Shown here one piece after another: positions 1-64,000 of a DNA stretch of 64,000 nt. The DNA is taken from assembly GCF_000378505.1 (NCBI RefSeq), contig NZ_KB899989.1, positions 360,581-424,580 on the forward strand, written 5' to 3'. Position numbers and translations under genes: made by a program. This DNA comes from Modicisalibacter luteus DSM 23508 (GTDB lineage Bacteria; Pseudomonadota; Gammaproteobacteria; Pseudomonadales; Halomonadaceae). The notes beneath the pieces were generated by a model that was not told where the DNA came from, made no database searches, and saw only the letters and a program-made list of their open reading frames with translations. The stretch's first letter is position 1. Each line of letters starts with the position of its first letter.

Positions 1-1
1 A

Positions 2-77
2 TGGTGGGTCGTGTAGGATTCGAACCTACGACCAATTGGTTAAAAGCCAACTGCTCTACCAACTGAGCTAACGACCC
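2..77 (-). tRNA. tRNA-Lys (anticodon UUU)
   Basis: Read on the minus strand, this 76-nt stretch folds as a complete cloverleaf. The acceptor stem pairs GGGTCGT with ACGACCC, the D-arm contains AGCTCAGTTGGTAGAGC, and the anticodon loop reads CTTTTAA with anticodon TTT. The T-loop is GGTTCGAATCC and CCA is encoded at the 3' end. It closely resembles gammaproteobacterial tRNA-Lys. It lies at the window edge, so neighbouring tRNAs upstream or downstream cannot be judged. Confidence 0.97.
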
Positions 78-147
78 TCCCGACAGGGCGCATATGTTAC
101 TTAGCGCGCCCGATCCTGGCAAGAGAAATTTGCCTAATTATCAATCG

Positions 148-1020
148 TCAGCGCTTCGGCTTGGCGTGCTTGGGTTTGCGCATGGCCTGGACGGGGCGAC
201 GCTTGTGCTTGTCGCGGCTCCAGCGGTTCTTCTCATCGGGGGTCAGATCGGGCACCTTGCGCGGCGTCAGGCCGGCCATGGTAGAGAGATCGTCGATCTC
301 CTCCTGGGAGAGTTCGACCCACTCACCGGCCTTGGCGCGCTTGTCGAGGAAGATGTTGCCGTAGCGCACGCGCTTGAGGCGGCTGACGGTCAAGCCCTGG
401 GACTCCCATAGGCGGCGCACCTCGCGGTTGCGGCCTTCCATGATCACTACGTGGAACCACGTATTGATGCCTTCACCACCGAACTCCTGCACATCGGTGA
501 AGCGTGCCGGGCCGTCCTCGAGCATTACGCCCTCGACCATCGCCACGATATGCTCGCGCTTTACCTGGCCCATCACGCGTACGGCGTATTCACGCTCGAT
601 CTGCGTCGACGGGTGCATCAAACGGTTGGCCAGCTCACCATCGGTGGTGAACAGCAGCAGGCCACTAGTGTTGATGTCGAGACGCCCGATGGCGATCCAG
701 CGTTCGCCCTTGAGGCGCGGCAGATGGTCGAAGACGGTGCGTCGACCCTCGGGATCCTTGCGCGTGCACAGCTCGCCCTCGGGCTTGTTGTACATGATCA
801 CTCGACGCGGCACCTCGTTGACGTCACGCAGGTTGATCGGTCGATCGTCGAAGGTGACCCTGTCGCGCATTTCCACGCGGTCGCCCAGGCTGGCGACCTG
901 ACCATTGACCTTGACGCGGCCGGCACTGATGGCGGTTTCCATCTCGCGGCGCGAGCCCAGACCGGCGCGCGCGAGGACCTTCTGAAGCTTTTCTGAGGCA
1001 GGTGGTGTCTTGCTGTTCAT
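148..1020 (-). CDS. rluB: 23S rRNA pseudouridine synthase RluB
   Basis: Isomerises a uridine to pseudouridine in helix 80 of 23S rRNA (U2605 in E. coli), acting on pre-ribosomal particles. The 290-residue protein has an N-terminal S4 RNA-binding domain (about residues 9-55, with [15 protein letters not shown]). The RsuA/RluB-type catalytic domain follows, with the signature [13 protein letters not shown] that holds the catalytic aspartate D115. The C-terminal tail is Lys/Arg rich, as usual for RluB. It is the last gene of scpA-scpB-rluB: its ATG overlaps the scpB stop by 4 nt (ATGA), so it is translationally coupled. RluB rather than RluE/F is inferred from the scpAB linkage and the basic tail. 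Confidence 0.93.
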
Positions 1021-1892
1021 GAATCGGACGTGTTCTCGTCGGATGAATTTTCCGCGCCGGCCAGGCCGTCTTCGTCGCGTTCGCGATCGACGGGCTGTTG
1101 GTTGCGGGCGCGTTCGGCCAGACGGGCTTCAAGATCGGCGAAGCTCAGTTCCGGCCGTGCGGACGCCGTCCCGGCGTGTGTTGTGTCGTCGGCCGTCCCG
1201 GCCGTCGAGTCCTGCTGTGATTCGGTTTGCCCAGCGTCATGCTCAGAATCGTCGCTCTGCGCATCAGTAACGGGCTCGTTGACTTCCTCTCCTCCCGCCT
1301 GCGGCTCGCTGGCCTGACGGGCCTGAACATCGATGTCGTCCTCGTAGAGCGGGGACTCGGGCAGGTCGAACTCCTTGAGTTCGTGCATCGGCGGCAAGGC
1401 ATCGAGGGTCTTGAGGCCGAAGTCATCAAGGAACTGCCTTGTCGTAGCATAGACCGCCGGACGCCCCGGTACGTCACGATGTCCGACCACACGAATCCAG
1501 CCACGTTCACTCAGGGTGCGCATGATCGAGCTGCTAACCGCCACGCCGCGCACCTCCTCGATATCACCGCGAGTGACCGGTTGACGATAGGCGATCAGCG
1601 CCAACGTTTCCAGCAAGGCCCGAGAATAGCGCTGCGGCCGCTCGTCCCACAGTCGCGACACCCACGGCGACAGTCGCTGACGAATACGCACCTGATAGCC
1701 GGAGGCGGTCTCGATGAGTTCCAGCGCGGAATTCTCCAGGCGATTACCCAGGGCATCCAGCGCATCGCGCAGCTCGCGCCGTGGCGGGCACTCATGCTCA
1801 TCGAACAGGCCTTCCAGGCGCTCCACCGGGAGCGGCTCGCCAGCCGCGAGCAGGGCCGCTTCGAGAATCTCGTCGAGGCGCACGCTGGCCAT
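1017..1892 (-). CDS. scpB: Segregation and condensation protein B
   Basis: Kleisin-associated subunit of the SMC-ScpAB condensin, which compacts and segregates newly replicated origins. The 291-residue protein starts with the two winged-helix domains of the family (about residues 1-180, with [20 protein letters not shown] typical of the second). It ends in a roughly 100-residue acidic, Gln/Glu/Asp-rich, probably disordered tail that is long for ScpB. The gene overlaps scpA upstream by a single shared nucleotide region (ATGA) and rluB downstream by 4 nt. Presence of ScpAB implies an SMC condensin rather than the enterobacterial MukBEF. Confidence 0.93.
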
Positions 1893-2818
1893 CAGGTCGC
1901 CTCCTCGAACGCGCTTTCGCCCACGTCGTCCGAGTCACTCTCCGTGTCGGCAACCTCGGCCTCGTAGGCCCCCTCTTCGCCCAGCGGCTGGCGAGCACGA
2001 ACATGAATGGGCGACAGGGGCTCGTTCTGCACGATCTCGATCATCGATTCCTTGGCTAGCTCGAGAATCGCCATGAAGGTGACGATCACCCCGGCTCGCC
2101 CTTCCTCGAGCGTGAAGAGAGCCACGAAAGGGGTGAAATGCTCATGACTGAGGCGTTCCATGATACGCAGCATGCGCTCGCGCGTGGAGAGCACCTCACG
2201 GCTGATGGTATGCGTCTGGGTCAGCTCGGCACGCCGCAGGATGCCCGACAGGGCACGCAGCAACTCGTCGAGCTCGACCTCGGGGTGGATGACCCGGGTT
2301 TCCAGTGACGGCAGGCCCGCCTGGGCGCCGTACCAGTCGCGCCCCACGCGGGGCAACTCATCCAGCCCCTCGGCGGCAATCTTGAGCCGTTCATACTCCT
2401 GCAGGCGGCGGATCAGCTCGGCACGCGGATCCTCCTCGTCCTCTTCGCCCTCGGCCTTGGGCGGGCGAGGCAGCAGCGTACGCGACTTGATCTCGGCGAG
2501 CATCGCCGCCATCAGCAGATACTCCCCAGCCAGCTCGATCTCCAGGGCCTTCATCAGCTCGATGTATTCGATGTACTGATGGGTGATCGCGGCGACATCG
2601 ATGGCCAGGATATCGAGGTTCTGGCGGCGGATCAGGTAGAGCAACAGATCCAGCGGACCCTCGAAGGACTCTAGAAAGACCCGCAACGCCTCCGGCGGAA
2701 TGTAAAGATCCTCTGGCAGCTCGGTGATTGGCTGGTCATGCAAGCGCGCCAGTACCGCCGCCGTCTGCTGGGCAACCGGCGATTCGGACATTGCAACACT
2801 TTCCGGCGTTTCACTCAC
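1892..2818 (-). CDS. scpA: Segregation and condensation protein A (kleisin)
   Basis: Kleisin bridge of the SMC-ScpAB condensin. The 308-residue protein carries the family signature near residues 48-75 (FEGPLDLLLYLIRRQNLDI) followed by the AEYLLMAA-like block. A C-terminal winged-helix region contacts the SMC head (about residues 220-270). It is first of the three-gene scpA-scpB-rluB operon. The N-terminal 40 residues are poorly conserved, and an internal Met at residue 9 could be the real start. The C-terminal tail after residue 280 is acidic. Confidence 0.93.
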   Translation of the reverse strand: MSETPESVAMSESPVAQQTAAVLARLHDQPITELPEDLYIPPEALRVFLESFEGPLDLLLYLIRRQNLDILAIDVAAITHQYIEYIELMKALEIELAGEYLLMAAMLAEIKSRTLLPRPPKAEGEEDEEDPRAELIRRLQEYERLKIAAEGLDELPRVGRDWYGAQAGLPSLETRVIHPEVELDELLRALSGILRRAELTQTHTISREVLSTRERMLRIMERLSHEHFTPFVALFTLEEGRAGVIVTFMAILELAKESMIEIVQNEPLSPIHVRARQPLGEEGAYEAEVADTESDSDDVGESAFEEAT

Positions 2819-2906
2819 GGGCAGCGGGACCTTCGGTACGGACAGCGACGGACAAACGCGTAGTCTACCAAGTGATGTCGACTCCTAGCATTCGAAATAC
2901 GGTCTA

Positions 2907-4712
2907 TCAGGCCGGCGATTCGGCACTATCCGCCTTGCGGTAGCGTCCCACATAGTCGAATAGCTTCTCGCGCACCTGCCAATGCCGCCCGACACGGCGG
3001 CCGATCACGAAGTCCGGCGCCTTCAACCGGCGGCGCTCGGCGATGACGTCGTCTGGCGAGGCAGGCCACCAGGCACTGCCGGGCGCACGCAGGTGATGAC
3101 GCAGAAAGGCGGCCGCGAATGCGCCGCGCTGGGCCGGTGTTTCCAGCGCAAACCATTCATCCAGCGTGGCACCGTCCTCGTCGTGATAGGTCACCTTGAG
3201 ACGCGGCAGGCCGCGGCCGTTGACGGTGGCGGCTAGCTGCATGCCACTGACGCGCAATACCCGCGCGTCCTTGAGGCGCAACGCGTCCTTGAGCTTGTCG
3301 TCAGGGTCGACCAGACGCTCGCCGCAACCATGGCAGCTGCGTGCCGCGATGTCGTTCTCGGCGCCGCAGGCCTCGCAGACCTTGAAGCGGAAGCGAAAAT
3401 CGCATTGCCGGGAACGCCCCGCTTCATCCTCGACCAGCCCCTGACAACGCCGACCGTAGTGCTCAATGACCAGCTCACCGTCGCGCTTGCCCCAGAACAG
3501 GTTGGCATGACCGCAGGCCGGGCACTCGACCTGGACCGGCTCGGCATCCGAGGCCGGCTTGGGCGAGCCGACCTCGGGCGCGTACAGGTCCCAAGGGTTG
3601 CCGGCGTAGTCGAGAATCAGGCAGTCCTCTTTTCCAGGTGCCAGGCGCAGGCCTCGCCCGACAATCTGCTGGTAGAGGCTTACCGACTCGGTCGGCCGCA
3701 GGATGGCAATCAGATCGACATGCGGCGCATCGAAGCCGGTAGTCAACACCGCCACGTTGACCAGATACTTCAGCCGTTGCGCCTTGAAGTCATCGATCAG
3801 CCGTTCTCGCTCACGCGATGGGGTATTGCCGGTGATTAACGCCGCCTCGCCTTCGGGCAGGTAACCCATGATCTCCTCGGCATGGTCGACCGTCGCGGCG
3901 AACAGCATTACCCCGCGTCGCTCCCGAGCCCGCTCGACTACCTCGGCAAGGATGGTCGGTGTCGCGCGATTGCCGCGTACCACCCGGTTGAGCTCCTCCT
4001 CGGCAAACAACCCGCGGACGTTAGGCGCTAGCTGCGAAAAATCGTAGCGTTCGACCGCCGCATCCACGCGCAGAGGTGGCGCCAGGTAGCCCTGCTTGAC
4101 CATCAGGCGCAGTGGTTGCTCGAACACGCAAGCCTTGAAGAAACTGTCTTCCTCGCCGCGCACCATGCCATGGTAATGGCGATGGTAGATGAAACCCTGT
4201 CCCAGCCGGAACGGCGTGGCGGTCAGGCCGAGAATCTTGAGACGCGGGTTGGCGCGCCGCAGGTGATCGATGACCTGACGGTAGCTGGCGTTCTCGTCCG
4301 GCGAGACACGATGGCATTCGTCGATGACCAGCAGCGTGAAACCACCATCATCGAAGCTGGCCAGATTGCGCACTACCGACTGCACCGAACCGAACACCAC
4401 CTGACGGTCGGCCTCCTTGCGGCCCAGCCCGGCACTGAAGATGTCCGCCTCGAGTCCGTAAGCCTGATACTTGGCATGGTTCTGCTCGACCAACTCGCGT
4501 ACGTGGGCCAGCACCAGTACCCGTCCGCGCGCCAGGCGAGCCAGTTCAGCGATGACCAGGGACTTCCCACTACCGGTGGGCAGCACGACCACGGCAGGCT
4601 CATCACTGGCGCGAAAGTGCTCGACGACGCGAGATACGGCCTGGCGCTGGTAGGGACGAAGAGAAGGCGGTGATGGCATGGCGCGGACATCACCTGAAGG
4701 ATGGTTCGACAT
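2907..4712 (-). CDS. radD: RadD-like superfamily 2 DNA helicase/ATPase
   Basis: RadD (YejH) is an SF2 ATPase involved in repair of double-strand breaks and recombination intermediates in E. coli, where it works with RecA and SSB. This 601-residue protein has Walker A PTGSGKS at residues 45-51 and a DECH box at 131-134. Motif III-like GLTATPFR and motif [11 protein letters not shown] are present. After the helicase core come two Cys clusters (CPAC...C...C and CEAC...CHGC) that fit the zinc-binding C-terminal region of RadD. Length is close to E. coli RadD (586). It is monocistronic here. The ribosome-binding site before the first ATG is weak, and a second Met at residue 12 is possible. Confidence 0.85.
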
Positions 4713-4865
4713 GCCGCCATTGTACTCGGCTTTGTCATCATACCGAACTGCCAGGTTCTGCCTGGAAAGTACCTAGGCTCGCCGACTTTGCAGACAGAAC
4801 CTAGACTAATGAGACAAGGCCAGGGAAGGCACTGGAACTCACTCATCGCATAGAGGAGGGGAACC

Positions 4866-5078
4866 ATGAAATTCCCGGCAAAACTCCCTACTGGCCCCGA
4901 ATGTCCCGAGTGCGCCAGCCGCGAGAAGCGCTTCCCGCCCGGCCGCGAGGGCGCCTATCACGTATTCTGTGACCAATGCGGCTACGACTTTGGCCGCTTC
5001 GACAGCCTGAGCCGACATTACGAGCACATGCTCGACGACCTGGAGCGCAAGCTGGGCGTCGATCCCACTCCTCGCTGA
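4866..5078 (+). CDS. Small zinc-ribbon-like protein
   Basis: A 70-residue protein with CPEC near residues 15-18 and CDQC near 36-39, so four cysteines arranged as a zinc ribbon, followed by a helical Arg/Glu-rich C-terminus. The start is supported by AGAGGAGGGGAACC just before the ATG, a strong ribosome-binding site. I do not recognise a named family. It could bind nucleic acid or protein. It lies alone between radD (divergent) and the convergent eut regulator. Confidence 0.75.
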   Translation: MKFPAKLPTGPECPECASREKRFPPGREGAYHVFCDQCGYDFGRFDSLSRHYEHMLDDLERKLGVDPTPR

Positions 5079-5087
5079 GGTAAAAAA

Positions 5088-6059
5088 TCAGCTGAGCAGT
5101 AGTGAGGCGTCTCGATAACGGGCCAGCGTTTCGGAAGGCGGTTCGCCGAAAAGACGGCGATAGTCTCGCGAGAACTGGCCAAGGTGATAAAACCCCCAGT
5201 CGTTGGCCACCCCGGTCACTGTGGTCCCGTCAACCGGGTGCGCCAAGGCACGGCGCACCCGGTTCAGGCGTGCTGTGCGCAGAAACTGTACCGGGCTGAT
5301 GCCCAGAATGCTGGTAAAGCAGTATTGCAGCGTTCGCTGGCTGACGTGCGTCAGCCCACATAGCTCGGCCATGGTCACCGGCACATACTCTGGGGCATCG
5401 ACATAGCGCTTGACCTGATCCACGACCCGCTTGCGATGACTGTAACTCGGTGGTACGTCATCATTGGGTACTTTCTGCTGCAGCATCTCGACCAGAGCCA
5501 TCATCAGGATGTCGCGGTGAACCTGGGGCGCCAGTGTTTCCCGATCGGCCCTTAACAACCGCTCTATCAGGAAGGTAACCGCTTTCCGCGTGTGAGATGG
5601 CAGGCGCAACCGCATGTACGTCGAGGGTGCGCGCTCCATTAACGCCAGGCCGGATTCGCCGGCAGCGCTCGCCAGCAGTCGGCGGCTCACCACCAGCCCG
5701 TAGATGTCGAAAGCTTCCGGGGTGACCAGTTCGAAGTCGCAACGCCCCGGCTGGCACATCACTTCGTACTCGCCCACCGGCCGGCCATTGATTCGGCAGG
5801 TCCGGTCCCTGGGTATGCCTATCCACAACGATTCCGGCCAGACGTTGCACTGCTGGCGCAGGGCCTGACTGGTGTGTTCCTTGAAGATCTGCATCTCATC
5901 CAGTTGAATCTCATCGATACGACCATAGAAGGCCCCGGCGCTGACCTGATCGTATTCCTGTCGCCAGTCGGTAAGGTTATGAGCATGCTCGTCGGCATCT
6001 CGGGCCTCCCAGACGCACCTTTTTGGTGCGTTTTTGTTTTCATGGGTCTGTAGCGGCAC
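5088..6059 (-). CDS. eutR: AraC-family regulator of ethanolamine genes (EutR-like)
   Basis: Probable ethanolamine/cobalamin-responsive activator of the divergent eutBC-permease operon. The 323-residue protein has an N-terminal sensor region. Two AraC helix-turn-helix motifs fill about residues 220-315 (MAELCGLTHVSQRTLQYCF and VANDWGFYHLGQFSRDYRR). Translation starts at GTG 6059: the best Shine-Dalgarno in the area (GGAGGAGGAGGGACAGC) sits immediately before it and no in-frame ATG follows for over 50 codons. Oddly, codons 7-16 encode a perfect inverted repeat followed by a T tract on the opposite strand (listed separately). Regulation of eut genes is inferred from the divergent arrangement and similarity to EutR-type proteins. 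Confidence 0.85.
   Translation of the reverse strand: MPLQTHENKNAPKRCVWEARDADEHAHNLTDWRQEYDQVSAGAFYGRIDEIQLDEMQIFKEHTSQALRQQCNVWPESLWIGIPRDRTCRINGRPVGEYEVMCQPGRCDFELVTPEAFDIYGLVVSRRLLASAAGESGLALMERAPSTYMRLRLPSHTRKAVTFLIERLLRADRETLAPQVHRDILMMALVEMLQQKVPNDDVPPSYSHRKRVVDQVKRYVDAPEYVPVTMAELCGLTHVSQRTLQYCFTSILGISPVQFLRTARLNRVRRALAHPVDGTTVTGVANDWGFYHLGQFSRDYRRLFGEPPSETLARYRDASLLLS
6013..6040 (+). terminator. Terminator-like hairpin inside the eutR 5' coding region
   Basis: ACGCACC (6013-6019) pairs perfectly with GGTGCGT (6025-6031) around five T residues. On the plus strand it is followed by TTTTGTTTT. The orientation would stop rightward, antisense transcription through eutR before it reaches eutB. 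The reverse direction has no T tract, so eutR mRNA should not terminate here, though the hairpin may still form in its first codons. Confidence 0.6.
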
Positions 6060-6123
6060 GCTGTCCCTCCTCCTCCGTAAAGCGCCTTTTGCGCCTCCGG
6101 CTGCAACTCGTTGTTTTTAGGTA

Positions 6124-6136
6124 AAAACTCAGTTTT
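6124..6136. promoter_or_regulatory. Short palindrome in the eutR-eutB divergent promoter region
   Basis: AAAACTCAGTTTT is a perfect 5-3-5 inverted repeat in the 199-bp divergent region between the eutR start and eutB start. It lies in the most AT-rich part of that spacer. Its position is suitable for a regulator-binding site, but no known consensus is matched. AraC-family sites are usually direct repeats, so the assignment is tentative. Confidence 0.3.
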
Positions 6137-6258
6137 GCCAAAAATCGATAACGGCGCCATCGGTGGCCTCGCTACCTTGAATAAGCAAGTTTCGTTCCGC
6201 CCTGAAAGATCGGGTACGTCCGTGATACACCCAGGACGCCTGTTGAGGTAGGCATCAT

Positions 6259-7674
6259 ATGGCCGAGGAGTACAACTACACGCTAGGTGGCCAACGCTAC
6301 CGCTTCAAGAATCTGGCCGAGCTGATGGCCAAGGCGACGCCGGCACGCTCGGGAGACCGCCTGGCGGGAGTGATTGCCACGTCCGCCGAAGAACGCGTGG
6401 TAGCGCAGATGGCACTGGCCGAGCTGCCACTGAAGACATTTCTCGAGGATCTGCTGATCCCCTACGAAAGCGACGAGATCACCCGCCTGATCGTGGATAC
6501 CCACGACGCCGGGGCGCTTGCCCCCATTGCTCACCTGACCGTCGGCGACTTTCGCAACTGGCTGCTCAGCGACCTGGCCACCCCCGAGGTGCTCGCCGGT
6601 GTGCGAGCCGGCATCACGCCGGAAATGGCCGCCGCAGTCAGCAAGATCATGCGCAATCAGGACCTGATCCTGGTGGCCCGCAAATGTCGAGTCACCACGG
6701 CATTCCGTAACACCATCGGCCTGCCGGGTCGGCTGTCGACGCGCCTGCAACCCAACCACCCGACCGATGACGTAACCGGCATCGCCGCGAGCATTCTCGA
6801 CGGCCTGCTCTATGGCAACGGCGATGCGGTAATCGGCATCAACCCTGCCACCGATAACGTCGCACAGAGCATCAAGCTGATGCACCTGATGGACGAAGTG
6901 ATCCGCAAGTACGCCATCCCCACTCAGTCCTGCGTACTGACCCATGTCACCAACACCCTGGAGGCCATCGGGCAGGGCGCGCCGGTCGATCTGGTCTTTC
7001 AGTCGATCGGTGGCACCGAGGCCACCAACGCCAGCTTCGGTTTCAATCTCAGCGTGCTGGCCGAAGCCCAGGATGCCGCCAAGTCACTGAAGCGAGGCAC
7101 GGTGGGCGACAACGTCATGTATTTCGAGACCGGTCAAGGCAGCGCGCTGTCCGCTGGCGCCCATCACGGCCTCGACCAACAGACCTGCGAGGCGCGTGCC
7201 TACGCCGTGGCGCGCCATTTCGACCCGCTATTGGTCAATACGGTGGTGGGTTTCATCGGCCCCGAATACCTGTTCGATGGCAAGGAGATCATCCGCGCCG
7301 GGCTGGAAGACCATTTCTGCGGCAAGCTGCTCGGCGTGCCGATGGGCTGCGATATCTGCTACACCAACCACGCCGAGGCCGACCAGAACGACATGGACAA
7401 CCTCCTCACACTGCTCGGCGTGGCGGGCTGCAGCTTCATCATGGGCATCCCCGGTTCGGACGACATCATGCTCAACTATCAAACCACCTCGTTCCACGAT
7501 GCGCTCTACGCACGCCGCGTGCTGGGGCTGGGCCCGGCCCCCGAGTTCGAGCGCTGGCTGGCAGAGATGGCGATCTTCGAGGACGTCGCCTCGCATCGCC
7601 TCAACCCCGGCTTGCCCGGTGCCTTCGCCCGCTCGCTGGCCAACCTGCCCGCCGGAGCCGACCATGACGGATAA
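6259..7674 (+). CDS. eutB: Ethanolamine ammonia-lyase large subunit
   Basis: Catalytic subunit of the adenosylcobalamin-dependent lyase that converts ethanolamine to acetaldehyde and ammonia. The 471-residue protein matches the EutB family over its whole length: it begins YNYTLGGQRYRFKNLAELMA and contains the conserved LPGRLSTRLQPNHPTDD and MGIPGSDDIMLNYQTTSFHD blocks. It is about 18 residues longer at the C-terminus than the E. coli enzyme (453). The ATG follows GAGGTAGGCATCAT. It overlaps eutC by 11 nt, so both subunits are probably coupled. No reactivase (EutA), aldehyde dehydrogenase or shell-protein gene is nearby. Confidence 0.96.
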   Translation: MAEEYNYTLGGQRYRFKNLAELMAKATPARSGDRLAGVIATSAEERVVAQMALAELPLKTFLEDLLIPYESDEITRLIVDTHDAGALAPIAHLTVGDFRNWLLSDLATPEVLAGVRAGITPEMAAAVSKIMRNQDLILVARKCRVTTAFRNTIGLPGRLSTRLQPNHPTDDVTGIAASILDGLLYGNGDAVIGINPATDNVAQSIKLMHLMDEVIRKYAIPTQSCVLTHVTNTLEAIGQGAPVDLVFQSIGGTEATNASFGFNLSVLAEAQDAAKSLKRGTVGDNVMYFETGQGSALSAGAHHGLDQQTCEARAYAVARHFDPLLVNTVVGFIGPEYLFDGKEIIRAGLEDHFCGKLLGVPMGCDICYTNHAEADQNDMDNLLTLLGVAGCSFIMGIPGSDDIMLNYQTTSFHDALYARRVLGLGPAPEFERWLAEMAIFEDVASHRLNPGLPGAFARSLANLPAGADHDG

Positions 7675-8494
7675 CCTGCCAAGCAACGGCGTCACGGCCA
7701 ACCCTTGGCGGCGACTGCGTGAATTCACCGATGCGCGTATCGGCCTGGGCCGGGCCGGTATCAGCTTGCCCACCGACCGACTGCTGGAATTCCAACTGGC
7801 TCACGCCCGCGCCCAGGATGCCGTGCACCTGCCGCTCGATGTCGATGATCTGTGCCATCAGTTGGCCGAGATGGGGGGCGACGTTCCTCCAGTCGTCGTG
7901 CACAGCCGCGCCGTGGATCGCATGACTTACCTGCAGCGCCCGGACTGGGGACGGCGACTCGACGAGGCCTCCCGCGAGCGGTTGAGTCACAGCGAAGATA
8001 CGCCGCAGGCCCCTTACGACTTGGCCATCGTCATCGTCGACGGCCTCTCCTCAAGGGCGATACAACAGAATGCTGCACCGTTTCTGGATGCGCTGCTCAA
8101 TGCGCTGGACAACGATCCGCAGCATGACTGGCACCTGGCGCCGGTGACAGTGGTCGAGCAAGGGCGAGTCGCCATCGGCGACGAGATCGGCGAATTGCTC
8201 AATGCCCGGGCGGTGCTGGTCATGATCGGCGAGCGGCCCGGATTGAGCTCACCCGACAGCCTGGGACTCTACCTGACCTGGGCGCCGAAGGTAGGTCTCA
8301 CCGATGCCTATCGCAACTGCATCTCCAACGTACGTCCGGCAGGCCTGACCTACCCCGAGGCCAGCCGACGGTTGCTTTACCTGCTGCGCGAGTCGCGCCA
8401 GAAACAACTGTCCGGCGTGCAGCTGAAGGATCGAACCCAGGACGATGTGATAGACCATCAAGCCGATGGCATCCACAACTTCCTGATTTCTTGA
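7664..8494 (+). CDS. eutC: Ethanolamine ammonia-lyase small subunit
   Basis: Small subunit of the adenosylcobalamin lyase, contributing to cofactor binding in the EutB6C6 particle. The chosen ATG at 7664 lies inside the end of eutB. It gives a 276-residue protein starting MTDNLPSNG, near the usual EutC length (about 270-295). The reading frame stays open farther upstream, but that part is antiparallel coding shadow of eutB. Family blocks seen include FTDARIGLGRAGISLPT near the N-terminus, LAIVIVDGLSS in the middle, and the C-terminal SNVRPAGLTYPEASRRL. The permease gene follows after 33 nt. Confidence 0.95.
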   Translation: MTDNLPSNGVTANPWRRLREFTDARIGLGRAGISLPTDRLLEFQLAHARAQDAVHLPLDVDDLCHQLAEMGGDVPPVVVHSRAVDRMTYLQRPDWGRRLDEASRERLSHSEDTPQAPYDLAIVIVDGLSSRAIQQNAAPFLDALLNALDNDPQHDWHLAPVTVVEQGRVAIGDEIGELLNARAVLVMIGERPGLSSPDSLGLYLTWAPKVGLTDAYRNCISNVRPAGLTYPEASRRLLYLLRESRQKQLSGVQLKDRTQDDVIDHQADGIHNFLIS

Positions 8495-8527
8495 GCGCTC
8501 CAACAACAACAGGCAAGGAGATGTCGC

Positions 8528-9958
8528 ATGAGCGACCACCCCGTCGACCAGGATTACCTGGCCAAACGTCAACTGCGCAAGGGTACCGCCGGCTGGATTC
8601 TGCTGGCCGGTCTCGGCGTGTCCTACGTGATTTCCGGCGACTTCGCCGGCTGGAACTTCGGCATCGCCGAAGCCGGCTGGGGCGGCTTCGCCATCGCCGC
8701 CGTGCTGATGGGTCTGATGTACTTCGCCCTGGTGCTGGCACTGGCGGAAATGTCAGCGGCGATTCCCGCCGCTGGCGGTGGCTACAGCTTCGCACGCCAG
8801 GCCATGGGGCCGGCGGGTGGCTATTTGACCGGCCTGGCGGTGCTCATCGAATATGCATTGGCGCCGGCGGCCATCGTGATTTTCATCGGTGCCGCCGTGG
8901 AGGAACTGTTGGGCATCAACGGGCCACTGGTCTATGCCCTGTTCTATATGGTATTCATCGGTATCCACTTGGCCGGCGTAGGCGAAGCCTTGAAGGTGAT
9001 GATGGTGATCAGCGGCCTGGCAGTGTTCGCCATCGTTGCTACCGCCATTGCCCTGCTTGGCGACTTCGATACCAGCCGGTTGTTCGACATCGCCCCCACT
9101 GACGCAGCGGGCGCCAACGCTTTCATGCCTTTCGGCTGGGCCGGCATCTGGGCAGCGCTACCGTTCGGCATGTGGCTTTTCCTGGCAGTGGAAGGCGTCC
9201 CACTGGCCGCCGAAGAGTCCAAGGATCCGGCACGCGACGTGCCCAAGGGCATCATCGGCGCCATGGTATTTTTGCTGTTTACGGCGGTGCTGGTGGTCTT
9301 TCTGCTCGCCGGTGCGGCGGGTGCCGAGGCCATTGGGCAAAGCGGCGTGCCGCTGGTCGATGCACTTAATGCCACTGGCAGCGGAACGCTGGCTACGGTG
9401 GTCAACGTGCTCGGCCTGGCCGGGCTGGTCGCCTCGTTTTTCTCGATCATCTACGGCTATAGTCGCCTGGTCTTCGCGCTGTCGCGTGCCGGTTACCTGC
9501 CGAAAGCGCTGTCGCTGACCAGCCGGCGCAAGGCGCCGACCTGGGCACTCGTCGTGCCGGGCGTGTTCGGTTTTCTGGTCTCGTTGAGCGGTGAAGGCGA
9601 CCTGATCCTGGGCATGGCCGTGGTGGGTGCCACACTGTCCTACGCGCTGATGGCGCTCAGCCACATTCTGCTGCGCTTCAAGCGTCCTGACCTGCCCCGC
9701 CCCTACAAGACGCCGGGTGGCATCGTGACGTCTTCCGTCGCACTGGTACTGTCGCTGGTGGCGCTGACCGGGGTGTATGCCTTCGATCCTCGCGCGTTCA
9801 ACTATACGATCGTGCTGTTCGTAATCGGCGCGGCGTATTACTTCCTCTACAGCCGCCACAAACTGGTCGCCAAGACTGCCGAAGAGGAGTTCCAGTTGGT
9901 CGCCGATGCGGAAAGCAGCCTGAGCCACGACGTACCTCCCGCCGCAACCCCAACCTGA
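8528..9958 (+). CDS. Ethanolamine permease (APC superfamily)
   Basis: Inner-membrane amine importer that probably supplies ethanolamine to EutBC. The 476-residue protein has about 12 hydrophobic segments. The first helices have typical amino acid-polyamine-organocation features (GWILLAGLGVSYVISGDFAGWNFG, here as one block near residues 22-45). Strong similarity to the ethanolamine permease subgroup (often named eat) is inferred from this block and from the operon. The start ATG follows GGCAAGGAGATGTCGC. It is the third gene of the operon and is followed by a strong terminator. Confidence 0.88.
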   Translation: MSDHPVDQDYLAKRQLRKGTAGWILLAGLGVSYVISGDFAGWNFGIAEAGWGGFAIAAVLMGLMYFALVLALAEMSAAIPAAGGGYSFARQAMGPAGGYLTGLAVLIEYALAPAAIVIFIGAAVEELLGINGPLVYALFYMVFIGIHLAGVGEALKVMMVISGLAVFAIVATAIALLGDFDTSRLFDIAPTDAAGANAFMPFGWAGIWAALPFGMWLFLAVEGVPLAAEESKDPARDVPKGIIGAMVFLLFTAVLVVFLLAGAAGAEAIGQSGVPLVDALNATGSGTLATVVNVLGLAGLVASFFSIIYGYSRLVFALSRAGYLPKALSLTSRRKAPTWALVVPGVFGFLVSLSGEGDLILGMAVVGATLSYALMALSHILLRFKRPDLPRPYKTPGGIVTSSVALVLSLVALTGVYAFDPRAFNYTIVLFVIGAAYYFLYSRHKLVAKTAEEEFQLVADAESSLSHDVPPAATPT

Positions 9959-9970
9959 AATTATCTACCT

Positions 9971-10005
9971 AAAAAAACCGCGACCCGAGGGTCGCGGTTT
10001 TCGTT
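9971..10005. terminator. Bidirectional terminator between the eut operon and purL
   Basis: AAACCGCGACCC and GGGTCGCGGTTT form a 12-bp perfect stem around a GAG-centred loop. It is flanked by an A-run on the left and TTTTCGTTT on the right, so it can work for both convergent units: the eut operon from the left and purL from the right. Confidence 0.9.
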
Positions 10006-10021
10006 TGCCGGGCAGGCGCGC

Positions 10022-13000
10022 TCAGCCCACCCACACCCGCGCGTTGCGGAACATGCGCATCCACGCACCATCCTTCGTCCACTCCTGGGGGCGCCAGGAG
10101 TTGGTCACCGCACGGGCGACACGCTCGGGGTGCGGCATCAGAATGGTGACGCGACCGTCATCGTTGGTCAGCCCGGTGATGCCTGCCGGCGAGCCGTTGG
10201 GGTTGGCTGGATAACGCGAGGTCACCTGCCCGTAGTTATCGATGTAGCGAACCGCGATTTGGCCGCTGCCCTGCATGCTTCGCAGGTGGGCACTATCGCG
10301 GAATTCGGCGCGCCCCTCGCCATGAGCCACGGCAATCGGCAAGCGCGAGCCTTCCATACCGGCCAGCAGTATCGATGGGCTCTTTTCGACCTGTACCATC
10401 GACACGCGCGCCTCGAACTGCTCGGACTCGTTGCGAACGAAACGCGGCCAGTTTTCGGTACCGGGGATCAGCTCCTTGAGTTGAGAGAGCATCTGGCAAC
10501 CATTGCACACGCCCAATGCAAAGCTGTCGTCGCGCTCGAAGAACGCTGCGAACTGTTCACGGGCGCGCGCGTTGAACAGCACCGACTTGGCCCAGCCGCC
10601 GCCGGCACCAAGCACGTCGCCATAGGAGAAGCCACCACAGGCGACCAGTCCGTTGAACTCGTCGAGAGTCACGCGACCAGCGAGGATGTCGCTCATATGC
10701 ACATCGACGGACTCGAAGCCGGCCTTGTCGAAGTTGGCCGCCATCTCGAGCTGGCCGTTGACGCCCTGCTCGCGCAGGATCGCCATGCGCGGCCGTGCGG
10801 TGTTGATAAACGGCGCGGTGATGTCTTCGTCGACATCGAAGGTCGGCTCGGCAGACAGCCCCGGATCGCGCAGGTCCAGCAAGTCGTCGAACTCAGACTT
10901 GGCGCAGTCGGGATTGTCGCGCAGCGCCTGCAGGCGGTAGCTGGTCTCCGCCCAGGTGCGCTGGGTCAGGGCGCGGGTGGTCTCGAGCAACGGCTCTTCG
11001 AACAACGTTACGCGCACCTGATCGTCATAGCGCGGGCGTGCGATGACACCACACGTATCGATTCCCGCCGCAGCGAACTGTGCCAGCACGAACTCGGTGT
11101 CCTGTCGGTTGACCTGAATCACCGCGCCGAGCTCTTCGGCGAACAGCGCGCTGGGCGCAGCGTAACCGTCGTCGACCAACCAATCGAGCTTGATCTCCAG
11201 GCCACCGCGACCGGCGAAGGCCATCTCCAGCAGGGTCACGATCAGACCGCCGTCGCTGCGGTCGTGATAGGCAAGCAGCTTGCCGTCGGCATTCAGCCCC
11301 TGGATTACGGTGAAAAATGCCTTCAGGTCCTCGGCGTCATCCAGGTCGGGGCACTCATCGCCCACTTGGCCGTAGACCTGGGCCAGTGCCGAGCCACCCA
11401 GGCGGTTTCTGCCGCCACCCAGATCGATGAGGATCAGATCGCTCTCGTCCTGGTCCAGGCGCAGTTGCGGGGTTAGTGTTTTCAGCGCATCGAGTACCGG
11501 AGCAAAGCCGGTCACGTTGAGGGTCAGCGGTGCAGTGATCGCTTTCTGCTCGACATCGTCGCCCTCGCCCTCCTGCCAGGCGGTGCGCATCGACATCGAG
11601 TCCTTGCCCACCGGAATGGCAATGCCCAATTGCGGACAGAGTTCCATGCCCACGGCGTGAACGGCGTCGTATAGCGCCTGGTTCTCGCCGGGATGGTCAG
11701 CCGCGCTCATCCAGTTGGCGGAGAGCTTGACGTCCTCGATCCTGGCAATCGGCGCCGCGGCCAGGTTGGTGAGCGCCTCGGCGACGGCCAGACGGGCACT
11801 CGCCGCGGGGTCGATCAGCGCCACCGGTGGGCGCTCACCCATCGCCATGGCCTCGCCGGCATGGGTATCGTAGCTGGCTGTGGTCACCGCCACGTCGGCT
11901 ACCGGCACCTGCCACGGCCCGACCATCTGGTCGCGGGCAACCATACCGGTGATCGAACGATCGCCGATAGTAATCAGGAAGCTCTTGGAAGCTACCGCCG
12001 GTAAGCGTAATACTCGATCCAGCGCTTCGCGAAGGTCCAAATTATCGAAATCCGCGCCCGGCATCTCGAGGCTCTGGCGCTCGAACTCGCGCTGCATCTT
12101 GGGCGGCTTGCCGAACAGTACGCTCATCGGCAGGTCGATGGGCTGGCTCTCGAAGTGTCCGTCGTGGACGCTGAGGTGATGCTCTTCGACGGCCTCACCG
12201 ACCACGGCGTAGGGGCAACGCTCACGCTCGCACAATGCATCGAAGGTATCGAGATCCTCCGGGGCCACCGCCAGCACGTAGCGTTCCTGAGCCTCGTTGC
12301 ACCAGATTTCCAGCGGGCTCATGCCCGGCTCGGCATTGGGCACGGCGCGTAGTTCAAAGCGACCGCCACGGCCACCGTCCTTGACCAGTTCCGGCAGTGC
12401 GTTGGATAGACCACCAGCACCGACGTCGTGGATAAAGCGGATCGGGTTGCCTTCACCCAGCGCCCAGCAGCGGTCGATGACTTCCTGCGCGCGGCGCTCC
12501 ATCTCGGGGTTCTCTCGCTGTACGGAGGCGAAATCGAGGTCCTCGCTGGAACTGCCGGAAGCCATGGACGAGGCGGCCCCGCCTCCGAGGCCAATGAGCA
12601 TCGCCGGGCCACCCATGACGATCAGCTTGGCGCCGACCGGGATATCGCCCTTCTCGACGTGCTCGGCCCGGATGTTGCCGTAGCCACCGGCGACCATCAC
12701 GGGCTTATGATAGCCGCGTCGCTCGATGCCCTCGGCGTCCACTGCATCCTGCTCGTAAGTACGGAAGTAACCGGTCAGGTTGGGGCGGCCGAACTCGTTA
12801 TTGAATGCCGCGCCGCCGATGGGCGCCTCGAGCATGATGTCCAGTGCACTCTTGATACGCTCGGGCTTGCCGTAGTCGAAGGCTTCCCAGGGCTGGACGA
12901 ACTCGGGAATCCGCAGATTGGAGACCGCGAAGCCGGTCAGGCCGGCCTTGGGCTTGCCGCCGATCCCGGTCGCGCCCTCATCGCGAATCTCACCGCCGGA

Positions 13001-13954
13001 GCCGGTCGCCGCGCCGGGGAACGGCGCGATGGCGGTAGGGTGATTGTGGGTCTCCACCTTCATCAGAATGTGGATCGGCTCATGCTCGGTGCGGTAGGTC
13101 GCCGTCTCGTCCGCCTTGCCGGTCAGCGGTGTGGCGAAGAAGCGGCCCGCCTCACTGCCCTTGATGACCGCGGCGTTATCGCTGTATGCCGACAGGATAT
13201 CGTCGGGGGACTGCTCGTAGGTGTTCTTGATCATCTTGAACAGCGAGTGCGACTGCAACTCGCCATCGATGGTCCACTCGGCATTGAAGATCTTGTGACG
13301 ACAGTGCTCGGAGTTGGCCTGAGCAAACATCATCAGCTCGACGTCGCTGGGGTTACGCCCCAAGTCCTGGAAGGACTGCACGAGGTAATCGATCTCGTCT
13401 TCGGCCAGCGCCAGACCCAACTCGCCGTTGGCGGCCTCCAGCGCGGCTCGCCCACCCTCCAGAATGTCCACCTGCCCAAGTGGCGCGGGATCGTGATGAG
13501 CGAACAACTTGACCGCGTCGGACGCGTTGGCCAGTACGGACTCGGTCATGCGGTCGTGCAGCATGGCGACGATAGCGTTGAACGCTTCTTCGCTGAGCAC
13601 GCCGCCCAGCTTGACGCGGTAGGCCACGCCGCGTTCGATGCGGCGGACCTGTGACAGGCCGCAGTTGTGGGCGATGTCGGTGGCCTTGGACGACCACGGC
13701 GACAACGTGCCCAGGCGCGGTACGACCAGGAACAGATGGCCCTCGCGGGACTCGTCGGCGTCGTAGCTCCTGCCGTAGGTCAGCAGGCTTTCGAGCACCG
13801 TGCGGGCGTCGGCGTCCAGGTCACCATCGAGATCGACGAAGTGGACATAATCGGCATGCAGGGACTCCACCTCGGGCACCTGGGCACGCAGCGAAGCCAA
13901 CAGCTTGGCATGACGAAAATCGGAAAGGGCGGGCGCTCCTCGCAGTTCGAGCAT
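10022..13954 (-). CDS. purL: Phosphoribosylformylglycinamidine synthase
   Basis: Catalyses the fourth step of de novo purine synthesis (FGAR + Gln + ATP to FGAM). The 1310-residue protein is the long gammaproteobacterial single-chain form. It has an N-terminal domain and two AIR-synthase-like halves with the ATP-site blocks [20 protein letters not shown] and [15 protein letters not shown]. The C-terminal class I glutaminase carries nucleophile Cys in [10 protein letters not shown] start it at the ATG 13954 ([14 protein letters not shown]), which aligns with the E. coli N-terminus. The frame stays open 34 codons further but without family similarity. It is divergent from mltF, as in E. coli. 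Confidence 0.97.
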
Positions 13955-14111
13955 TTCGGAAGAAGCCTCTGAAGAAAGCCGAATGGGGGGCCGCGAGCGG
14001 CGGCAATGAACGCCTATGATACTGGAAAGCCGCTCCGGCGAGAAATCGTGGAACATTGCCAGGTGACAGCCCGCCGCCTCGCCGGTATGGTGAGGCGTCC
14101 ATTGTTACCGA

Positions 14112-15578
14112 ATGCAACGCATGCTCAAGGCGCTTGCCCGCTATCCGCGCCGGTGGGCTCTACTGGCGACGGCCCTGGTGCTGCTGCTGGTGCCCCACCT
14201 TCCCTCACCACCGGAAGGCCCCCTGCTCGAAGAAATCCGTGCCCGGGACTTCATCCAGGTGCTGACGCGCAACACACCCACGACCTATTACCAGGGCCGA
14301 CAGGGGCCGACCGGGTTCGAATACGAGCTGGTCCGGCGCTTCGCCGAGCACTTGGGGGTTAGCCTGTCGCTGGAAACGACCGGCACCATCAGCGATGTGC
14401 TGCATGCCGTACGCCAAGGTAACGTCGACCTGGGCTCGGCCGCCCTGCCGCTCGACGCGACGCAGCGCGGCATTCATTTCAGTCGCCCGATTCTCGAATT
14501 GCAGCCCCTGGTGGTGTTCCGGCGCGGCATGCCACCCGTCGACACCCCTCAGGAACTGCTCGGCCTGTCGATCGGAACCATCGCTGACTCGGGGGCCAGC
14601 CTGGCTCTGCGCGAGCTTCAGAAGACCTACCCGGAGTTGAGCTGGAAGGAATCCGCCGATCTCGAGGTCGCCGATCTGCTGCACATGATCGAGGCCGACG
14701 AACTTGACGCCGCGGTAATCTACGCCCATCAGTTCAAGCTCAACCGGCTATTCTTTCCAGGCGTGGAGGATGGTTTCTCGCTCGGCAAGCCGATGACCCT
14801 GGCCTGGGCCATCCCCGCCAGTAGCGGCCTGGGCCTGCTCCGCGAGGCCAACCGGTTCATCGATGAACTGCGAGAGCAAGGGCTGCTCGACACCCTGATA
14901 GAACGCCACTTCGGCCATGACGATTATCTGGAATACGTGGGGGCCCGCCTGTTCATCCGCCACGTTCACCAGCGCCTGCCCAAGTACGAAGCACTCTTCA
15001 AGGAGGCAGCACGCCAGACCGGCTTCGACTGGAAACTGCTGGCGGCCCTGGGTTATCAGGAATCGCACTGGGAGCCCGAGGCCACGTCGCCGACCGGCGT
15101 GCGCGGTCTGATGATGCTGACCCGGCCCACCGCCAAGCAGGTCGGCGTCGACAATCGCCTCGACCCCGAACAGAGCATCGACGGCGGCGCACGCTACCTG
15201 CTCAGCGTCAAGAAACGCCTGCAGGAAGAAATTCAGGAACCGGACCGCACCTGGATGGCGCTGGCCGCGTATAACGTCGGCCTGGGGCACCTCTACGATG
15301 CACAGCGCATCGCCGAGATGCGTGGCGGCAACCCGTACAGTTGGGCCGACGTACGAGAGGCACTCCCCTTGCTGCAGAAGCGCGAATGGTACGAGAAGGT
15401 CCGCCATGGCTATGCGCGTGGTGGCGAGCCAGTGATTTACGTTCGCAACATCCGGCGCTACTACGAAGTGCTCAATTACGTCGATCGCAGCCAGCAGCAG
15501 TTCTTCCAGCTCAACCAGCGTGCCCCAGACAAGGGCGAGGATGCGCCGCTGTTCGATGTCGTGCCGCCGGTCCTGTAA
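14112..15578 (+). CDS. mltF: Membrane-bound lytic murein transglycosylase F
   Basis: Periplasmic peptidoglycan lyase that cleaves MurNAc-GlcNAc bonds to 1,6-anhydro products. The 488-residue protein has an N-terminal hydrophobic helix (about 14-30). A solute-binding-protein family 3 domain with a regulatory role in MltF spans about 45-265. An SLT domain follows (about 285-430) with the catalytic Glu at 317 in [11 protein letters not shown], then [10 protein letters not shown] and [13 protein letters not shown]. The purL-mltF-tadA arrangement is conserved in gammaproteobacteria. A Met four residues in could be the start. Confidence 0.95.
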
Positions 15579-15582
15579 TTCG

Positions 15583-16944
<1,362 letters not shown>

Positions 16945-16964
16945 CAGGAGCCAGGGCAGGCACT

Positions 16965-19550
16965 TTATGCTGGAGGCACGCAGACCTTTACGTCCAAGTA
17001 GTCCCGCAGGGACTCCAACGGCATCGGGCGGGCAAACAAGTATCCCTGGAACAGGTCGCAGCCTCGCTTTCGCAGATCCTGGTATTGCTCCGCCATCTCG
17101 ACACCTTCGGCTACCACCTGAAGCTCCAGGGAGTGCGAGATATCAATGACGCCCTGTACGATCGCGGCATTACGAGGGCAGTCCAAGATATCCTGAATGA
17201 AACTACGATCCAGCTTTACCTTGTTGACCGGCAGGTCGCGCAAATAGCTCAAGCTGGAAAACCCGGTGCCAAAATCATCGACGGCAGTAGTAATCCCCTG
17301 CTTGCGCAGCAACCGCAACGTCGTGATGGTTTCTTCGGCATCTTCCATCAGGACACCTTCGGTCATTTCCACCTCAAGCCAATGAGGCGGCAATCCAGCA
17401 GTCTCGATTGTCTGCATCAGATGAGCGAAGAAATCCTGATGATGGAATTGCAGCGGAGAAATATTCACGGCGACACGGTACTGGGTGCCCTGCGCAATAT
17501 TTATCGCCTGGATGTCCCGGCAAGCCTGTTGCAACACCCAATCTCCTAGCGCCGATATCTGCCCTGTCTGCTCGGCTAACGCTATGAACTTGGGCGGAGG
17601 AATATTGCCCCGCGTTGGATGGTTCCAGCGCACCAGGGCTTCAAAACCGCTGATATCACCGTCAGCTTGCAGTAGTGGCTGGTAATGTAACTCAAGATCC
17701 TCTTCTCGGATGGCATTTGCCAGGTCCCGCCGCAGCACGAGTCTTTCCTGGACCCGCTCCTTCATGTCGGGGGTATACACGCTGACATTATCTCCGCCAT
17801 GCCTCTTGGCTTGGTACATGGCCAGGTCAGCATGCTGTACCAGATCCTTTGGCAGAGCCAACTCCGCCTGCGCACTAGCCAGACCAACGCTGGCGGAGAC
17901 TGTCACCCAATGATCGCCGAGCTGATAAGGCTCAGCCAGGACTCGCCGTGCCTGCCTGGACAAGTCCATCCCGCATCCCTCCAGGGTCATGGAAGGCAGC
18001 AGAATCACGAACTCGTCGCCGCCGAAGCGAGCCAGTGTATCGCCTGGCCTCAGCAGGCGATTGAGCCGCTGCGCCGCCTCTTTCAGGACCTGATCCCCTG
18101 CCTCATGACCGAGGCTATCATTGATCGACTTGAAGTCGTCCAGGTCGATGAAGATGACTTCCAGTTGCCCGAGATGTCGCTGCGTCAAATGGTAATCATG
18201 TTCCAGTCGATGCTCGAGCAACGCCCGGTTGGCGACCCCTGTCAGTGGATCATGGGTACCGCTATAGGCCAGCTGCGCTTCATAGTCCATTCGCTCCGTG
18301 ACGTCATGGTGAATGCCGATGAAGTGTGTAACTTTCCCGGACTCATCAGGAACAGGGGAAATATAGAGTTCATTCCAGAAAGTGGAGCCATCCTTGCGGT
18401 AGCTGAGCATCGTGACGTTAACATCCCGTTGCTCCTCGATTCGGTCGCGAACTAGCGCAATCGCCTGCGGATCAGTAGCTGGGCCAAGCAGAATACGGCA
18501 GTTATTTCCGAGCACTTCTTCCAACGTATAGCCGGACATGGCCAGAAAGGGCTTATTGGCATAGGCCACCGGCATGTCGGGCTGTAATGCATCGACGATG
18601 ATGACGCCATTGGTGCTCGCTTCCACGCTACGCTGGAGCAGGCGCAGGCGCGTATCATTCCTCTTGCGCTGCGTGATATCCCGGGCAATGCCATATACCC
18701 CGATCACTTTCTCGTCGATGACAATGGGCAGATTAGTGATCGCCAAGTGAAACGTATCGCCGCTGGCCCTAAGTGCTTCGACTTCGTAGTGTTGTGGCGT
18801 TCCCTGACATGCGAGAGAGAAGACTTCGTCCACGCGCGGTAGCTCGTCAGCCACGACCAAGCGGGCATAGTGCTGTCCGACAATCTCGCCTTCGCTGTAG
18901 CCGGTTACTTGAGCTACAGCAGGATTTGCACTGGTAAATACGCCATTCAGGTCCAGCGAAAAGACAGCATCGGGATGCTGCGTAAACAGCGACCGGTAGC
19001 GTTGCTCACTTTCACGCAGGGATTGGCGGTCCTGCTTTCTTTCAATGGCTAACGCTGCTAGCGCGACCGCTCGATATAGCTGCTGAAGCTCCTTGTAGCT
19101 GGGAGACCGAGGTTCCGGATAGTACATCGCGAAGGTACCTAAAAGGCATTGCCCATTCGAAACCACCGGGTAGGACCAGCAGGCGCGTAGGCCATAGTGC
19201 GCCGCGAGATGTCGATATTCGCTCCAGCATGCGTCGTGTTGGATATTTTCGGTGACCACGAGCCGCTGGAAGTAGGCCGCCCTTCCGCAACTGCCCGACT
19301 CAGGACCAACGGGCACAGCCTTCATTGCCTCTTGGTAACCTGAAGGCACATTGCCAGCTACCAGGCTAAGCGCCCCCGCCTCAGGATCCAACAGCATGAC
19401 GGTACTGAGCGTACCGGGAGCCAGCGCTTCGAGCATCAGGCAGACACGGCTCAACGTGTCCTCAAGCGGTGCATCCTGTGCAATCAGGTCATGGATGGCC
19501 TGCTGCGCCTCCAGTTCCCCTTTGTTCCTCATCATGCCGTCAGCCCGCAC
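16965..19550 (-). CDS. GAF-PAS-PAS-GGDEF-EAL cyclic-di-GMP enzyme
   Basis: Cytosolic sensor that should both make and break cyclic-di-GMP. Domains in the 861-residue protein are GAF (about 25-170), PAS with PAC (about 180-300), a second PAS (about 305-425, with NNCRILLGPATDPQ as in LOV/PAS proteins but without the reactive Cys context clearly kept), GGDEF (about 430-595) and EAL (about 605-850). The cyclase motif GGDEF is intact, with an inhibitory-site RPGD five residues before it. The phosphodiesterase motif is intact (FEALVRW), as are DDFGTGFSSLSYL and KLDRSFI. Both activities are therefore plausible. It is divergent from another GGDEF gene. Confidence 0.93.
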   Translation of the reverse strand: MRADGMMRNKGELEAQQAIHDLIAQDAPLEDTLSRVCLMLEALAPGTLSTVMLLDPEAGALSLVAGNVPSGYQEAMKAVPVGPESGSCGRAAYFQRLVVTENIQHDACWSEYRHLAAHYGLRACWSYPVVSNGQCLLGTFAMYYPEPRSPSYKELQQLYRAVALAALAIERKQDRQSLRESEQRYRSLFTQHPDAVFSLDLNGVFTSANPAVAQVTGYSEGEIVGQHYARLVVADELPRVDEVFSLACQGTPQHYEVEALRASGDTFHLAITNLPIVIDEKVIGVYGIARDITQRKRNDTRLRLLQRSVEASTNGVIIVDALQPDMPVAYANKPFLAMSGYTLEEVLGNNCRILLGPATDPQAIALVRDRIEEQRDVNVTMLSYRKDGSTFWNELYISPVPDESGKVTHFIGIHHDVTERMDYEAQLAYSGTHDPLTGVANRALLEHRLEHDYHLTQRHLGQLEVIFIDLDDFKSINDSLGHEAGDQVLKEAAQRLNRLLRPGDTLARFGGDEFVILLPSMTLEGCGMDLSRQARRVLAEPYQLGDHWVTVSASVGLASAQAELALPKDLVQHADLAMYQAKRHGGDNVSVYTPDMKERVQERLVLRRDLANAIREEDLELHYQPLLQADGDISGFEALVRWNHPTRGNIPPPKFIALAEQTGQISALGDWVLQQACRDIQAINIAQGTQYRVAVNISPLQFHHQDFFAHLMQTIETAGLPPHWLEVEMTEGVLMEDAEETITTLRLLRKQGITTAVDDFGTGFSSLSYLRDLPVNKVKLDRSFIQDILDCPRNAAIVQGVIDISHSLELQVVAEGVEMAEQYQDLRKRGCDLFQGYLFARPMPLESLRDYLDVKVCVPPA

Positions 19551-19794
19551 ATCGAAATTTCGTTATGTTTAGATTGTCCAATTCCCCGAGTCCACACAAC
19601 ACTCAGCGGCTTTTTCCCGCCTATCGGTGAATTAGCCAAGTAAAAAAGCGCTTAAAAAGCAAATTGCCCGATTAGCCAGATCGTAAACTCTGCCGGTTGC
19701 GAACAACAACGATGGCCCTGTCAGAAGCATTTCCGCCGATCGTTAACCGAGGGAAAGGACGCTCTCTCATGCCAAGCCGATTCGCGAGCCTTCA

Positions 19795-21690
19795 ATGTCC
19801 TTGCATGCCCCTCGTCGCCTACTGTTCTCATTCTGCACCCTGGCCATCCTGGCCATAGGGGGATTTCTTTCCTATGAGTCCTGGCAGCTTTATCGGAGCG
19901 AACTCGATAGGGTACAGAGCAGCCTGGAATCAGAGACGGTTCTGCTCGCCGAGCATGCCCAACTGGCGTTTGCAACGGCCAACCGGCTGCTAGCCGATAT
20001 TGCCTGGGAGCAGCATCAGGGAACCATGGTGTCGTCGCTGAATAGTCGCCCGATGCAGCAGCGAGTAATGAATACCACGCAGTTCGTGGGCCTTGTCGTA
20101 ACGGATGAGGCAGGCGCCTCCGTTTACGCCGTAACCAAGAGGCCTCTACCTCCTGACAGCTTCGCCAACCTGTCGAATTTGCAGGCACACCGTCTTGGCG
20201 CTTCCTTGATTGTGGGGCGGCCCCTGTCTTCCGGCGGGGAAGCGAGCCGCGTGATCCCGATAAGCCAACGCCTAGTGGACAACCAGGGCAAATTCGCCGG
20301 GGTCGCGATGGTGCTGCTCGACGCCGCTTACTTTCGTGACTTCTATCGCAACGTGATCAAGGACCAGACGCTGCGTATCAGCATGCTGCATCGTGACGGC
20401 AGCGTCTTGTCATTATATCCATCTCCACCTAACGAGCTGCCCACTTCGGCAGAGGGGTTGGCAGCACTTGTGTCTACCCAGCAAGCGGATACGTTACGCC
20501 TTGTTTCCCCCTTGGACGGCAGCGAACGGCTCGCGGCTTATCGTAACCTTCAGCAATGGCCTGTCGCAGTGGCCATATCTCTTGGTCATGAGGCTTTTCT
20601 CAATGAGTTGATGCCCGCCTTCCGGAGGAACGGGATTCTCTTCCTGCTGTTCGCCGGCGGCGGCGTGCTATGTACCATGCTGATCAGCCGTTCCATGGGT
20701 GAGGTATACCGGGCACGCGATGACCGCACCATGGCCCTTCGCGAGCAGGCGTCCACACTGCAATTGTGTCACGCGATCGCCAGCCGCCTCCCCAACGGCC
20801 GGGTTTTCGTTCTGGATCGACAGTATCGCTACGAGTTTGTCGAAGGCCACCTGGGCGATAACTGTCCCGCTCTGGAACCATCGGCCATGCTTGGTCGACA
20901 TATCGACGAGATCTATCCAGTCGAAACGGTGAGCAAGTTGAAGCCACTCATCGCCAATGCGCTGAATGGACAGGAAAGTGAAGGGGAAATAGCGTACCGG
21001 GGCCGTGTCTTCCGTACGTTTGGCACCCCGCTACCTGACGATGACGGCCGGATTCAGCGCTGCCTTTTGCTGAGCCAGGACATTACCCAGTTCAAGGCAG
21101 ATCAGGCATTGCTCGTCACAATGAATTATGAGTTGCACCGCCAAGCCAGTACCGATGGCCTGCTGGGCATTGCCAACCGCAGGGAGTTTGATCGCAGACT
21201 GGAGCAAGAATGGCAACGCAGCTTGAGAGAACGCCAGCCGCTCAGCCTGCTGCTATTGGATGTCGATTATTTCAAGCGGTACAACGATGCCTATGGACAT
21301 GCCGAAGGTGATGTCTGTCTTCAGCAGATAGCTACCTCCGTCGCCGGCGTAATCCAGCGTCCAGCAGATCTGGCCGCTCGCTACGGCGGAGAGGAATTGG
21401 CCGTACTCTTGCCCAATACTGATCTGGAAGGCGCTCAGCATGTCGCCCAGCGTATCCATGCCCATCAGGCCGAGCTCGCTCTCTCCTTCCCCGAGTCCCC
21501 CATTGCCTCGCATGTCACGGTCAGCATCGGGGTAGCGACGGCGGTTCCCCTTGTAGACGACGCAGCGGCCCAGCTGGTAGAACATGCTGATCAGGCGTTG
21601 TATGCCGCAAAAGAGGCGGGGCGTAATTGTACCAAGGCGATGCCGTCTAATCCGGAAGCCGGCCTAAGCTTTTTGAAAAGGCTCGCCTAG
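19795..21690 (+). CDS. Membrane-anchored PAS-GGDEF diguanylate cyclase
   Basis: Inner-membrane sensor with a diguanylate cyclase output. The 631-residue protein has a first membrane helix at about 10-28. A roughly 240-residue periplasmic domain of the Cache type follows, then a second helix near 277-300, a PAS region and a GGDEF domain (about 450-615). The active-site motif is GGEEL instead of GGEEF, preceded by RPAD five residues earlier (inhibitory site). The last-position change is tolerated in some active cyclases, so activity is likely but unproven. The start used is TTG-proximal: the frame opens at 19795 with TCCTTGCATG nearby, so the exact start is uncertain by a few codons. It diverges from the 861-residue GGDEF-EAL gene across a 244-bp spacer. 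Confidence 0.88.
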   Translation: MSLHAPRRLLFSFCTLAILAIGGFLSYESWQLYRSELDRVQSSLESETVLLAEHAQLAFATANRLLADIAWEQHQGTMVSSLNSRPMQQRVMNTTQFVGLVVTDEAGASVYAVTKRPLPPDSFANLSNLQAHRLGASLIVGRPLSSGGEASRVIPISQRLVDNQGKFAGVAMVLLDAAYFRDFYRNVIKDQTLRISMLHRDGSVLSLYPSPPNELPTSAEGLAALVSTQQADTLRLVSPLDGSERLAAYRNLQQWPVAVAISLGHEAFLNELMPAFRRNGILFLLFAGGGVLCTMLISRSMGEVYRARDDRTMALREQASTLQLCHAIASRLPNGRVFVLDRQYRYEFVEGHLGDNCPALEPSAMLGRHIDEIYPVETVSKLKPLIANALNGQESEGEIAYRGRVFRTFGTPLPDDDGRIQRCLLLSQDITQFKADQALLVTMNYELHRQASTDGLLGIANRREFDRRLEQEWQRSLRERQPLSLLLLDVDYFKRYNDAYGHAEGDVCLQQIATSVAGVIQRPADLAARYGGEELAVLLPNTDLEGAQHVAQRIHAHQAELALSFPESPIASHVTVSIGVATAVPLVDDAAAQLVEHADQALYAAKEAGRNCTKAMPSNPEAGLSFLKRLA

Positions 21691-21773
21691 CTCCGGAGAG
21701 TCTTGTGCCGCTTCACAACCTCAGTGCTTGCCCGATTTGCCCGGCGCATTAAGGCCTGCCCTTGGGGTCGTAA

Positions 21774-21810
21774 CGAAAAACATGCCGCCGCCTCCAGCGA
21801 GGCGACGGCA
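21774..21810 (-). terminator. Terminator after the zinc alcohol dehydrogenase gene
   Basis: On the minus strand TGCCGTCGCCTC and GAGGCGGCGGCA form a near-perfect 12-bp stem around GCTG. TGTTTTTCG follows, downstream of the alcohol dehydrogenase stop at 21836. Confidence 0.75.
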
Positions 21811-21835
21811 CTGGCGTTCCAACACAGCGGGCCTG

Positions 21836-22894
21836 TTAGGCAGCTTTCTTCATTGATGCCATATCGATGACGAAGCGATAGCGCACATCGCCCTTCTCCA
21901 TGCGCTTCCAGGCTTCATTGATGTCCTGGATATCGATCATTTCCACATCACAGGTGATCCCGCGCTCGGCGCAGAAATCCAGCACTTCTTGGGTCTCTGG
22001 GATGCCGCCAATCAACGAGCCGCCAATGACGCGACGCTTGAATACCAGGTTGAAGGCTTCGATAGGCGGTTCGATCGGCTCCAGCAGACCAACCAGGATG
22101 TGCGTGCCGTCGTGCTTCAGTGCGGCCAGGTACGGGTTGATGTCGTGCTGGACCGGCACAGTGTCAAGCATGAAATCGAAGTTACCTGCGACGGCGGCCA
22201 TTTGAGCCTCGTCGGTGGACACCACGACATGATCAGCACCTTGCTTCCTGGCCTCGGCAACCTTGCTCTCGGAGCGGGTGAAGATCGTCACCTCGGCACC
22301 GAAGGCCTTGGCCAGTTTGACGCCCATGTGACCCAGACCGCCCATGCCGATCACGCCGACCTTGTCGCCAGGCTTCACGCCGTAATACTTGAGCGGCGAG
22401 TAAGTGGTGATTCCGGCGCACAGCAGCGGCGCAGCAGACTTGAGGTCAATACCTTCGGGCATGCGCAGCACAAAGCGCTCGCTGACCACCACCTTGTCGG
22501 AATAACCGCCTTGAGTAAGCGTGCCGTCGTGGCGGTCCGAGCTACCGTAGGTCATGGTGAACCCTTCCAGGCAATACTGCTCCAGGCCATCGTTACAGGC
22601 CTGGCAGTGACGGCAGGAATCGACCATGCACCCCACGCCAACGATGTCGCCTTCCTTGTAGTGGGTGACATCCGGCCCCACGGCGGTCACTCGCCCGACG
22701 ATCTCGTGCCCGGGCACCACGGGATAGGCGGCCATTCCCCAGTCGTCGTGGGCGAAGTGCAGGTCACTGTGACAGACACCGCAGTAGAGAATGTCGATGG
22801 CGACGTCGTCGGTGCGCAGTTCACGGCGCTCGAACGAGAAAGGGGCCAGCGGTGAGGTGGCATCGTGGGCGGCGTAACCTTTGGCTTCTGACAT
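21836..22894 (-). CDS. Zinc-dependent NAD(P) alcohol dehydrogenase (YahK/cinnamyl type)
   Basis: Medium-chain dehydrogenase that probably reduces aldehydes or oxidises primary alcohols with NADP(H). The 352-residue protein has catalytic zinc ligands in GVCHSDLH and GHEIVG. A structural zinc cluster of four cysteines follows (CMVDSCRHCQACNDGLEQYC), and a Rossmann motif GMGGLGHMGVKLAK. The block LLCAGITTYSPL is typical of the YahK/cinnamyl alcohol dehydrogenase branch. Divergent from an AraC-type regulator 185 bp away, which probably controls it. The start ATG is preceded by AAGGAG. Confidence 0.92.
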   Translation of the reverse strand: MSEAKGYAAHDATSPLAPFSFERRELRTDDVAIDILYCGVCHSDLHFAHDDWGMAAYPVVPGHEIVGRVTAVGPDVTHYKEGDIVGVGCMVDSCRHCQACNDGLEQYCLEGFTMTYGSSDRHDGTLTQGGYSDKVVVSERFVLRMPEGIDLKSAAPLLCAGITTYSPLKYYGVKPGDKVGVIGMGGLGHMGVKLAKAFGAEVTIFTRSESKVAEARKQGADHVVVSTDEAQMAAVAGNFDFMLDTVPVQHDINPYLAALKHDGTHILVGLLEPIEPPIEAFNLVFKRRVIGGSLIGGIPETQEVLDFCAERGITCDVEMIDIQDINEAWKRMEKGDVRYRFVIDMASMKKAA

Positions 22895-23079
22895 GCGAGA
22901 ACTCCTTGTCCGTACGAATAACGCCGTGCAGTGTGGCCGCCTGTGGCGTTTCCGGCCATGCCGAATTCTGCGTTATTCCTGCCTGATTCTCTGCAACCAT
23001 CTGGCATCTTTCAGACAAGCCCGGCATTTTCATGCACAATCGTCCGACATTGAACGTCCCATTCTGCGAGTTCTAGCCC

Positions 23080-24006
23080 ATGGATACGTTGCTTGCGGCG
23101 GTCGACTCACCCGCCCGTGATATGCCTCAGGGAGCGGATACGCTGGGCCAACGCATGGCGGGATTGATTTCGCCCTTGGCCAACAGCGAAGGCTTCATTC
23201 CGACGGGCCTGCCTGGCGTGCAGATCGTGGCCTCGCAGTGCGGTCATCCGCGCACGCCCCTGATCTACGAGCCCAGCCTGATCGTGATTGCTCAAGGCCG
23301 CAAGATCGGTTATCTCGAGGATCGGGTCATCCACTACGGCGCCGGCAACTACCTGATCCAAGCTCTGCCGTTGCCCTTCGAATGCGAGACCTATGCGACC
23401 CCCGACCAGCCGCTACTGGGTGTATCGATCGCCATCAACCGGCTCATGCTCGATGAACTGGTCCGCCCGATGCAGGCGCGACGCATGACACCGCCGGCCA
23501 GATCACCGTTGCCCATGGCGGCCGTACCCATGAACGTGACGATGGGCGATGCCGTACTGCGCCTACTTGATTGCCTGAGTGATCCGCTGCGCTGCGAGAC
23601 ATTGGGGCCGGGGCGAATCCGCGAAGTGATGTTCGAAGCTCTCCGCGGCCCACAGGGCGATTCACTGTGGCAACTGCTGCAGGACGCCGGCAAATACTCG
23701 CGTATCGCCGATGCCTTGGCCTATCTGCATCGCTACTATGCCGAGTCGATTTCGGTGGAGCGGCTGGCGAACGAAGTCAACATGAGTCCGTCGCACTTCC
23801 ATCATCACTTTAAGAACACTACCCAGCTTGCCCCCATGCAGTACCTGAAGCGTCTGCGTCTGCTCAAGGCCCGTGTGTTACTGGGGCAGCGCGCCCACAA
23901 CGTCAACCGCACCGCCGCTGCAGTCGGGTATCAGAGCCCGTCGCAATTCAGCCGAGATTACAAGCGCTACTTCGGGAACAGCCCAGCCGCCGAACGCGCC
24001 AGCTAG
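23080..24006 (+). CDS. AraC-family regulator (YqhC-like, AraC_N type)
   Basis: Probable activator of the divergent alcohol dehydrogenase, by analogy with E. coli YqhC and yqhD. The 308-residue protein has the AraC_N sensor domain (residues about 25-190, with IYEPSLIVIAQGRK and YGAGNYLIQALPLP). Two helix-turn-helix motifs follow (about 205-300, VERLANEVNMSPSHFHHHF and VGYQSPSQFSRDYKR). It resembles the second AraC_N protein in this window at 52265-53167. The spacer to the dehydrogenase is 185 bp. Which aldehyde or alcohol it senses cannot be told from sequence. Confidence 0.9.
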   Translation: MDTLLAAVDSPARDMPQGADTLGQRMAGLISPLANSEGFIPTGLPGVQIVASQCGHPRTPLIYEPSLIVIAQGRKIGYLEDRVIHYGAGNYLIQALPLPFECETYATPDQPLLGVSIAINRLMLDELVRPMQARRMTPPARSPLPMAAVPMNVTMGDAVLRLLDCLSDPLRCETLGPGRIREVMFEALRGPQGDSLWQLLQDAGKYSRIADALAYLHRYYAESISVERLANEVNMSPSHFHHHFKNTTQLAPMQYLKRLRLLKARVLLGQRAHNVNRTAAAVGYQSPSQFSRDYKRYFGNSPAAERAS

Positions 24007-24020
24007 CGCACCCGCACCTG

Positions 24021-24761
24021 TCATGCCAGCAGGAGCCACAACCCCTGCAGGAAGTAGAAGCCGCCTATCACGGTGACGATCCAGCGTGTCCAGTAGCGGA
24101 AGTTGGCATCGGTGAGACGCCGCAGGATGGCATTGCCCGAACGGGTTCCCAGGATGGCGAAAGGAATCGCCAGCAGCACCACGCCCCACTGGGTACTCGT
24201 CAGCGCCAAGGTAGCGGTAACATAGAAGACAATCTTGATGGCATGCGAGATGACCTGGATCGCTGCCTTGGTGGCAACAATCTGACGGCGATCCATCTGG
24301 GTACGGATGAAGAAGATATCGATGGTTGGCCCGGACACGCCTGCGGCAATAGTCAGCCCGCCCGCCACCAGGCCACAACCAAAGGCGTGGCCCGGGCGCG
24401 AGGCATCGAAGTGGAACCAGCGTTTGGGGATCCACACCAGAATCGGCATCAGTCCGATCAATAGCGAGACGATGGTAGTGTTTGGCGAGTAGTTGACCAA
24501 CGCCAGCAGCAGCGCCGCCACGGCTCCTCCCGAGGCGATGATCGAGACGATGCGCCAATCGATGTAACGTCGCGAAAACCAGGCCCGCGACGCGTTGGAA
24601 CAGAGCTGGATCACCCCGTGGACGACGATTGCCGAGGTAGCCGGTAGCACCAGCAGCAGGAACCACAGCAGGATCAGTCCGCCGGCCATGCCGAATACGC
24701 CGGACAATGCAGCAGTGAAGAAGACCACGACGAAGAAAGCGATAGTGAGAGGGATCGACAC
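24021..24761 (-). CDS. TSUP/TauE-SafE family membrane permease
   Basis: Inner-membrane transporter of the sulfite exporter TauE/SafE family, which moves organosulfur or sulfite anions in characterised members. The 246-residue protein consists almost entirely of seven to eight hydrophobic segments and has the two repeated GxxxGxxxG-type halves (SGVFGMAGGLILLW and GCGLVAGGLTIAAGVSGP). It ends 15 nt from the AraC gene stop (convergent). Substrate unknown. Confidence 0.87.
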   Translation of the reverse strand: MSIPLTIAFFVVVFFTAALSGVFGMAGGLILLWFLLLVLPATSAIVVHGVIQLCSNASRAWFSRRYIDWRIVSIIASGGAVAALLLALVNYSPNTTIVSLLIGLMPILVWIPKRWFHFDASRPGHAFGCGLVAGGLTIAAGVSGPTIDIFFIRTQMDRRQIVATKAAIQVISHAIKIVFYVTATLALTSTQWGVVLLAIPFAILGTRSGNAILRRLTDANFRYWTRWIVTVIGGFYFLQGLWLLLA

Positions 24762-25174
24762 GATAGGCTGCCCGACGGCCAGAACGAAACGTTAGCATCT
24801 TATCATTAAGGCATATCTGAGCGCCTCATCTCGCATGAGCGAAAGCAGGAAACTAGCCAGAACCGGGCTCGCCACCTACTGTCCGGGATCACTAACATTC
24901 TTATGATTATCGGCATCTTCGTGCTGCCGTCATTGCACGCTCGGGAATCTTACGCGCCGAATCAATTGCCTGGATAGAAGCCGGCAGTTGCGGTAGTTCA
25001 TTACACCAAGACATAACCTCCCGCCCCCTTTCACTCAGCGTTCTGCCCCGCGGCAAGAACGTCTCGGTGCTATCGGTAGCCAAGCGTTTCGGCCTCCCTT
25101 GTTCATAAGACCGCTATTTACTCAGCAAAAACCGTGGTTAGTCACTACGCTGGAGACGAGACGATTTAACCAGC
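24762..25174. other. 413-bp intergenic region, possible gene remnant
   Basis: No intact gene is seen. On the minus strand, roughly 24918-25115 stays open for about 65 codons without a start codon (beginning after a TAG), encoding a stretch with GRPKRLATDSTE and LPRGRTLSERGREV. It resembles a broken coding fragment but I cannot name its family. The last 100 bases lead into the exported peptidase gene. Confidence 0.3.
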
Positions 25175-25213
25175 ATGGTGCTGGTTAATAGTGACCTAGA
25201 CTGGGCAATGCCA

Positions 25214-26959
25214 ATGAAAACCATGAAAAGATCTAGCACACTACTATCAGCAACCGCATTAATGCTTGGCCTGTCTGGCCCTGTCGTTGCCGCTGAAGGT
25301 GAAACGACAACTATCAAGCGTGACGAGATACAGCGTTTGCTCAAGGCCCACGCCGAGCAGGTTCCCGAGAGCTTCAAAAGCTTCCTCAAGCAGGTCAGAA
25401 ACGAAACCGACAATGCAGACTTGCAGTCCGCCATTGATGGCTACCTGCAAGGTAAGCCACTTGAAGGGAGCAACTTCGTCAACCTCTACCGACTACTGGG
25501 TATCTACACCCGGTTGCACTATGGCGACGATGTGGTTGATCTGCTCGGCGAGATGGTTGCCATCCCCACCAGCAAGCAGGGTGATACCCCCCAGCACGAG
25601 AACCCTGGCATCCAGCGCTTCGGTGAGTTGATCAAGGCCAAGGCCGAGGCCTTCGGATTGGAATTCCGGAACATCGACAACCGTATCTTCGAAGTCGAAC
25701 TTCCGGGCAGTTCGAACGAGGCCTTCGGCATCCTTACACATGGCGATACCGTTCCCGCAGCCGACAGATGGACCTTGGAAGACGGAACCCAGGTCGACCC
25801 GCTCGAGATCACTCGCAAGAACGGCAAGCTATATGGACGCGGCACGGAGGACGACAAGGCTTCCATCGCTGCGGCGCTCTACGCCATGAAAGCCATCAAG
25901 GAAAACGATGTTCCCTTGAAACGTACTATCCGCCTGATGATCGAAACCACCGAGGAGACAGGCGGTGAAGGCTTCGAGTACTACAAGGCACACAATGAAT
26001 TGCCGGCTTACAACATCGTTCTGGATAGCGGCTACCCTGCGGTCATCGCCGAAAATGGATTTGGCACCATTGATGCCTATTTTCCGCGAGAGCAAGCCAA
26101 CGGGGACGGACCCAAGATCACCGACATAACCGGCGGCCTGGCGACCAACCAGATTCCCGCCACCTCCGTGGCTACTATCGAAGCTGCCAATCCTCAGAAA
26201 CTGAGCCAGACACTCAAGGCCCAAGGCCAGGCCTATGCAGAGGAGCACGGAGGAGATTTCGAGGTCACCAGCAAGGTCGAAGGCGATACGGTAAAACTCA
26301 CCGTCAGGGGTAAGTCCGCCCATTCCTCGAAGCCCGAGTCGGGGCTCAACCCTGTACCACGCCTTGCCGGATTACTAGCCACATCCGATGTGCCATTCCA
26401 GGACAATCACTATTTAGCGGCGGTCGAGTACATCAACGACAACTATGGGCTGGATTACCACGGCGAAAAGCTCGGTGTCGCCTATAAACATGATTTCATG
26501 GGGCCCTTGCTGGTCTCGCCGACTTACCTGGCGCTGGATAACGACCAGCTGCGTGTCGCCGTCAACGTGCGTGCTCCCGCCGGCGAACGCTCGGTGGAGG
26601 AACTGGCCAAGGCCATTCGGGAAAAGCTGGTTTCTTACGCCGAACAGCATAATCCCGACATGCAGGTCGAAGTGGATATCCGCGATTGGATGCTGCGCGA
26701 CCCCCAAGGCGCCTGGTTACAGACATTGCTGAATATCTTCGGCGATACCACTGGGCTGCCCGCCGACCCGGTATCCTCAGCCGGTAGCACGACTGCCAAG
26801 TTATTGCCCAACGCCGTCAATTTCGGTCCGTCCATGCCGGGTGAAGACTATACCGGCCATACTTCTGAAGAATTCAAGCGTATGGATAACCTGATGCTGG
26901 ACATTCAGATGTTCACGGAAATGCTTGCTCGTATTGGCAATCAAGAGCGCCTGAACTGA
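25214..26959 (+). CDS. Exported M20-family metallopeptidase (Sapep/PepV-like dipeptidase)
   Basis: Zinc- or manganese-dependent dipeptidase acting outside the cytoplasm. From the ATG at 25214 the 581-residue protein has an n-region MKTMKRSS, a hydrophobic core and a probable cleavage after VVAAE-preceding Ala-Ala, so it is a secreted form. M20 metal motifs are present: LTHGDTVPA (His, Asp), GRGTEDDKAS, ETTEETGG (catalytic and metal Glu) and HTSEEF at the end. The dimerisation-domain His is in GKSAHSSKPESG. Length is above normal dipeptidases (about 470) because of an N-terminal helical extension of roughly 85 residues. The reading frame extends to 25175, and Mets at 25175, 25208 and 25223 are alternatives. 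No strong ribosome-binding site separates them. Confidence 0.85.
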   Translation: MKTMKRSSTLLSATALMLGLSGPVVAAEGETTTIKRDEIQRLLKAHAEQVPESFKSFLKQVRNETDNADLQSAIDGYLQGKPLEGSNFVNLYRLLGIYTRLHYGDDVVDLLGEMVAIPTSKQGDTPQHENPGIQRFGELIKAKAEAFGLEFRNIDNRIFEVELPGSSNEAFGILTHGDTVPAADRWTLEDGTQVDPLEITRKNGKLYGRGTEDDKASIAAALYAMKAIKENDVPLKRTIRLMIETTEETGGEGFEYYKAHNELPAYNIVLDSGYPAVIAENGFGTIDAYFPREQANGDGPKITDITGGLATNQIPATSVATIEAANPQKLSQTLKAQGQAYAEEHGGDFEVTSKVEGDTVKLTVRGKSAHSSKPESGLNPVPRLAGLLATSDVPFQDNHYLAAVEYINDNYGLDYHGEKLGVAYKHDFMGPLLVSPTYLALDNDQLRVAVNVRAPAGERSVEELAKAIREKLVSYAEQHNPDMQVEVDIRDWMLRDPQGAWLQTLLNIFGDTTGLPADPVSSAGSTTAKLLPNAVNFGPSMPGEDYTGHTSEEFKRMDNLMLDIQMFTEMLARIGNQERLN

Positions 26960-27024
26960 AACGCATGGCTCGGGTGAACCAGCACATCCAACCGGTCCCG
27001 CTAGCCAAGAGCGCCTGAATGTAC

Positions 27025-27046
27025 GGGCCTGCCTCAGGGCAGGCCC
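27025..27046. terminator. Hairpin between convergent peptidase and MFS genes
   Basis: GGGCCTGCC and GGGCAGGCCC form a 9-bp G+C-rich stem with a TCA loop in the 96-bp gap between the two converging genes. No clear T tract follows on either strand, so termination is likely but weaker than a canonical site. Confidence 0.5.
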
Positions 27047-27055
27047 GACTTCCCT

Positions 27056-28282
27056 TCACGCCACCGCCGTTGGCCGGATCCCGGTCACCGGTGTCTCGCG
27101 AATCGGCCAGTGCAGCGCCATGGTCACCAGGCTCAATGCCACCCCTGCCCACCACACCACGTTATAGGTGCCAGTCGTCTCGTACAGCCAGCCGCCCAGC
27201 CATACCCCAGTGAAACTGCCGAGCTGGTGGCTGAGAAAGACGACGCCATACAGTGTCGCCATGTAGCGGGTGCCGAACATGGTCGCTACCAGCCCCGTCG
27301 TGGGTGGTACCGTGGCTAGCCACAGGAAACCCATCACGCAACTGAACACCAGCACCGTCGTCAGGCTCAGCGGCAACAGCATGAACAGGGCGATAGCCAC
27401 GGCACGACCGCCGTAGATGCCTATCAGCACCAGACGCTTGGATACCTTGCCCGAGACGACCCCCGCCAGGAAGGCGCCGGCCACGTTGAATAGCCCGATC
27501 AGGCTGATCGACCAGGCAGCAACCTCCGGGTCGAATCCGGCATCCATCAAAAAGGGCGGCATGTGTACGGTGATGAATGCCAGGTGGAAACCGCAGACGA
27601 AGAAGCCGGCGGTCAGCAGCCAGTACGAAGCATGACCGCGGGCGAGCCTGAGGGTATCGCGGAAGGCTTCAGGCGAAACGACCTGACCGGCAGGCGCAGC
27701 TGGCCGGTCACTTGCCGCCAGCGGCATGGCCAGCAGGGCCATGGATAGCGACATCAATGCCATGGCATTGAGCGCGCCGCTCCAGCCCAGCCAGTCGATC
27801 AGGCCCTGGGCCACCGGGGCAAGCAGGAACTGGCCCATCGAACCCGCCGCGGTGCCGATGCCCAGCACCATCTGACGCCGGGACTCATCCACTACGCGCG
27901 CCATCGCCGGCAGTACGATGCCAAACGCCGTGCCCGCCACGCCGGCACCGACCAGCAGGCCAGCCCCGGCATTCAGCACCCACACGTCACTGACCCCGGC
28001 GGTCAGCCACAGGCCCAGTGCGTACAATAAGGTGCCGGCAAGGATGACACGCACGCTGCCGAAGCGATCGGCCAGCCCGCCGGCGATGACTGCAATCACG
28101 CCCCAAGCCAGGTTCTGGATAGCCAGGGCCAAGCCAATGACGTCACGCCCCCAGCCGTTGGCCTCATCGAGGGGCTGAACGAACAGACCGAAACTGGAAC
28201 GGAAACCGAACGAGAGCATCAGGATCGTGCAGCCGCTCAGGATCAACCACCAAGTGGCCGCAGGTAGGCGGGCGGAAGACAT
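27056..28282 (-). CDS. Major facilitator superfamily transporter
   Basis: Inner-membrane secondary carrier of unknown substrate. The chosen ATG at 28282 is preceded by GGAGAGGACTGTC, a clear ribosome-binding site. It removes 41 upstream residues that look like intergenic sequence, giving 408 residues and about 12 hydrophobic helices. The MFS loop 2-3 motif appears as GGLADRFGSVRVILAG near residues 66-80, repeated in weaker form in the second half. The family looks closest to the oxalate/formate-type or monocarboxylate-like MFS. The gene converges on the M20 peptidase, so a peptide or amino-acid role is only a guess. Confidence 0.85.
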   Translation of the reverse strand: MSSARLPAATWWLILSGCTILMLSFGFRSSFGLFVQPLDEANGWGRDVIGLALAIQNLAWGVIAVIAGGLADRFGSVRVILAGTLLYALGLWLTAGVSDVWVLNAGAGLLVGAGVAGTAFGIVLPAMARVVDESRRQMVLGIGTAAGSMGQFLLAPVAQGLIDWLGWSGALNAMALMSLSMALLAMPLAASDRPAAPAGQVVSPEAFRDTLRLARGHASYWLLTAGFFVCGFHLAFITVHMPPFLMDAGFDPEVAAWSISLIGLFNVAGAFLAGVVSGKVSKRLVLIGIYGGRAVAIALFMLLPLSLTTVLVFSCVMGFLWLATVPPTTGLVATMFGTRYMATLYGVVFLSHQLGSFTGVWLGGWLYETTGTYNVVWWAGVALSLVTMALHWPIRETPVTGIRPTAVA

Positions 28283-28421
28283 GACAGTCCTCTCCGTGTC
28301 GTTAGCGGGGTTATTATATGCTCGGTGTTTTCCGGCAAACCGGCAAGCGAGGATGTCGGCACCGTCCTTAACCGGCCGGAAGCGGCGTTGCCGGCCTTTC
28401 AGCATCCGAGTCCTGAAAGAC

Positions 28422-28447
28422 CACGGGGCGTCGCTTGACGCCCCGTG
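28422..28447 (-). terminator. Terminator-like hairpin after the pirin gene
   Basis: CACGGGGCGTC and GACGCCCCGTG form a perfect 11-bp stem around a 4-nt loop, 20 bp past the pirin stop. On the minus strand it is followed by GTCTTTC, a short T tract. Confidence 0.6.
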
Positions 28448-28467
28448 CTACTGCTTTCCTTCGTACC

Positions 28468-29328
28468 TTACAGCGATACCGCACCGAGACGACCGCTCTG
28501 GTAATCCTCGATGGCCTGCTGGATTTCCTCGTGAGTGTTCATCACGAATGGACCATGCGATACCACGGGTTCCCGCAGCGGTTCGGCATGACCGAACAGC
28601 ACTACCGCCTCACTGCGTGCCACCAACGCCACGTCATCGCCGTCATCGTTCATCTCGACCAGATGCCACGGCTTCACCGCCGTCTCGTCCACGTCCAACT
28701 CACCGGCGACGATGTAAAGAAACACCGCCCTTCCGGCGGGTGCGGGCAGCGTGACTCGGCTGCCGGCATTCATCGTCACGGTCATCATTGCCACACCAGT
28801 CAATGACTCGATCGGCCCTACCTGGCCATCGAACTGCCCCGAGACAAGATTGACCGTTGCCCGGCCATCGTCGGCCGAAATCGCGGGGATCTGTTCACGT
28901 TGCAGGCCTGTATAGGCGGGCTGGGTCATCTTTAGCCGCGCCGGCAGGTTGACCCAGAGCTGAAGGATCTCCAGCGGGCCTCCACGGCGCTTGAACGATT
29001 CGGGAGACAGTTCCGCGTGGATGAGCCCCGAGCCGGCGGTCATCCACTGCACGCCTCCGGCACCAATCACGCTCTCATGCCCCCCGCTGTCGCGGTGCGC
29101 CAGCTCACCGGCCAGAATGAACGTGACGGTCTCGAAACCGCGGTGCGGGTGGGGCCCGAACGGTAACCCCTGGTTGTTGGGCCGGTACTCCTGCGGCCCG
29201 TGATGGTTGAGGAACAGAAAAGGGTCGACCTGATCGATGGCCGGACCCGGCACGGGACGACGGGTGAGAAGATCACCGATATCGTCGCGGTACGCAGGAT
29301 ATTGCCGATTGACTGTACGACTGGGCAT
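28468..29328 (-). CDS. Pirin-family bicupin protein
   Basis: Bicupin iron protein. Bacterial members include quercetinases and redox-sensing regulators. The 286-residue protein has the pirin metal-site motif in the N-terminal cupin (PHPHRGFETVTFILAGEL near residues 58-75, then SGLIHAELSPES with the fourth ligand Glu) and a weaker C-terminal cupin (residues about 180-260). Substrate is unknown. It stands alone, 35 bp downstream of the end of the carbonic anhydrase gene on the same strand. Confidence 0.9.
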   Translation of the reverse strand: MPSRTVNRQYPAYRDDIGDLLTRRPVPGPAIDQVDPFLFLNHHGPQEYRPNNQGLPFGPHPHRGFETVTFILAGELAHRDSGGHESVIGAGGVQWMTAGSGLIHAELSPESFKRRGGPLEILQLWVNLPARLKMTQPAYTGLQREQIPAISADDGRATVNLVSGQFDGQVGPIESLTGVAMMTVTMNAGSRVTLPAPAGRAVFLYIVAGELDVDETAVKPWHLVEMNDDGDDVALVARSEAVVLFGHAEPLREPVVSHGPFVMNTHEEIQQAIEDYQSGRLGAVSL

Positions 29329-29363
29329 GCCTTCCTCCTTGCATGACGCACGGTGCGCTGGTG

Positions 29364-30107
29364 CTACTCCACGATCAACCTGGCGTTCACGGGTTGCAGC
29401 GGCCGGTTATTGGCATGGCCGATCGCTTTCCGAAGGGCCTCGAGTTGTGCCGGCGAGGCCGTCACGGGATCTTTCATCACCAGCCAGCGCACGCCTTCGG
29501 TGCATGGCGGCGTGGTCAACGAGCCGTTGAGGCGGTAATAGTCACGCCGCTCCGGCAGCCATGCTGTCGCTGACACACCCTCTCCCGGCAGGGAAAGGCG
29601 TTTATCCGCCTGGCCGGGGAGCGAATCGCTAAACCCGGCCAAGGCGTCATGAGACTCGCCTTGTTCAAACATCGCCGCAATGACGGCCAGGTTGCCCTGG
29701 GCATCCGCGTGTACCAGGTGCGCTTCCATCGGATAGCGCTGGCCATCGATGGTGTACTCACTTGGTGTGTGGAAATGCACCTGCTTCAAGGCATAGCGGC
29801 GTCCGTCGAGCGTTAGGGCGTTGCCCTCGGGATAGGCGATTTTCAACGTATGGCCGGTATTGATCAGCGTCTCGCCCGGCTCGCTGTAGTCGTATGCGGG
29901 CTCGGGCAGATTACCTTCGATCATACCGGCCAGATCGACCGGCGACTGGTTCTTGCCTGAGCCGCACACATCGAACTCCGACGACAACGAGCCCCAGTGC
30001 TGGGGACCAGCCTGCCCCGAGTAGGACCATTCGCTACCACTGGCGGCGAAAAGGGGTGACGCTAGCGTCATGGTCAAAAGCGCAGTCAGTGCAGAAATCC
30101 TTGGCAT
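29364..30107 (-). CDS. Periplasmic alpha-carbonic anhydrase
   Basis: Interconverts carbon dioxide and bicarbonate in the periplasm. Started at ATG 30107 (MPRISALTALL), preceded by GGATGTGAC, it gives 247 residues with a Sec signal peptide ending near LFAAS. The three zinc histidines appear as QVHFHTPSEY and EAHLVHAD, as in alpha-class enzymes. NQSPVDL and the C-terminal TTPPCTEGVRW block are also present. Cys in VCGSGKN and PPCTE are spaced to form the usual disulfide. An upstream in-frame start nine codons earlier lacks a signal-like n-region. Confidence 0.94.
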   Translation of the reverse strand: MPRISALTALLTMTLASPLFAASGSEWSYSGQAGPQHWGSLSSEFDVCGSGKNQSPVDLAGMIEGNLPEPAYDYSEPGETLINTGHTLKIAYPEGNALTLDGRRYALKQVHFHTPSEYTIDGQRYPMEAHLVHADAQGNLAVIAAMFEQGESHDALAGFSDSLPGQADKRLSLPGEGVSATAWLPERRDYYRLNGSLTTPPCTEGVRWLVMKDPVTASPAQLEALRKAIGHANNRPLQPVNARLIVE

Positions 30108-30189
30108 GTCACATCCATTATGGCGGTACAACACATCGCGGAGTGGCGGGCAACGACACCCGCCACCCCACGCCCTTTAGCAAATTCGT

Positions 30190-31197
30190 TCAGAACTCCA
30201 GGCAGATCTTGCCGAAGTGCCGGCCCGATTCCTCGTGGCGGAACGCATCGGCAATCTCATCCAGGGCAAACGAGCGGTCGATCACCGGACGCAGCCCGCC
30301 GGCTTCCAAACCGCGAATCATTTCCTGCTGGTGCGTACGGCTGCCCACGATCAACCCTTTCAGGCGGGCCTGCTTGGCCATCAGCTTGGCAGTGGGAATC
30401 TCGCCGCCGCGGCCAGTGAGAACACCGATCAGCGAAATATGCCCGCCGATGCGTACGGCATCAATGGACTGCGGCAGAGTCCCGGGACCACCGACCTCGA
30501 TGACGTGGTCGACCCCGCGCCCGTCGGTCAATTCCTGGACGCGCTTGCCCCACTCCGGCTCACGCTTGTAATTGAGGGTATGGTCGGCGCCTAACTCCTT
30601 GAGCCGCTCGATCTTTTCGTCGGAGGATGATGTGGCGATGACCCTAGCCCCCATCATCTTGGCCATCTGCAGGGCGAAGATCGACACACCGCCCGTGCCC
30701 AACGCCAATACCGTGTCGCCGGCCTTGAGCTGGCCATCGACCACCAGCGCACGCCACGCGGTCAGGCCGGCAGTGGTCAGCGTGGCCGCTTCGGCGTGGC
30801 TGTAGCCCTTGGGGGCATGGGTGAACCAGGTCGCGGGTCGCACCACCTGCTCGCGGGCATAGCCGTCTATGCCGTCGCCGGGCGTGGTCGTGAAATCGCC
30901 GACCCGCGCCGGGCCATCCTGCCAGTACGGGAAGAAGCAGGACACCACGGCATCGCCGACCTTGAACTCATCGACACCCTTGCCGACGGCCTCGATCACC
31001 CCAGCCCCGTCGGACATCGGGATACGGCCGTCCTCGGTGGGCATCATGCCCGCGACCACAGCGTAATCGTGAAAGTTGAGCGAACTGGCATGGAGCCGCA
31101 CGCGGATCTCGCCGGGACCTGGCTCGCCCGGCGCATCGCGCTCGCTGACGTCAAGGCATTCCAGCCCACCGGGGCTGCGCAGAGTAACGACCTTCAT
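30190..31197 (-). CDS. Zinc-less quinone-oxidoreductase-like NAD(P) dehydrogenase
   Basis: Medium-chain dehydrogenase/reductase of the quinone-oxidoreductase or YogA type. The 335-residue protein has the N-terminal GroES-like fold (LHASSLNFHDYAV instead of a zinc-binding CH motif) and the Rossmann block LALGTGGVSIFALQMAK. It lacks the four-cysteine structural zinc cluster, so it is unlike the alcohol dehydrogenase at 21.8 kb. Substrate unknown. The ATG follows AAGGAGGTAATC, a strong ribosome-binding site. Confidence 0.9.
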   Translation of the reverse strand: MKVVTLRSPGGLECLDVSERDAPGEPGPGEIRVRLHASSLNFHDYAVVAGMMPTEDGRIPMSDGAGVIEAVGKGVDEFKVGDAVVSCFFPYWQDGPARVGDFTTTPGDGIDGYAREQVVRPATWFTHAPKGYSHAEAATLTTAGLTAWRALVVDGQLKAGDTVLALGTGGVSIFALQMAKMMGARVIATSSSDEKIERLKELGADHTLNYKREPEWGKRVQELTDGRGVDHVIEVGGPGTLPQSIDAVRIGGHISLIGVLTGRGGEIPTAKLMAKQARLKGLIVGSRTHQQEMIRGLEAGGLRPVIDRSFALDEIADAFRHEESGRHFGKICLEF

Positions 31198-31327
31198 GAT
31201 TACCTCCTTGCTGATTCCATGAGCCCTTCAGCTTAGCGCGTTAAGTGTCTTGTGGAATCACCAGACCAGGGCGATTTGACGCCACTGCTACACTTCGCCC
31301 AACGATCCAAGGAACAGGAGACTGCCA

Positions 31328-33625
31328 ATGGCCACGCCGGAAGCACTACGCGAGGCGCGCAAGCGAAAACGCGAACGCTACCCGCTGCGCACCCATCACA
31401 AGGACGACCAGGGCGAGCCGCTTTATATCAACCATCTCATCCTGGAAGATTCTCCCTACCTGCTGCAGCACGCCCACAACCCCGTCGACTGGTACCCGTG
31501 GAGCAGCGAAGCCTTCGTCAAGGCCGCTCAGGAAGACAAGCCGGTGTTCCTGTCCATCGGCTACAGCACCTGCCACTGGTGTCACGTGATGGAGGACGAG
31601 AGCTTCGACGACAAGGAGGTCGCCGAACTGCTCAATCGCTATTTCGTATCGATCAAGGTCGACCGCGAACAGCGCCCCGACCTCGACAGCATCTACATGA
31701 CCGGCGTGCAGCTGATCAGCGGACACGGCGGTTGGCCCATGTCGTGTTTCCTGACGCCGGATGGCATGCCTTTCTTCGGCGGGACCTATTACCCCAAGGA
31801 TCACTTCGTGGGCCTGCTCGGTCAGGTTCAGGAAATCTGGCACGACAGCCGCGAACGGCTGCTTGAGGATGCCAACACGCTTGATGCCGCCATTCGCCGG
31901 CAACTCACCATGACCGTTTCCGCCGATTTGCCGGATGGTCTGGTCGATGAGGCCGTCGCCAGCCTGCTCGAGCAGGCCGATACCGAGCACGGCGGCTTCG
32001 GCGACGCGCCAAAGTTTCCCCATGAGCCCAACCTTTTCCTGTTGCTGGAAGAGAGCCGGCGCGATGCGCGCCCACTGGCCCAACAGTTGAGCTGGCAGGT
32101 CGTCAGTCAGGCGCTCGATGGCATGCTGCGGGGTGGCATTTACGACCAGGTGGGCGGCGGTTTCCACCGCTATGCCACCGACCGGGCATGGCAGATCCCG
32201 CATTTCGAAAAAATGCTCTACAACCAGGGACAACTGGCCAGCGTCTATCTGCAGGCCTGGCAGCTTTCCGGACACGCCGAGTATCGGCGTGTCGCGGAGG
32301 AGACCCTGGACTACGTGCTGCGCGAGATGCGCTCGCCCCATGGCGGTTTCTACTCCGCTACCGACGCCGACAGTGAAGGACTGGAGGGCAAGTTCTTTGT
32401 CTGGGATTACGCCGAACTGGCCCATGAACTGGATACCGAGGCGTTGGCGCTGTGCAAGGCAGCATACGGAGCAAGCCGTGCCGGCAACTACGAAGGCACC
32501 AACGTGCTGCACCTGCCGCATCCGCTCGACACGGTTGCCGACACGCTGGGCATGCCGCGACACACGCTCGACGAGGCCATGGCCGATATCAAGCGCCGCC
32601 TTTACGCCACCCGCGCGCAACGCACTCCCCCATTATGTGATCACAAGCAGATCACCGAGTGGAATGGCATGGTAATCGCCGCTCTGGCACAGGCCGCGTT
32701 GGCCTTGGAGCGCGACGACTATCGACAAGCCGCCATCGCTGCCGCCGAGGACCTCTGGCAGCATCATCATGACGAAAACGAGGGGCGGCTGTGGCGGACC
32801 AGCCTGAATGGTACGGCCTCTATCAAAGCCCAGCTCGAGGACTATGCGCATTTCCTTCGTGCCTTGGTGGGCGTGTACGACATGACCCAGAACAGGCAAT
32901 GGCTGGAACGCGCCTTTGTGCTACTCGCCGAACTGGATGAATACCATGGCGATAGCCAGCATGGCGGATACTACATTTCCCCGATGGATAGCGTGGGACC
33001 GCAACTGGTACGCAGCAAGCAGCTGATGGACGGCGCGACCATCGGGGGGAACTCACTGATGCTGCCGGTGCTTATCGCCCTTTATCAGCGCAGCGGAGAA
33101 ACGGAGCTACGTACACGTGTTGAACGCCAGATCGAGGCGTTTTCCGGTCGTGTCGCGCAGGCGCCGCTAGCCGGCCCCGTGTTTCTGCAGGGGTTGCGCC
33201 AGTGGATGTCTCCCTCGCCCGAGCCGCTTCAGTATCTGGCTGAGGGCGCGATTCGGGCCGATTGCCGCATCGTTGAATCCAGCGAAACCCAATTGCAGGT
33301 CCTCCTTCGCCTCGATATAGCACCAGGCTGGCATATTCAGCAGCATGACCTGCAACGTCCCGAGTCCACACGCCTGACCGTGGTCAACCGGGACGACTGG
33401 CAGGATGTGGAACTCCATTATCCCACCCCGGAACGAGTGGGCTCGGAAAATGAGGGGTACACGGGGCGGCTCGATATCGACCTCACCGCCCGAGAACGTT
33501 CCGCCAGCCCGCTGGCGCTCGAACTCCAAGTACAGCCCTGCAACGAGTCAGCCTGCCTACCGGTAGAAACACGCACGTTCGTGATTCACAGGAATGCTTC
33601 GACAGTAACCGATCTGCCAGCCTGA
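31328..33625 (+). CDS. YyaL/DUF255 thioredoxin-fold protein with C-terminal DsbD-alpha-like domain
   Basis: Large cytoplasmic protein of the YyaL (spermatogenesis-associated 20) family. The 765-residue protein has a thioredoxin-like domain (about 35-190) with CHWC at residues 82-85. An (alpha/alpha)6 barrel related to AGE epimerases follows (about 215-620). The final roughly 120 residues look like the N-terminal alpha domain of DsbD, with [10 protein letters not shown] and a Cys pair CNESAC (738-743) followed by LPVETR. No signal peptide or membrane helix is seen. YyaL function is not established. The extra domain suggests a thiol-disulfide role. The ATG follows AACAGGAGACTGCC. Confidence 0.9.
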
Positions 33626-33959
33626 ACAGACTTAACGAGCCAGAGGGAAGCTACAGGCTCCCCTCTGGCAACCAGTTACTGGTTCTGATAATTACCTGCA
33701 CAGAAAATGTGAAACAACACGCCAATTTATGTGCTTTGTACGTCATGTCTTACACAAAATTAAGAGATAATTGATTTAATTTTTATCATCAACATAGCCG
33801 CAAAACCCTAAAAACCACTTCTTGATCTTTTCAACAATACCCTTGCTTAAAAATAAAAATTTAACTTAATTTCCCACCTCCTTTGCCGATAAAATCTTCA
33901 AAATATCTAATAAAACTTAAAAAAATACACTTGTATTAAATGGCAATGCGGGGAACATA
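33626..33959. other. AT-rich intergenic leader before the envelope cassette
   Basis: This 334-bp gap is far richer in A and T than the rest of the window, notably from 33,690 to 33,950. It starts with an imperfect stem (GCCAGAGGGA with TCCCCTCTGGC, about 33641-33668) that may terminate the YyaL-type gene. A TATTAAAT box at 33934-33941 and GGGGAAC just before the ATG at 33960 could provide promoter and ribosome-binding site. No gene is seen in it. Confidence 0.6.
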
Positions 33960-35411
33960 ATGGTAATTGGAAAAAAGGCGCTATTGGCCTCGTCAGTCTT
34001 CGCACTGAGCGGGTGTGCCTCCATGCAACAAAACATGGAAACCATGTCAGAATATGCCGGCCGTGCTGCTGGTGCCACGCTTGGGGCGGGTCTGGGCTAT
34101 TTGGCGTGCAGTAACAAGAACGACCTGGACAAGGCGGCGTGTATCGTAGCTGGTGCTGCGGCAGGCTGGGCAATCGGCGACCTGATCGACCAGAGGCGCC
34201 AGGCGCTCGAGCAAGTATCGCAGCAGGAAAATCTCGCCCTCGTCTATGAAGAAATCGACACGCTGGAGGGAGAATCAGCGGGGCTAAGTACTACCATTAC
34301 CGACCAAGCCATGTTCGCCACGGGGTCGTCAACTCTTGCCCCGTCTGCACGTGAAAAGCTACTCAAGATAGCCCAAGCCTATCTGCAACAACCTCAAAAA
34401 ATCCTGGTTATCGGCCACACCGATGCCACCGGCAGTAGCGAGTTTAACCAGCGTTTGTCGGAACAGCGCGCAAGAACCGTGGCTCGACTTTTCATGCAAG
34501 AAGGCATCCCCGAGACCAGCCTGTATTTTCAAGGTGTCGGAGAATCTCGACCAATTGCTGATAATACCTCTGTCAGTGGTCAGGCAACGAACCGGCGCGT
34601 AGAAATCGTGGAGATCACCTCGGAAGACGAGTTGATGGCCTACACGATGCGTAAACAGTTGTCTCTCGACAACATTCGGTCCTCGGTTCAGACACGCACC
34701 GAATCCTCACCCTCCGTTGCTTCGTCCAGCACCTCGAAACAGCCTCGCGACACCGCAAAGACAACGGCACCTTCAACCAGCAAGAGCAGCGAGTCGACGA
34801 CCGTCACCCCTCCTGCCGTGACCACTCCTCGACACACCATGGCCCTGGGCGGCGCCCCGGTATCGGAAGCCGACCTGGCGCTCTACCAAAGCCTGTTTGA
34901 TACATCCAGCACTTGGAAGCGCCTCCTGCCAGTCGGCCAAGCTCAGGCCAACAACAGTCAACAGGCGTGTTATCAGGACAACTTCCGCCAGTCGGGCAGC
35001 GTCAAGCGACTGGGAGACGATCAATCCGTGGCCTACAGCGCGGAGGACTACCTACCAGGTCTCAACCAGAGCCTGCTCGTCACCACGCTGGAAGATCGGC
35101 TGATTGGCCTGGGCCCGGTCGCCGTCACGCGTCACTTTGAGCCGGTATCCGCGCCGCAACTCTACGTTTACCAGCCTGGTGACAACCAGCATTCGCAATA
35201 CCGCCTCCCGGTCAGCGTCAATGTCTACGAAGGCGACGAGGCGTGGCTTTACCGCGCTTTCGTTGACGATGATCAGGCACCGGTCGATTGCTTCGACCTG
35301 GTCTTCAACAAGCAGGACGCGACTCACGCCAATGACGGCCGTCTTTTCTATGCAGGAAACCAGGGCCTGATGGCGGTGAATTACACCCCCGCTCGTCCTA
35401 CACGCCAATAA
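33960..35411 (+). CDS. OmpA-domain lipoprotein, first gene of envelope cassette
   Basis: Outer-membrane lipoprotein that binds peptidoglycan. The signal peptide ends in a lipobox LSGC with the lipidated Cys at 19 and Ala at +2, which favours outer-membrane sorting. A glycine-zipper-like segment (about 35-60) follows. The OmpA C-terminal domain (about 95-220) has GHTDATGSSEFNQRLSEQRA and the GVGESRP block used for diaminopimelate binding. A Ser/Thr-rich linker spans about 225-285. A roughly 195-residue C-terminal region matches no family I know and contains ACYQDNFRQSGSVKR. Start follows GGGGAACATA. Low G+C upstream suggests acquisition. Confidence 0.88.
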   Translation: MVIGKKALLASSVFALSGCASMQQNMETMSEYAGRAAGATLGAGLGYLACSNKNDLDKAACIVAGAAAGWAIGDLIDQRRQALEQVSQQENLALVYEEIDTLEGESAGLSTTITDQAMFATGSSTLAPSAREKLLKIAQAYLQQPQKILVIGHTDATGSSEFNQRLSEQRARTVARLFMQEGIPETSLYFQGVGESRPIADNTSVSGQATNRRVEIVEITSEDELMAYTMRKQLSLDNIRSSVQTRTESSPSVASSSTSKQPRDTAKTTAPSTSKSSESTTVTPPAVTTPRHTMALGGAPVSEADLALYQSLFDTSSTWKRLLPVGQAQANNSQQACYQDNFRQSGSVKRLGDDQSVAYSAEDYLPGLNQSLLVTTLEDRLIGLGPVAVTRHFEPVSAPQLYVYQPGDNQHSQYRLPVSVNVYEGDEAWLYRAFVDDDQAPVDCFDLVFNKQDATHANDGRLFYAGNQGLMAVNYTPARPTRQ

Positions 35412-35441
35412 CGACACGACGTATCACGCAAGGGAACATCG

Positions 35442-36983
35442 ATGAATGATCTTCTATCGCTGATCAATGAGTACCGCATCATTCTAGGCGCGATTGCACT
35501 GCTTCTGATCACGACGCTTTTGTTGAGAGCCTATTGGGAGCAGGTCGGCTTCTTCTGGTTACGAGTCCGCTGTGCCATGCCCATATTCGGCAAGGTAGCC
35601 AAGCTATCCAAACAGACCAACGCCCGAGAAAAGGACAGCGGCTGGTTCAGTAGTGAAAGATTGTTGTGTGCTGAATTCCTGCACTATTACCAGAACGTCA
35701 ACAAGGACGAGGAATTCTTTGGCAAATGCCAGAGCTATCTGAGCAAGGCGCAGGAGACTGGCCGCAAGAAACTGCATCTGTTGGGCTGGGTGCTGATCGC
35801 TTTGATGGTGTTTGTCGAGGCAATGGGGTTTTCCTACGTCCTTGCCGGCTGGACCATTCCCGGCGCCAGCGAGGCGCTTCAGCAGCAAGGCGCTGTCGGC
35901 ATCGCCTTTCTGATTTCAGCGCTGCTCGTCTACCTTACCCACAAGACCGGGCACGAGATGCACCAGAATCATTTGGTGAGGAAGGTGCGGACGTGGTTCA
36001 GCGGTGAGCGCGACCAACTGATACCTGACACCAGTGTCACGCTTGAAGATAACGAGCGAGACGATGGACAGCCCGCCTGGAAACAGCTGTTGAACCGGGT
36101 GAGTACAAACGCTCACGTCAAACCTTCCCACACCATCACGATCGTGACATTGGTCTTTATCGTTGCCGTAGCTATCGGGGCCACCTATGTCCGTGGCCAG
36201 GCGCTGGACGAGATGCTGTCTCGCCAACAGATCACTCCGGAAAACACGATGAGTGGGGGTTACCAGGACCCTTACAGCAGCACCGCCCTCCCCGATGAGT
36301 TGGCAGGCATCCAGCGCGCTGCCGATGAAAGCGCCCAGGACAGCGCACTCTCGCATCAGCGTAAAGGCGGCTGGGGCACCTTTATCGTCCTCGCCGTCAT
36401 CTTCGTGTTCCTGCAGATCATGGGTATCATGATCGGCTACTTCACCGGCTTTGCCGGCAAGGAGTCCGCCGCCGCTCGCGGTTATATCGGAGGCTTCAAG
36501 AACAAACAGGAATTCGCCAACTACTACGCCAAGAAGCGCATGCAGTACGCCCAGGTCGCCCAGAAGTACCTGTCCCGCCTGCAACATGCGATGGTCGGCC
36601 ACGCTCAGCACCACAACACCGATGGCGATAGCATCAATCAGCTGCGCAACCCCGGTCAGCGCACCTTCCTGGCCTATGTCGATGATTCGCTGCAAAGGCA
36701 GCACGAGTCCGAAGCCAAACAGCGAACTAGACAGACCGTCACACCAGAGCCCCTCGCACGCGCAGAACCCGCCGTTTCCAACGCCGACAGCGTACCGCCC
36801 ATGCCAGTACCAGACGTGGCCCGGGCAGCTGACGACACATCTCTCGTTGAGAGCGACGACGACATGGAGGGTCGTATCCGTAAAAAGCTGGAAGCGGAAA
36901 TGAAGGCCAAGCAGGCACAGTCACAGCAACAGCGTGAGGCCGACATGGAAGCTCAGTTACGCAAGGAAATGGGGCTCGAATGA
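35442..36983 (+). CDS. Multi-spanning membrane protein with basic/coiled tail, cassette gene 2
   Basis: Inner-membrane protein of 513 residues, family unknown to me. Predicted membrane helices lie near 13-30, 112-135, 148-165, 232-252 and 316-340, so five segments. A cytosolic-looking loop (35-110) and a long hydrophilic tail rich in Gln, Arg and Glu from about 345 to the end are predicted to be coiled coil. The tail repeats the composition RQ/EAEMKAKQ. Two residues overlap: the stop of this gene overlaps the next ATG by 4 nt (ATGA), which argues for translational coupling. The start follows GGGAACATCG. Layout only vaguely recalls MotA/TolQ-type proteins. Confidence 0.8.
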   Translation: MNDLLSLINEYRIILGAIALLLITTLLLRAYWEQVGFFWLRVRCAMPIFGKVAKLSKQTNAREKDSGWFSSERLLCAEFLHYYQNVNKDEEFFGKCQSYLSKAQETGRKKLHLLGWVLIALMVFVEAMGFSYVLAGWTIPGASEALQQQGAVGIAFLISALLVYLTHKTGHEMHQNHLVRKVRTWFSGERDQLIPDTSVTLEDNERDDGQPAWKQLLNRVSTNAHVKPSHTITIVTLVFIVAVAIGATYVRGQALDEMLSRQQITPENTMSGGYQDPYSSTALPDELAGIQRAADESAQDSALSHQRKGGWGTFIVLAVIFVFLQIMGIMIGYFTGFAGKESAAARGYIGGFKNKQEFANYYAKKRMQYAQVAQKYLSRLQHAMVGHAQHHNTDGDSINQLRNPGQRTFLAYVDDSLQRQHESEAKQRTRQTVTPEPLARAEPAVSNADSVPPMPVPDVARAADDTSLVESDDDMEGRIRKKLEAEMKAKQAQSQQQREADMEAQLRKEMGLE

Positions 36984-37825
36984 TGCGATATTTCCGACCT
37001 GCCACCGCCCTCCTGGCGGGCCTGCTACTGAGTTTGCTGCCCATAACACCGGCCCAGGCGGCTGAGCGTGATGACTTCCCCTCCTGCTATGGCATGCTCG
37101 GGGATGCCGCGCCCACCGTCCCTGCATCGCCTCGGGCCCTCTTCGTCATCATCGATGAGACCGTAGCGGCGGACGACTCACTGAAACGTGCCGTCGTGGA
37201 CAAGACACTACGTTATCTTCGCCCCGGCGACGATATCATCGTGGCACGTTTTGCAGCGTATATCGGAGAGCACTACACCCAGTTGCCTCTCAAGGGGCAG
37301 CTGGATCCGACACTTGACGAAGAGGCGCGTTTCTCGATTTCCAAACGCGCCCTTGTGGGCTTCGACGGCTGCATGAGCAAGCAGAGCAACTTCGTCAAGC
37401 AGCGCGTCACATCCGCCATCCTGGAGAGCTTCAACCCCAACGAAGACATTCCGAAGACCGAACTGTTGGGCAACCTGAGTTCACTCAGTGAGGTGGTGGC
37501 TAACAACGAGGCACCCCGCAAGACCGTGCTGCTGTTTTCCGACATGCTGGAAAACTCCGATTTAACCACGTTCTATCGTCAGGGCGCGGTTCGCGTCATC
37601 GAGCCTGATGCGGAGCTCGCCAAACTCGATGCCAGTGGCATCCAGGCCGACTGGGGCGGCGCTAGCATCTACATCATGGGTGCCGGTCTGGTCGGCGACA
37701 CCTCCGCTTACCGAAGCAAGCAGGCCCTCAGCGCGCTTCGTTCTTTCTGGACAGGCTATTTCCAGCGCAGCCAAGCCACGCTGAAGGGCTGGGGCGAGCC
37801 CATGCTGATGGTAGAACTGCAGTAA
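36980..37825 (+). CDS. Exported VWA-like protein, cassette gene 3
   Basis: Periplasmic protein of 281 residues with a Sec signal peptide ending at about residue 27 (AQAAERDD). The mature part resembles a von Willebrand factor A fold: a first strand ends in FVIIDETVAADDS, and VLLFSDMLENSD sits in the middle. The classic metal-adhesion DxSxS pattern is not evident, so metal binding may be lost or altered. Coupled to the preceding membrane protein by a 4-nt overlap, and followed by a small DUF4870-like gene after 92 nt. Confidence 0.8.
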   Translation: MMRYFRPATALLAGLLLSLLPITPAQAAERDDFPSCYGMLGDAAPTVPASPRALFVIIDETVAADDSLKRAVVDKTLRYLRPGDDIIVARFAAYIGEHYTQLPLKGQLDPTLDEEARFSISKRALVGFDGCMSKQSNFVKQRVTSAILESFNPNEDIPKTELLGNLSSLSEVVANNEAPRKTVLLFSDMLENSDLTTFYRQGAVRVIEPDAELAKLDASGIQADWGGASIYIMGAGLVGDTSAYRSKQALSALRSFWTGYFQRSQATLKGWGEPMLMVELQ

Positions 37826-37845
37826 ACCATTACCCGCTGAAACAT

Positions 37846-37871
37846 GAGCAACCGCAGTTGAGCGGTTGCTC
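37846..37871. repeat. Inverted repeat inside the envelope cassette
   Basis: GAGCAACCGC and GCGGTTGCTC form a perfect 10-bp stem around AGTTGA, in the 92-bp gap between the VWA-like gene and the DUF4870-like gene. No T tract follows, so it may be a partial terminator or an mRNA-stabilising hairpin separating the last gene. Confidence 0.5.
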
Positions 37872-37917
37872 GTCACTCATGTCATGAACCAGAACGTCAA
37901 CGAGAAAGGAATATAGT

Positions 37918-38373
37918 ATGAGCGAGCCCAGTATCGGAACCCAACAAGACGCGACCATTTCCATGGACGCCTCAGATGCCCAGGCTCCCCGGGCAGCCGG
38001 AACCGTCAACGACAGAACCTATGTCATCGTGACCTACGCGTTGTACCTGAGCGCCCCGCTTTTCCTGATTACGCCGCTTATCGCGCTCATCATAGGCTAT
38101 GTACAGCGAAGCAAAGCGGGCCCCATACACGCCAGCCACTATCACTTCCAGATCCGGAGCTTCTGGATCAGTACCCTGATGGGCCTGGGCCTGTTACTGG
38201 CGACAATCATTGGCACCATGCTCATGGTCATCGGAATCGGCTTCCTGATTTCCGGTGCCGCCTACCTGGCCATGCTGGTGCTGGCTATCTGGTATTACGT
38301 ACGCATGATTGTCGGACTCGTGCGTGCCATTAACCACGAGCCCATCACTAATCCCCGCTCCTGGATGGTTTGA
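37918..38373 (+). CDS. Small DUF4870-like membrane protein, cassette gene 4
   Basis: A 151-residue protein with an N-terminal hydrophilic region of about 35 residues, then three hydrophobic segments (about 40-62, 75-105 and 110-138), ending in NHEPITNPRSWMV. The segment order and the FQIRSFWIS block match DUF4870/Tic20-like membrane proteins, whose function is unknown. The start ATG follows GAAAGGAATATAGT. It is the likely last gene of the 33.9-38.4 kb cassette. Confidence 0.8.
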   Translation: MSEPSIGTQQDATISMDASDAQAPRAAGTVNDRTYVIVTYALYLSAPLFLITPLIALIIGYVQRSKAGPIHASHYHFQIRSFWISTLMGLGLLLATIIGTMLMVIGIGFLISGAAYLAMLVLAIWYYVRMIVGLVRAINHEPITNPRSWMV

Positions 38374-38400
38374 CGTCCCTAGCAGCCACCATCCATCTAG

Positions 38401-39258
38401 TTATTCGTCCTCCTGATCGTCGCGGGTCCGCTCGCGGCGATCGGCCTCTTCCTCCAGCGCATCATCGATTACCGCCATCAACTCATCGACGTTGACACTT
38501 GAGGTGTCATGCTCGAAGCGCCCGGTCAGCTTCACGTCCGGATGCAGCTCGCCGGACTCATACAGCGCCCAGATTTCCTTGCCGTATTCCGTGTCCAGCA
38601 GTTCCGGGGCGAAGCGGCCGAAATAGGCCCGCATGTTGTCGACGTCACGCTCAAGCATGCGTGCGGCGTTGTTATTACCGGCCGCATCGACGGCCTGTGG
38701 CAGGTCGATGATCACCGGGCCATGCCGGTCGACCAGTACGTTGAACTCGGACAGGTCGCCATGCACCAGCCCGGCACACAGCATGCGAACCACGTCGGCG
38801 ATGACCTGGCCATGGTAATCGCGCGCCTGGTCTTCCGTGAGTGTCACATTGTCCAGGCGGGGGGCGGCGTAGCCTTCCTCATCAGCGATCATTTCCATGA
38901 GCAGCACGCCATCGACGAAGGAGTAGGGCTTCGGCACGCGCACGCCAGCAGACGCCAACCGGTAGAGCGCATCGACCTCGGCATTCAGCCAGGCGTCTTC
39001 CTGCTCGCGCTGACCATAGCGGGTCTTCTTGGACATCGCCCGGGCGCGACGGCTGTTACGCACCTTGCGCCCTTCCTGATACTCCACCGCCTGCTTGAAG
39101 CTGCGTTGCTTGGCTTCCTTGAAAACCTTGGCGCAGCGCAGCTCATCACCACAGCGCACGACATAGACCTGCGCTTCCTTGCCGCTCATCAGTTGGGTCA
39201 CGACCTCGTCGATCATGCCCTCATCGAGTAGCGGTTGTAGCCTCTTGGGTATCTTCAT
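38401..39258 (-). CDS. RIO1-type serine kinase
   Basis: Bacterial RIO-family protein kinase or ATPase. The 285-residue protein has the RIO1-type glycine-free nucleotide loop GKEAQVYVV (residues 26-34), with Lys in CAKVFK and the catalytic loop HGDLSEFNVL. The metal-binding motif is IDLPQAVD, as in RIO1 proteins rather than DFG. RIO kinases act in ribosome maturation in eukaryotes and archaea, while the bacterial role is unclear. Neighbour DbpA also acts on ribosomes, which fits the theme. Its start is 12 bp from the DbpA stop. Confidence 0.92.
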   Translation of the reverse strand: MKIPKRLQPLLDEGMIDEVVTQLMSGKEAQVYVVRCGDELRCAKVFKEAKQRSFKQAVEYQEGRKVRNSRRARAMSKKTRYGQREQEDAWLNAEVDALYRLASAGVRVPKPYSFVDGVLLMEMIADEEGYAAPRLDNVTLTEDQARDYHGQVIADVVRMLCAGLVHGDLSEFNVLVDRHGPVIIDLPQAVDAAGNNNAARMLERDVDNMRAYFGRFAPELLDTEYGKEIWALYESGELHPDVKLTGRFEHDTSSVNVDELMAVIDDALEEEADRRERTRDDQEDE

Positions 39259-39270
39259 AGCACCTTGCAG

Positions 39271-40671
<1,401 letters not shown>

Positions 40672-40865
40672 GCTCAGATCCTGTAGGAGGCGATAGGCAA
40701 AGCGGCAGGCAGGGGCGAGGCGGAAAGGCCGAGACGAAAATGCCGCCATGTTGGGATAGGCGGCTAGATTACCAGAAACGCGCGGAAGCGTCTGTCACTC
40801 AGGGCCAATCATACCATGAGCGACGTCCCGTCCATGAACGATATCAAGGCCAAAAGCGATAGGGC

Positions 40866-41561
40866 CTAACGACGCCCAGTCATCAGGACACCTTCGACAT
40901 AGCGTCCATCCTGCAATGACTCAACGGTATGCCTGGCGATATCCTCGGCCTCGATACCGCCCAATGATCTCACCTGCGCTACATAAGCCTCAGCCAGCGC
41001 CTGGGCATGCGGCGATCCGCCCAGAATGGCGGCACCCACCTGGTTGAAGGCGACCGGTGATGCCGTATCCGGTGCATTACTGACGGGCCGGGTTTCGCCT
41101 TGGCCATTGGCCGCCTGGCTGGCGTATTCCTGTTCGAGCTTCGCATAACAGGCATCACCTGCCGCCTCGCCCTGGGACCGGTCGACCAGCATGCAGTGCA
41201 GCAGGCGTAATGATTGATCGTTCGGATGACGCTGCTGCGCCTCGTTCACGCTAGATAACGCCTGCTGGTACTGATGCCGGTAAAGCTGGGCCTGCAGCTT
41301 AGTGTGCCAGGCACCGAGGTTATCAGGCGATAGGGTCAGGATTCGCTCGGCGAGGGTCATCGCCTTGTCGATGGCCTGCTCGTCATGCTGGCGAATTCCC
41401 TGGTACAAGTGCTGCGCTGCCTGACGCTGCAGCGCAGCGGACTCCTCGGTCTCCGCTGCCGAGCTTGGCTGATAAGCCAACGTCATTAATGTTGCCAACA
41501 GGAGCGCGGGAACTTTCTGGAACATAAGCATCGCTGGCGTCACCGGGATTGATTGCTTCAT
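40866..41561 (-). CDS. Exported TPR-like protein of unknown function
   Basis: A 231-residue protein with a probable signal peptide: n-region MKQSIPVTPA, a hydrophobic core near 16-30, and cleavage after PSSAA. Helical repeats of the tetratricopeptide type follow (LTLSPDNLGAWHTKLQAQLY, then QALSSVNEAQQRHPNDQSLR). The ATG at 41561 has CAGGCATAC upstream and is preferred to the open frame start at 41624 (TTG, no ribosome-binding site). Function unknown. Two further Mets at residues 10 and 12 are possible starts. Confidence 0.75.
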   Translation of the reverse strand: MKQSIPVTPAMLMFQKVPALLLATLMTLAYQPSSAAETEESAALQRQAAQHLYQGIRQHDEQAIDKAMTLAERILTLSPDNLGAWHTKLQAQLYRHQYQQALSSVNEAQQRHPNDQSLRLLHCMLVDRSQGEAAGDACYAKLEQEYASQAANGQGETRPVSNAPDTASPVAFNQVGAAILGGSPHAQALAEAYVAQVRSLGGIEAEDIARHTVESLQDGRYVEGVLMTGRR

Positions 41562-41832
41562 GTATGCCTGCGCAGCGACAGACATTCCGACCTTGGTATG
41601 AGAAACCCCCTCAAGGTAGTGCAAGGAAAGTCATAATTCCAACGTGTCCATAGCACCAATTAACTAATTCCGGATCGCCCCAAATCCAATCAGCCGTGGC
41701 GGATGCACTCAGGGCGGTCAAGCGACTGCCGCCAGGCCCGGCGCAGGCTGGTCAGGACGGAAATAAACCTGCCACACTAGGCGAATGTTGAGTAAAATTC
41801 GCGCGTCGATGACAACCTGACAGGACAAAGAC

Positions 41833-42561
41833 ATGGGTAGGGCCTTCCAGAACCGCAAGGAATCAATGGCCAAGACGGCCGCCGCCAAGACCAAGGTGTA
41901 CAGCAAGTACGGTCGCGAGATTTATGTCTGCGCCAAGGCGGGCGGTGTCGACCCCAACGGCAACCTGGCACTGCGTGGGCTGATCGATCGCGCCAAGAAG
42001 GATCAGGTCCCCTCCCACGTGATCGACAAGGCGCTCGACAAGGCCAAGGGCGGTGGCGGCGAGGACTTCTCTCCGGCGCGTTATGAAGGGTTCGGTCCCG
42101 GTAACTGCATGGTGATCGTGGAGTGCCTGACCGACAACCCCAACCGCACTTTCGGCGACGTGCGCATGTGCTTTACCAAGACCAAGAGCAAGATCGGCAC
42201 GCCAGGCAGCGTCAGTCACATGTTCGACCACAGTGCCATCCTCGCCTTCAATGGCGATGACGAGGAAGCCGTGCTCGAAGCGCTGATGGAAGCCGATGTC
42301 GACGTCACCGACATCGAGAACGAGGACGGCCGCATCACGGTATTCGCCCCGAATACCGAATATGCCAAGGCCAAGCAGGCGCTGACCGACGCCTTCGGCG
42401 AGCTCGATTTCGAGGTCGATGAGATTCAGTATCTGCCCCAGACCACCACGCCGATCAGCGGCGACGATGTGGCACTGTTCGAGAAGTTTCTCGATATGCT
42501 CAACGAGTTGGATGACGTGCAGAACGTCTACCATAACGCCGAAGTGGAAGAGACCGCGTAA
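41833..42561 (+). CDS. YeeN-type YebC/PmpR-family protein
   Basis: YebC/PmpR (TACO1-like) protein. Such proteins act in transcription regulation or in translation of polyproline stretches. The 242-residue protein shows the three-domain family pattern: N-terminal DNA/RNA-binding region with [37 protein letters not shown] in the middle, and the C-terminal acidic part with [11 protein letters not shown]. Its spacing after [18 protein letters not shown] fits the E. coli YeeN subgroup rather than YebC itself. The ATG follows GACAAAGAC. Confidence 0.9.
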
Positions 42562-42768
42562 GGTATCATTCCCGCCTGCCACGTTCGCTTCTCGGCCCGC
42601 CTCAGTGCGGGCCGAGGCTTATTCTGGGCACCATTTCAGCCCCGCTCCGCTTGGCGCGCCAGTCATGCCCCGTCTATCTTGGAATGGACGTCATCGTTTG
42701 CGTGGAGTCGAAACCGCAATGGACCGGGTGCCGCAGGAAAGGCGTCCAAGCTAACAGGAGGTTGAACG

Positions 42769-42957
42769 ATGCCAGCAAAATCACAGGCTCAACAGATGGC
42801 CGCCGGTGCCGCACTTTCTGCCAAGCGTGGCGAAAAGAAAGTCAGCGAGCTGGAGGGAGCCTCCAAGGAGATGTACGAATCCATGGACGAGAAGGAACTG
42901 GAAAAGATGGCCTCCACCTCGCAGAAGGACAAGCCTGAACACAACCAGAAATCCTGA
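42769..42957 (+). CDS. DUF3008 small protein
   Basis: A 62-residue hydrophilic protein beginning MPAKSQAQQMAAGAAL, with SKEMYESMDEKELEKMASTS toward the C-terminus, which is the DUF3008 pattern. The start is preceded by AACAGGAGGTTGAACG. The family is widespread in proteobacteria, its function is unknown, and members are often stress-expressed. A strong terminator follows 24 nt downstream. Confidence 0.9.
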   Translation: MPAKSQAQQMAAGAALSAKRGEKKVSELEGASKEMYESMDEKELEKMASTSQKDKPEHNQKS

Positions 42958-42980
42958 ACCGGCATGGAACGAGCACATCG

Positions 42981-43012
42981 AAGGGCTGCATCATTCATGG
43001 TGCAGCCCTTTT
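42981..43012 (+). terminator. Terminator after the DUF3008 gene
   Basis: AAGGGCTGCA(T)CA pairs with TG(G)TGCAGCCCTT around a short loop, followed by TTTTGCG, starting 24 nt past the DUF3008 stop. Confidence 0.85.
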
Positions 43013-43222
43013 GCGTTCATGCACGCCATCATGAGCAGACCGGCAACAAGGGAACAGGATCAGGCAAGAATCCGACAGGATTGCACTGGCTGGTCCCGTG
43101 CGGAGCGACCCATACTGGTGGCGCACTTTCTCTCCCGACTTGCCAGCCCCGGGCCCGATATCGATAAACGGCATCGTCAGATACCCCGACACGCTGGCGC
43201 CACTCGCTCAGGAGTTTCACGC

Positions 43223-44269
43223 ATGCGTTATACACGATTCGGCAATACCGGGCTGTTCGTCTCGGAGCTCTGCCTCGGCACCATGACCTTCGGCGGCCAG
43301 GGCGAGCTATGGAGTCAGATCGGCGACCTGCAGCAGGCCGACGCCGACAAGTTGATCGGGCGCGCCCTCGATGCCGGGATCAATTTCATCGACACTGCCG
43401 ATGTCTACTCCGAGGGGCATTCCGAGATCATGACCGGCCAGGCGCTGAAGAATCTCAGGGTGCCGCGCGACGAGGTGGTGGTCGCCACCAAGGTCTTCGG
43501 CCCGACCGGCCCCGGTGTGAATGCCCGCGGCCTGAGCCGCTACCACATCATGGAAGGCGTCAAGGCCAGCCTGCGGCGTCTACAGCTCGACCATATCGAC
43601 CTTTATCAGGTTCACGGCTTCGACCCGGCCACGCCGATCGAGGAGACTGTACGCGCCCTGGATCTGCTCGTACAGCACGGCCATGTACGCTACGTCGGTG
43701 TCTCCAACTGGGCCGCCTGGCAGATCATGAAGGCCCTGGGCATTGCCGAGCGCCATGGGCTGTCACGCTTCGAATCGCTACAGGCCTACTACACCGTGGC
43801 CGGGCGCGACCTGGAGCGAGAACTCATTCCGCTGCTCAACAGCGAGAATCTTGGCTTGATGGTGTGGAGCCCACTGGCAGGCGGCCTGCTCAGCGGCAAG
43901 TACTCTCGCGATGGCCAGGCCGAAGCCGGCAGCCGACGCACCACGTTCGACTTTCCACCGGTCAACGTCGAACGCGCCTACGACTGCATCGACGTGATGC
44001 GCCGCATCGCCGAGTCTCGCAGCGTCTCGGTGGCCCAGGTCGCGTTGGCCTGGCTACTGCACCAGCCGGCCGTGACCAGCGTCATCGTCGGTGCCAAGAG
44101 AGTAGACCAGCTCGACGACAACATTGCCGCCAGTGAGGTTCGGCTGAGTGATGAGGAGCTTGTCGAGCTCGATGCCGTCAGTGCCCTGCCGGCCGAATAT
44201 CCGGGCTGGATGCTGGAACGTCAGGGTGAGGCCCGGCGCCAGCAGCTCGAGGCCGCCCGAACACGCTGA
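43223..44269 (+). CDS. Aldo/keto reductase
   Basis: NADPH-dependent oxidoreductase of the AKR superfamily (voltage-gated potassium-channel beta or YghZ-like branch). From the ATG at 43223 (preceded by CAGGAGTTTCACGC) the 348-residue protein shows the tetrad Asp and Tyr in DTADVYSEG, Lys in VVATKVFG, and His in LYQVHGFDP. GAKRVDQLDDN is the C-terminal cofactor-binding motif. The frame stays open some 140 codons upstream but those are intergenic. Substrate unknown. Confidence 0.92.
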   Translation: MRYTRFGNTGLFVSELCLGTMTFGGQGELWSQIGDLQQADADKLIGRALDAGINFIDTADVYSEGHSEIMTGQALKNLRVPRDEVVVATKVFGPTGPGVNARGLSRYHIMEGVKASLRRLQLDHIDLYQVHGFDPATPIEETVRALDLLVQHGHVRYVGVSNWAAWQIMKALGIAERHGLSRFESLQAYYTVAGRDLERELIPLLNSENLGLMVWSPLAGGLLSGKYSRDGQAEAGSRRTTFDFPPVNVERAYDCIDVMRRIAESRSVSVAQVALAWLLHQPAVTSVIVGAKRVDQLDDNIAASEVRLSDEELVELDAVSALPAEYPGWMLERQGEARRQQLEAARTR

Positions 44270-44290
44270 CCCAACGCACCGACATTGCAA

Positions 44291-44326
44291 AAGCGCCCGT
44301 CCATTGAGGATCAGGGCGCTTTTTTG
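44291..44326 (+). terminator. Terminator after the aldo/keto reductase gene
   Basis: AAGCGCCC pairs with GGGCGCTT around a 15-nt loop, followed by TTTTTGC. It begins 21 nt after the stop at 44269. Confidence 0.88.
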
Positions 44327-44460
44327 CGGCAACCGCCTTTGGTTATTTACCGTGCTTATGGCACCCTCGACGGTCTCGCCAGGTTTGCGCTTCTTTTCCT
44401 GAAAGGGGGCGTGGGCTACTGTGAACACATGCGTCTGTAACTCACCAGGTAGGACCGTGC

Positions 44461-45069
44461 ATGGAAGCTAACGAACATATAACCCCAAAAACCCAGAACC
44501 ACCTTTCCCGCCGGCGTCAGATCAGTCTCTTTGCCAAGAACTTTTTCAAGCATCCCAAGATGCTCGGCTCGATCATTCCCAGCTCCCCCTTTCTGGTCAA
44601 ACGCATGCTGGACTGCGTCGACTGGCAGCGTGCCAATGTTCTGGTCGAGTACGGTCCCGGCGTCGGCACGTTCACCAAAGAGATCTTGCGGCAGATGCGC
44701 CCGGACGCGGTCCTGATCGTGATCGAGACCAATGAGGACTTCGTCGAATATATCCAGCGCGCCTATCCAGACCCAAGAATGCAGGTCATTCATGGCTCGG
44801 CCGAGGATATCCAGACGATTCTTGAGGAGCGGGGCTTCGACGCGGTCGACTACATCGTCGCGGGCATACCGCTCAGCACCCTGCCCGTGACGGTAAAAGA
44901 CAATATCCTGCGCGCCACGAAGCAGGCCATTGCCTCGGATGGGGCATTCTTGCTCTACCAGTTTTCGCCCAACATCATGCCCCACCTGAACCAGACCTTC
45001 TCGAAGGTGACGAAAAGCTTCGAACCCATGAACTTCCTGCCGGCACATTTCTACCACTGCACGCCCTGA
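44461..45069 (+). CDS. SAM-dependent phospholipid/rRNA-type methyltransferase
   Basis: Class I methyltransferase of the phospholipid N-methyltransferase or KsgA-like clade. The 202-residue protein has motif I VEYGPGVGTFTKEIL near residues 62-76 and the acidic loop IETNEDF. The N-terminal helical region RRRQISLFAKNFFKHPKMLGSI matches membrane-associated PmtA-like enzymes. That suggests phosphatidylethanolamine methylation, but the specificity cannot be fixed from sequence. ATG 44461 follows AGGACCGTGC. Confidence 0.75.
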   Translation: MEANEHITPKTQNHLSRRRQISLFAKNFFKHPKMLGSIIPSSPFLVKRMLDCVDWQRANVLVEYGPGVGTFTKEILRQMRPDAVLIVIETNEDFVEYIQRAYPDPRMQVIHGSAEDIQTILEERGFDAVDYIVAGIPLSTLPVTVKDNILRATKQAIASDGAFLLYQFSPNIMPHLNQTFSKVTKSFEPMNFLPAHFYHCTP

Positions 45070-45101
45070 GCGTGTCGTGGAGTTCATGAAGGGGGCTTCT
45101 C

Positions 45102-45131
45102 CCTAGGCCAAGCATCACGCTACGGCCTAGG
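45102..45131. terminator. Hairpin between the convergent methyltransferase and cytochrome c genes
   Basis: CCTAGGCC (45102-45109) and GGCCTAGG (45124-45131) form a perfect 8-bp stem in the 79-bp gap between converging stops. No strong T tract is seen, so termination is an inference from position. Confidence 0.5.
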
Positions 45132-45148
45132 CCCAGGATCCTGCCGAG

Positions 45149-45610
45149 TTAATCCCCAACGAGTGGAAACGGCGCATCCTGGCTTTCTTCCTGCTGGTGC
45201 TGGCGCTGTTCCGGGGTCCAGAGCGTCTTCAGGTAATCCACCACGAGACGGATCTGGTGCGGAGACAGCACCTCTCCAAACGCCGGCATAGTCAGTCGGT
45301 CGGTCTTGTTCCAGGGATCCCGCCAGCCCTCTGCAATAATCCGGTAGAGCATCGCATCAGAGTGCTTCCAGGTGTGCCCTGTGGGGTCATGGGGCGGTGC
45401 GGGCAGTTCGCCCAGGGCATTCGGTGTCTGCCAGTCGAGCTGCCCTTCACCATCAATACCGTGACAACTGGCACAGTATTGCTGATAGAGCTGCTTGCCC
45501 TCGTGCAATGATCCGGCCTTATCGTCACTAGCAGGCCCGCCACCTGCCAAGGCCTGGCCGGCGACGCCCGACAGCCAACCTGCAAGCACTAAAGCGCCGG
45601 TCTTACGCAT
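45149..45610 (-). CDS. Periplasmic c-type cytochrome
   Basis: A 153-residue exported monohaem cytochrome. The ATG at 45610 starts a signal peptide (MRKTGALVLAGWLSGVAG, cleaved near QALAG). The haem-binding CASCH follows YQQY and GxDGxG-like spacing. The distal Met is likely in LTMPAFGEVLS. The open frame extends 42 codons farther upstream but without signal-like features. Its operon-like neighbours, a DUF411 protein and a Met-rich protein, suggest a copper or respiratory role. Confidence 0.85.
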   Translation of the reverse strand: MRKTGALVLAGWLSGVAGQALAGGGPASDDKAGSLHEGKQLYQQYCASCHGIDGEGQLDWQTPNALGELPAPPHDPTGHTWKHSDAMLYRIIAEGWRDPWNKTDRLTMPAFGEVLSPHQIRLVVDYLKTLWTPEQRQHQQEESQDAPFPLVGD

Positions 45611-45772
45611 TGCTAGCGGCCCAGGTCTGGCCAGCCCAAGGTCAGCCAGCAGCCAGAGCCGACGGGGACCTGAAAACCGGTCCGGCTGCGTGGTCGTTCT
45701 TGTCTTCCGACTGGAGGAGGTATGACAACTGCTCATGGCGATGCTTCACTGGCAGGAGCTTCCGGTTGCAGA

Positions 45773-46213
45773 TCAGTAAGTGGCGTAAACATCAGGGGAG
45801 TCGGTTGGCTGAAAAGCCAGAACATAAACCTCGATGGGCCCCTGCTTTTCACCTCCCATCCCCGGCGACCCCGCCGGCATTCCCGGCACACTCAGCCCCT
45901 TGATGAAGAGGGTGCTATCCAGCACTTGCCGTATGCTTTCCGCATTCACGTGGCCTTCGAAGACATAGTCATCGATCAGCGTGGTGTGGCAGCCTGCCAG
46001 TCTTTCGGGAACGTTATGCTCGGCCTTGAGCTGCGACAGGTCATTGGTATTGACCACCTCGACATCGAAGCCGTTTTCCTTCAAATACTCGGCATGCCCG
46101 CTGCAGCACCCGCAGTTGGGATTCTTGTAGAGAGTGGCCGATGTTGCGGCAGCAAAGCCTGACACCGGGAAGGCCAGCAGGGCAGCAAATGCCAATTTCT
46201 TCAAATGCTTCAC
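45773..46213 (-). CDS. DUF411 periplasmic metal-binding protein
   Basis: Exported protein of the DUF411 family, usually found beside copper-resistance genes. From a GTG at 46213 (GAGAATCGTC upstream) the signal peptide reads MKHLKKLAFAALLAF. The mature part has the family motif CGCCSGHAEYL and the C-terminal GLSVPGMPAGSPGM block. A second GTG at 46225 would add four residues. Likely binds Cu or another soft metal through CGCC. Between a cytochrome and a Met-rich protein. Confidence 0.88.
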   Translation of the reverse strand: MKHLKKLAFAALLAFPVSGFAAATSATLYKNPNCGCCSGHAEYLKENGFDVEVVNTNDLSQLKAEHNVPERLAGCHTTLIDDYVFEGHVNAESIRQVLDSTLFIKGLSVPGMPAGSPGMGGEKQGPIEVYVLAFQPTDSPDVYATY

Positions 46214-46285
46214 GACGATTCTCACTGGTTAGTCAGCACAATGGATCCGTGGCCATTTCCGATAATGGAACTGGCCACGCACCGG

Positions 46286-46567
46286 TCAGGCACTCGTCTT
46301 GGCGCCTTCAGCCTGGCTCTTCTGCATGGTGTCCATCATGGCGTTGCACTTCTCCATCATGGAGTGCATCTGCCCCATCATGCCCATCATGTTGCCGTGC
46401 ATGCCGCCCTCGCTCATCATGCCGCCTTCACCCATCATGTGGCCGTGCATGTCGTTGGATTGCACCTTATCCTTGGCTTCCTCCTGGGCGAATAGTGAGC
46501 CAGCCCCAAAGGCACCGACGGACACGACAGCAACCGTGAACATGGCGTTACGTAGCTTGCGCATCAT
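46286..46567 (-). CDS. Small Met/His-rich exported protein
   Basis: A 93-residue protein with signal peptide (MMRKLRNAMFTVAVVSVGAF, cleavage after LFAQ) and a mature part rich in Met, His and Gly (NDMHGHMMGEGGMMSEGG and MHGNMMGMMGQMHSMMEK), a composition typical of periplasmic copper-binding proteins. The ATG at 46567 is preceded by GAGGGAAAA. The open frame runs 55 codons farther upstream with no homology. With the DUF411 gene it forms a likely copper-responsive unit. Confidence 0.82.
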   Translation of the reverse strand: MMRKLRNAMFTVAVVSVGAFGAGSLFAQEEAKDKVQSNDMHGHMMGEGGMMSEGGMHGNMMGMMGQMHSMMEKCNAMMDTMQKSQAEGAKTSA

Positions 46568-46598
46568 TTTTCCCTCATTATCGGCTTCGCAATATTTC

Positions 46599-46630
46599 AG
46601 CCTACAACCTGTTAGCTGCGCAAGGGTCAA
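46599..46630 (-). promoter_or_regulatory. Possible MerR/CueR-type promoter
   Basis: On the minus strand TTGACC (-35) and TAGGCT (-10) are separated by 20 bp, longer than the normal 17. The spacer holds an imperfect dyad (ACCCTTG and AACAGGT). Over-long spacers with ACCTT-type dyads mark MerR-family metal-sensing promoters such as CueR targets. Position, 32 bp before the Met-rich gene start, is right, but the dyad is imperfect. Confidence 0.4.
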
Positions 46631-46736
46631 GGGCCAACAAGCCCCTACTCCTTTCCTTCGATGGCATTCCTTTCTCAGGCGCGGGGCTCTACTCTGACTG
46701 ACCGACCCTCTCACGACCGACGCAGGTAACATATTG

Positions 46737-47363
46737 ATGCGTATCTATCACCGCTATGTTCTACCTCGGCTCATGCATCTAGTGATGGGTTCCCAGCTGC
46801 TTGAATCCTACCGACAACGCCTGGCCTCGCAAGCGCGGGGCACCGTGCTGGAATTGGGATTCGGATCGGGACTCAACCTGCCTTACTACGACCCACACCA
46901 GGTGACCCGGCTCTTTGCGCTGGAACCCGAAGAAGGAATGCTTGAACTCGCGCAGCAGCGTAGTGCTCAGGCAGCGTTCCCGGTTGAGGTATTACACGCT
47001 GGTGCAGAGCAGATCCCACTACCTGACCGAAGCGTCGACACCATTCTCTGTACCTGGACTCTCTGCACGATTCCGGATATTGATCGGTCCCTTGCCGAAG
47101 CGCGCCGGGTGCTCAGGCCCGGTGGCCAGTTTCTGTTCACGGAGCACGGTTTGTCGCCAGAGCACCAGGTGGCACGCAGGCAGCATCGACTAACGCCGTT
47201 CTGGAAGCGCTGCGCCGGGGGATGCCATCTGAACCGGGAAGCCGACGCCCTGTTGGAAGGGGCCGGGTTCGAAATCGTCACTACCCACAAAGGCTACCTT
47301 GGCCCTCTGAAGAGCATGACCTACATGACCGAAGGGCGAGCGATAAATTTGCCGGCCGACTAG
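46737..47363 (+). CDS. Class I SAM-dependent methyltransferase (UbiE-like)
   Basis: A 208-residue methyltransferase with motif [15 protein letters not shown] near residues 37-50, an acidic loop LEPEEGML, and a motif IV-like [14 protein letters not shown]. The C-terminal half fits the UbiE/Coq5-like or methyltransferase domain 11 family. Substrate unknown. Starts used: ATG 46737 (a TTG three bases before is possible). Its stop overlaps the stop of the converging dehydrogenase gene by 4 nt. Confidence 0.85.
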
Positions 47364-48682
47364 CGAGCCCCATCTGACGCTGTTTCGTTGCTGACCCGCC
47401 ACACGATATCGCCGACATCGTCAGCCACCAGTAACCCGCCACGCTTGTCGATGGCCACCCCCACCGGACGACCGAGCGCCTTGCCCTCGTCACTCAGAAA
47501 TCCGGTCAGCACGTCTTCCGGCGAGCCGGCCGGTTCGCCGTCTTCGAACGGCACGAAGATCACCTTGTAGCCGCTGTGCGGCTTGCGATTCCAGGAACCG
47601 TGCTGACCGACAAACATGCCACTGGAAAAGCGCGCAGGCAGCGCATTGCCCTCGGCCGCCGCCAGGCCCAGCGAAGCGGTGTGTGGGCCAAGGGCATAGT
47701 CAGGCACGATGGCTTGCTCGACCCGTTCAGGACGCTGGGGCTCGACACGCTCATCCACATGCTCACCGAAGTAGCTGTAGGGCCAGCCATAGAAGCCGCC
47801 TTCCTGTACGGCGGTCATGTAATCTGGCACCAGATCGCTGCCCAGCATGTCGCGCTCGTTGACCGTCACCCACAGCGCACCTGTCTCCGGTTGCCAGGCC
47901 ATGCCCACTGGATTGCGCAGGCCCGAGGCGTAGATGCGATACTCGCCGGTGGCCGGGTCGATCTCCCAGATCGCCGCGCGCCCCTCCTCCTTGTCCATGC
48001 CCTTCTCGCCCACGTTGCTATTGGAGCCTACACCGACATAGAGCCGGCTACCGTCGGGGCTAGCGATCAGACTTTTCGTCCAGTGGTAATTGATCGGCCC
48101 GGCAGGTAACGCGGTTACGGTCTCTCCCGGCGCGGTAATGCGCGTCTGGCCATCTTCATAAGGAAAGCGCACCACCGCATCGGTATTGGCCACGTAGAAG
48201 CCGTTACCCACCAGCGCCATGCCGAAGGGCGAATGCAATCCGTCCAGGAAAGTCGAACGCTCGTCCGCCACACCGTCGGCATCGGTATCGCGTAACAAGG
48301 TGATACGGTCGGCGCTCTCACCGCCGGCCCCTGCCTGCTTCATGAACCAGCCCATGATCCGGGCCTTCAGGCCCCCGGCCTCCTTGGGTGGACGGTTGGT
48401 CTCGGCAACCAGCACGTCGCCATTGGGTAGTACGTAGAGCCAACGGGGGTGATCGAGGCCATCGGCGAATGCCACCACCTCGGTACCGGGTGCCGCCTTT
48501 GGCTTTTCGCCGGTGGGCCAGCGTTGGGCAGGGGCGATGTTGACGGTGGGAAACAGCGTCTCGCTGGGTGCCGGCAGTACGGGATCAGGCCCTGTGCCCG
48601 CCGAGACCGGCAGGCGGGCGACGTCACCGCATGCCGTCAGTGTCAGCGTCAGGAGCCCCAACGTGGCCAAACGTGAATGCAT
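47360..48682 (-). CDS. Sorbosone dehydrogenase-like periplasmic lipoprotein
   Basis: A glucose/sorbosone-dehydrogenase-type beta-propeller, probably a PQQ-linked sugar or aldose oxidoreductase. The protein from ATG 48682 (GAGGGGGAAGAT upstream) has 440 residues and a lipobox LTAC near residue 18, so it is a lipoprotein. Six propeller blades follow with [20 protein letters not shown] and [17 protein letters not shown]. The active-site QHGSWNRKP block resembles the PQQ-binding region of related enzymes. The first Met (residue -6) lacks an equally good ribosome-binding site. Confidence 0.85.
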
Positions 48683-48812
48683 ATCTTCCCCCTCGTACAC
48701 CCCGCGATGTAACGCCGCCCATTTCTAGCGAGCGTAGACACCTTTATGCCGTCGGCACAATAACGGGGCGGTGAGAAAGAACAGAAAGAGAACGGAGGGG
48801 GTGGATACATAA

Positions 48813-48841
48813 GGAGGCAGGCCCAGAGTGGGCCTGCCTCC
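48813..48841 (-). terminator. Perfect hairpin after the DUF892 gene
   Basis: GGAGGCAGGCCCA and TGGGCCTGCCTCC form a 13-bp perfect stem with a 3-nt loop, 28 bp past the stop of the DUF892 gene at 48869. The sequence following on the minus strand is TTATG, a weak T tract. The stem is strong enough to be a terminator. Confidence 0.65.
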
Positions 48842-48868
48842 GAGGAAAACACAATGCGTTGAGTTGTG

Positions 48869-49360
48869 TTATCCCGCTTTCTTGTTGACGTCGCTCTTGG
48901 CCAGTTTCGTCAACTTGTCATCGGTGGCCTTTTCTTCCTTGAGGGTCTCAGCCAGGATGTTCTTGGCTTCGGTATACCCCAACTGTTCTGCCAGCGAACA
49001 GATCGTTCCGTAAGCGGCGATCTCGAAGTGTTCGACCTTCTGAGCCGCCCCGATCAGACCGGCATCCAGCACTGGGCCTTTCTCACCCGATTCGATCAGC
49101 TCCTGCGCTTCCTCGATCAGGCTCTCCATGGGATAGCTCTTGATGCGCTTGACGCGAATATCAGGAATCGTGTCCGCCGCCTGTTCGATACGCTCTACCT
49201 GCCCACGCGTTTCTTCCAGGTGTTCCTTGAATGCCTCGGCCAGCTTGGGATCGTCTGCAGCACGCGCCATCTTGGGCAGGGCACGGGTAATCTGCTTCTC
49301 CGCGCTGTTGATTTCCGCAAGCAGGCGCGCGAACAAATCATTAGGGGTCTTGATAACCAT
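48869..49360 (-). CDS. DUF892 ferritin-like protein (YciE/YciF family)
   Basis: A 163-residue four-helix protein of the DUF892 family, whose members carry a ferritin-like diiron site and are often stress-induced (RpoS-regulated in E. coli). Key pieces are DLFARLLAEINSAEKQI near the start, AFKEHLEETRGQVERI in the second helix, and the repeated LIGAAQKVEHFEIAAYGTI. Glu and His positions (EINSAEKQ, EHFE) fit a metal site. Start follows GAGACGGAGCGATAT. Confidence 0.9.
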   Translation of the reverse strand: MVIKTPNDLFARLLAEINSAEKQITRALPKMARAADDPKLAEAFKEHLEETRGQVERIEQAADTIPDIRVKRIKSYPMESLIEEAQELIESGEKGPVLDAGLIGAAQKVEHFEIAAYGTICSLAEQLGYTEAKNILAETLKEEKATDDKLTKLAKSDVNKKAG

Positions 49361-49695
49361 ATATCGCTCCGTCTCGACAGTGAGTCCATTTACTGATCAG
49401 GCGATGTCGCTTTCTCAAGCTAGCAGCGGTTTGCCAACTGGCAAGCATTCGGGAGCAATGGTTTCCCTCCTGTCACCAAACGATACATTGGGAAATCGCA
49501 AACTCTGTTTTATTCACTTCAGAACAAGTCAACCAATAGCACAGCGAGGCAGCGCATATTTACCCATCTTCTCCCTTCATCACCGTTGCCTGCCTATGCA
49601 GAGTTACCTAACTGGCTAGACTCACTAAATCACCTTGGCTGTTGCATGAACCACGCCGGATGCGTGGTACCGAAACACATCAGGGAGGATCCCTC
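49361..49695. other. 335-bp intergenic region
   Basis: Spacer between the divergent DUF892 and MBL-fold genes. It holds a small palindrome GCCAACTGGC near 49432 but nothing else recognisable. No ORF of interest, no RNA hairpin with a T tract. Confidence 0.5.
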
Positions 49696-50541
49696 ATGGC
49701 CGATAACCCGCTGCGCCACAAAGCCATGCCGATGACGTCGATCAAAAGCGGCGATCTCTTCGAGGTACTACCCGACGTGGCCGGACTGACGGTCAAGATC
49801 GTCAATGTCTATTTCGTGGGCCATCCCGAAAGCGGCGACTGGGTGCTGGTCGATGCCGGCATGCCCAACTCGCAGGATAAAATTATCGATGCTGCGATAC
49901 AGCGCTTTGGCAAAGATGCAAAGCCCAAGGCCATCCTGCTGACTCACGGCCATTTCGATCATGTCGGGTCGGCAGTGGAACTGGTAGAGCATTGGGGCGT
50001 GCCGATTTATGTGCACCCCGACGAGATGCCCTATCTGACCGGCGAAGCGCACTACCCCTATCCCGATACCCAGGTCGAGGGGGGCTTGATCGCCAAGCTG
50101 TCGGGCTACTTTCCCAACACGCCGGTGGACCTGCGCCCGTACGTTCGCCTGCTGCCCGAGGGCGGTCGTATTCCCGAACTTCCGGGCTGGCGCTGGGTGG
50201 CAACCCCGGGGCACACGCCGGGGCATGTCTCGTTCTTTCGCGATGCGGATCGCGCCATGATCGTGGGCGATGCCTTCGTTACCGTTCGTCAGGACAAACT
50301 CTATCAGGTCATAACCCAGCATCAGGAGCTCAGTGGCCCACCACGTTACTTCACCCCCGACTGGGATAGCGCCCGCGAATCGGTCAAGCGACTATCGGCA
50401 CTCAAGCCCAACGTGGCCGTGACCGGCCATGGTCGCCCCATGTCCGGCGAGTCGCTGATCCATGACCTGGAAGCGCTGGCCATGAACTTCGACAAGCTGG
50501 CTGTGCCGTCACACGGCAAGAGCGTCGACGATACGCACTGA
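49696..50541 (+). CDS. Metallo-beta-lactamase-fold hydrolase
   Basis: Two-metal MBL-fold enzyme of unknown substrate. From the ATG at 49696 (GGGAGGATCCCTC upstream) the 281-residue protein shows LLTHGHFDHVGS, the metal site HxHxDH. Further His and Asp ligands lie in TPGHTPGHVSFF and IVGDAFV, and a C-terminal TGHGRPM. The family includes glyoxalase II-like and quinolone-signal hydrolase-like enzymes. The frame is open 18 codons upstream with no support. Confidence 0.9.
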   Translation: MADNPLRHKAMPMTSIKSGDLFEVLPDVAGLTVKIVNVYFVGHPESGDWVLVDAGMPNSQDKIIDAAIQRFGKDAKPKAILLTHGHFDHVGSAVELVEHWGVPIYVHPDEMPYLTGEAHYPYPDTQVEGGLIAKLSGYFPNTPVDLRPYVRLLPEGGRIPELPGWRWVATPGHTPGHVSFFRDADRAMIVGDAFVTVRQDKLYQVITQHQELSGPPRYFTPDWDSARESVKRLSALKPNVAVTGHGRPMSGESLIHDLEALAMNFDKLAVPSHGKSVDDTH

Positions 50542-50850
50542 GAGCAAGCGGTGCGCTGGCTCTGCCGGCGTGCCGCATTCAGTCCTCTCGGACCTGGCCT
50601 CCCGCACCCTGGCCGGCCATCCCATCGCTCAGCAGGCTCTGACCGCGTCCAGCCATGACCCAAACGAGAGCCTCTCCGCCTGAACGACGGAGTGAGTCAT
50701 AACCCACAGGCTACACCCCACGAACCGACGGTTACGTCTCCCCACTGTGTTGGCGCGAAAAAGTCGGTATGCTGGTATAGCGACATCGTTATTACGGAGT
50801 GGAAAGCACGAACGATCACTGACTATTGCAAACCAGCGCAGGAGGTTCTC
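50542..50850. other. 309-bp intergenic region
   Basis: Spacer between the MBL-fold hydrolase and a small conserved protein gene, both rightward. It holds a candidate -35/-10 pair with poor spacing (TTGGCG at 50750, TATGCT at 50768). No gene or clear RNA element is seen. Confidence 0.5.
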
Positions 50851-51159
50851 ATGAAGGTCTATAAACCTGAATGGCGATGCACGTTCAACGTGAATGAAGG
50901 CGCAGAGGAATCAGCCAGCTGGAAAGAGCGTGTCGCCTGGCGGCTGCGAGGTCTCGCAGACAAGCTGGACGGCAGCGGACGCACCTTGAAGATAGACTGC
51001 AGTGTCACCCCGGCGGTGAGCCGTGAAGACGTGGACACCTGTCTTGGCAAGGGATTCGAAGTGACTCAAGGCCTACTCACCCAACTCGCCCACCAAGCCG
51101 CATGCGAAGACGTGATGCGGGACGCCAAGGCGGACCTGTTCGAGGAACAGCGGGAGTAA
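50851..51159 (+). CDS. Small conserved protein of unknown function
   Basis: A 102-residue protein starting MKVYKPEWRCTFNVNEG. The ATG at 50851 follows AGGAGGTTCTC, a perfect ribosome-binding site. No domain recognised. It is charged, with WKERVAWRLRGLADKLDGSGR in the middle and three Cys. It has no signal peptide. A terminator follows. Confidence 0.75.
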   Translation: MKVYKPEWRCTFNVNEGAEESASWKERVAWRLRGLADKLDGSGRTLKIDCSVTPAVSREDVDTCLGKGFEVTQGLLTQLAHQAACEDVMRDAKADLFEEQRE

Positions 51160-51189
51160 GTTATTCGTGAGCTACCGTGGTAAAAGCAG

Positions 51190-51222
51190 AACGCCCCATA
51201 TGACAGAGTCTATGGGGCGTTT
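51190..51222 (+). terminator. Terminator after the small conserved protein gene
   Basis: AACGCCCCATA pairs with TATGGGGCGTT around a 10-nt loop with T residues following. It starts 31 nt past the stop at 51159 and faces the converging SDR gene. Confidence 0.75.
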
Positions 51223-51253
51223 GCGTTGATTCGCTGATTAGCTCAGGAATGGC

Positions 51254-52093
51254 TCATTCAAACTGGCCATCAGTCGATACCGACAGTGGACGCCAAGCCT
51301 CCAGCTCCGTTCTGAGCTGCTCGATCTTGTCACTTACGACCTTCACGGCATCCGAGCCGGCCGCAAAACGTAGCGGCGGCCTCGTATGGTTTGCCAATTC
51401 GACGAGACACGCCGCAAGCTTTGCAGGATCACCTGCCTGGCGGTGGCTGTGGGCTTCGAACCCTTCTTGCAGCCGTTGTGAATAGGCTTCGTAGTCGGCG
51501 ATAGGCAACTCGCCATACTGGATAGACGAGGCGTCAAGAAAGTCGGTTCGAAAGTAGCCCGGCTCCACAATGGTGACCTTGATGCCGAACTGTGCGACCT
51601 CCTGCGCCAGCGACTCGGAAAATCCTTCGACGGCGAATTTGCTGGCGCAGTACAGCGCAGCGAACTCCACCCCCTGGATCCCACCGACCGAAGAAAGGTT
51701 GAAAATATGGCCTGAGCGCTGCTGGCGCATGACCGGCAATACGGCTCGGGTCACATCGAAAAGACCAAGGACATTGACGTTGAACTGCGCCCTGGCCGAG
51801 TCCGGCGTGACCTCTTCAAAGAGGCCGAGCTGACCGTAACCGGCATTGTTGACCAGCACATCGATGGCGCCGAATCGCTCCACCGCACCGTCCACGGCAT
51901 GCTGCGCCTGCTGCCTGTCAGTTACATCGAGTGGTAGCGCCAGCAGGCGATCCGACTCGGCGCCCAAGGTTTGTACGACGCTAGCCGGCGTGCGCGCCGT
52001 GGCCACGACCCGGTCTCCTGCGGCCAATGCCGCTTTGGCGACTTCAGCCCCGATGCCCCGTGATGCACCGGTAACGAACCATGTCTTGTTCAT
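51254..52093 (-). CDS. Short-chain dehydrogenase/reductase
   Basis: Classical SDR oxidoreductase of 279 residues. The cofactor motif TGASRGIG and NNAG are present, with catalytic Ser in NLSSVGG and the Tyr-Lys pair in YCASK. Substrate unknown. ATG 52093 follows GAGAAGGAAC. The divergent AraC regulator 171 bp away probably controls it. This SDR may be the oxidoreductase partner often seen near ECF41 sigma factors, but it points away from the ECF41 operon. Confidence 0.92.
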   Translation of the reverse strand: MNKTWFVTGASRGIGAEVAKAALAAGDRVVATARTPASVVQTLGAESDRLLALPLDVTDRQQAQHAVDGAVERFGAIDVLVNNAGYGQLGLFEEVTPDSARAQFNVNVLGLFDVTRAVLPVMRQQRSGHIFNLSSVGGIQGVEFAALYCASKFAVEGFSESLAQEVAQFGIKVTIVEPGYFRTDFLDASSIQYGELPIADYEAYSQRLQEGFEAHSHRQAGDPAKLAACLVELANHTRPPLRFAAGSDAVKVVSDKIEQLRTELEAWRPLSVSTDGQFE

Positions 52094-52264
52094 GTTCCTT
52101 CTCCCATGAGTGAACCGCCAGATCACTATGCTGACGTTCACTGCATCGGAGGTATCCGGATTCTCCGCGAAACTTGCACGATTCTGGCAGCATCTCCTCC
52201 AAGCGTTGCGGCCTCCGCCGAGGCGGCGTAACGTCTTATCTTCGCCGATATGGGGGGCAGCATT

Positions 52265-53167
52265 ATGACTTGGGACAGGGCAAGGTTCGACGAAGTCATC
52301 TCGCTGGTCGAACGATTCTGCCAGAGCGAACGCTGCAACACGCCCATCCCCGGCATCACGCTGGTACGCTCGGATGGCCCGACCGCCGCCATACCAGCGA
52401 TTTATGAGCCGATGCTGTGCCTCATTGCCCAGGGACGCAAACGTACCTTGCTGGGCGACAAGCTGTTCGAATATGGGGCCGGTGACTACCTGATCGCCTC
52501 GGTCGACCTGCCCATTTCAGGCGAAATCGTTGAGGCCAGCCCTGATGCTCCCTACCTGGCCTTTTCCCTGCGACTCGACACTTCGATAATGGCTGAGCTT
52601 CTGCTCGCCCTGCCGGACCGACCCGCCGTGAGCCGGTTACCCACAGGGCTTACGGTGAGCCAACCTACACCAGATCTACTGGATGCCTTGGCTCGCCTGT
52701 TGAGATTGCTCGATCGCCCACAGGACATTGCCATCCTGGCACCGCTGATCGAACGAGAAATTCTCTACCATCTGCTGACTGGCGAGCAGGGCCAGACACT
52801 CCGGCAGATCGCCCTCTCCGAAAGCCACCTGAGCCAGATCAGCAGAGCCATCTCCTGGATCCGACGCCACTACTCCGACCCGCTACGGATCGAGACTGTG
52901 GCGCAGGTTGCCAACATGAGTCCTTCGTCGTTTCATCGCCACTTCAAGGCCGTGACGACCATGAGCCCGCTCCAATATCAGAAACAGATCCGGCTGCAGG
53001 AGGCGCGGCGCCTGTTGCTTGCTCAGGGTACGGACGCAGCCAGTGTCGGATTCATGGTGGGTTATCAGAGCCCATCGCAATTCAGCCGGGAATATGCCCG
53101 CTTGTTCGGTCATCCCCCGATACGGGATGTCAGCCGTTTCCATCGCATCGAGCCGCTGCAGGCATAG
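52265..53167 (+). CDS. AraC-family regulator (AraC_N type)
   Basis: A 300-residue paralogue-like AraC_N regulator divergent from the SDR. The sensor part has IYEPMLCLIAQGRK and YGAGDYLIASVDLP, as in the regulator at 23080. DNA-binding helices follow with VAQVANMSPSSFHRHFKA and VGYQSPSQFSREYAR. I start it at ATG 52265, just after a G-run (GGGGGGCAGC); an ATG at 52250 has no ribosome-binding site. Activates or represses the SDR, by position. Confidence 0.88.
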   Translation: MTWDRARFDEVISLVERFCQSERCNTPIPGITLVRSDGPTAAIPAIYEPMLCLIAQGRKRTLLGDKLFEYGAGDYLIASVDLPISGEIVEASPDAPYLAFSLRLDTSIMAELLLALPDRPAVSRLPTGLTVSQPTPDLLDALARLLRLLDRPQDIAILAPLIEREILYHLLTGEQGQTLRQIALSESHLSQISRAISWIRRHYSDPLRIETVAQVANMSPSSFHRHFKAVTTMSPLQYQKQIRLQEARRLLLAQGTDAASVGFMVGYQSPSQFSREYARLFGHPPIRDVSRFHRIEPLQA

Positions 53168-53190
53168 GCACAACAGATTTACGCGCATGA

Positions 53191-53217
53191 TGTCACAACC
53201 GACTCCACGGGCTCGTC
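53191..53217 (+). promoter_or_regulatory. ECF41-type promoter
   Basis: TGTCACA at 53191-53197 is followed after exactly 16 bases by CGTC at 53214-53217. This is the reported consensus of ECF41 sigma factor promoters (TGTCACA-N16-CGTC). The ATG of the carboxymuconolactone decarboxylase gene is 34 bp beyond the CGTC, and the ECF41 gene lies downstream in the same operon, so the sigma factor should autoregulate. Confidence 0.9.
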
Positions 53218-53250
53218 TTGTCTATGCACGACCCACTACGGAGCCCACCG

Positions 53251-53721
53251 ATGAAACCGAGACTGAATGCCTTTACTGCCGCCCCCGATGCCATGAATGC
53301 GATGGTGACATTCGAAAATGCCATCAGGAAAAGCGGCCTGGAGCCCAGTCTTTTCGAACTAGTCAAGATCCGCGCATCGCAACTCAATGGCTGCGCCTAC
53401 TGTATTCACATGCACACGCGTGATGCCCGAGCCACCGGTGAGCGCGAAGAGCGCATCTACCTGCTTTCGGCCTGGCGGGAGTCGCCGCTTTACAGCGACC
53501 GTGAGCGTGCTGCACTGGCCTGGACCGAAGCATTGACCCTACTGCCTGAAACCCACGCGCCGGATGACGTCTATGCGCTAGTAAGTCAGCAGTTCAACGA
53601 GGCAGAACGGGTCAATCTCACCCTGTTGATTGGTGCGATCAATGTCTGGAACCGTATTGCCGTGGGCTTTCGCAGCATCCACCCTGTCGAGACCTCTCCC
53701 CCGCAGACGGTTGCCTCATGA
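53251..53721 (+). CDS. Carboxymuconolactone decarboxylase-family protein
   Basis: AhpD-like or carboxymuconolactone decarboxylase-like protein of 156 residues, the COE partner typical of ECF41 loci. The redox-active CxxC with downstream His is NGCAYCIHMH near residues 50-59. ATG 53251 follows ACGGAGCCCACCG. Its stop overlaps the sigma-factor ATG by 4 nt (ATGA). In other bacteria the partner is thought to be the target of, or signal source for, the sigma factor. The role here is not known. Confidence 0.92.
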   Translation: MKPRLNAFTAAPDAMNAMVTFENAIRKSGLEPSLFELVKIRASQLNGCAYCIHMHTRDARATGEREERIYLLSAWRESPLYSDRERAALAWTEALTLLPETHAPDDVYALVSQQFNEAERVNLTLLIGAINVWNRIAVGFRSIHPVETSPPQTVAS

Positions 53722-54650
53722 GTGACCCTCAAGGCGCCAGGACGCCAAATGCCTCGCACGAATTCGAGGCCCACCGCGCCTATCTGACGCGCCTTGCCTA
53801 CCGCATGCTCGGCTCGATCGCCGAGGCCGAGGATGCGGTACAAGACGGCTACCTGCGCTGGCACCGTCAGGACACGGCCAGGGTCGACAACCCTCGGGCG
53901 TTTCTCAATCAGGTGGTGACACGGCTCTGCCTCGACCGGATCAAGCAGACCCGCAACCAGCGGGAACACTATGTGGGTGTGTGGCTGCCGGAGCCACTGG
54001 TGGAAGACTGGTCAGCCGCCGAACACGCGGCTTCACCCGTCGATCAGGATGTCACGGTGGCCCTGATGCTGGCGCTTGAGCGTTTGTCGCCACTGGAGCG
54101 TGCCGCCTTCATCCTGCACGATATCTTCGACATGGCGTTCGACGACGTGGCCACGGCGTTGGGCCGAACGGAAGCCGCCTGCCGGCAGTTGGCCAGCCGC
54201 GCACGGAGGCGCGTGATCTCTGCTAAGCCCCGCTTCAAGATCGACCCCAATGAGGGGGCGCGTCTTGCCGACGCCTTCTTCACTGCCGCCCGCAGCGGCG
54301 ACGCCACAAGCTTGCAACAACTGCTGACCAAAACCGCTACCTTTCACTCCGATGGCGGCGGTCGCAAGCCTGCGGCCCTTCGTACCATCTCGGGCGCTGA
54401 CAAGATCGGTCGAATGTATGCAGGCTTGGCCCGCAAAAGGGCTTTCGCCATGCCCCTCTGGACCCGCAATGTCAGGATCGATGGCCTGCCCGGCCATCTT
54501 TCGGTCGAACACGACGGCACGCTGCAGACCACGGCCTTGCAGTTTGAGGCGGGGCGTATACAGGCCATCTTCGTGGTGCGAAATCCTGACAAGCTGCGTC
54601 ACCTCGCGGCATTACTGCCTGCTGACGCGGCACAGCTGATTACTCACTGA
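53718..54650 (+). CDS. ECF41-type RNA polymerase sigma factor
   Basis: Extracytoplasmic function sigma factor of the ECF41 group, which lacks an anti-sigma factor gene and is controlled by its own C-terminal NTF2/SnoaL-like domain. The 310-residue protein has sigma-2 (about 18-85, with RMLGSIAEAEDAVQDGYLRW) and sigma-4 (about 115-175). The linker motif WLPEPLVEDW is a family hallmark, and the SnoaL domain ends with NPDKL, another ECF41 mark. Cotranscribed with the carboxymuconolactone decarboxylase gene behind an exact ECF41 promoter. Confidence 0.94.
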   Translation: MSDPQGARTPNASHEFEAHRAYLTRLAYRMLGSIAEAEDAVQDGYLRWHRQDTARVDNPRAFLNQVVTRLCLDRIKQTRNQREHYVGVWLPEPLVEDWSAAEHAASPVDQDVTVALMLALERLSPLERAAFILHDIFDMAFDDVATALGRTEAACRQLASRARRRVISAKPRFKIDPNEGARLADAFFTAARSGDATSLQQLLTKTATFHSDGGGRKPAALRTISGADKIGRMYAGLARKRAFAMPLWTRNVRIDGLPGHLSVEHDGTLQTTALQFEAGRIQAIFVVRNPDKLRHLAALLPADAAQLITH

Positions 54651-54750
54651 CAGGCGATGTGACATCGCCAACAGTGGTTCAAGCATCTGCAAGACACTAA
54701 AGCTCGGAGTGGCTGGGGTAGCGGGGGGCTGGCCAGCTCTGCTAAAGTCA

Positions 54751-54764
54751 AACAAGAACTTGTT
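54751..54764. promoter_or_regulatory. Palindrome AACAAGAACTTGTT before the Crp/Fnr gene
   Basis: A perfect 6-2-6 inverted repeat 27 bp upstream of the TTG start of the Crp/Fnr-family gene. TTGTTTATAC overlapping it looks like promoter sequence. It may be an operator for the adjacent regulator, though it does not match the FNR or CRP consensus. Confidence 0.4.
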
Positions 54765-54790
54765 TATACGTCATTGGAAGGAGCCATGCA

Positions 54791-55516
54791 TTGCCATCCC
54801 CTTTGATACATAGGCTGAGCCAGTTCATGGAACTGACCGATGAAGAAAAAAAGACATTGGAGAATGCAGCCAGGCAAAGGATTACCATCAGAAAAGGGAA
54901 AGACATCATCAGCGAAGGGCAGAAGCCTGACGAGGTGTATCTCATAGAAGAAGGCTGGGCTTGCCGCTATAAGCTTCTTGAAAATGGCGAGCACCACATC
55001 ATGGCCTATCTGATTCCCGGTGATCTGTGCGACCTCCATACCACCATACTGGATCAGATGGACCATTCGATTCGCACCATCACTCCCCTGAAAGCTGCCG
55101 TTTATTCGGCCAACGAAATAAGTAACTTAATGGCGAAAAATGTTCGGCTTGCAAGAGCGCTTACCTGGTCGACGATGGTTGACGAGGCGATTCTGCGAGA
55201 GTGGCTGGTCAATGCGGGTAGCCGGGCTGCCGACAAGCGCTTGGCTCATTTCTTCTGTGAGATGCTAATACGCTCGCGTGCTGCGGGTCTTTCCCAAGAC
55301 AATAGCTTTGAGTTTCCGATCACCCAGGCAGAGCTAGGTGAGTCAATGGGCCTGACTGAGGTGCACATCAACCGGGTTCTTCAGCGGCTACGCGGAGAAG
55401 GCCTTATCGCTACAGACAATAAACGCCTGGTTATCCTCGATTGGGTACGCCTCAAGGCGTTTGCGCAGTTTAACCCGAACTATCTTCATTGCCAGATAGA
55501 ACCCTGTGATGCTTAA
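54791..55516 (+). CDS. Crp/Fnr-family transcription regulator
   Basis: A 241-residue regulator with a cyclic-nucleotide-type beta-roll (about 15-125, with GKDIISEGQKPDEVYLIEEG), a dimer helix, and a C-terminal winged helix (about 170-225, ITQAELGESMGLTEVHINRVL). It has no N-terminal FNR Cys cluster. Translation begins at TTG 54791, since GGAAGGAG precedes it at correct distance. The ATG five bases upstream is in another frame and stops after six codons. Effector unknown. The CsrB-like sRNA gene lies 120-380 bp downstream on the other strand. Confidence 0.88.
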   Translation: MPSPLIHRLSQFMELTDEEKKTLENAARQRITIRKGKDIISEGQKPDEVYLIEEGWACRYKLLENGEHHIMAYLIPGDLCDLHTTILDQMDHSIRTITPLKAAVYSANEISNLMAKNVRLARALTWSTMVDEAILREWLVNAGSRAADKRLAHFFCEMLIRSRAAGLSQDNSFEFPITQAELGESMGLTEVHINRVLQRLRGEGLIATDNKRLVILDWVRLKAFAQFNPNYLHCQIEPCDA

Positions 55517-55680
55517 GCGTACCTGCCGAGCAGGGCTGCCTTCAGGTTGGAAAGGTCAGGAGGTTAGTCTTCGTGCAGGACCGGTCTGCATGCTCGTTGT
55601 ATTGGCATACTGTCAGCGTTTCTTTGCTGCTTAGCCCTCATATGCTCTAAAGACCAGCGCATCCATTCTCATGTAACGGG
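55517..55680. other. Spacer between Crp/Fnr gene and sRNA terminator
   Basis: Noncoding 164 bp. No clear gene. An 88-codon open frame on the minus strand overlaps this and the sRNA but has no ribosome-binding site and is not coding-like. Confidence 0.5.
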
Positions 55681-55681
55681 A

Positions 55682-55895
55682 CAAAAGAAAGCCCGGACCC
55701 CCTAGGGGGGCCGGGCCAATCTGGGCTTCATCGGGCTTTCTCAAGCGCTCTAGCGCTGCCTTCCTTGCTTCACTTCCACGGGCTTCCTGCCCATGCTTCC
55801 CTGGATGCTTTCGCGAACGTCCTGTCCGCGCTTCCCTGGCTACCAGAGCCTTCCTGGCTCGTTCTTCCCTGATCGGGCTTCCTGCCCAACGCCGC
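55682..55895 (-). ncRNA. CsrB/RsmZ-type CsrA-sequestering small RNA
   Basis: On the minus strand this stretch of about 210 nt holds at least eight GGA motifs, most as AGGA or AGGGA. Several are in perfect small hairpin loops: GGGC-AGGAA-GCCC (55875-55887), GAGCC-AGGAA-GGCTC (55846-55860), CGCG...AGGA...CGCG (55812-55830) and GGGC-AGGAA-GCCC again (55780-55792). Others lie near 55862-55869, 55831-55839, 55795-55803, 55771-55779 and 55758-55768. A terminator with a GCCCGG...CCGGGC stem follows (55691-55716), then TTTCTTTTGT. This is the signature of CsrB/CsrC/RsmY/RsmZ RNAs that titrate the translation regulator CsrA (RsmA). The 5' end is estimated; no clear promoter or complete GacA (UvrY) box was recognised, though a TATAAG half-site lies about 55 bp upstream. 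Confidence 0.82.
55691..55716 (-). terminator. Intrinsic terminator of the CsrB-type sRNA
   Basis: GCCCGG(C)CCCCC and GGGGG(T)CCGGGC pair around TA, followed on the minus strand by TTTCTTTTGT. Very strong, marks the 3' end of the sRNA. Confidence 0.9.
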
Positions 55896-56151
55896 ACATT
55901 GTGCCAAACATGACGTACCCACGAACTAACTTGCGTTACTTTGACTTATAAGGTTTTTCCTGCAGAAACTCTTGTGAAACGTTAAACGCTCGGTAGCTCG
56001 ATCCCGGAAGCCAACAATGGGCAACCCTTTCCGCTTCGCCATCCCGGCCTGCTTCCATAGATGGCTCCTCGGCTATCTCAAGGCTACGCTTCATGACACC
56101 ACCTCGCTTCACATCATCCCGTGTTGCCCCGTCTTGATTAAGGAGTCTGCC

Positions 56152-56742
56152 ATGGCCGACCGAATCCTCGTGCTCTATGGATCCTATCGTTCCGACCGCA
56201 CCGGCATCCGTCTTGCCGACTATGCCGTACGTACCTTGCAGGCCCGTGGTTTCGAGGCGGAACTGATCGATGCCAAGCAGATCGACCTGCCGATGCTGGA
56301 TCGCATGTACAAGGAGTACCCCAAGGGCGAAGCGCCCGAGGCAATGGAGGCACTGGCGGGCAAGATTCGCGAGGCGGATGGTTTCGTCTTTGTCACTGGT
56401 GAATACAACTGGGGCATGCAGCCCGGCCTCAAGAACCTGACCGACCATTTTCTGGAAGAGTGGTACTGGCGACCGGCCGGTATCGTCAGCTATTCGGCTG
56501 GCCGTCTGGGCGGTGCACGTGCCGGCCTGTTATGGCACGGCACGCTCGCAGAAATGGGGATGGTCGTCATTTCCAGTTCGGTGACCGTCGGCCCAATCAC
56601 CAAGACACTGGATGCCGACGGTCAACCCACCGGCGACGCCGGCCAGTCGCTGGAAAAATCCTTTGCGCGCTTCGCCGAGGACCTGGCCTGGTGGACAGAA
56701 GCAGCAAAAGAACAGCGGCAGCGCAAACAGCCGCCGTTCTGA
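56152..56742 (+). CDS. NADPH-dependent FMN reductase family protein
   Basis: Flavodoxin-fold NAD(P)H:FMN reductase or quinone reductase of 196 residues. Motif ILVLYGSYRSDRTG near the start binds the FMN phosphate, and GEYNWGMQPGLKN is the second flavin loop. ATG 56152 follows AAGGAGTCTGCC. The frame is open farther upstream without support. Converges on the YghU-type gene. Likely role is in quinone or azo-compound detoxification. Confidence 0.9.
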   Translation: MADRILVLYGSYRSDRTGIRLADYAVRTLQARGFEAELIDAKQIDLPMLDRMYKEYPKGEAPEAMEALAGKIREADGFVFVTGEYNWGMQPGLKNLTDHFLEEWYWRPAGIVSYSAGRLGGARAGLLWHGTLAEMGMVVISSSVTVGPITKTLDADGQPTGDAGQSLEKSFARFAEDLAWWTEAAKEQRQRKQPPF

Positions 56743-56752
56743 TCACTATGCC

Positions 56753-57628
56753 CTAGCCCTTGGCTTCGAGCTTATCCTGCGTTCTGAGGTCAAAGTCCTT
56801 GGCATCGTGGCGCTCATGTAGCTGTTCCTCGAGCGGACCGAAGGTGCGGTTGACCATACGTCCACGCTGGACAGCCGGGCGTGCACTGATCTCCTTGGCC
56901 CAGCGCTGCACGTGCTCGTAGGACTCAACCTGCAGGAACTCGCCGGCCTCGTACAGTTGCCCCAGCGCCAGCTGGCCATACCACGCCCAGTTGGCGATGT
57001 CCGCGACGGTGTACTCGTCCCCGCCCAGATAGCGCGACTCGGCCAGGCGGCGGTCGAGGACATCAAGCTGGCGCTTAGTCTCCATGGTGAAGCGATCAAT
57101 GGCGTATTCGATCTTGGTCGGCGCATACGCATAGAAGTGACCGAACCCACCACCGAGATAGGGCGCACTGCCCATCTGCCAGAACAGCCAGTTGAGTGTT
57201 TCGGTACGCTCTGCGGGCTCCCGGGGCAACAGGGCGTCGAATTTTTCGGCGAGATAGAGCAGGATCGAGCCGGACTCAAATACCCGGGTGGGCTTGGGCG
57301 TGGTGCTGCAATCCATCAACGCGGGAATCTTTGAGTTCGGATTGACCTTCACAAAACCGCTGCTGAACTGATCGCCATCGCCGATCTGGATCGGCCAAGC
57401 ATCGTATTCGGCATAGAAGTCCTGTGCCAGCAACTCCTCGAACATGATGCCGACCTTGACGCCATTGGGCGTGGCCAGCGAGTAAAGCTGGAACGGGTGC
57501 TTACCGACCGGCAGCTCTTTCTCGTGCGTCGGCCCGGCAATGGGACGGTTGATACTGGCGAAGTGGCCGCCGCTTTCCTTCTCCCAGGTCCAGACCTTCG
57601 GGGGGGTGTAGTCACTGTCCTGACTCAT
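56753..57628 (-). CDS. yghU: Glutathione transferase-like disulfide-bond oxidoreductase (YghU type)
   Basis: Glutathione S-transferase relative that reduces disulfides with two bound GSH molecules in E. coli YghU. The 291-residue protein from ATG 57628 (CAAGGAGATTCC upstream) has the YghU-like extended N-terminus and the thioredoxin fold with the TPNGVKVGIMFEELL loop. The helical domain includes NSKIPALMDCS, ESGSILLYLAEKF and YLGGDEYTVADIANW. Orthology is inferred from length and pattern. Confidence 0.9.
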   Translation of the reverse strand: MSQDSDYTPPKVWTWEKESGGHFASINRPIAGPTHEKELPVGKHPFQLYSLATPNGVKVGIMFEELLAQDFYAEYDAWPIQIGDGDQFSSGFVKVNPNSKIPALMDCSTTPKPTRVFESGSILLYLAEKFDALLPREPAERTETLNWLFWQMGSAPYLGGGFGHFYAYAPTKIEYAIDRFTMETKRQLDVLDRRLAESRYLGGDEYTVADIANWAWYGQLALGQLYEAGEFLQVESYEHVQRWAKEISARPAVQRGRMVNRTFGPLEEQLHERHDAKDFDLRTQDKLEAKG

Positions 57629-57718
57629 GGAATCTCCTTGCTGAGGTGTCTCTCGCTTCAACGTAGCCCAGGAAACCTTCACCTTCGACCGTCAATCGCC
57701 TGACAGCGCCGGCTACGT

Positions 57719-58339
57719 TCAATCGCTGTAGATGCTTGGAGCACCGGATTGATGAAATGCCCAACACTGATGAATGTCCTCGGCCAGGGTGCGCCCCTCG
57801 GAGAGCGGGGGCAGGTCGTCGAGGTCGAAAAAGTCGGCGGCATCAGTCTCATTGTTGGCGGTGAACTCGCCGCCCTCGTGATCACATAGATAGAACAGCT
57901 TGTAGATGTGATCCGGCGACACCGGTGTGTAGGGGTGCAGGCTGCGATCCTTGAGCATCGCCAGGCGCGGGTTGCTGGCACGATGCCCCGACTCCTCGAC
58001 GATTTCGCGCAGCGCGCAGCTCGATGGCCCCTCGTTGACGTCCGCCCAGCCGCCGGGCAAGGCCCAGCGGCCATCCTTGATCTCACGGACCAGCAGCACC
58101 CGCCCCTGCTCGAATACCGCACCGCGCACATCCACCTTGGGTGTGGCATACCCCGCATCGGGAATGATGAAGTTCTCGACCCGGTCGATGGGCACGTCAC
58201 CCAATACTGAAAACATCTGGTTGGTCAGCATTTCGAGCTGACGGTAGCGCTCGAGCTCATACTTGTTGGTGGTGTAGGTCTGTCCCGTCTGCGCGATGGA
58301 GCGAAGCTGCTTGGCGAAGGCGACCCAGTCATGCGACAT
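57719..58339 (-). CDS. NUDIX hydrolase
   Basis: Nucleoside-diphosphate-linked hydrolase of 206 residues. An intact Nudix box reads GWADVNE then, after seven residues, REIVEESGH, with the catalytic Glu pair. An N-terminal ~70-residue helical region (LRSIAQTGQTYTTNKYELER) is of the Nudix_N_2-like type that often recognises ADP-ribose or related nucleotides. ATG 58339 follows GGTAATGGAGTCACT. Substrate uncertain. Confidence 0.92.
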   Translation of the reverse strand: MSHDWVAFAKQLRSIAQTGQTYTTNKYELERYRQLEMLTNQMFSVLGDVPIDRVENFIIPDAGYATPKVDVRGAVFEQGRVLLVREIKDGRWALPGGWADVNEGPSSCALREIVEESGHRASNPRLAMLKDRSLHPYTPVSPDHIYKLFYLCDHEGGEFTANNETDAADFFDLDDLPPLSEGRTLAEDIHQCWAFHQSGAPSIYSD

Positions 58340-58390
58340 AGTGACTCCATTACCTGATATGTGTCCTTTCGGCGCCACGTCCTTCCGGTG

Positions 58391-59278
58391 TCAGGCGAGG
58401 TAGCGCCGAAACCACTCTACCGTCCGTGTCCAGGCGAGCTCAGCCGCCTGCTCGTCATAGCGGGGCGTCGAATCATTATGGAAGCCATGATTGACCCCCT
58501 CATAGATGTAGGCCTCATAGATCTTGTCATGCGCTTTCAGGGCAGCTTCGTAGGCGGGCCACCCCTCGTTGATGCGGGTATCCAGTTCAGCGTAGTGGAT
58601 CAATAGCGGCGCCTGGATACGCGCCACATCCTGCGGATCGGGCTGGCGACCATAGAATGGCACGGCCGCGCCAAGCTCCGGGTAAGCCACGGCAGCGGCA
58701 TTCGCGACACCGCCGCCATAGCAGAAACCGGTGATACCGACCCTGCCTGTCGTTTCCTCATGCGCCATCAGGAACTCGACCGCCGCAAAGAAATCGTTCA
58801 TCAGCTTTTCCGGGTCCACCTGGCGCTGCAGCTCACGCCCCTCCTCATCGTTGCCCGGATAACCACCAACGGAGCTCAGGCCATCGGGCGCCAGCGCAAT
58901 GAACCCCGCCTTGGCCACGCGGCGAGCGACATCCTCGATATAGGGGTTGAGCCCCCGGTTCTCATGCGCCACTACCACGCCGGGCACGGGCCCCTCCACC
59001 CCGGTCGGGCGAACCAGGTAACCGCGTACCTCACCATGGCCGTTCGGCGAAGGATAGGTAATGTACTCAGGCAGGATATCTGGATCGGTGAATTTCACCT
59101 GCTCCGCCAAGGCATAGTTCGGGCTCAGGACCGAAAGCAGGGCGGCGGCAGTCAGCCCACCCACCGCAAATTGCCCGGCACGGTCGAGAAACTCGCGCCG
59201 GGAGATATGACCGTGAACATAGCCATCGTAGAGTTCGAGCAATTCGGGGGGAAAGTCCTTCGCGGTGAGGCGGCTCAT
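58391..59278 (-). CDS. Dienelactone hydrolase-family protein (YghX type, Tat-like leader)
   Basis: An alpha/beta-hydrolase of 295 residues with dienelactone hydrolase motifs: HENRGLNPYIED, then GITGFCYGGG, which carries the nucleophilic Cys, and a final HGFHND with the catalytic His. The N-terminus has SRREFLDRAGQ followed by a hydrophobic stretch, a twin-arginine-like leader. It resembles E. coli YghX, and the YghU-type gene is two genes away. In E. coli K-12 yghX is broken, whereas this copy is intact. Confidence 0.88.
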   Translation of the reverse strand: MSRLTAKDFPPELLELYDGYVHGHISRREFLDRAGQFAVGGLTAAALLSVLSPNYALAEQVKFTDPDILPEYITYPSPNGHGEVRGYLVRPTGVEGPVPGVVVAHENRGLNPYIEDVARRVAKAGFIALAPDGLSSVGGYPGNDEEGRELQRQVDPEKLMNDFFAAVEFLMAHEETTGRVGITGFCYGGGVANAAAVAYPELGAAVPFYGRQPDPQDVARIQAPLLIHYAELDTRINEGWPAYEAALKAHDKIYEAYIYEGVNHGFHNDSTPRYDEQAAELAWTRTVEWFRRYLA

Positions 59279-59432
59279 CGAATCAGTCTCCGATCATGCC
59301 CGGGCGAGGTGCACCGAGGCCTGGTGAAAATCTGGCACATCTTCATCGCCCGTGCACTGCCTGGCTCGGTGTAGCTCACCCTCTGCTACGGTTAGCGGTG
59401 TACTTCCTTTTCTGTTCGGCAAGGAGATCACC

Positions 59433-59984
59433 ATGGCCAACGACTGGCACGCCGACCCGCTCGTCTGGGGCAACGGCCCACGTCTCTTCGAGATCTTTCT
59501 GGAACCGACCTGCCCATTCTCGGTAAAGACCTTTCACAAGCTGGACGACTTCCTTGCTCAAGCCGGGGAATCGAACGTTCGCGTGCAACTCTGGCTGCAA
59601 TCCCAACCATGGCACTTGCTATCACCGATCGTCACCCGAGCCATCGTCGCGGCTTCGACGCTGGACGGCGGCAAGGAAACCGCCAAAAAGGTCATGGCCG
59701 CCGTCGCCGACCACCGTGAGGAGTTCGTCTTCGAGAACCATTGCACCGGGCCGAACCGGAGCGTCACGCCCAACGATATTCTCAAGCGACTGGAAGACTA
59801 CAGCGGCGTTGCGCTCACCCACGCCTTCGAAATCCCCGATCTCGACAGCGCCCTGAAGCGTCATGCCAAATATGCCCGCCAGAACGGCATCCACAGCTCA
59901 CCGACGTTCATGGTCGACGGTCTAGTGGATCCAGGCATGGGCAGCGGAGACGACGTGAGCGAATGGGTCAAGCGCTTTCAGTGA
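59433..59984 (+). CDS. DsbA-like thioredoxin-fold protein
   Basis: A 183-residue protein with the motif CPFSVKTF near residues 30-37, so a single-Cys thioredoxin-like active site rather than CxxC, followed by DsbA-type helices and ending in SSPTFMVDGL (cis-proline loop). No signal peptide, so cytosolic. ATG 59433 follows AAGGAGATCACC. Function unknown, related to 2-hydroxychromene isomerase or DsbA-like oxidoreductases. Confidence 0.82.
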   Translation: MANDWHADPLVWGNGPRLFEIFLEPTCPFSVKTFHKLDDFLAQAGESNVRVQLWLQSQPWHLLSPIVTRAIVAASTLDGGKETAKKVMAAVADHREEFVFENHCTGPNRSVTPNDILKRLEDYSGVALTHAFEIPDLDSALKRHAKYARQNGIHSSPTFMVDGLVDPGMGSGDDVSEWVKRFQ

Positions 59985-60001
59985 GACAAGCCCTTCGCCA
60001 T

Positions 60002-60030
60002 TTGACAGGGTCGCCCACATCAACAACAAT
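60002..60030 (+). promoter_or_regulatory. Sigma-70 promoter overlapped by Fur box
   Basis: TTGACA (60002-60007), a perfect -35, is followed after 17 bp by AACAAT (60025-60030), a fair -10. The Fur box listed next begins one base after the -10, so a bound repressor should block initiation. Confidence 0.6.
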
Positions 60031-60049
60031 GCAAATCAGTCTCATTAAC
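60031..60049 (+). promoter_or_regulatory. Fur-box-like operator
   Basis: GCAAATCAGTCTCATTAAC matches the 19-bp Fur consensus GATAATGATTCTCATTATC at 14 positions by eye, with the right half nearly perfect. It overlaps the expected transcription start of the downstream small gene, which suggests iron-dependent repression. Confidence 0.6.
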
Positions 60050-60067
60050 ACTGACTATGATATTCCC

Positions 60068-60466
60068 ATGACGGCAGAACGCTCCCAGCTGTATTACTCC
60101 TGTGTCTTCCTGCATGTCTCCTTTCAGGCTATCCAGAGCAAGGTAATGACCTCGGCCTTGGGAGACGACACACCGTGCTGGCTGGATGCGCAGCTGCTAC
60201 GGATGCTTTCCGGCGAGTTGCAGCGCTGCCGTCAGGAGGCCGCCCCCTTCACGGAGGTGTGCCAGGCACTGGATACCGCCATCTATCACTGTGGGTTGCT
60301 GATGGCGCAGTGCCCCGCCTCGGTCAGCCGCCGGCTTTGCCAGCACCATATCGAGGCGATCATATCCCCGCTCAAGCTCGCCACGGCCCGGTTATCAGGC
60401 CGGGCCTCGGCCAACTCCCCTTCCTCTGCGGGCCAGAGACTGCGTAGCTGGTTCGGCTGGCGCTGA
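60068..60466 (+). CDS. Small cytosolic protein of unknown function, probably Fur-regulated
   Basis: A 132-residue predicted protein beginning MTAERSQLYYSCVFLH. No domain recognised. Helical throughout, with QALDTAIYHCGLLMAQCPAS in the centre and six Cys. An ATG at 60029 in the same frame would put the Fur box inside the gene, so 60068 is preferred. No clear ribosome-binding site precedes it. Isolated between the DsbA-like gene and the AcoR-type regulator (convergent). Confidence 0.6.
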   Translation: MTAERSQLYYSCVFLHVSFQAIQSKVMTSALGDDTPCWLDAQLLRMLSGELQRCRQEAAPFTEVCQALDTAIYHCGLLMAQCPASVSRRLCQHHIEAIISPLKLATARLSGRASANSPSSAGQRLRSWFGWR

Positions 60467-60569
60467 ATGCATCGGCTGATCGACTCGCACCAGCTAGTGA
60501 GTGGCAGCCCTACCCCCAGCGGCGTCCTGCCTCGGCATCAAGGGAGAAGCCACACCAGAGCAAGCAGTC

Positions 60570-62579
60570 TCATGAGTTGTGCCACGGGACTCCCTTCCTA
60601 ATAGGGCTATCGCTTACTGTCTCGGCCTCGCGCCGGTTGGGCGGCACCAGCCCATAGCGGCGCATACGTCGGTAGACAGTGGGCCGAGAAATGCCGAGCC
60701 GGCGCGCCACATGGCTGACATTCCAGCCGGTGTCCTGTAGCAGGCGGTGAAAAGCCTGGCCTTCGCCGGTGGTTTCTGGCTGCAGGGTCGAATCGATGAC
60801 TTGCGGTGCGGCGGCTAGCCCACCCTGGCACTCCTCCGGCAAGTCGTGAACAGTGATCTCCTCGCCATCGACCGTGGCCAGCGCGAAGTCCAGCGCATTG
60901 CGCAATTGGCGAATGTTGCCCGGCCAGGCATAGGCCAGCAGTGCGCTCATGGCATCGGCGCGCAGGCGCACATCGCTTTGACGCTCGGTAACCAGTGCCT
61001 CGTAGACGCTGCGAATCACGTAATGCTTGTCGGCGCGTTCGCGCAGCGCCGGCAGACGCAGTTGTGCGCCGTTCAGGCGATAGTAGAGGTCCTCGCGAAA
61101 AAGGCCATTGGCGATCAATTCGCTCATGTCGCGGTGGGTGGCGGTAATGACCCGAATGTCGACGCGCACGGCCTTCTCGGCGCCCAGCGGCATTACCTCG
61201 CGCTCGGCCAGCACGCGCAGTAGTCGGGTCTGCAACGCCAGTGGCATGTCACCGATCTCGTCCAGGAGCAGTGTGCCGCCGTCGGCCTGCTGAATCAGCC
61301 CGCGCATGCCCTTGCTGCGTCCGCCGGTGAAGGCTCCGGGCAGGTAGCCGAACAGTTCGCTCTCGATCAGCGATTCGGGGATCGCCGCGCAATTGACCGC
61401 CACGAACGGCCTATTGGCACGCGTACCGCTATCGTGCAGGGCGCGGGCCAGCACTTCCTTGCCGGTGCCGGTCTCACCGGTTATCAACACGTTGACCTCC
61501 TCATTGCGCAGCCGCCGCGCCAGCTTGAGTACGCGATGCATGGCGGGGTCGTCCGACGCCAGCCGATCCAGCGCCGGGACCGGTGTGGGCGATGGCGGTA
61601 CAGCGCGTGAAGCGAGGCGGCGTCCACGCGGTTCGACCAGGGTGACGAAGCACGTCGTGTCGTTGGCGCGCACGCGAAAGGCGCGAATCTGGTCTTCACG
61701 CGTGGCGGGTATACTGAGCAGGTCGCCGATATCGCCGTCGAACAGTTGCGTGGCCGACGGCACCCAGCCCGACGTCCAGGCCGGCCAACGCCGAAGGTGC
61801 GCATCGATCAGGGCGCGGCCCTCACCATTGGCGGCGATCACGCTGCCATCCTCCTCGATGGCAATCAGCCCTCGGCCGTTGAGGTGCACGAACTCGCGAG
61901 CGGTATCGAAGCGCAACATCAGGCAGCCGCGATAGCGATGCAGGAAATAGGCGTCCTCGATCATTCGCGCATAGAGGTTGACCAGGGACAGGCCGAAATT
62001 CTGGCTCTCGTGGGCACGCGGCGATTGCAGCGCGGAGATGTCCAGCACAGCGATGACCTGCCCCTGCGGATCGGTGATCGGTGCGGCCGTGCAGGTCAGG
62101 CTGATGTGTGTAGCATCGAAGTGCTCGCTCTGGTGGCAAGTGATGGCCCGGGCATCGTGAACGCAGGTACCCACTGCACAGGTGCCCGCGTAGCGCTCGT
62201 CCCAGTCGGCCCCGAGATACAGGCCTGCCCGGCGCAAGGCCGGGTCCTGATCGCGCTGGCCGCGGAAGTCCACGGTGATACCGCGCCGGTCGGTGAGCAG
62301 CAGCACATAGCCCAGCGGGGCGATTTGCGCGAAAAGTTGATCGACACCGGCACGGGCTACATGCAGTAGTTCATCCACCGGCTCGCGGTGTTCCTTGAGC
62401 GCCTGCTGGGTCAGCACGCGCACCGGCCGTGGACGACCGGGATCGAGCCGGTACTCGCCCACGCAGCGCTCCCAGGAGCGACGGATCACCTCGCGGCAGT
62501 TATCCAGGCCGCTCGCCTGGCCTTCGCTAAGCCGGATCAGGGTTTCGATATGCTGGCGTTGCTCGTTACGTAGTTGCAT
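60570..62579 (-). CDS. AcoR-type sigma-54-dependent activator
   Basis: Enhancer-binding protein of 669 residues that should activate the divergent sigma-54 promoter. Domains are a GAF-like sensor (about 70-230), a PAS-like region (about 260-330), an AAA+ domain (about 370-600) with Walker A GETGTGKE, and a Fis-type helix-turn-helix at the end (WNVSHVARRLGISRPTVYRR). The sigma-54 contact loop reads GAFTGG rather than GAFTGA, a known variant of the AcoR group. ATG 62579 follows GGAGAGGCAGCG. The open frame runs 43 codons farther upstream without a better start. Confidence 0.9.
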   Translation of the reverse strand: MQLRNEQRQHIETLIRLSEGQASGLDNCREVIRRSWERCVGEYRLDPGRPRPVRVLTQQALKEHREPVDELLHVARAGVDQLFAQIAPLGYVLLLTDRRGITVDFRGQRDQDPALRRAGLYLGADWDERYAGTCAVGTCVHDARAITCHQSEHFDATHISLTCTAAPITDPQGQVIAVLDISALQSPRAHESQNFGLSLVNLYARMIEDAYFLHRYRGCLMLRFDTAREFVHLNGRGLIAIEEDGSVIAANGEGRALIDAHLRRWPAWTSGWVPSATQLFDGDIGDLLSIPATREDQIRAFRVRANDTTCFVTLVEPRGRRLASRAVPPSPTPVPALDRLASDDPAMHRVLKLARRLRNEEVNVLITGETGTGKEVLARALHDSGTRANRPFVAVNCAAIPESLIESELFGYLPGAFTGGRSKGMRGLIQQADGGTLLLDEIGDMPLALQTRLLRVLAEREVMPLGAEKAVRVDIRVITATHRDMSELIANGLFREDLYYRLNGAQLRLPALRERADKHYVIRSVYEALVTERQSDVRLRADAMSALLAYAWPGNIRQLRNALDFALATVDGEEITVHDLPEECQGGLAAAPQVIDSTLQPETTGEGQAFHRLLQDTGWNVSHVARRLGISRPTVYRRMRRYGLVPPNRREAETVSDSPIRKGVPWHNS

Positions 62580-62608
62580 CGCTGCCTCTCCGTGCCCGTC
62601 TCGCTCTG

Positions 62609-62767
62609 TCATGACAGTCGTCATGCGGCGGCGGGCCTTGTTGTTGTCTGGCAGACACGCTTTCAGCCTATGCCGCCCGGGCCGGGAGTCAATCTGTAGC
62701 GTCTTCACCCTTGGTCGAGCGTTACAGGTGTAACGCGCCTTCGCCCCCCGTTACATGACAGGTGTCA
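62609..62767. promoter_or_regulatory. Cluster of activator-binding palindromes
   Basis: Three inverted repeats lie in the divergent spacer: ATGAC-AGTC-GTCAT near 62609-62622, GTTACA-GG-TGTAAC at 62721-62734 and TGACA-GG-TGTCA at 62756-62767. Spacing of about 100-150 bp from the sigma-54 promoter matches upstream activator sites for the AcoR-type protein. The first lies in the leader of the regulator gene and may serve autoregulation. Confidence 0.65.
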
Positions 62768-62864
62768 CATCTGTACCCTGCTACCGAGGTCCTGTCCGTA
62801 TCGGGCCGAATAAACCCCCTCGCCTTTCAGCCATTTACCGCCATTTCTGAATCGTTCACCGCTT

Positions 62865-62880
62865 TTGGCACGCTTTCTGC
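62865..62880 (+). promoter_or_regulatory. Sigma-54 promoter
   Basis: TTGGCACGCTTTCTGC has the -24 GG and -12 GC with exactly 10 bp between, matching the sigma-54 consensus TGGCACG-N4-TTGC. The monooxygenase start codon is 44 bp downstream. Confidence 0.88.
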
Positions 62881-62923
62881 CTCGGGCTAGGCGTGTCACC
62901 TACAAACAATGCGGAGAACAACG

Positions 62924-64000
62924 ATGACGACACGCACGCCAACCCAGGACGTCCAACACTGGCTGAACGCCTTCGAGAGCGCCCTCGAACAGCACGATAT
63001 CGAACGGGTCATGGCCCTGTTCGATGAGGAGTGTTATTGGCGCGACCTGGTCGCCTTCACCTGGAATCTCAAGACACTGGAAGGCAAGGACGCCATCCAG
63101 TCGATGCTCAACGCCACGCTGAACGAGACCCGCCCGGCGAACTGGCAGATCGACGGCGAAGCCACCGAGGCCAACGGCGTGACCGAGGCATGGTTCACTT
63201 TCGAGACCGGTGTGGCGCGCGGCAAAGGCTTCCTGCGCCTGAAGGACGGCAAATGCTGGACCCTGCTGACCACCATACAGGAGCTCAAGGACTTTCCCGA
63301 ACAGCGCGGCCTGCGCCGACCCAAGGGGGCCGAACACGGCGCTACCAAGACCCACGAGACCTGGCTGGAAGCCCGCCAGCGCGAGGAAAAGGAGCTCGGC
63401 TACAGCCGTCAGCCCTACTGCGTAGTCATCGGCGGCGGCCAGGGCGGCATTGGACTCGCCGCACGCTTGCGCCAGATGGACGTGCCGATCATCGTGCTCG
63501 ACAAGAACCCCCGCCCGGGCGATGCCTGGCGCAACCGCTACAAGTCGCTGTGCCTGCACGACCCGGTGTGGTACGACCACCTGCCTTACATCCCCTTCCC
63601 CGAAAACTGGCCGGTGTTCGCGCCCAAGGACAAGATCGGTGACTGGCTGGAGATGTATACCAAGGTCATGGAGATCAACTACTGGAGTTCCACCGAATGT
63701 GAGAGCGCCAGTTACGACGAAGACAGCGGCGAATGGACGGTCAACGTCAACCGCAACGGCGAGCAGGTCACGCTCAGGCCCAAACAGCTGATCCTGGCCA
63801 CCGGCATGTCGGGCATGCCCAACGTGCCGCACTTCCCCGGCGCCGAGACCTTCGAGGGCGAGCAGCAGCACTCCAGCCAGCACCCGGGGCCTGACGCCTA
63901 CCGCGGCAAGAAGGTCATTGTCGTAGGGTCCAACAATTCGGCCCACGACATCTGCGCGGCGCTATGGGAAAACGATGCCGACGTGACCATGCTGCAGCGC
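62924..64000 (+). CDS. Flavin monooxygenase with N-terminal NTF2-like domain (partial)
   Basis: FAD/NADPH monooxygenase, incomplete at the window edge (359 codons shown). The first roughly 130 residues form a SnoaL/NTF2-like domain (HWLNAFESALEQHDIERVMA). Then comes a Rossmann FAD site GGGQGGIGLAARLRQM, a later VVGSNNSAHDICA NADPH-type motif, and LILATGMSGMPNVP. Such fusions are known among Baeyer-Villiger and N-hydroxylating enzymes. ATG 62924 follows GCGGAGAACAACG. Sigma-54 promoter upstream and AcoR-type regulator alongside suggest induction by a ketone, alcohol or aromatic compound. An antisense open frame over this gene is a shadow. Confidence 0.92.
   Translation, partial: MTTRTPTQDVQHWLNAFESALEQHDIERVMALFDEECYWRDLVAFTWNLKTLEGKDAIQSMLNATLNETRPANWQIDGEATEANGVTEAWFTFETGVARGKGFLRLKDGKCWTLLTTIQELKDFPEQRGLRRPKGAEHGATKTHETWLEARQREEKELGYSRQPYCVVIGGGQGGIGLAARLRQMDVPIIVLDKNPRPGDAWRNRYKSLCLHDPVWYDHLPYIPFPENWPVFAPKDKIGDWLEMYTKVMEINYWSSTECESASYDEDSGEWTVNVNRNGEQVTLRPKQLILATGMSGMPNVPHFPGAETFEGEQQHSSQHPGPDAYRGKKVIVVGSNNSAHDICAALWENDADVTMLQR

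Follow-up and report, generated by a model that had tools for sequence, protein, structure and literature searches.

We find that the minus strand of the 64,000-nucleotide stretch of Modicisalibacter luteus DSM 23508 DNA analyzed here (the window) encodes a CsrB-like small RNA that is very probably a GacA-responsive, CsrA-sequestering sponge of the Csr/Rsm system and one of about 17 to 20 such RNAs in its genome. This is about twice the largest number that we found listed for any bacterium, and the CsrB-like family is most likely exceptionally expanded in this genome. The RNA probably soaks up the global regulator CsrA; its transcription, dependence on GacA, binding of CsrA, and effect on targets are what we infer from the sequence. 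The first-pass annotation had proposed a single CsrA-titrating RNA at 55682 to 55895 on the minus strand. The location, strand, and class stand, while the single RNA has become a member of a large genomic set. Membership in the class is supported by GGA hairpins and linkers, an intrinsic terminator, and stems that covary in relatives, and additionally by a weak but in-register GacA-type box, the presence of csrA and a gacA-uvrC locus in the genome, and a subthreshold match in which CsrB has the best E value. The decisive evidence is the homologous family rather than local statistics.

GGA hairpins, linkers, and terminator

The RNA locus comprises the following features.

55682 to 55896, minus strand: CsrB-like RNA of about 215 nt, its 5' end placed from a -10-like CACAAT
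55875 to 55887, minus strand: GGA hairpin 1, GGGC-AGGAA-GCCC; GGA unpaired probability, 0.88 to 0.99
55846 to 55860, minus strand: GGA hairpin 2, GAGCC-AGGAA-GGCTC; pentaloop on a predicted stem
55812 to 55830, minus strand: GGA hairpin 3, CGCGGAC-AGGAC-GTTCGCG; one G-U pair
55780 to 55792, minus strand: GGA hairpin 4, identical in sequence to hairpin 1
55758 to 55770, minus strand: linker GGA (AAGCAAGGAAGGC); GGA unpaired probability, 0.96 to 0.98; a similar linker is present in alignment A1 (see below)
55683 to 55716, minus strand: intrinsic terminator, consisting of a stem (55691 to 55716) and a U tract (55683 to 55690; TTTCTTTT)

Ten GGA motifs lie in the minus strand of 55682 to 55895. 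Of the "at least eight GGA hairpin motifs" reported in the first pass, the number of motifs is thus exceeded, but only four are held in hairpin loops, namely, the pentaloops of the short stems of hairpins 1 to 4. In the single-sequence fold, the linker GGA at 55764 is also predicted to be unpaired, and the other five have at least one base predicted to be paired, mostly in AGGGAAG-type linkers, with one of these five sitting wholly within a stem. GGA does, in line with the earlier proposal, fall in the loops of predicted stems, and the two hairpins that had been described as identical are both GGGCAGGAAGCCC. The terminator that had been called strong has a GC-rich stem, with a stability of -24.8 kcal/mol when folded alone, followed by the U tract; it was absent from the list returned by a simple terminator scan.

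Local statistics were mixed. In dinucleotide shuffles, 10 or more GGA motifs were reached in 293 of 2,000 cases (mean, 7.5), and because of this we rejected the bare count as proof, as it is weak evidence for a sequence of this composition. Of 127,574 stretches of equal size taken from the two strands of the 64 kb, 300 reached 10 motifs. GGA in the loops of Watson-Crick stems with at least four pairs was observed 3 times, against a shuffle mean of 0.59 (reached in 10 of 500 shuffles), and the fold is more stable than those of shuffled sequences (z = -2.56; 1 of 200).

A covarying family of homologs

The first-pass annotation suggested a scan with Rfam models, and its outcome was divided: CsrB (RF00018) does give the best E value for the window copy (19.3 bits; E = 0.0037; cutoff, 71), but no model reaches its cutoff. 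None of the Csr/Rsm models attained the gathering score for the window copy or for any of the 20 loci recovered from the same genome (see below). The best CsrB match among these loci, L046, is likewise below the cutoff (33.2 bits; E = 1.8 × 10−5). The best RsmY (RF00195) match was to L044 (28.3 bits versus a cutoff of 57; E = 0.006), with weaker subthreshold matches in L037, L042, and L045; among the matches listed, neither RsmY nor the other Rsm models were found for the window copy. Of the further families in the relaxed Rfam list, we discounted sX11, suhB, and anti-hemB, which match mainly the terminator end, and SorX, which matches the opposite strand. A subthreshold match to the sar antisense RNA family was seen in L042 (93 to 151, minus strand; 33.3 bits; cutoff, 43).

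A blastn-type search with 401 bp recovered matches in 9 of 58 genomes, including that of M. luteus itself, where it pointed to six further places. From 19 short-form copies, three of them from the same genome (L019, L026, and L030) and the rest from relatives, we built an alignment (A1) and a covariance model (R1), leaving the window copy out of both. Searched against the M. luteus genome, R1 recovered the window copy at C1:416265-416473 with 85.8 bits and an E value of 1.8 × 10−22; the E values of this model are rough because its calibration was shortened.

RNAalifold predicted 22 pairs from the 19 copies. In the 20 of these that were examined, 97.1% of the cells pair, and sliding the partner strand by one column lowers pairing to 43 to 47%. 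Double changes that keep pairing occur in 11 of the 20 pairs versus 4.1 in shuffles, and in 23 cells versus 5.4, where the structure was taken from the same alignment and the shuffles ignore relatedness. The counterpart of hairpin 2 is 94.4% paired in relatives, with two doubly changed pairs, and that of hairpin 3 is 99.2% paired, with double changes in five of its seven pairs; the terminator helix covaries as well.

Upstream control region

Upstream of the RNA, we recognized three elements.

55947 to 55964, minus strand: weak GacA/UvrY-type box, TGCAGGAAAAACCTTATA, with 3 mismatches in 12 positions
55927 to 55938, minus strand: TAACGCAAGTTA, a copy of an AGGTTA promoter element, at the same spacing from the box as in other copies
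55898 to 55903, minus strand: tentative -10-like CACAAT; L005 has CATCAT there, as read by eye

The consensus of the UvrY/GacA box is given as TGTAAG-N6-CTTACA in the portion of PMC4682653 consulted, and an upstream block like TGTCGGYAATCTCTTACA fits it in many copies, with the GacA-type box at a fixed spacing from the AGGTTA element. The window box lies at -71 from the model start, and in seven other copies from the same genome it is found at -70 or -71. If up to 3 mismatches are allowed in the 12 positions, a box is present in 13 of the 20 loci of the genome, against 1.3 expected from mononucleotide shuffles; it is perfect in three, off register in one of the 13 (L053), and missing at this threshold from seven. 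The joint block of box and AGGTTA element likewise occurs in 13 of the 20 (1.3 expected), and of 52 loci of relatives, 18 have the box and 18 have the joint block (3.1 and 2.9 expected, respectively). A simple promoter scan found no sigma-70 site for the window copy.

The TAACnnAGGTTA-like element, exemplified in the window by 55927 to 55938, keeps a fixed spacing to the GacA box and is present in some copies that lack the box; L036-like copies retain only the AGGTTA-like element. For its identity, we have imagined a Crp/Fnr-type site. The genome has a GacA-type regulator (Response_reg and GerE domains) directly adjoining uvrC, and the gene after uvrC was read by eye as pgsA.

Put together, these elements suggest a course of events in which GacA and copy-specific inputs would start transcription of the approximately 215-nt RNA, the transcript would end at the GC-rich terminator, and the GGA hairpins and linkers would bind several CsrA dimers, a sequestration that would free the target mRNAs of CsrA. 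The 17 to 20 RNAs should then act on CsrA as one additive pool.

Copies in the genome

R1 matched the M. luteus genome 18 times at an E value of 1 × 10−11 or better, including the window copy and the three training copies. The next matches are three at about 28 bits (E = 1.9 × 10−5 to 3.1 × 10−5), and the remainder have 23.8 bits or less. We count the 18 matches as 17 RNAs, since C32:6700 and C32:6815 are not separated by a U tract and were merged as a single long RNA; with the three candidates, this gives 20 loci, and the genome accordingly has about 17 to 20 CsrB-like RNAs. At an E value of 10 or better there were 55 rows, of which the 18 and 3 were kept and 34 (23.8 bits or less) were dropped, some of the latter being opposite-strand matches on kept loci. 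Of the five dropped rows that were read, L056, L059, L062, and L063 look driven by the terminator or by composition, while L061 (C36:2937), to all appearances a short remnant, was left out of the count.

The copies are about 140 to 270 nt long. Since the closest pair is 92% identical, none are identical duplicates produced by assembly. A strict search recovered a terminator at 17 of the 20 loci, the exceptions being L048, L050, and L054. By an automatic boundary rule, the loci have from 3 to 15 GGA motifs each, where the count of 3 for L051 is an underestimate, six being visible on reading it. Two small contigs, C24 with 18 kb and C32 with 9.8 kb, have two CsrB-like loci apiece, and at L054 (1501 to 1628, plus strand, and 2458 to 2549, minus strand), about 0.8 kb separates a candidate copy from a gene for tRNA-Sec.

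Distribution in relatives and linkage to csrA

Across 14 genomes of the genus, the numbers of R1 matches at an E value of 1 × 10−6 or better are 18 (M. luteus), 15 (G009), 14 (G001), 7, 7, 6, 4, 3, 1, 1, 1, 0, 0, and 0, these being counts of matches, several of which may belong to one RNA. At least one match was found in 26 of 61 sampled genomes of the family and in at least 132 of 250 genomes of a larger sample; in the latter, 13 candidates were scored per genome, so that the counts represent minimum values and did not enter any ranking by copy number. A scan with an RNA pattern retrieved 20 stretches, of which one is from Marinobacter and the other 19 are from contigs titled Halomonas, Modicisalibacter, Halomonadaceae, Vreelandella, or Litchfieldella. 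On an 8.8-kb contig labeled Marinobacter azerbaijanicus, there is a copy of the halomonad type whose promoter elements are similar (L100; 493 to 520, plus strand, and surroundings), which may reflect transfer or contamination. In another genome (L156; G011:C35, reverse strand, about 2005 to 2400), a CsrB-like locus has grown through tandem repeats in which GGA hairpins alternate, giving 31 GGA motifs in 396 nt.

The first-pass annotation advised looking for csrA in the genome, and we found three such genes. A single csrA is the rule in the genus (11 of 14 genomes), and the three genomes richest in matches (18, 15, and 14) have three, two, and three, respectively. In M. luteus, the extra csrA pair on contig C12 is divergent from the CsrB-like RNA L044 across a perfect GacA box, TGTAAGAAAATGCTTACA. 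The same divergent layout of csrA and RNA is seen in G001 and G009, where neither an exact nor a relaxed GacA box pattern was found at these loci. Extra csrA genes divergent to a CsrB-like RNA (L044, L141, and L151) are thus present in each of the three genomes of the genus in which csrA is not single.

Genomic context of the window copy

The surroundings of the window copy include the following.

54791 to 55516, plus strand: Crp/Fnr-family regulator gene (PF13545 and PF00027), convergent with the RNA
51225 to 56141, no strand assigned: segment missing or replaced in relatives, with SDR-like, AraC, CMD-family, sigma-factor, and Crp/Fnr genes and the RNA

This segment of about 4.9 kb, the ends of which were placed by eye, is reduced to about 115 bp between collinear flanks in G009, and G001 has about 1.3 kb of other DNA in its stead. 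The flanking FMN reductase gene was recovered at an E value of 1 × 10−40 or better in 2 of the 13 other genomes of the genus (G001 and G009), so the remaining ones are uninformative on this locus. The first pass had looked to a homolog at the same place in related genomes; there is none for the window copy in the two genomes with the flanking gene. Elsewhere, homologs are numerous, and other copies have neighboring genes in common across species: such genes shared with G001 or G009 loci are found at L034, L036, and L049, where they include Crp/Fnr, and also at L035, L039, L044, L045/L051, L048, and L052.

The absence of the segment from G009 and its replacement in G001 would fit a decayed or silent CsrB-like duplicate carried passively in a recently gained segment without useful expression, as would the weak GacA box and the many other copies that could make this one redundant. 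We nevertheless regard such decay as unlikely, given that this copy retains four intact GGA hairpins and a very strong, likewise intact terminator, that the promoter block is in the register of the family, and that the 10 GGA motifs exceed the number in 15 of the 19 other copies of the genome.

With regard to the convergent regulator, 4 of 16 strong Crp/Fnr matches (29 in all), including the window's, lie within 0.5 kb of a copy when 0.12 would be expected (Poisson P = 8 × 10−6), in a test that was suggested by the data and with genomes that are not independent, because L034, L036, and L049 share neighbors with the G001 or G009 loci. Three Crp/Fnr genes occur within 1.5 kb of 4 of the 14 matches in G001, and four such genes occur within 1.5 kb of 6 of the 15 matches in G009. 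A search for related loci with the Crp/Fnr protein of the window found none. This recurrent linkage, taken with the convergent arrangement and the distance of about 165 nt from the Crp/Fnr stop codon (55516) to the 3' end of the RNA, raises the question of whether the RNA acts on that gene, as its 3' antisense partner or its attenuator, instead of being a trans-acting sponge. We consider this highly improbable: the terminator precedes the gene, and an RNA ending there therefore has no overlap with it; at L049 the Crp/Fnr gene is upstream and on the same strand; and 16 of the 20 copies have no Crp/Fnr neighbor within the 1.5 kb examined.

The region is also covered, as had been pointed out, by an 88-codon reading frame, which is GTG started and spans 55631 to 55897. 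That it is a real gene for a small arginine-rich protein, with the GGA pattern as a side effect of its codons, is scarcely credible and was rejected because each of the five closest homologs changes its frame with respect to the window copy four to six times and there is no Pfam match; moreover, in these homologs any one relative frame accounts for at most 51% of the alignment, stop codons interrupt all three frames in two of them (L005 and L006), the stem pairs covary in relatives, and the frame continues through the terminator. In its favor are the openness of the frame for 88 codons, tblastn translations that are 45 to 52% similar in L005 and L047/L013 (as nucleotide similarity alone would yield), and the one or two frames that, by mixed register, stay open throughout the aligned part of three of the five homologs (L007, L013, and L020). 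The frame most likely encodes no protein, and with its intrinsic terminator and no conserved open reading frame, the locus has the makeup of a free-standing gene for a sponge RNA.

Comparison with known systems

Among the systems in Tables 1 and 2 of PMC7366521, the largest number of RNAs is that of Azotobacter vinelandii, with nine (RsmZ1 to -7 and RsmY1 and -2), and the excerpted text of PMC4824345 describes RsmZ1 to -7 and RsmY as GacA dependent. Control by GacA of numerous GGA RNAs that act on RsmA/CsrA is common to that system and the one predicted here. They differ in number (9 versus 17 to 20) and in that the present copies are below Rfam thresholds; the proximity of copies to Crp/Fnr and extra csrA genes seen here has no mention for A. 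vinelandii in the passages of PMC7366521 and PMC4824345 consulted. Enterobacterial CsrB (RF00018) and CsrC share with the present RNAs GGA in hairpins and linkers, an intrinsic terminator, and, in many copies, a UvrY/GacA-type box, whereas the copies here are shorter than the 356-position CsrB model, and the window copy, as noted, falls well short of its cutoff. Escherichia coli CsrB is credited with 18 binding sites in the consulted part of PMC7366521.

Duplication as the source of copies has a parallel in Vibrio tasmaniensis, for which the portion of PMC6262261 available describes duplicated, differently regulated csrB copies (CsrB1 to -4) that integrate several inputs; there are four of these versus the 17 to 20 here, and they belong to another bacterial family. 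In Pseudomonas syringae DC3000, as in M. luteus, multiplication extends to the RNAs as well as to csrA (RsmX1 to -5, RsmY, and RsmZ and five CsrA proteins in Table 2 of PMC7366521), but with seven RNAs, whereas here extra csrA genes are divergent to a CsrB-like RNA. Control of CsrB/CsrC by Crp is described for Yersinia in the extract of PMC3523269.

On halomonads, a table in the 2020 review (PMC7366521) enters the CsrA-antagonist RNAs of Halomonas anticariensis as "Unknown." Judged by the relevant passages of each source, PMC12889724 presents a model of CsrA binding in Halomonas hydrothermalis, with sponge RNAs mentioned only as future work, PMC13414033 deals in its Halomonas passages with an engineered PrrF1 RNA, PMC4597393 notes csrA in H. 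meridiana, and PMC6471967 holds nothing relevant on halomonad CsrB-like RNAs. The main text of PMC5568370 does not name Halomonas or Chromohalobacter. No title or abstract opening retrieved from the open-access literature dealt with halomonad CsrB-like RNAs, which, given that scope, is weak evidence of absence.

Implications

The present work gives the CsrA-antagonist RNAs of halomonads a family and a model, where Rfam recognizes none of the M. luteus copies at threshold. With 0 to 18 R1 matches and one to three csrA genes per genome, the genus lends itself, as a natural experiment, to asking why a bacterium should maintain multiple sponge RNAs. As a tentative proposal, which we hold to be possible though not probable, Csr in this genus may be a distributed integrator in which about 20 sponges with their own promoter contexts feed many separate signals (from GacA and, in M. 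luteus, from a Crp/Fnr neighbor of at least four copies) into one CsrA pool, the window sponge and its sensor having been gained in one segment and the extra csrA genes, each paired to its own sponge, keeping the balance. If Crp/Fnr genes control the neighboring copies, such gains of a sensor plus a sponge would wire new inputs into a global posttranscriptional regulator. Halomonads studied for quorum sensing, exopolysaccharide, and biofilm, such as H. anticariensis, would be natural test beds for these ideas.
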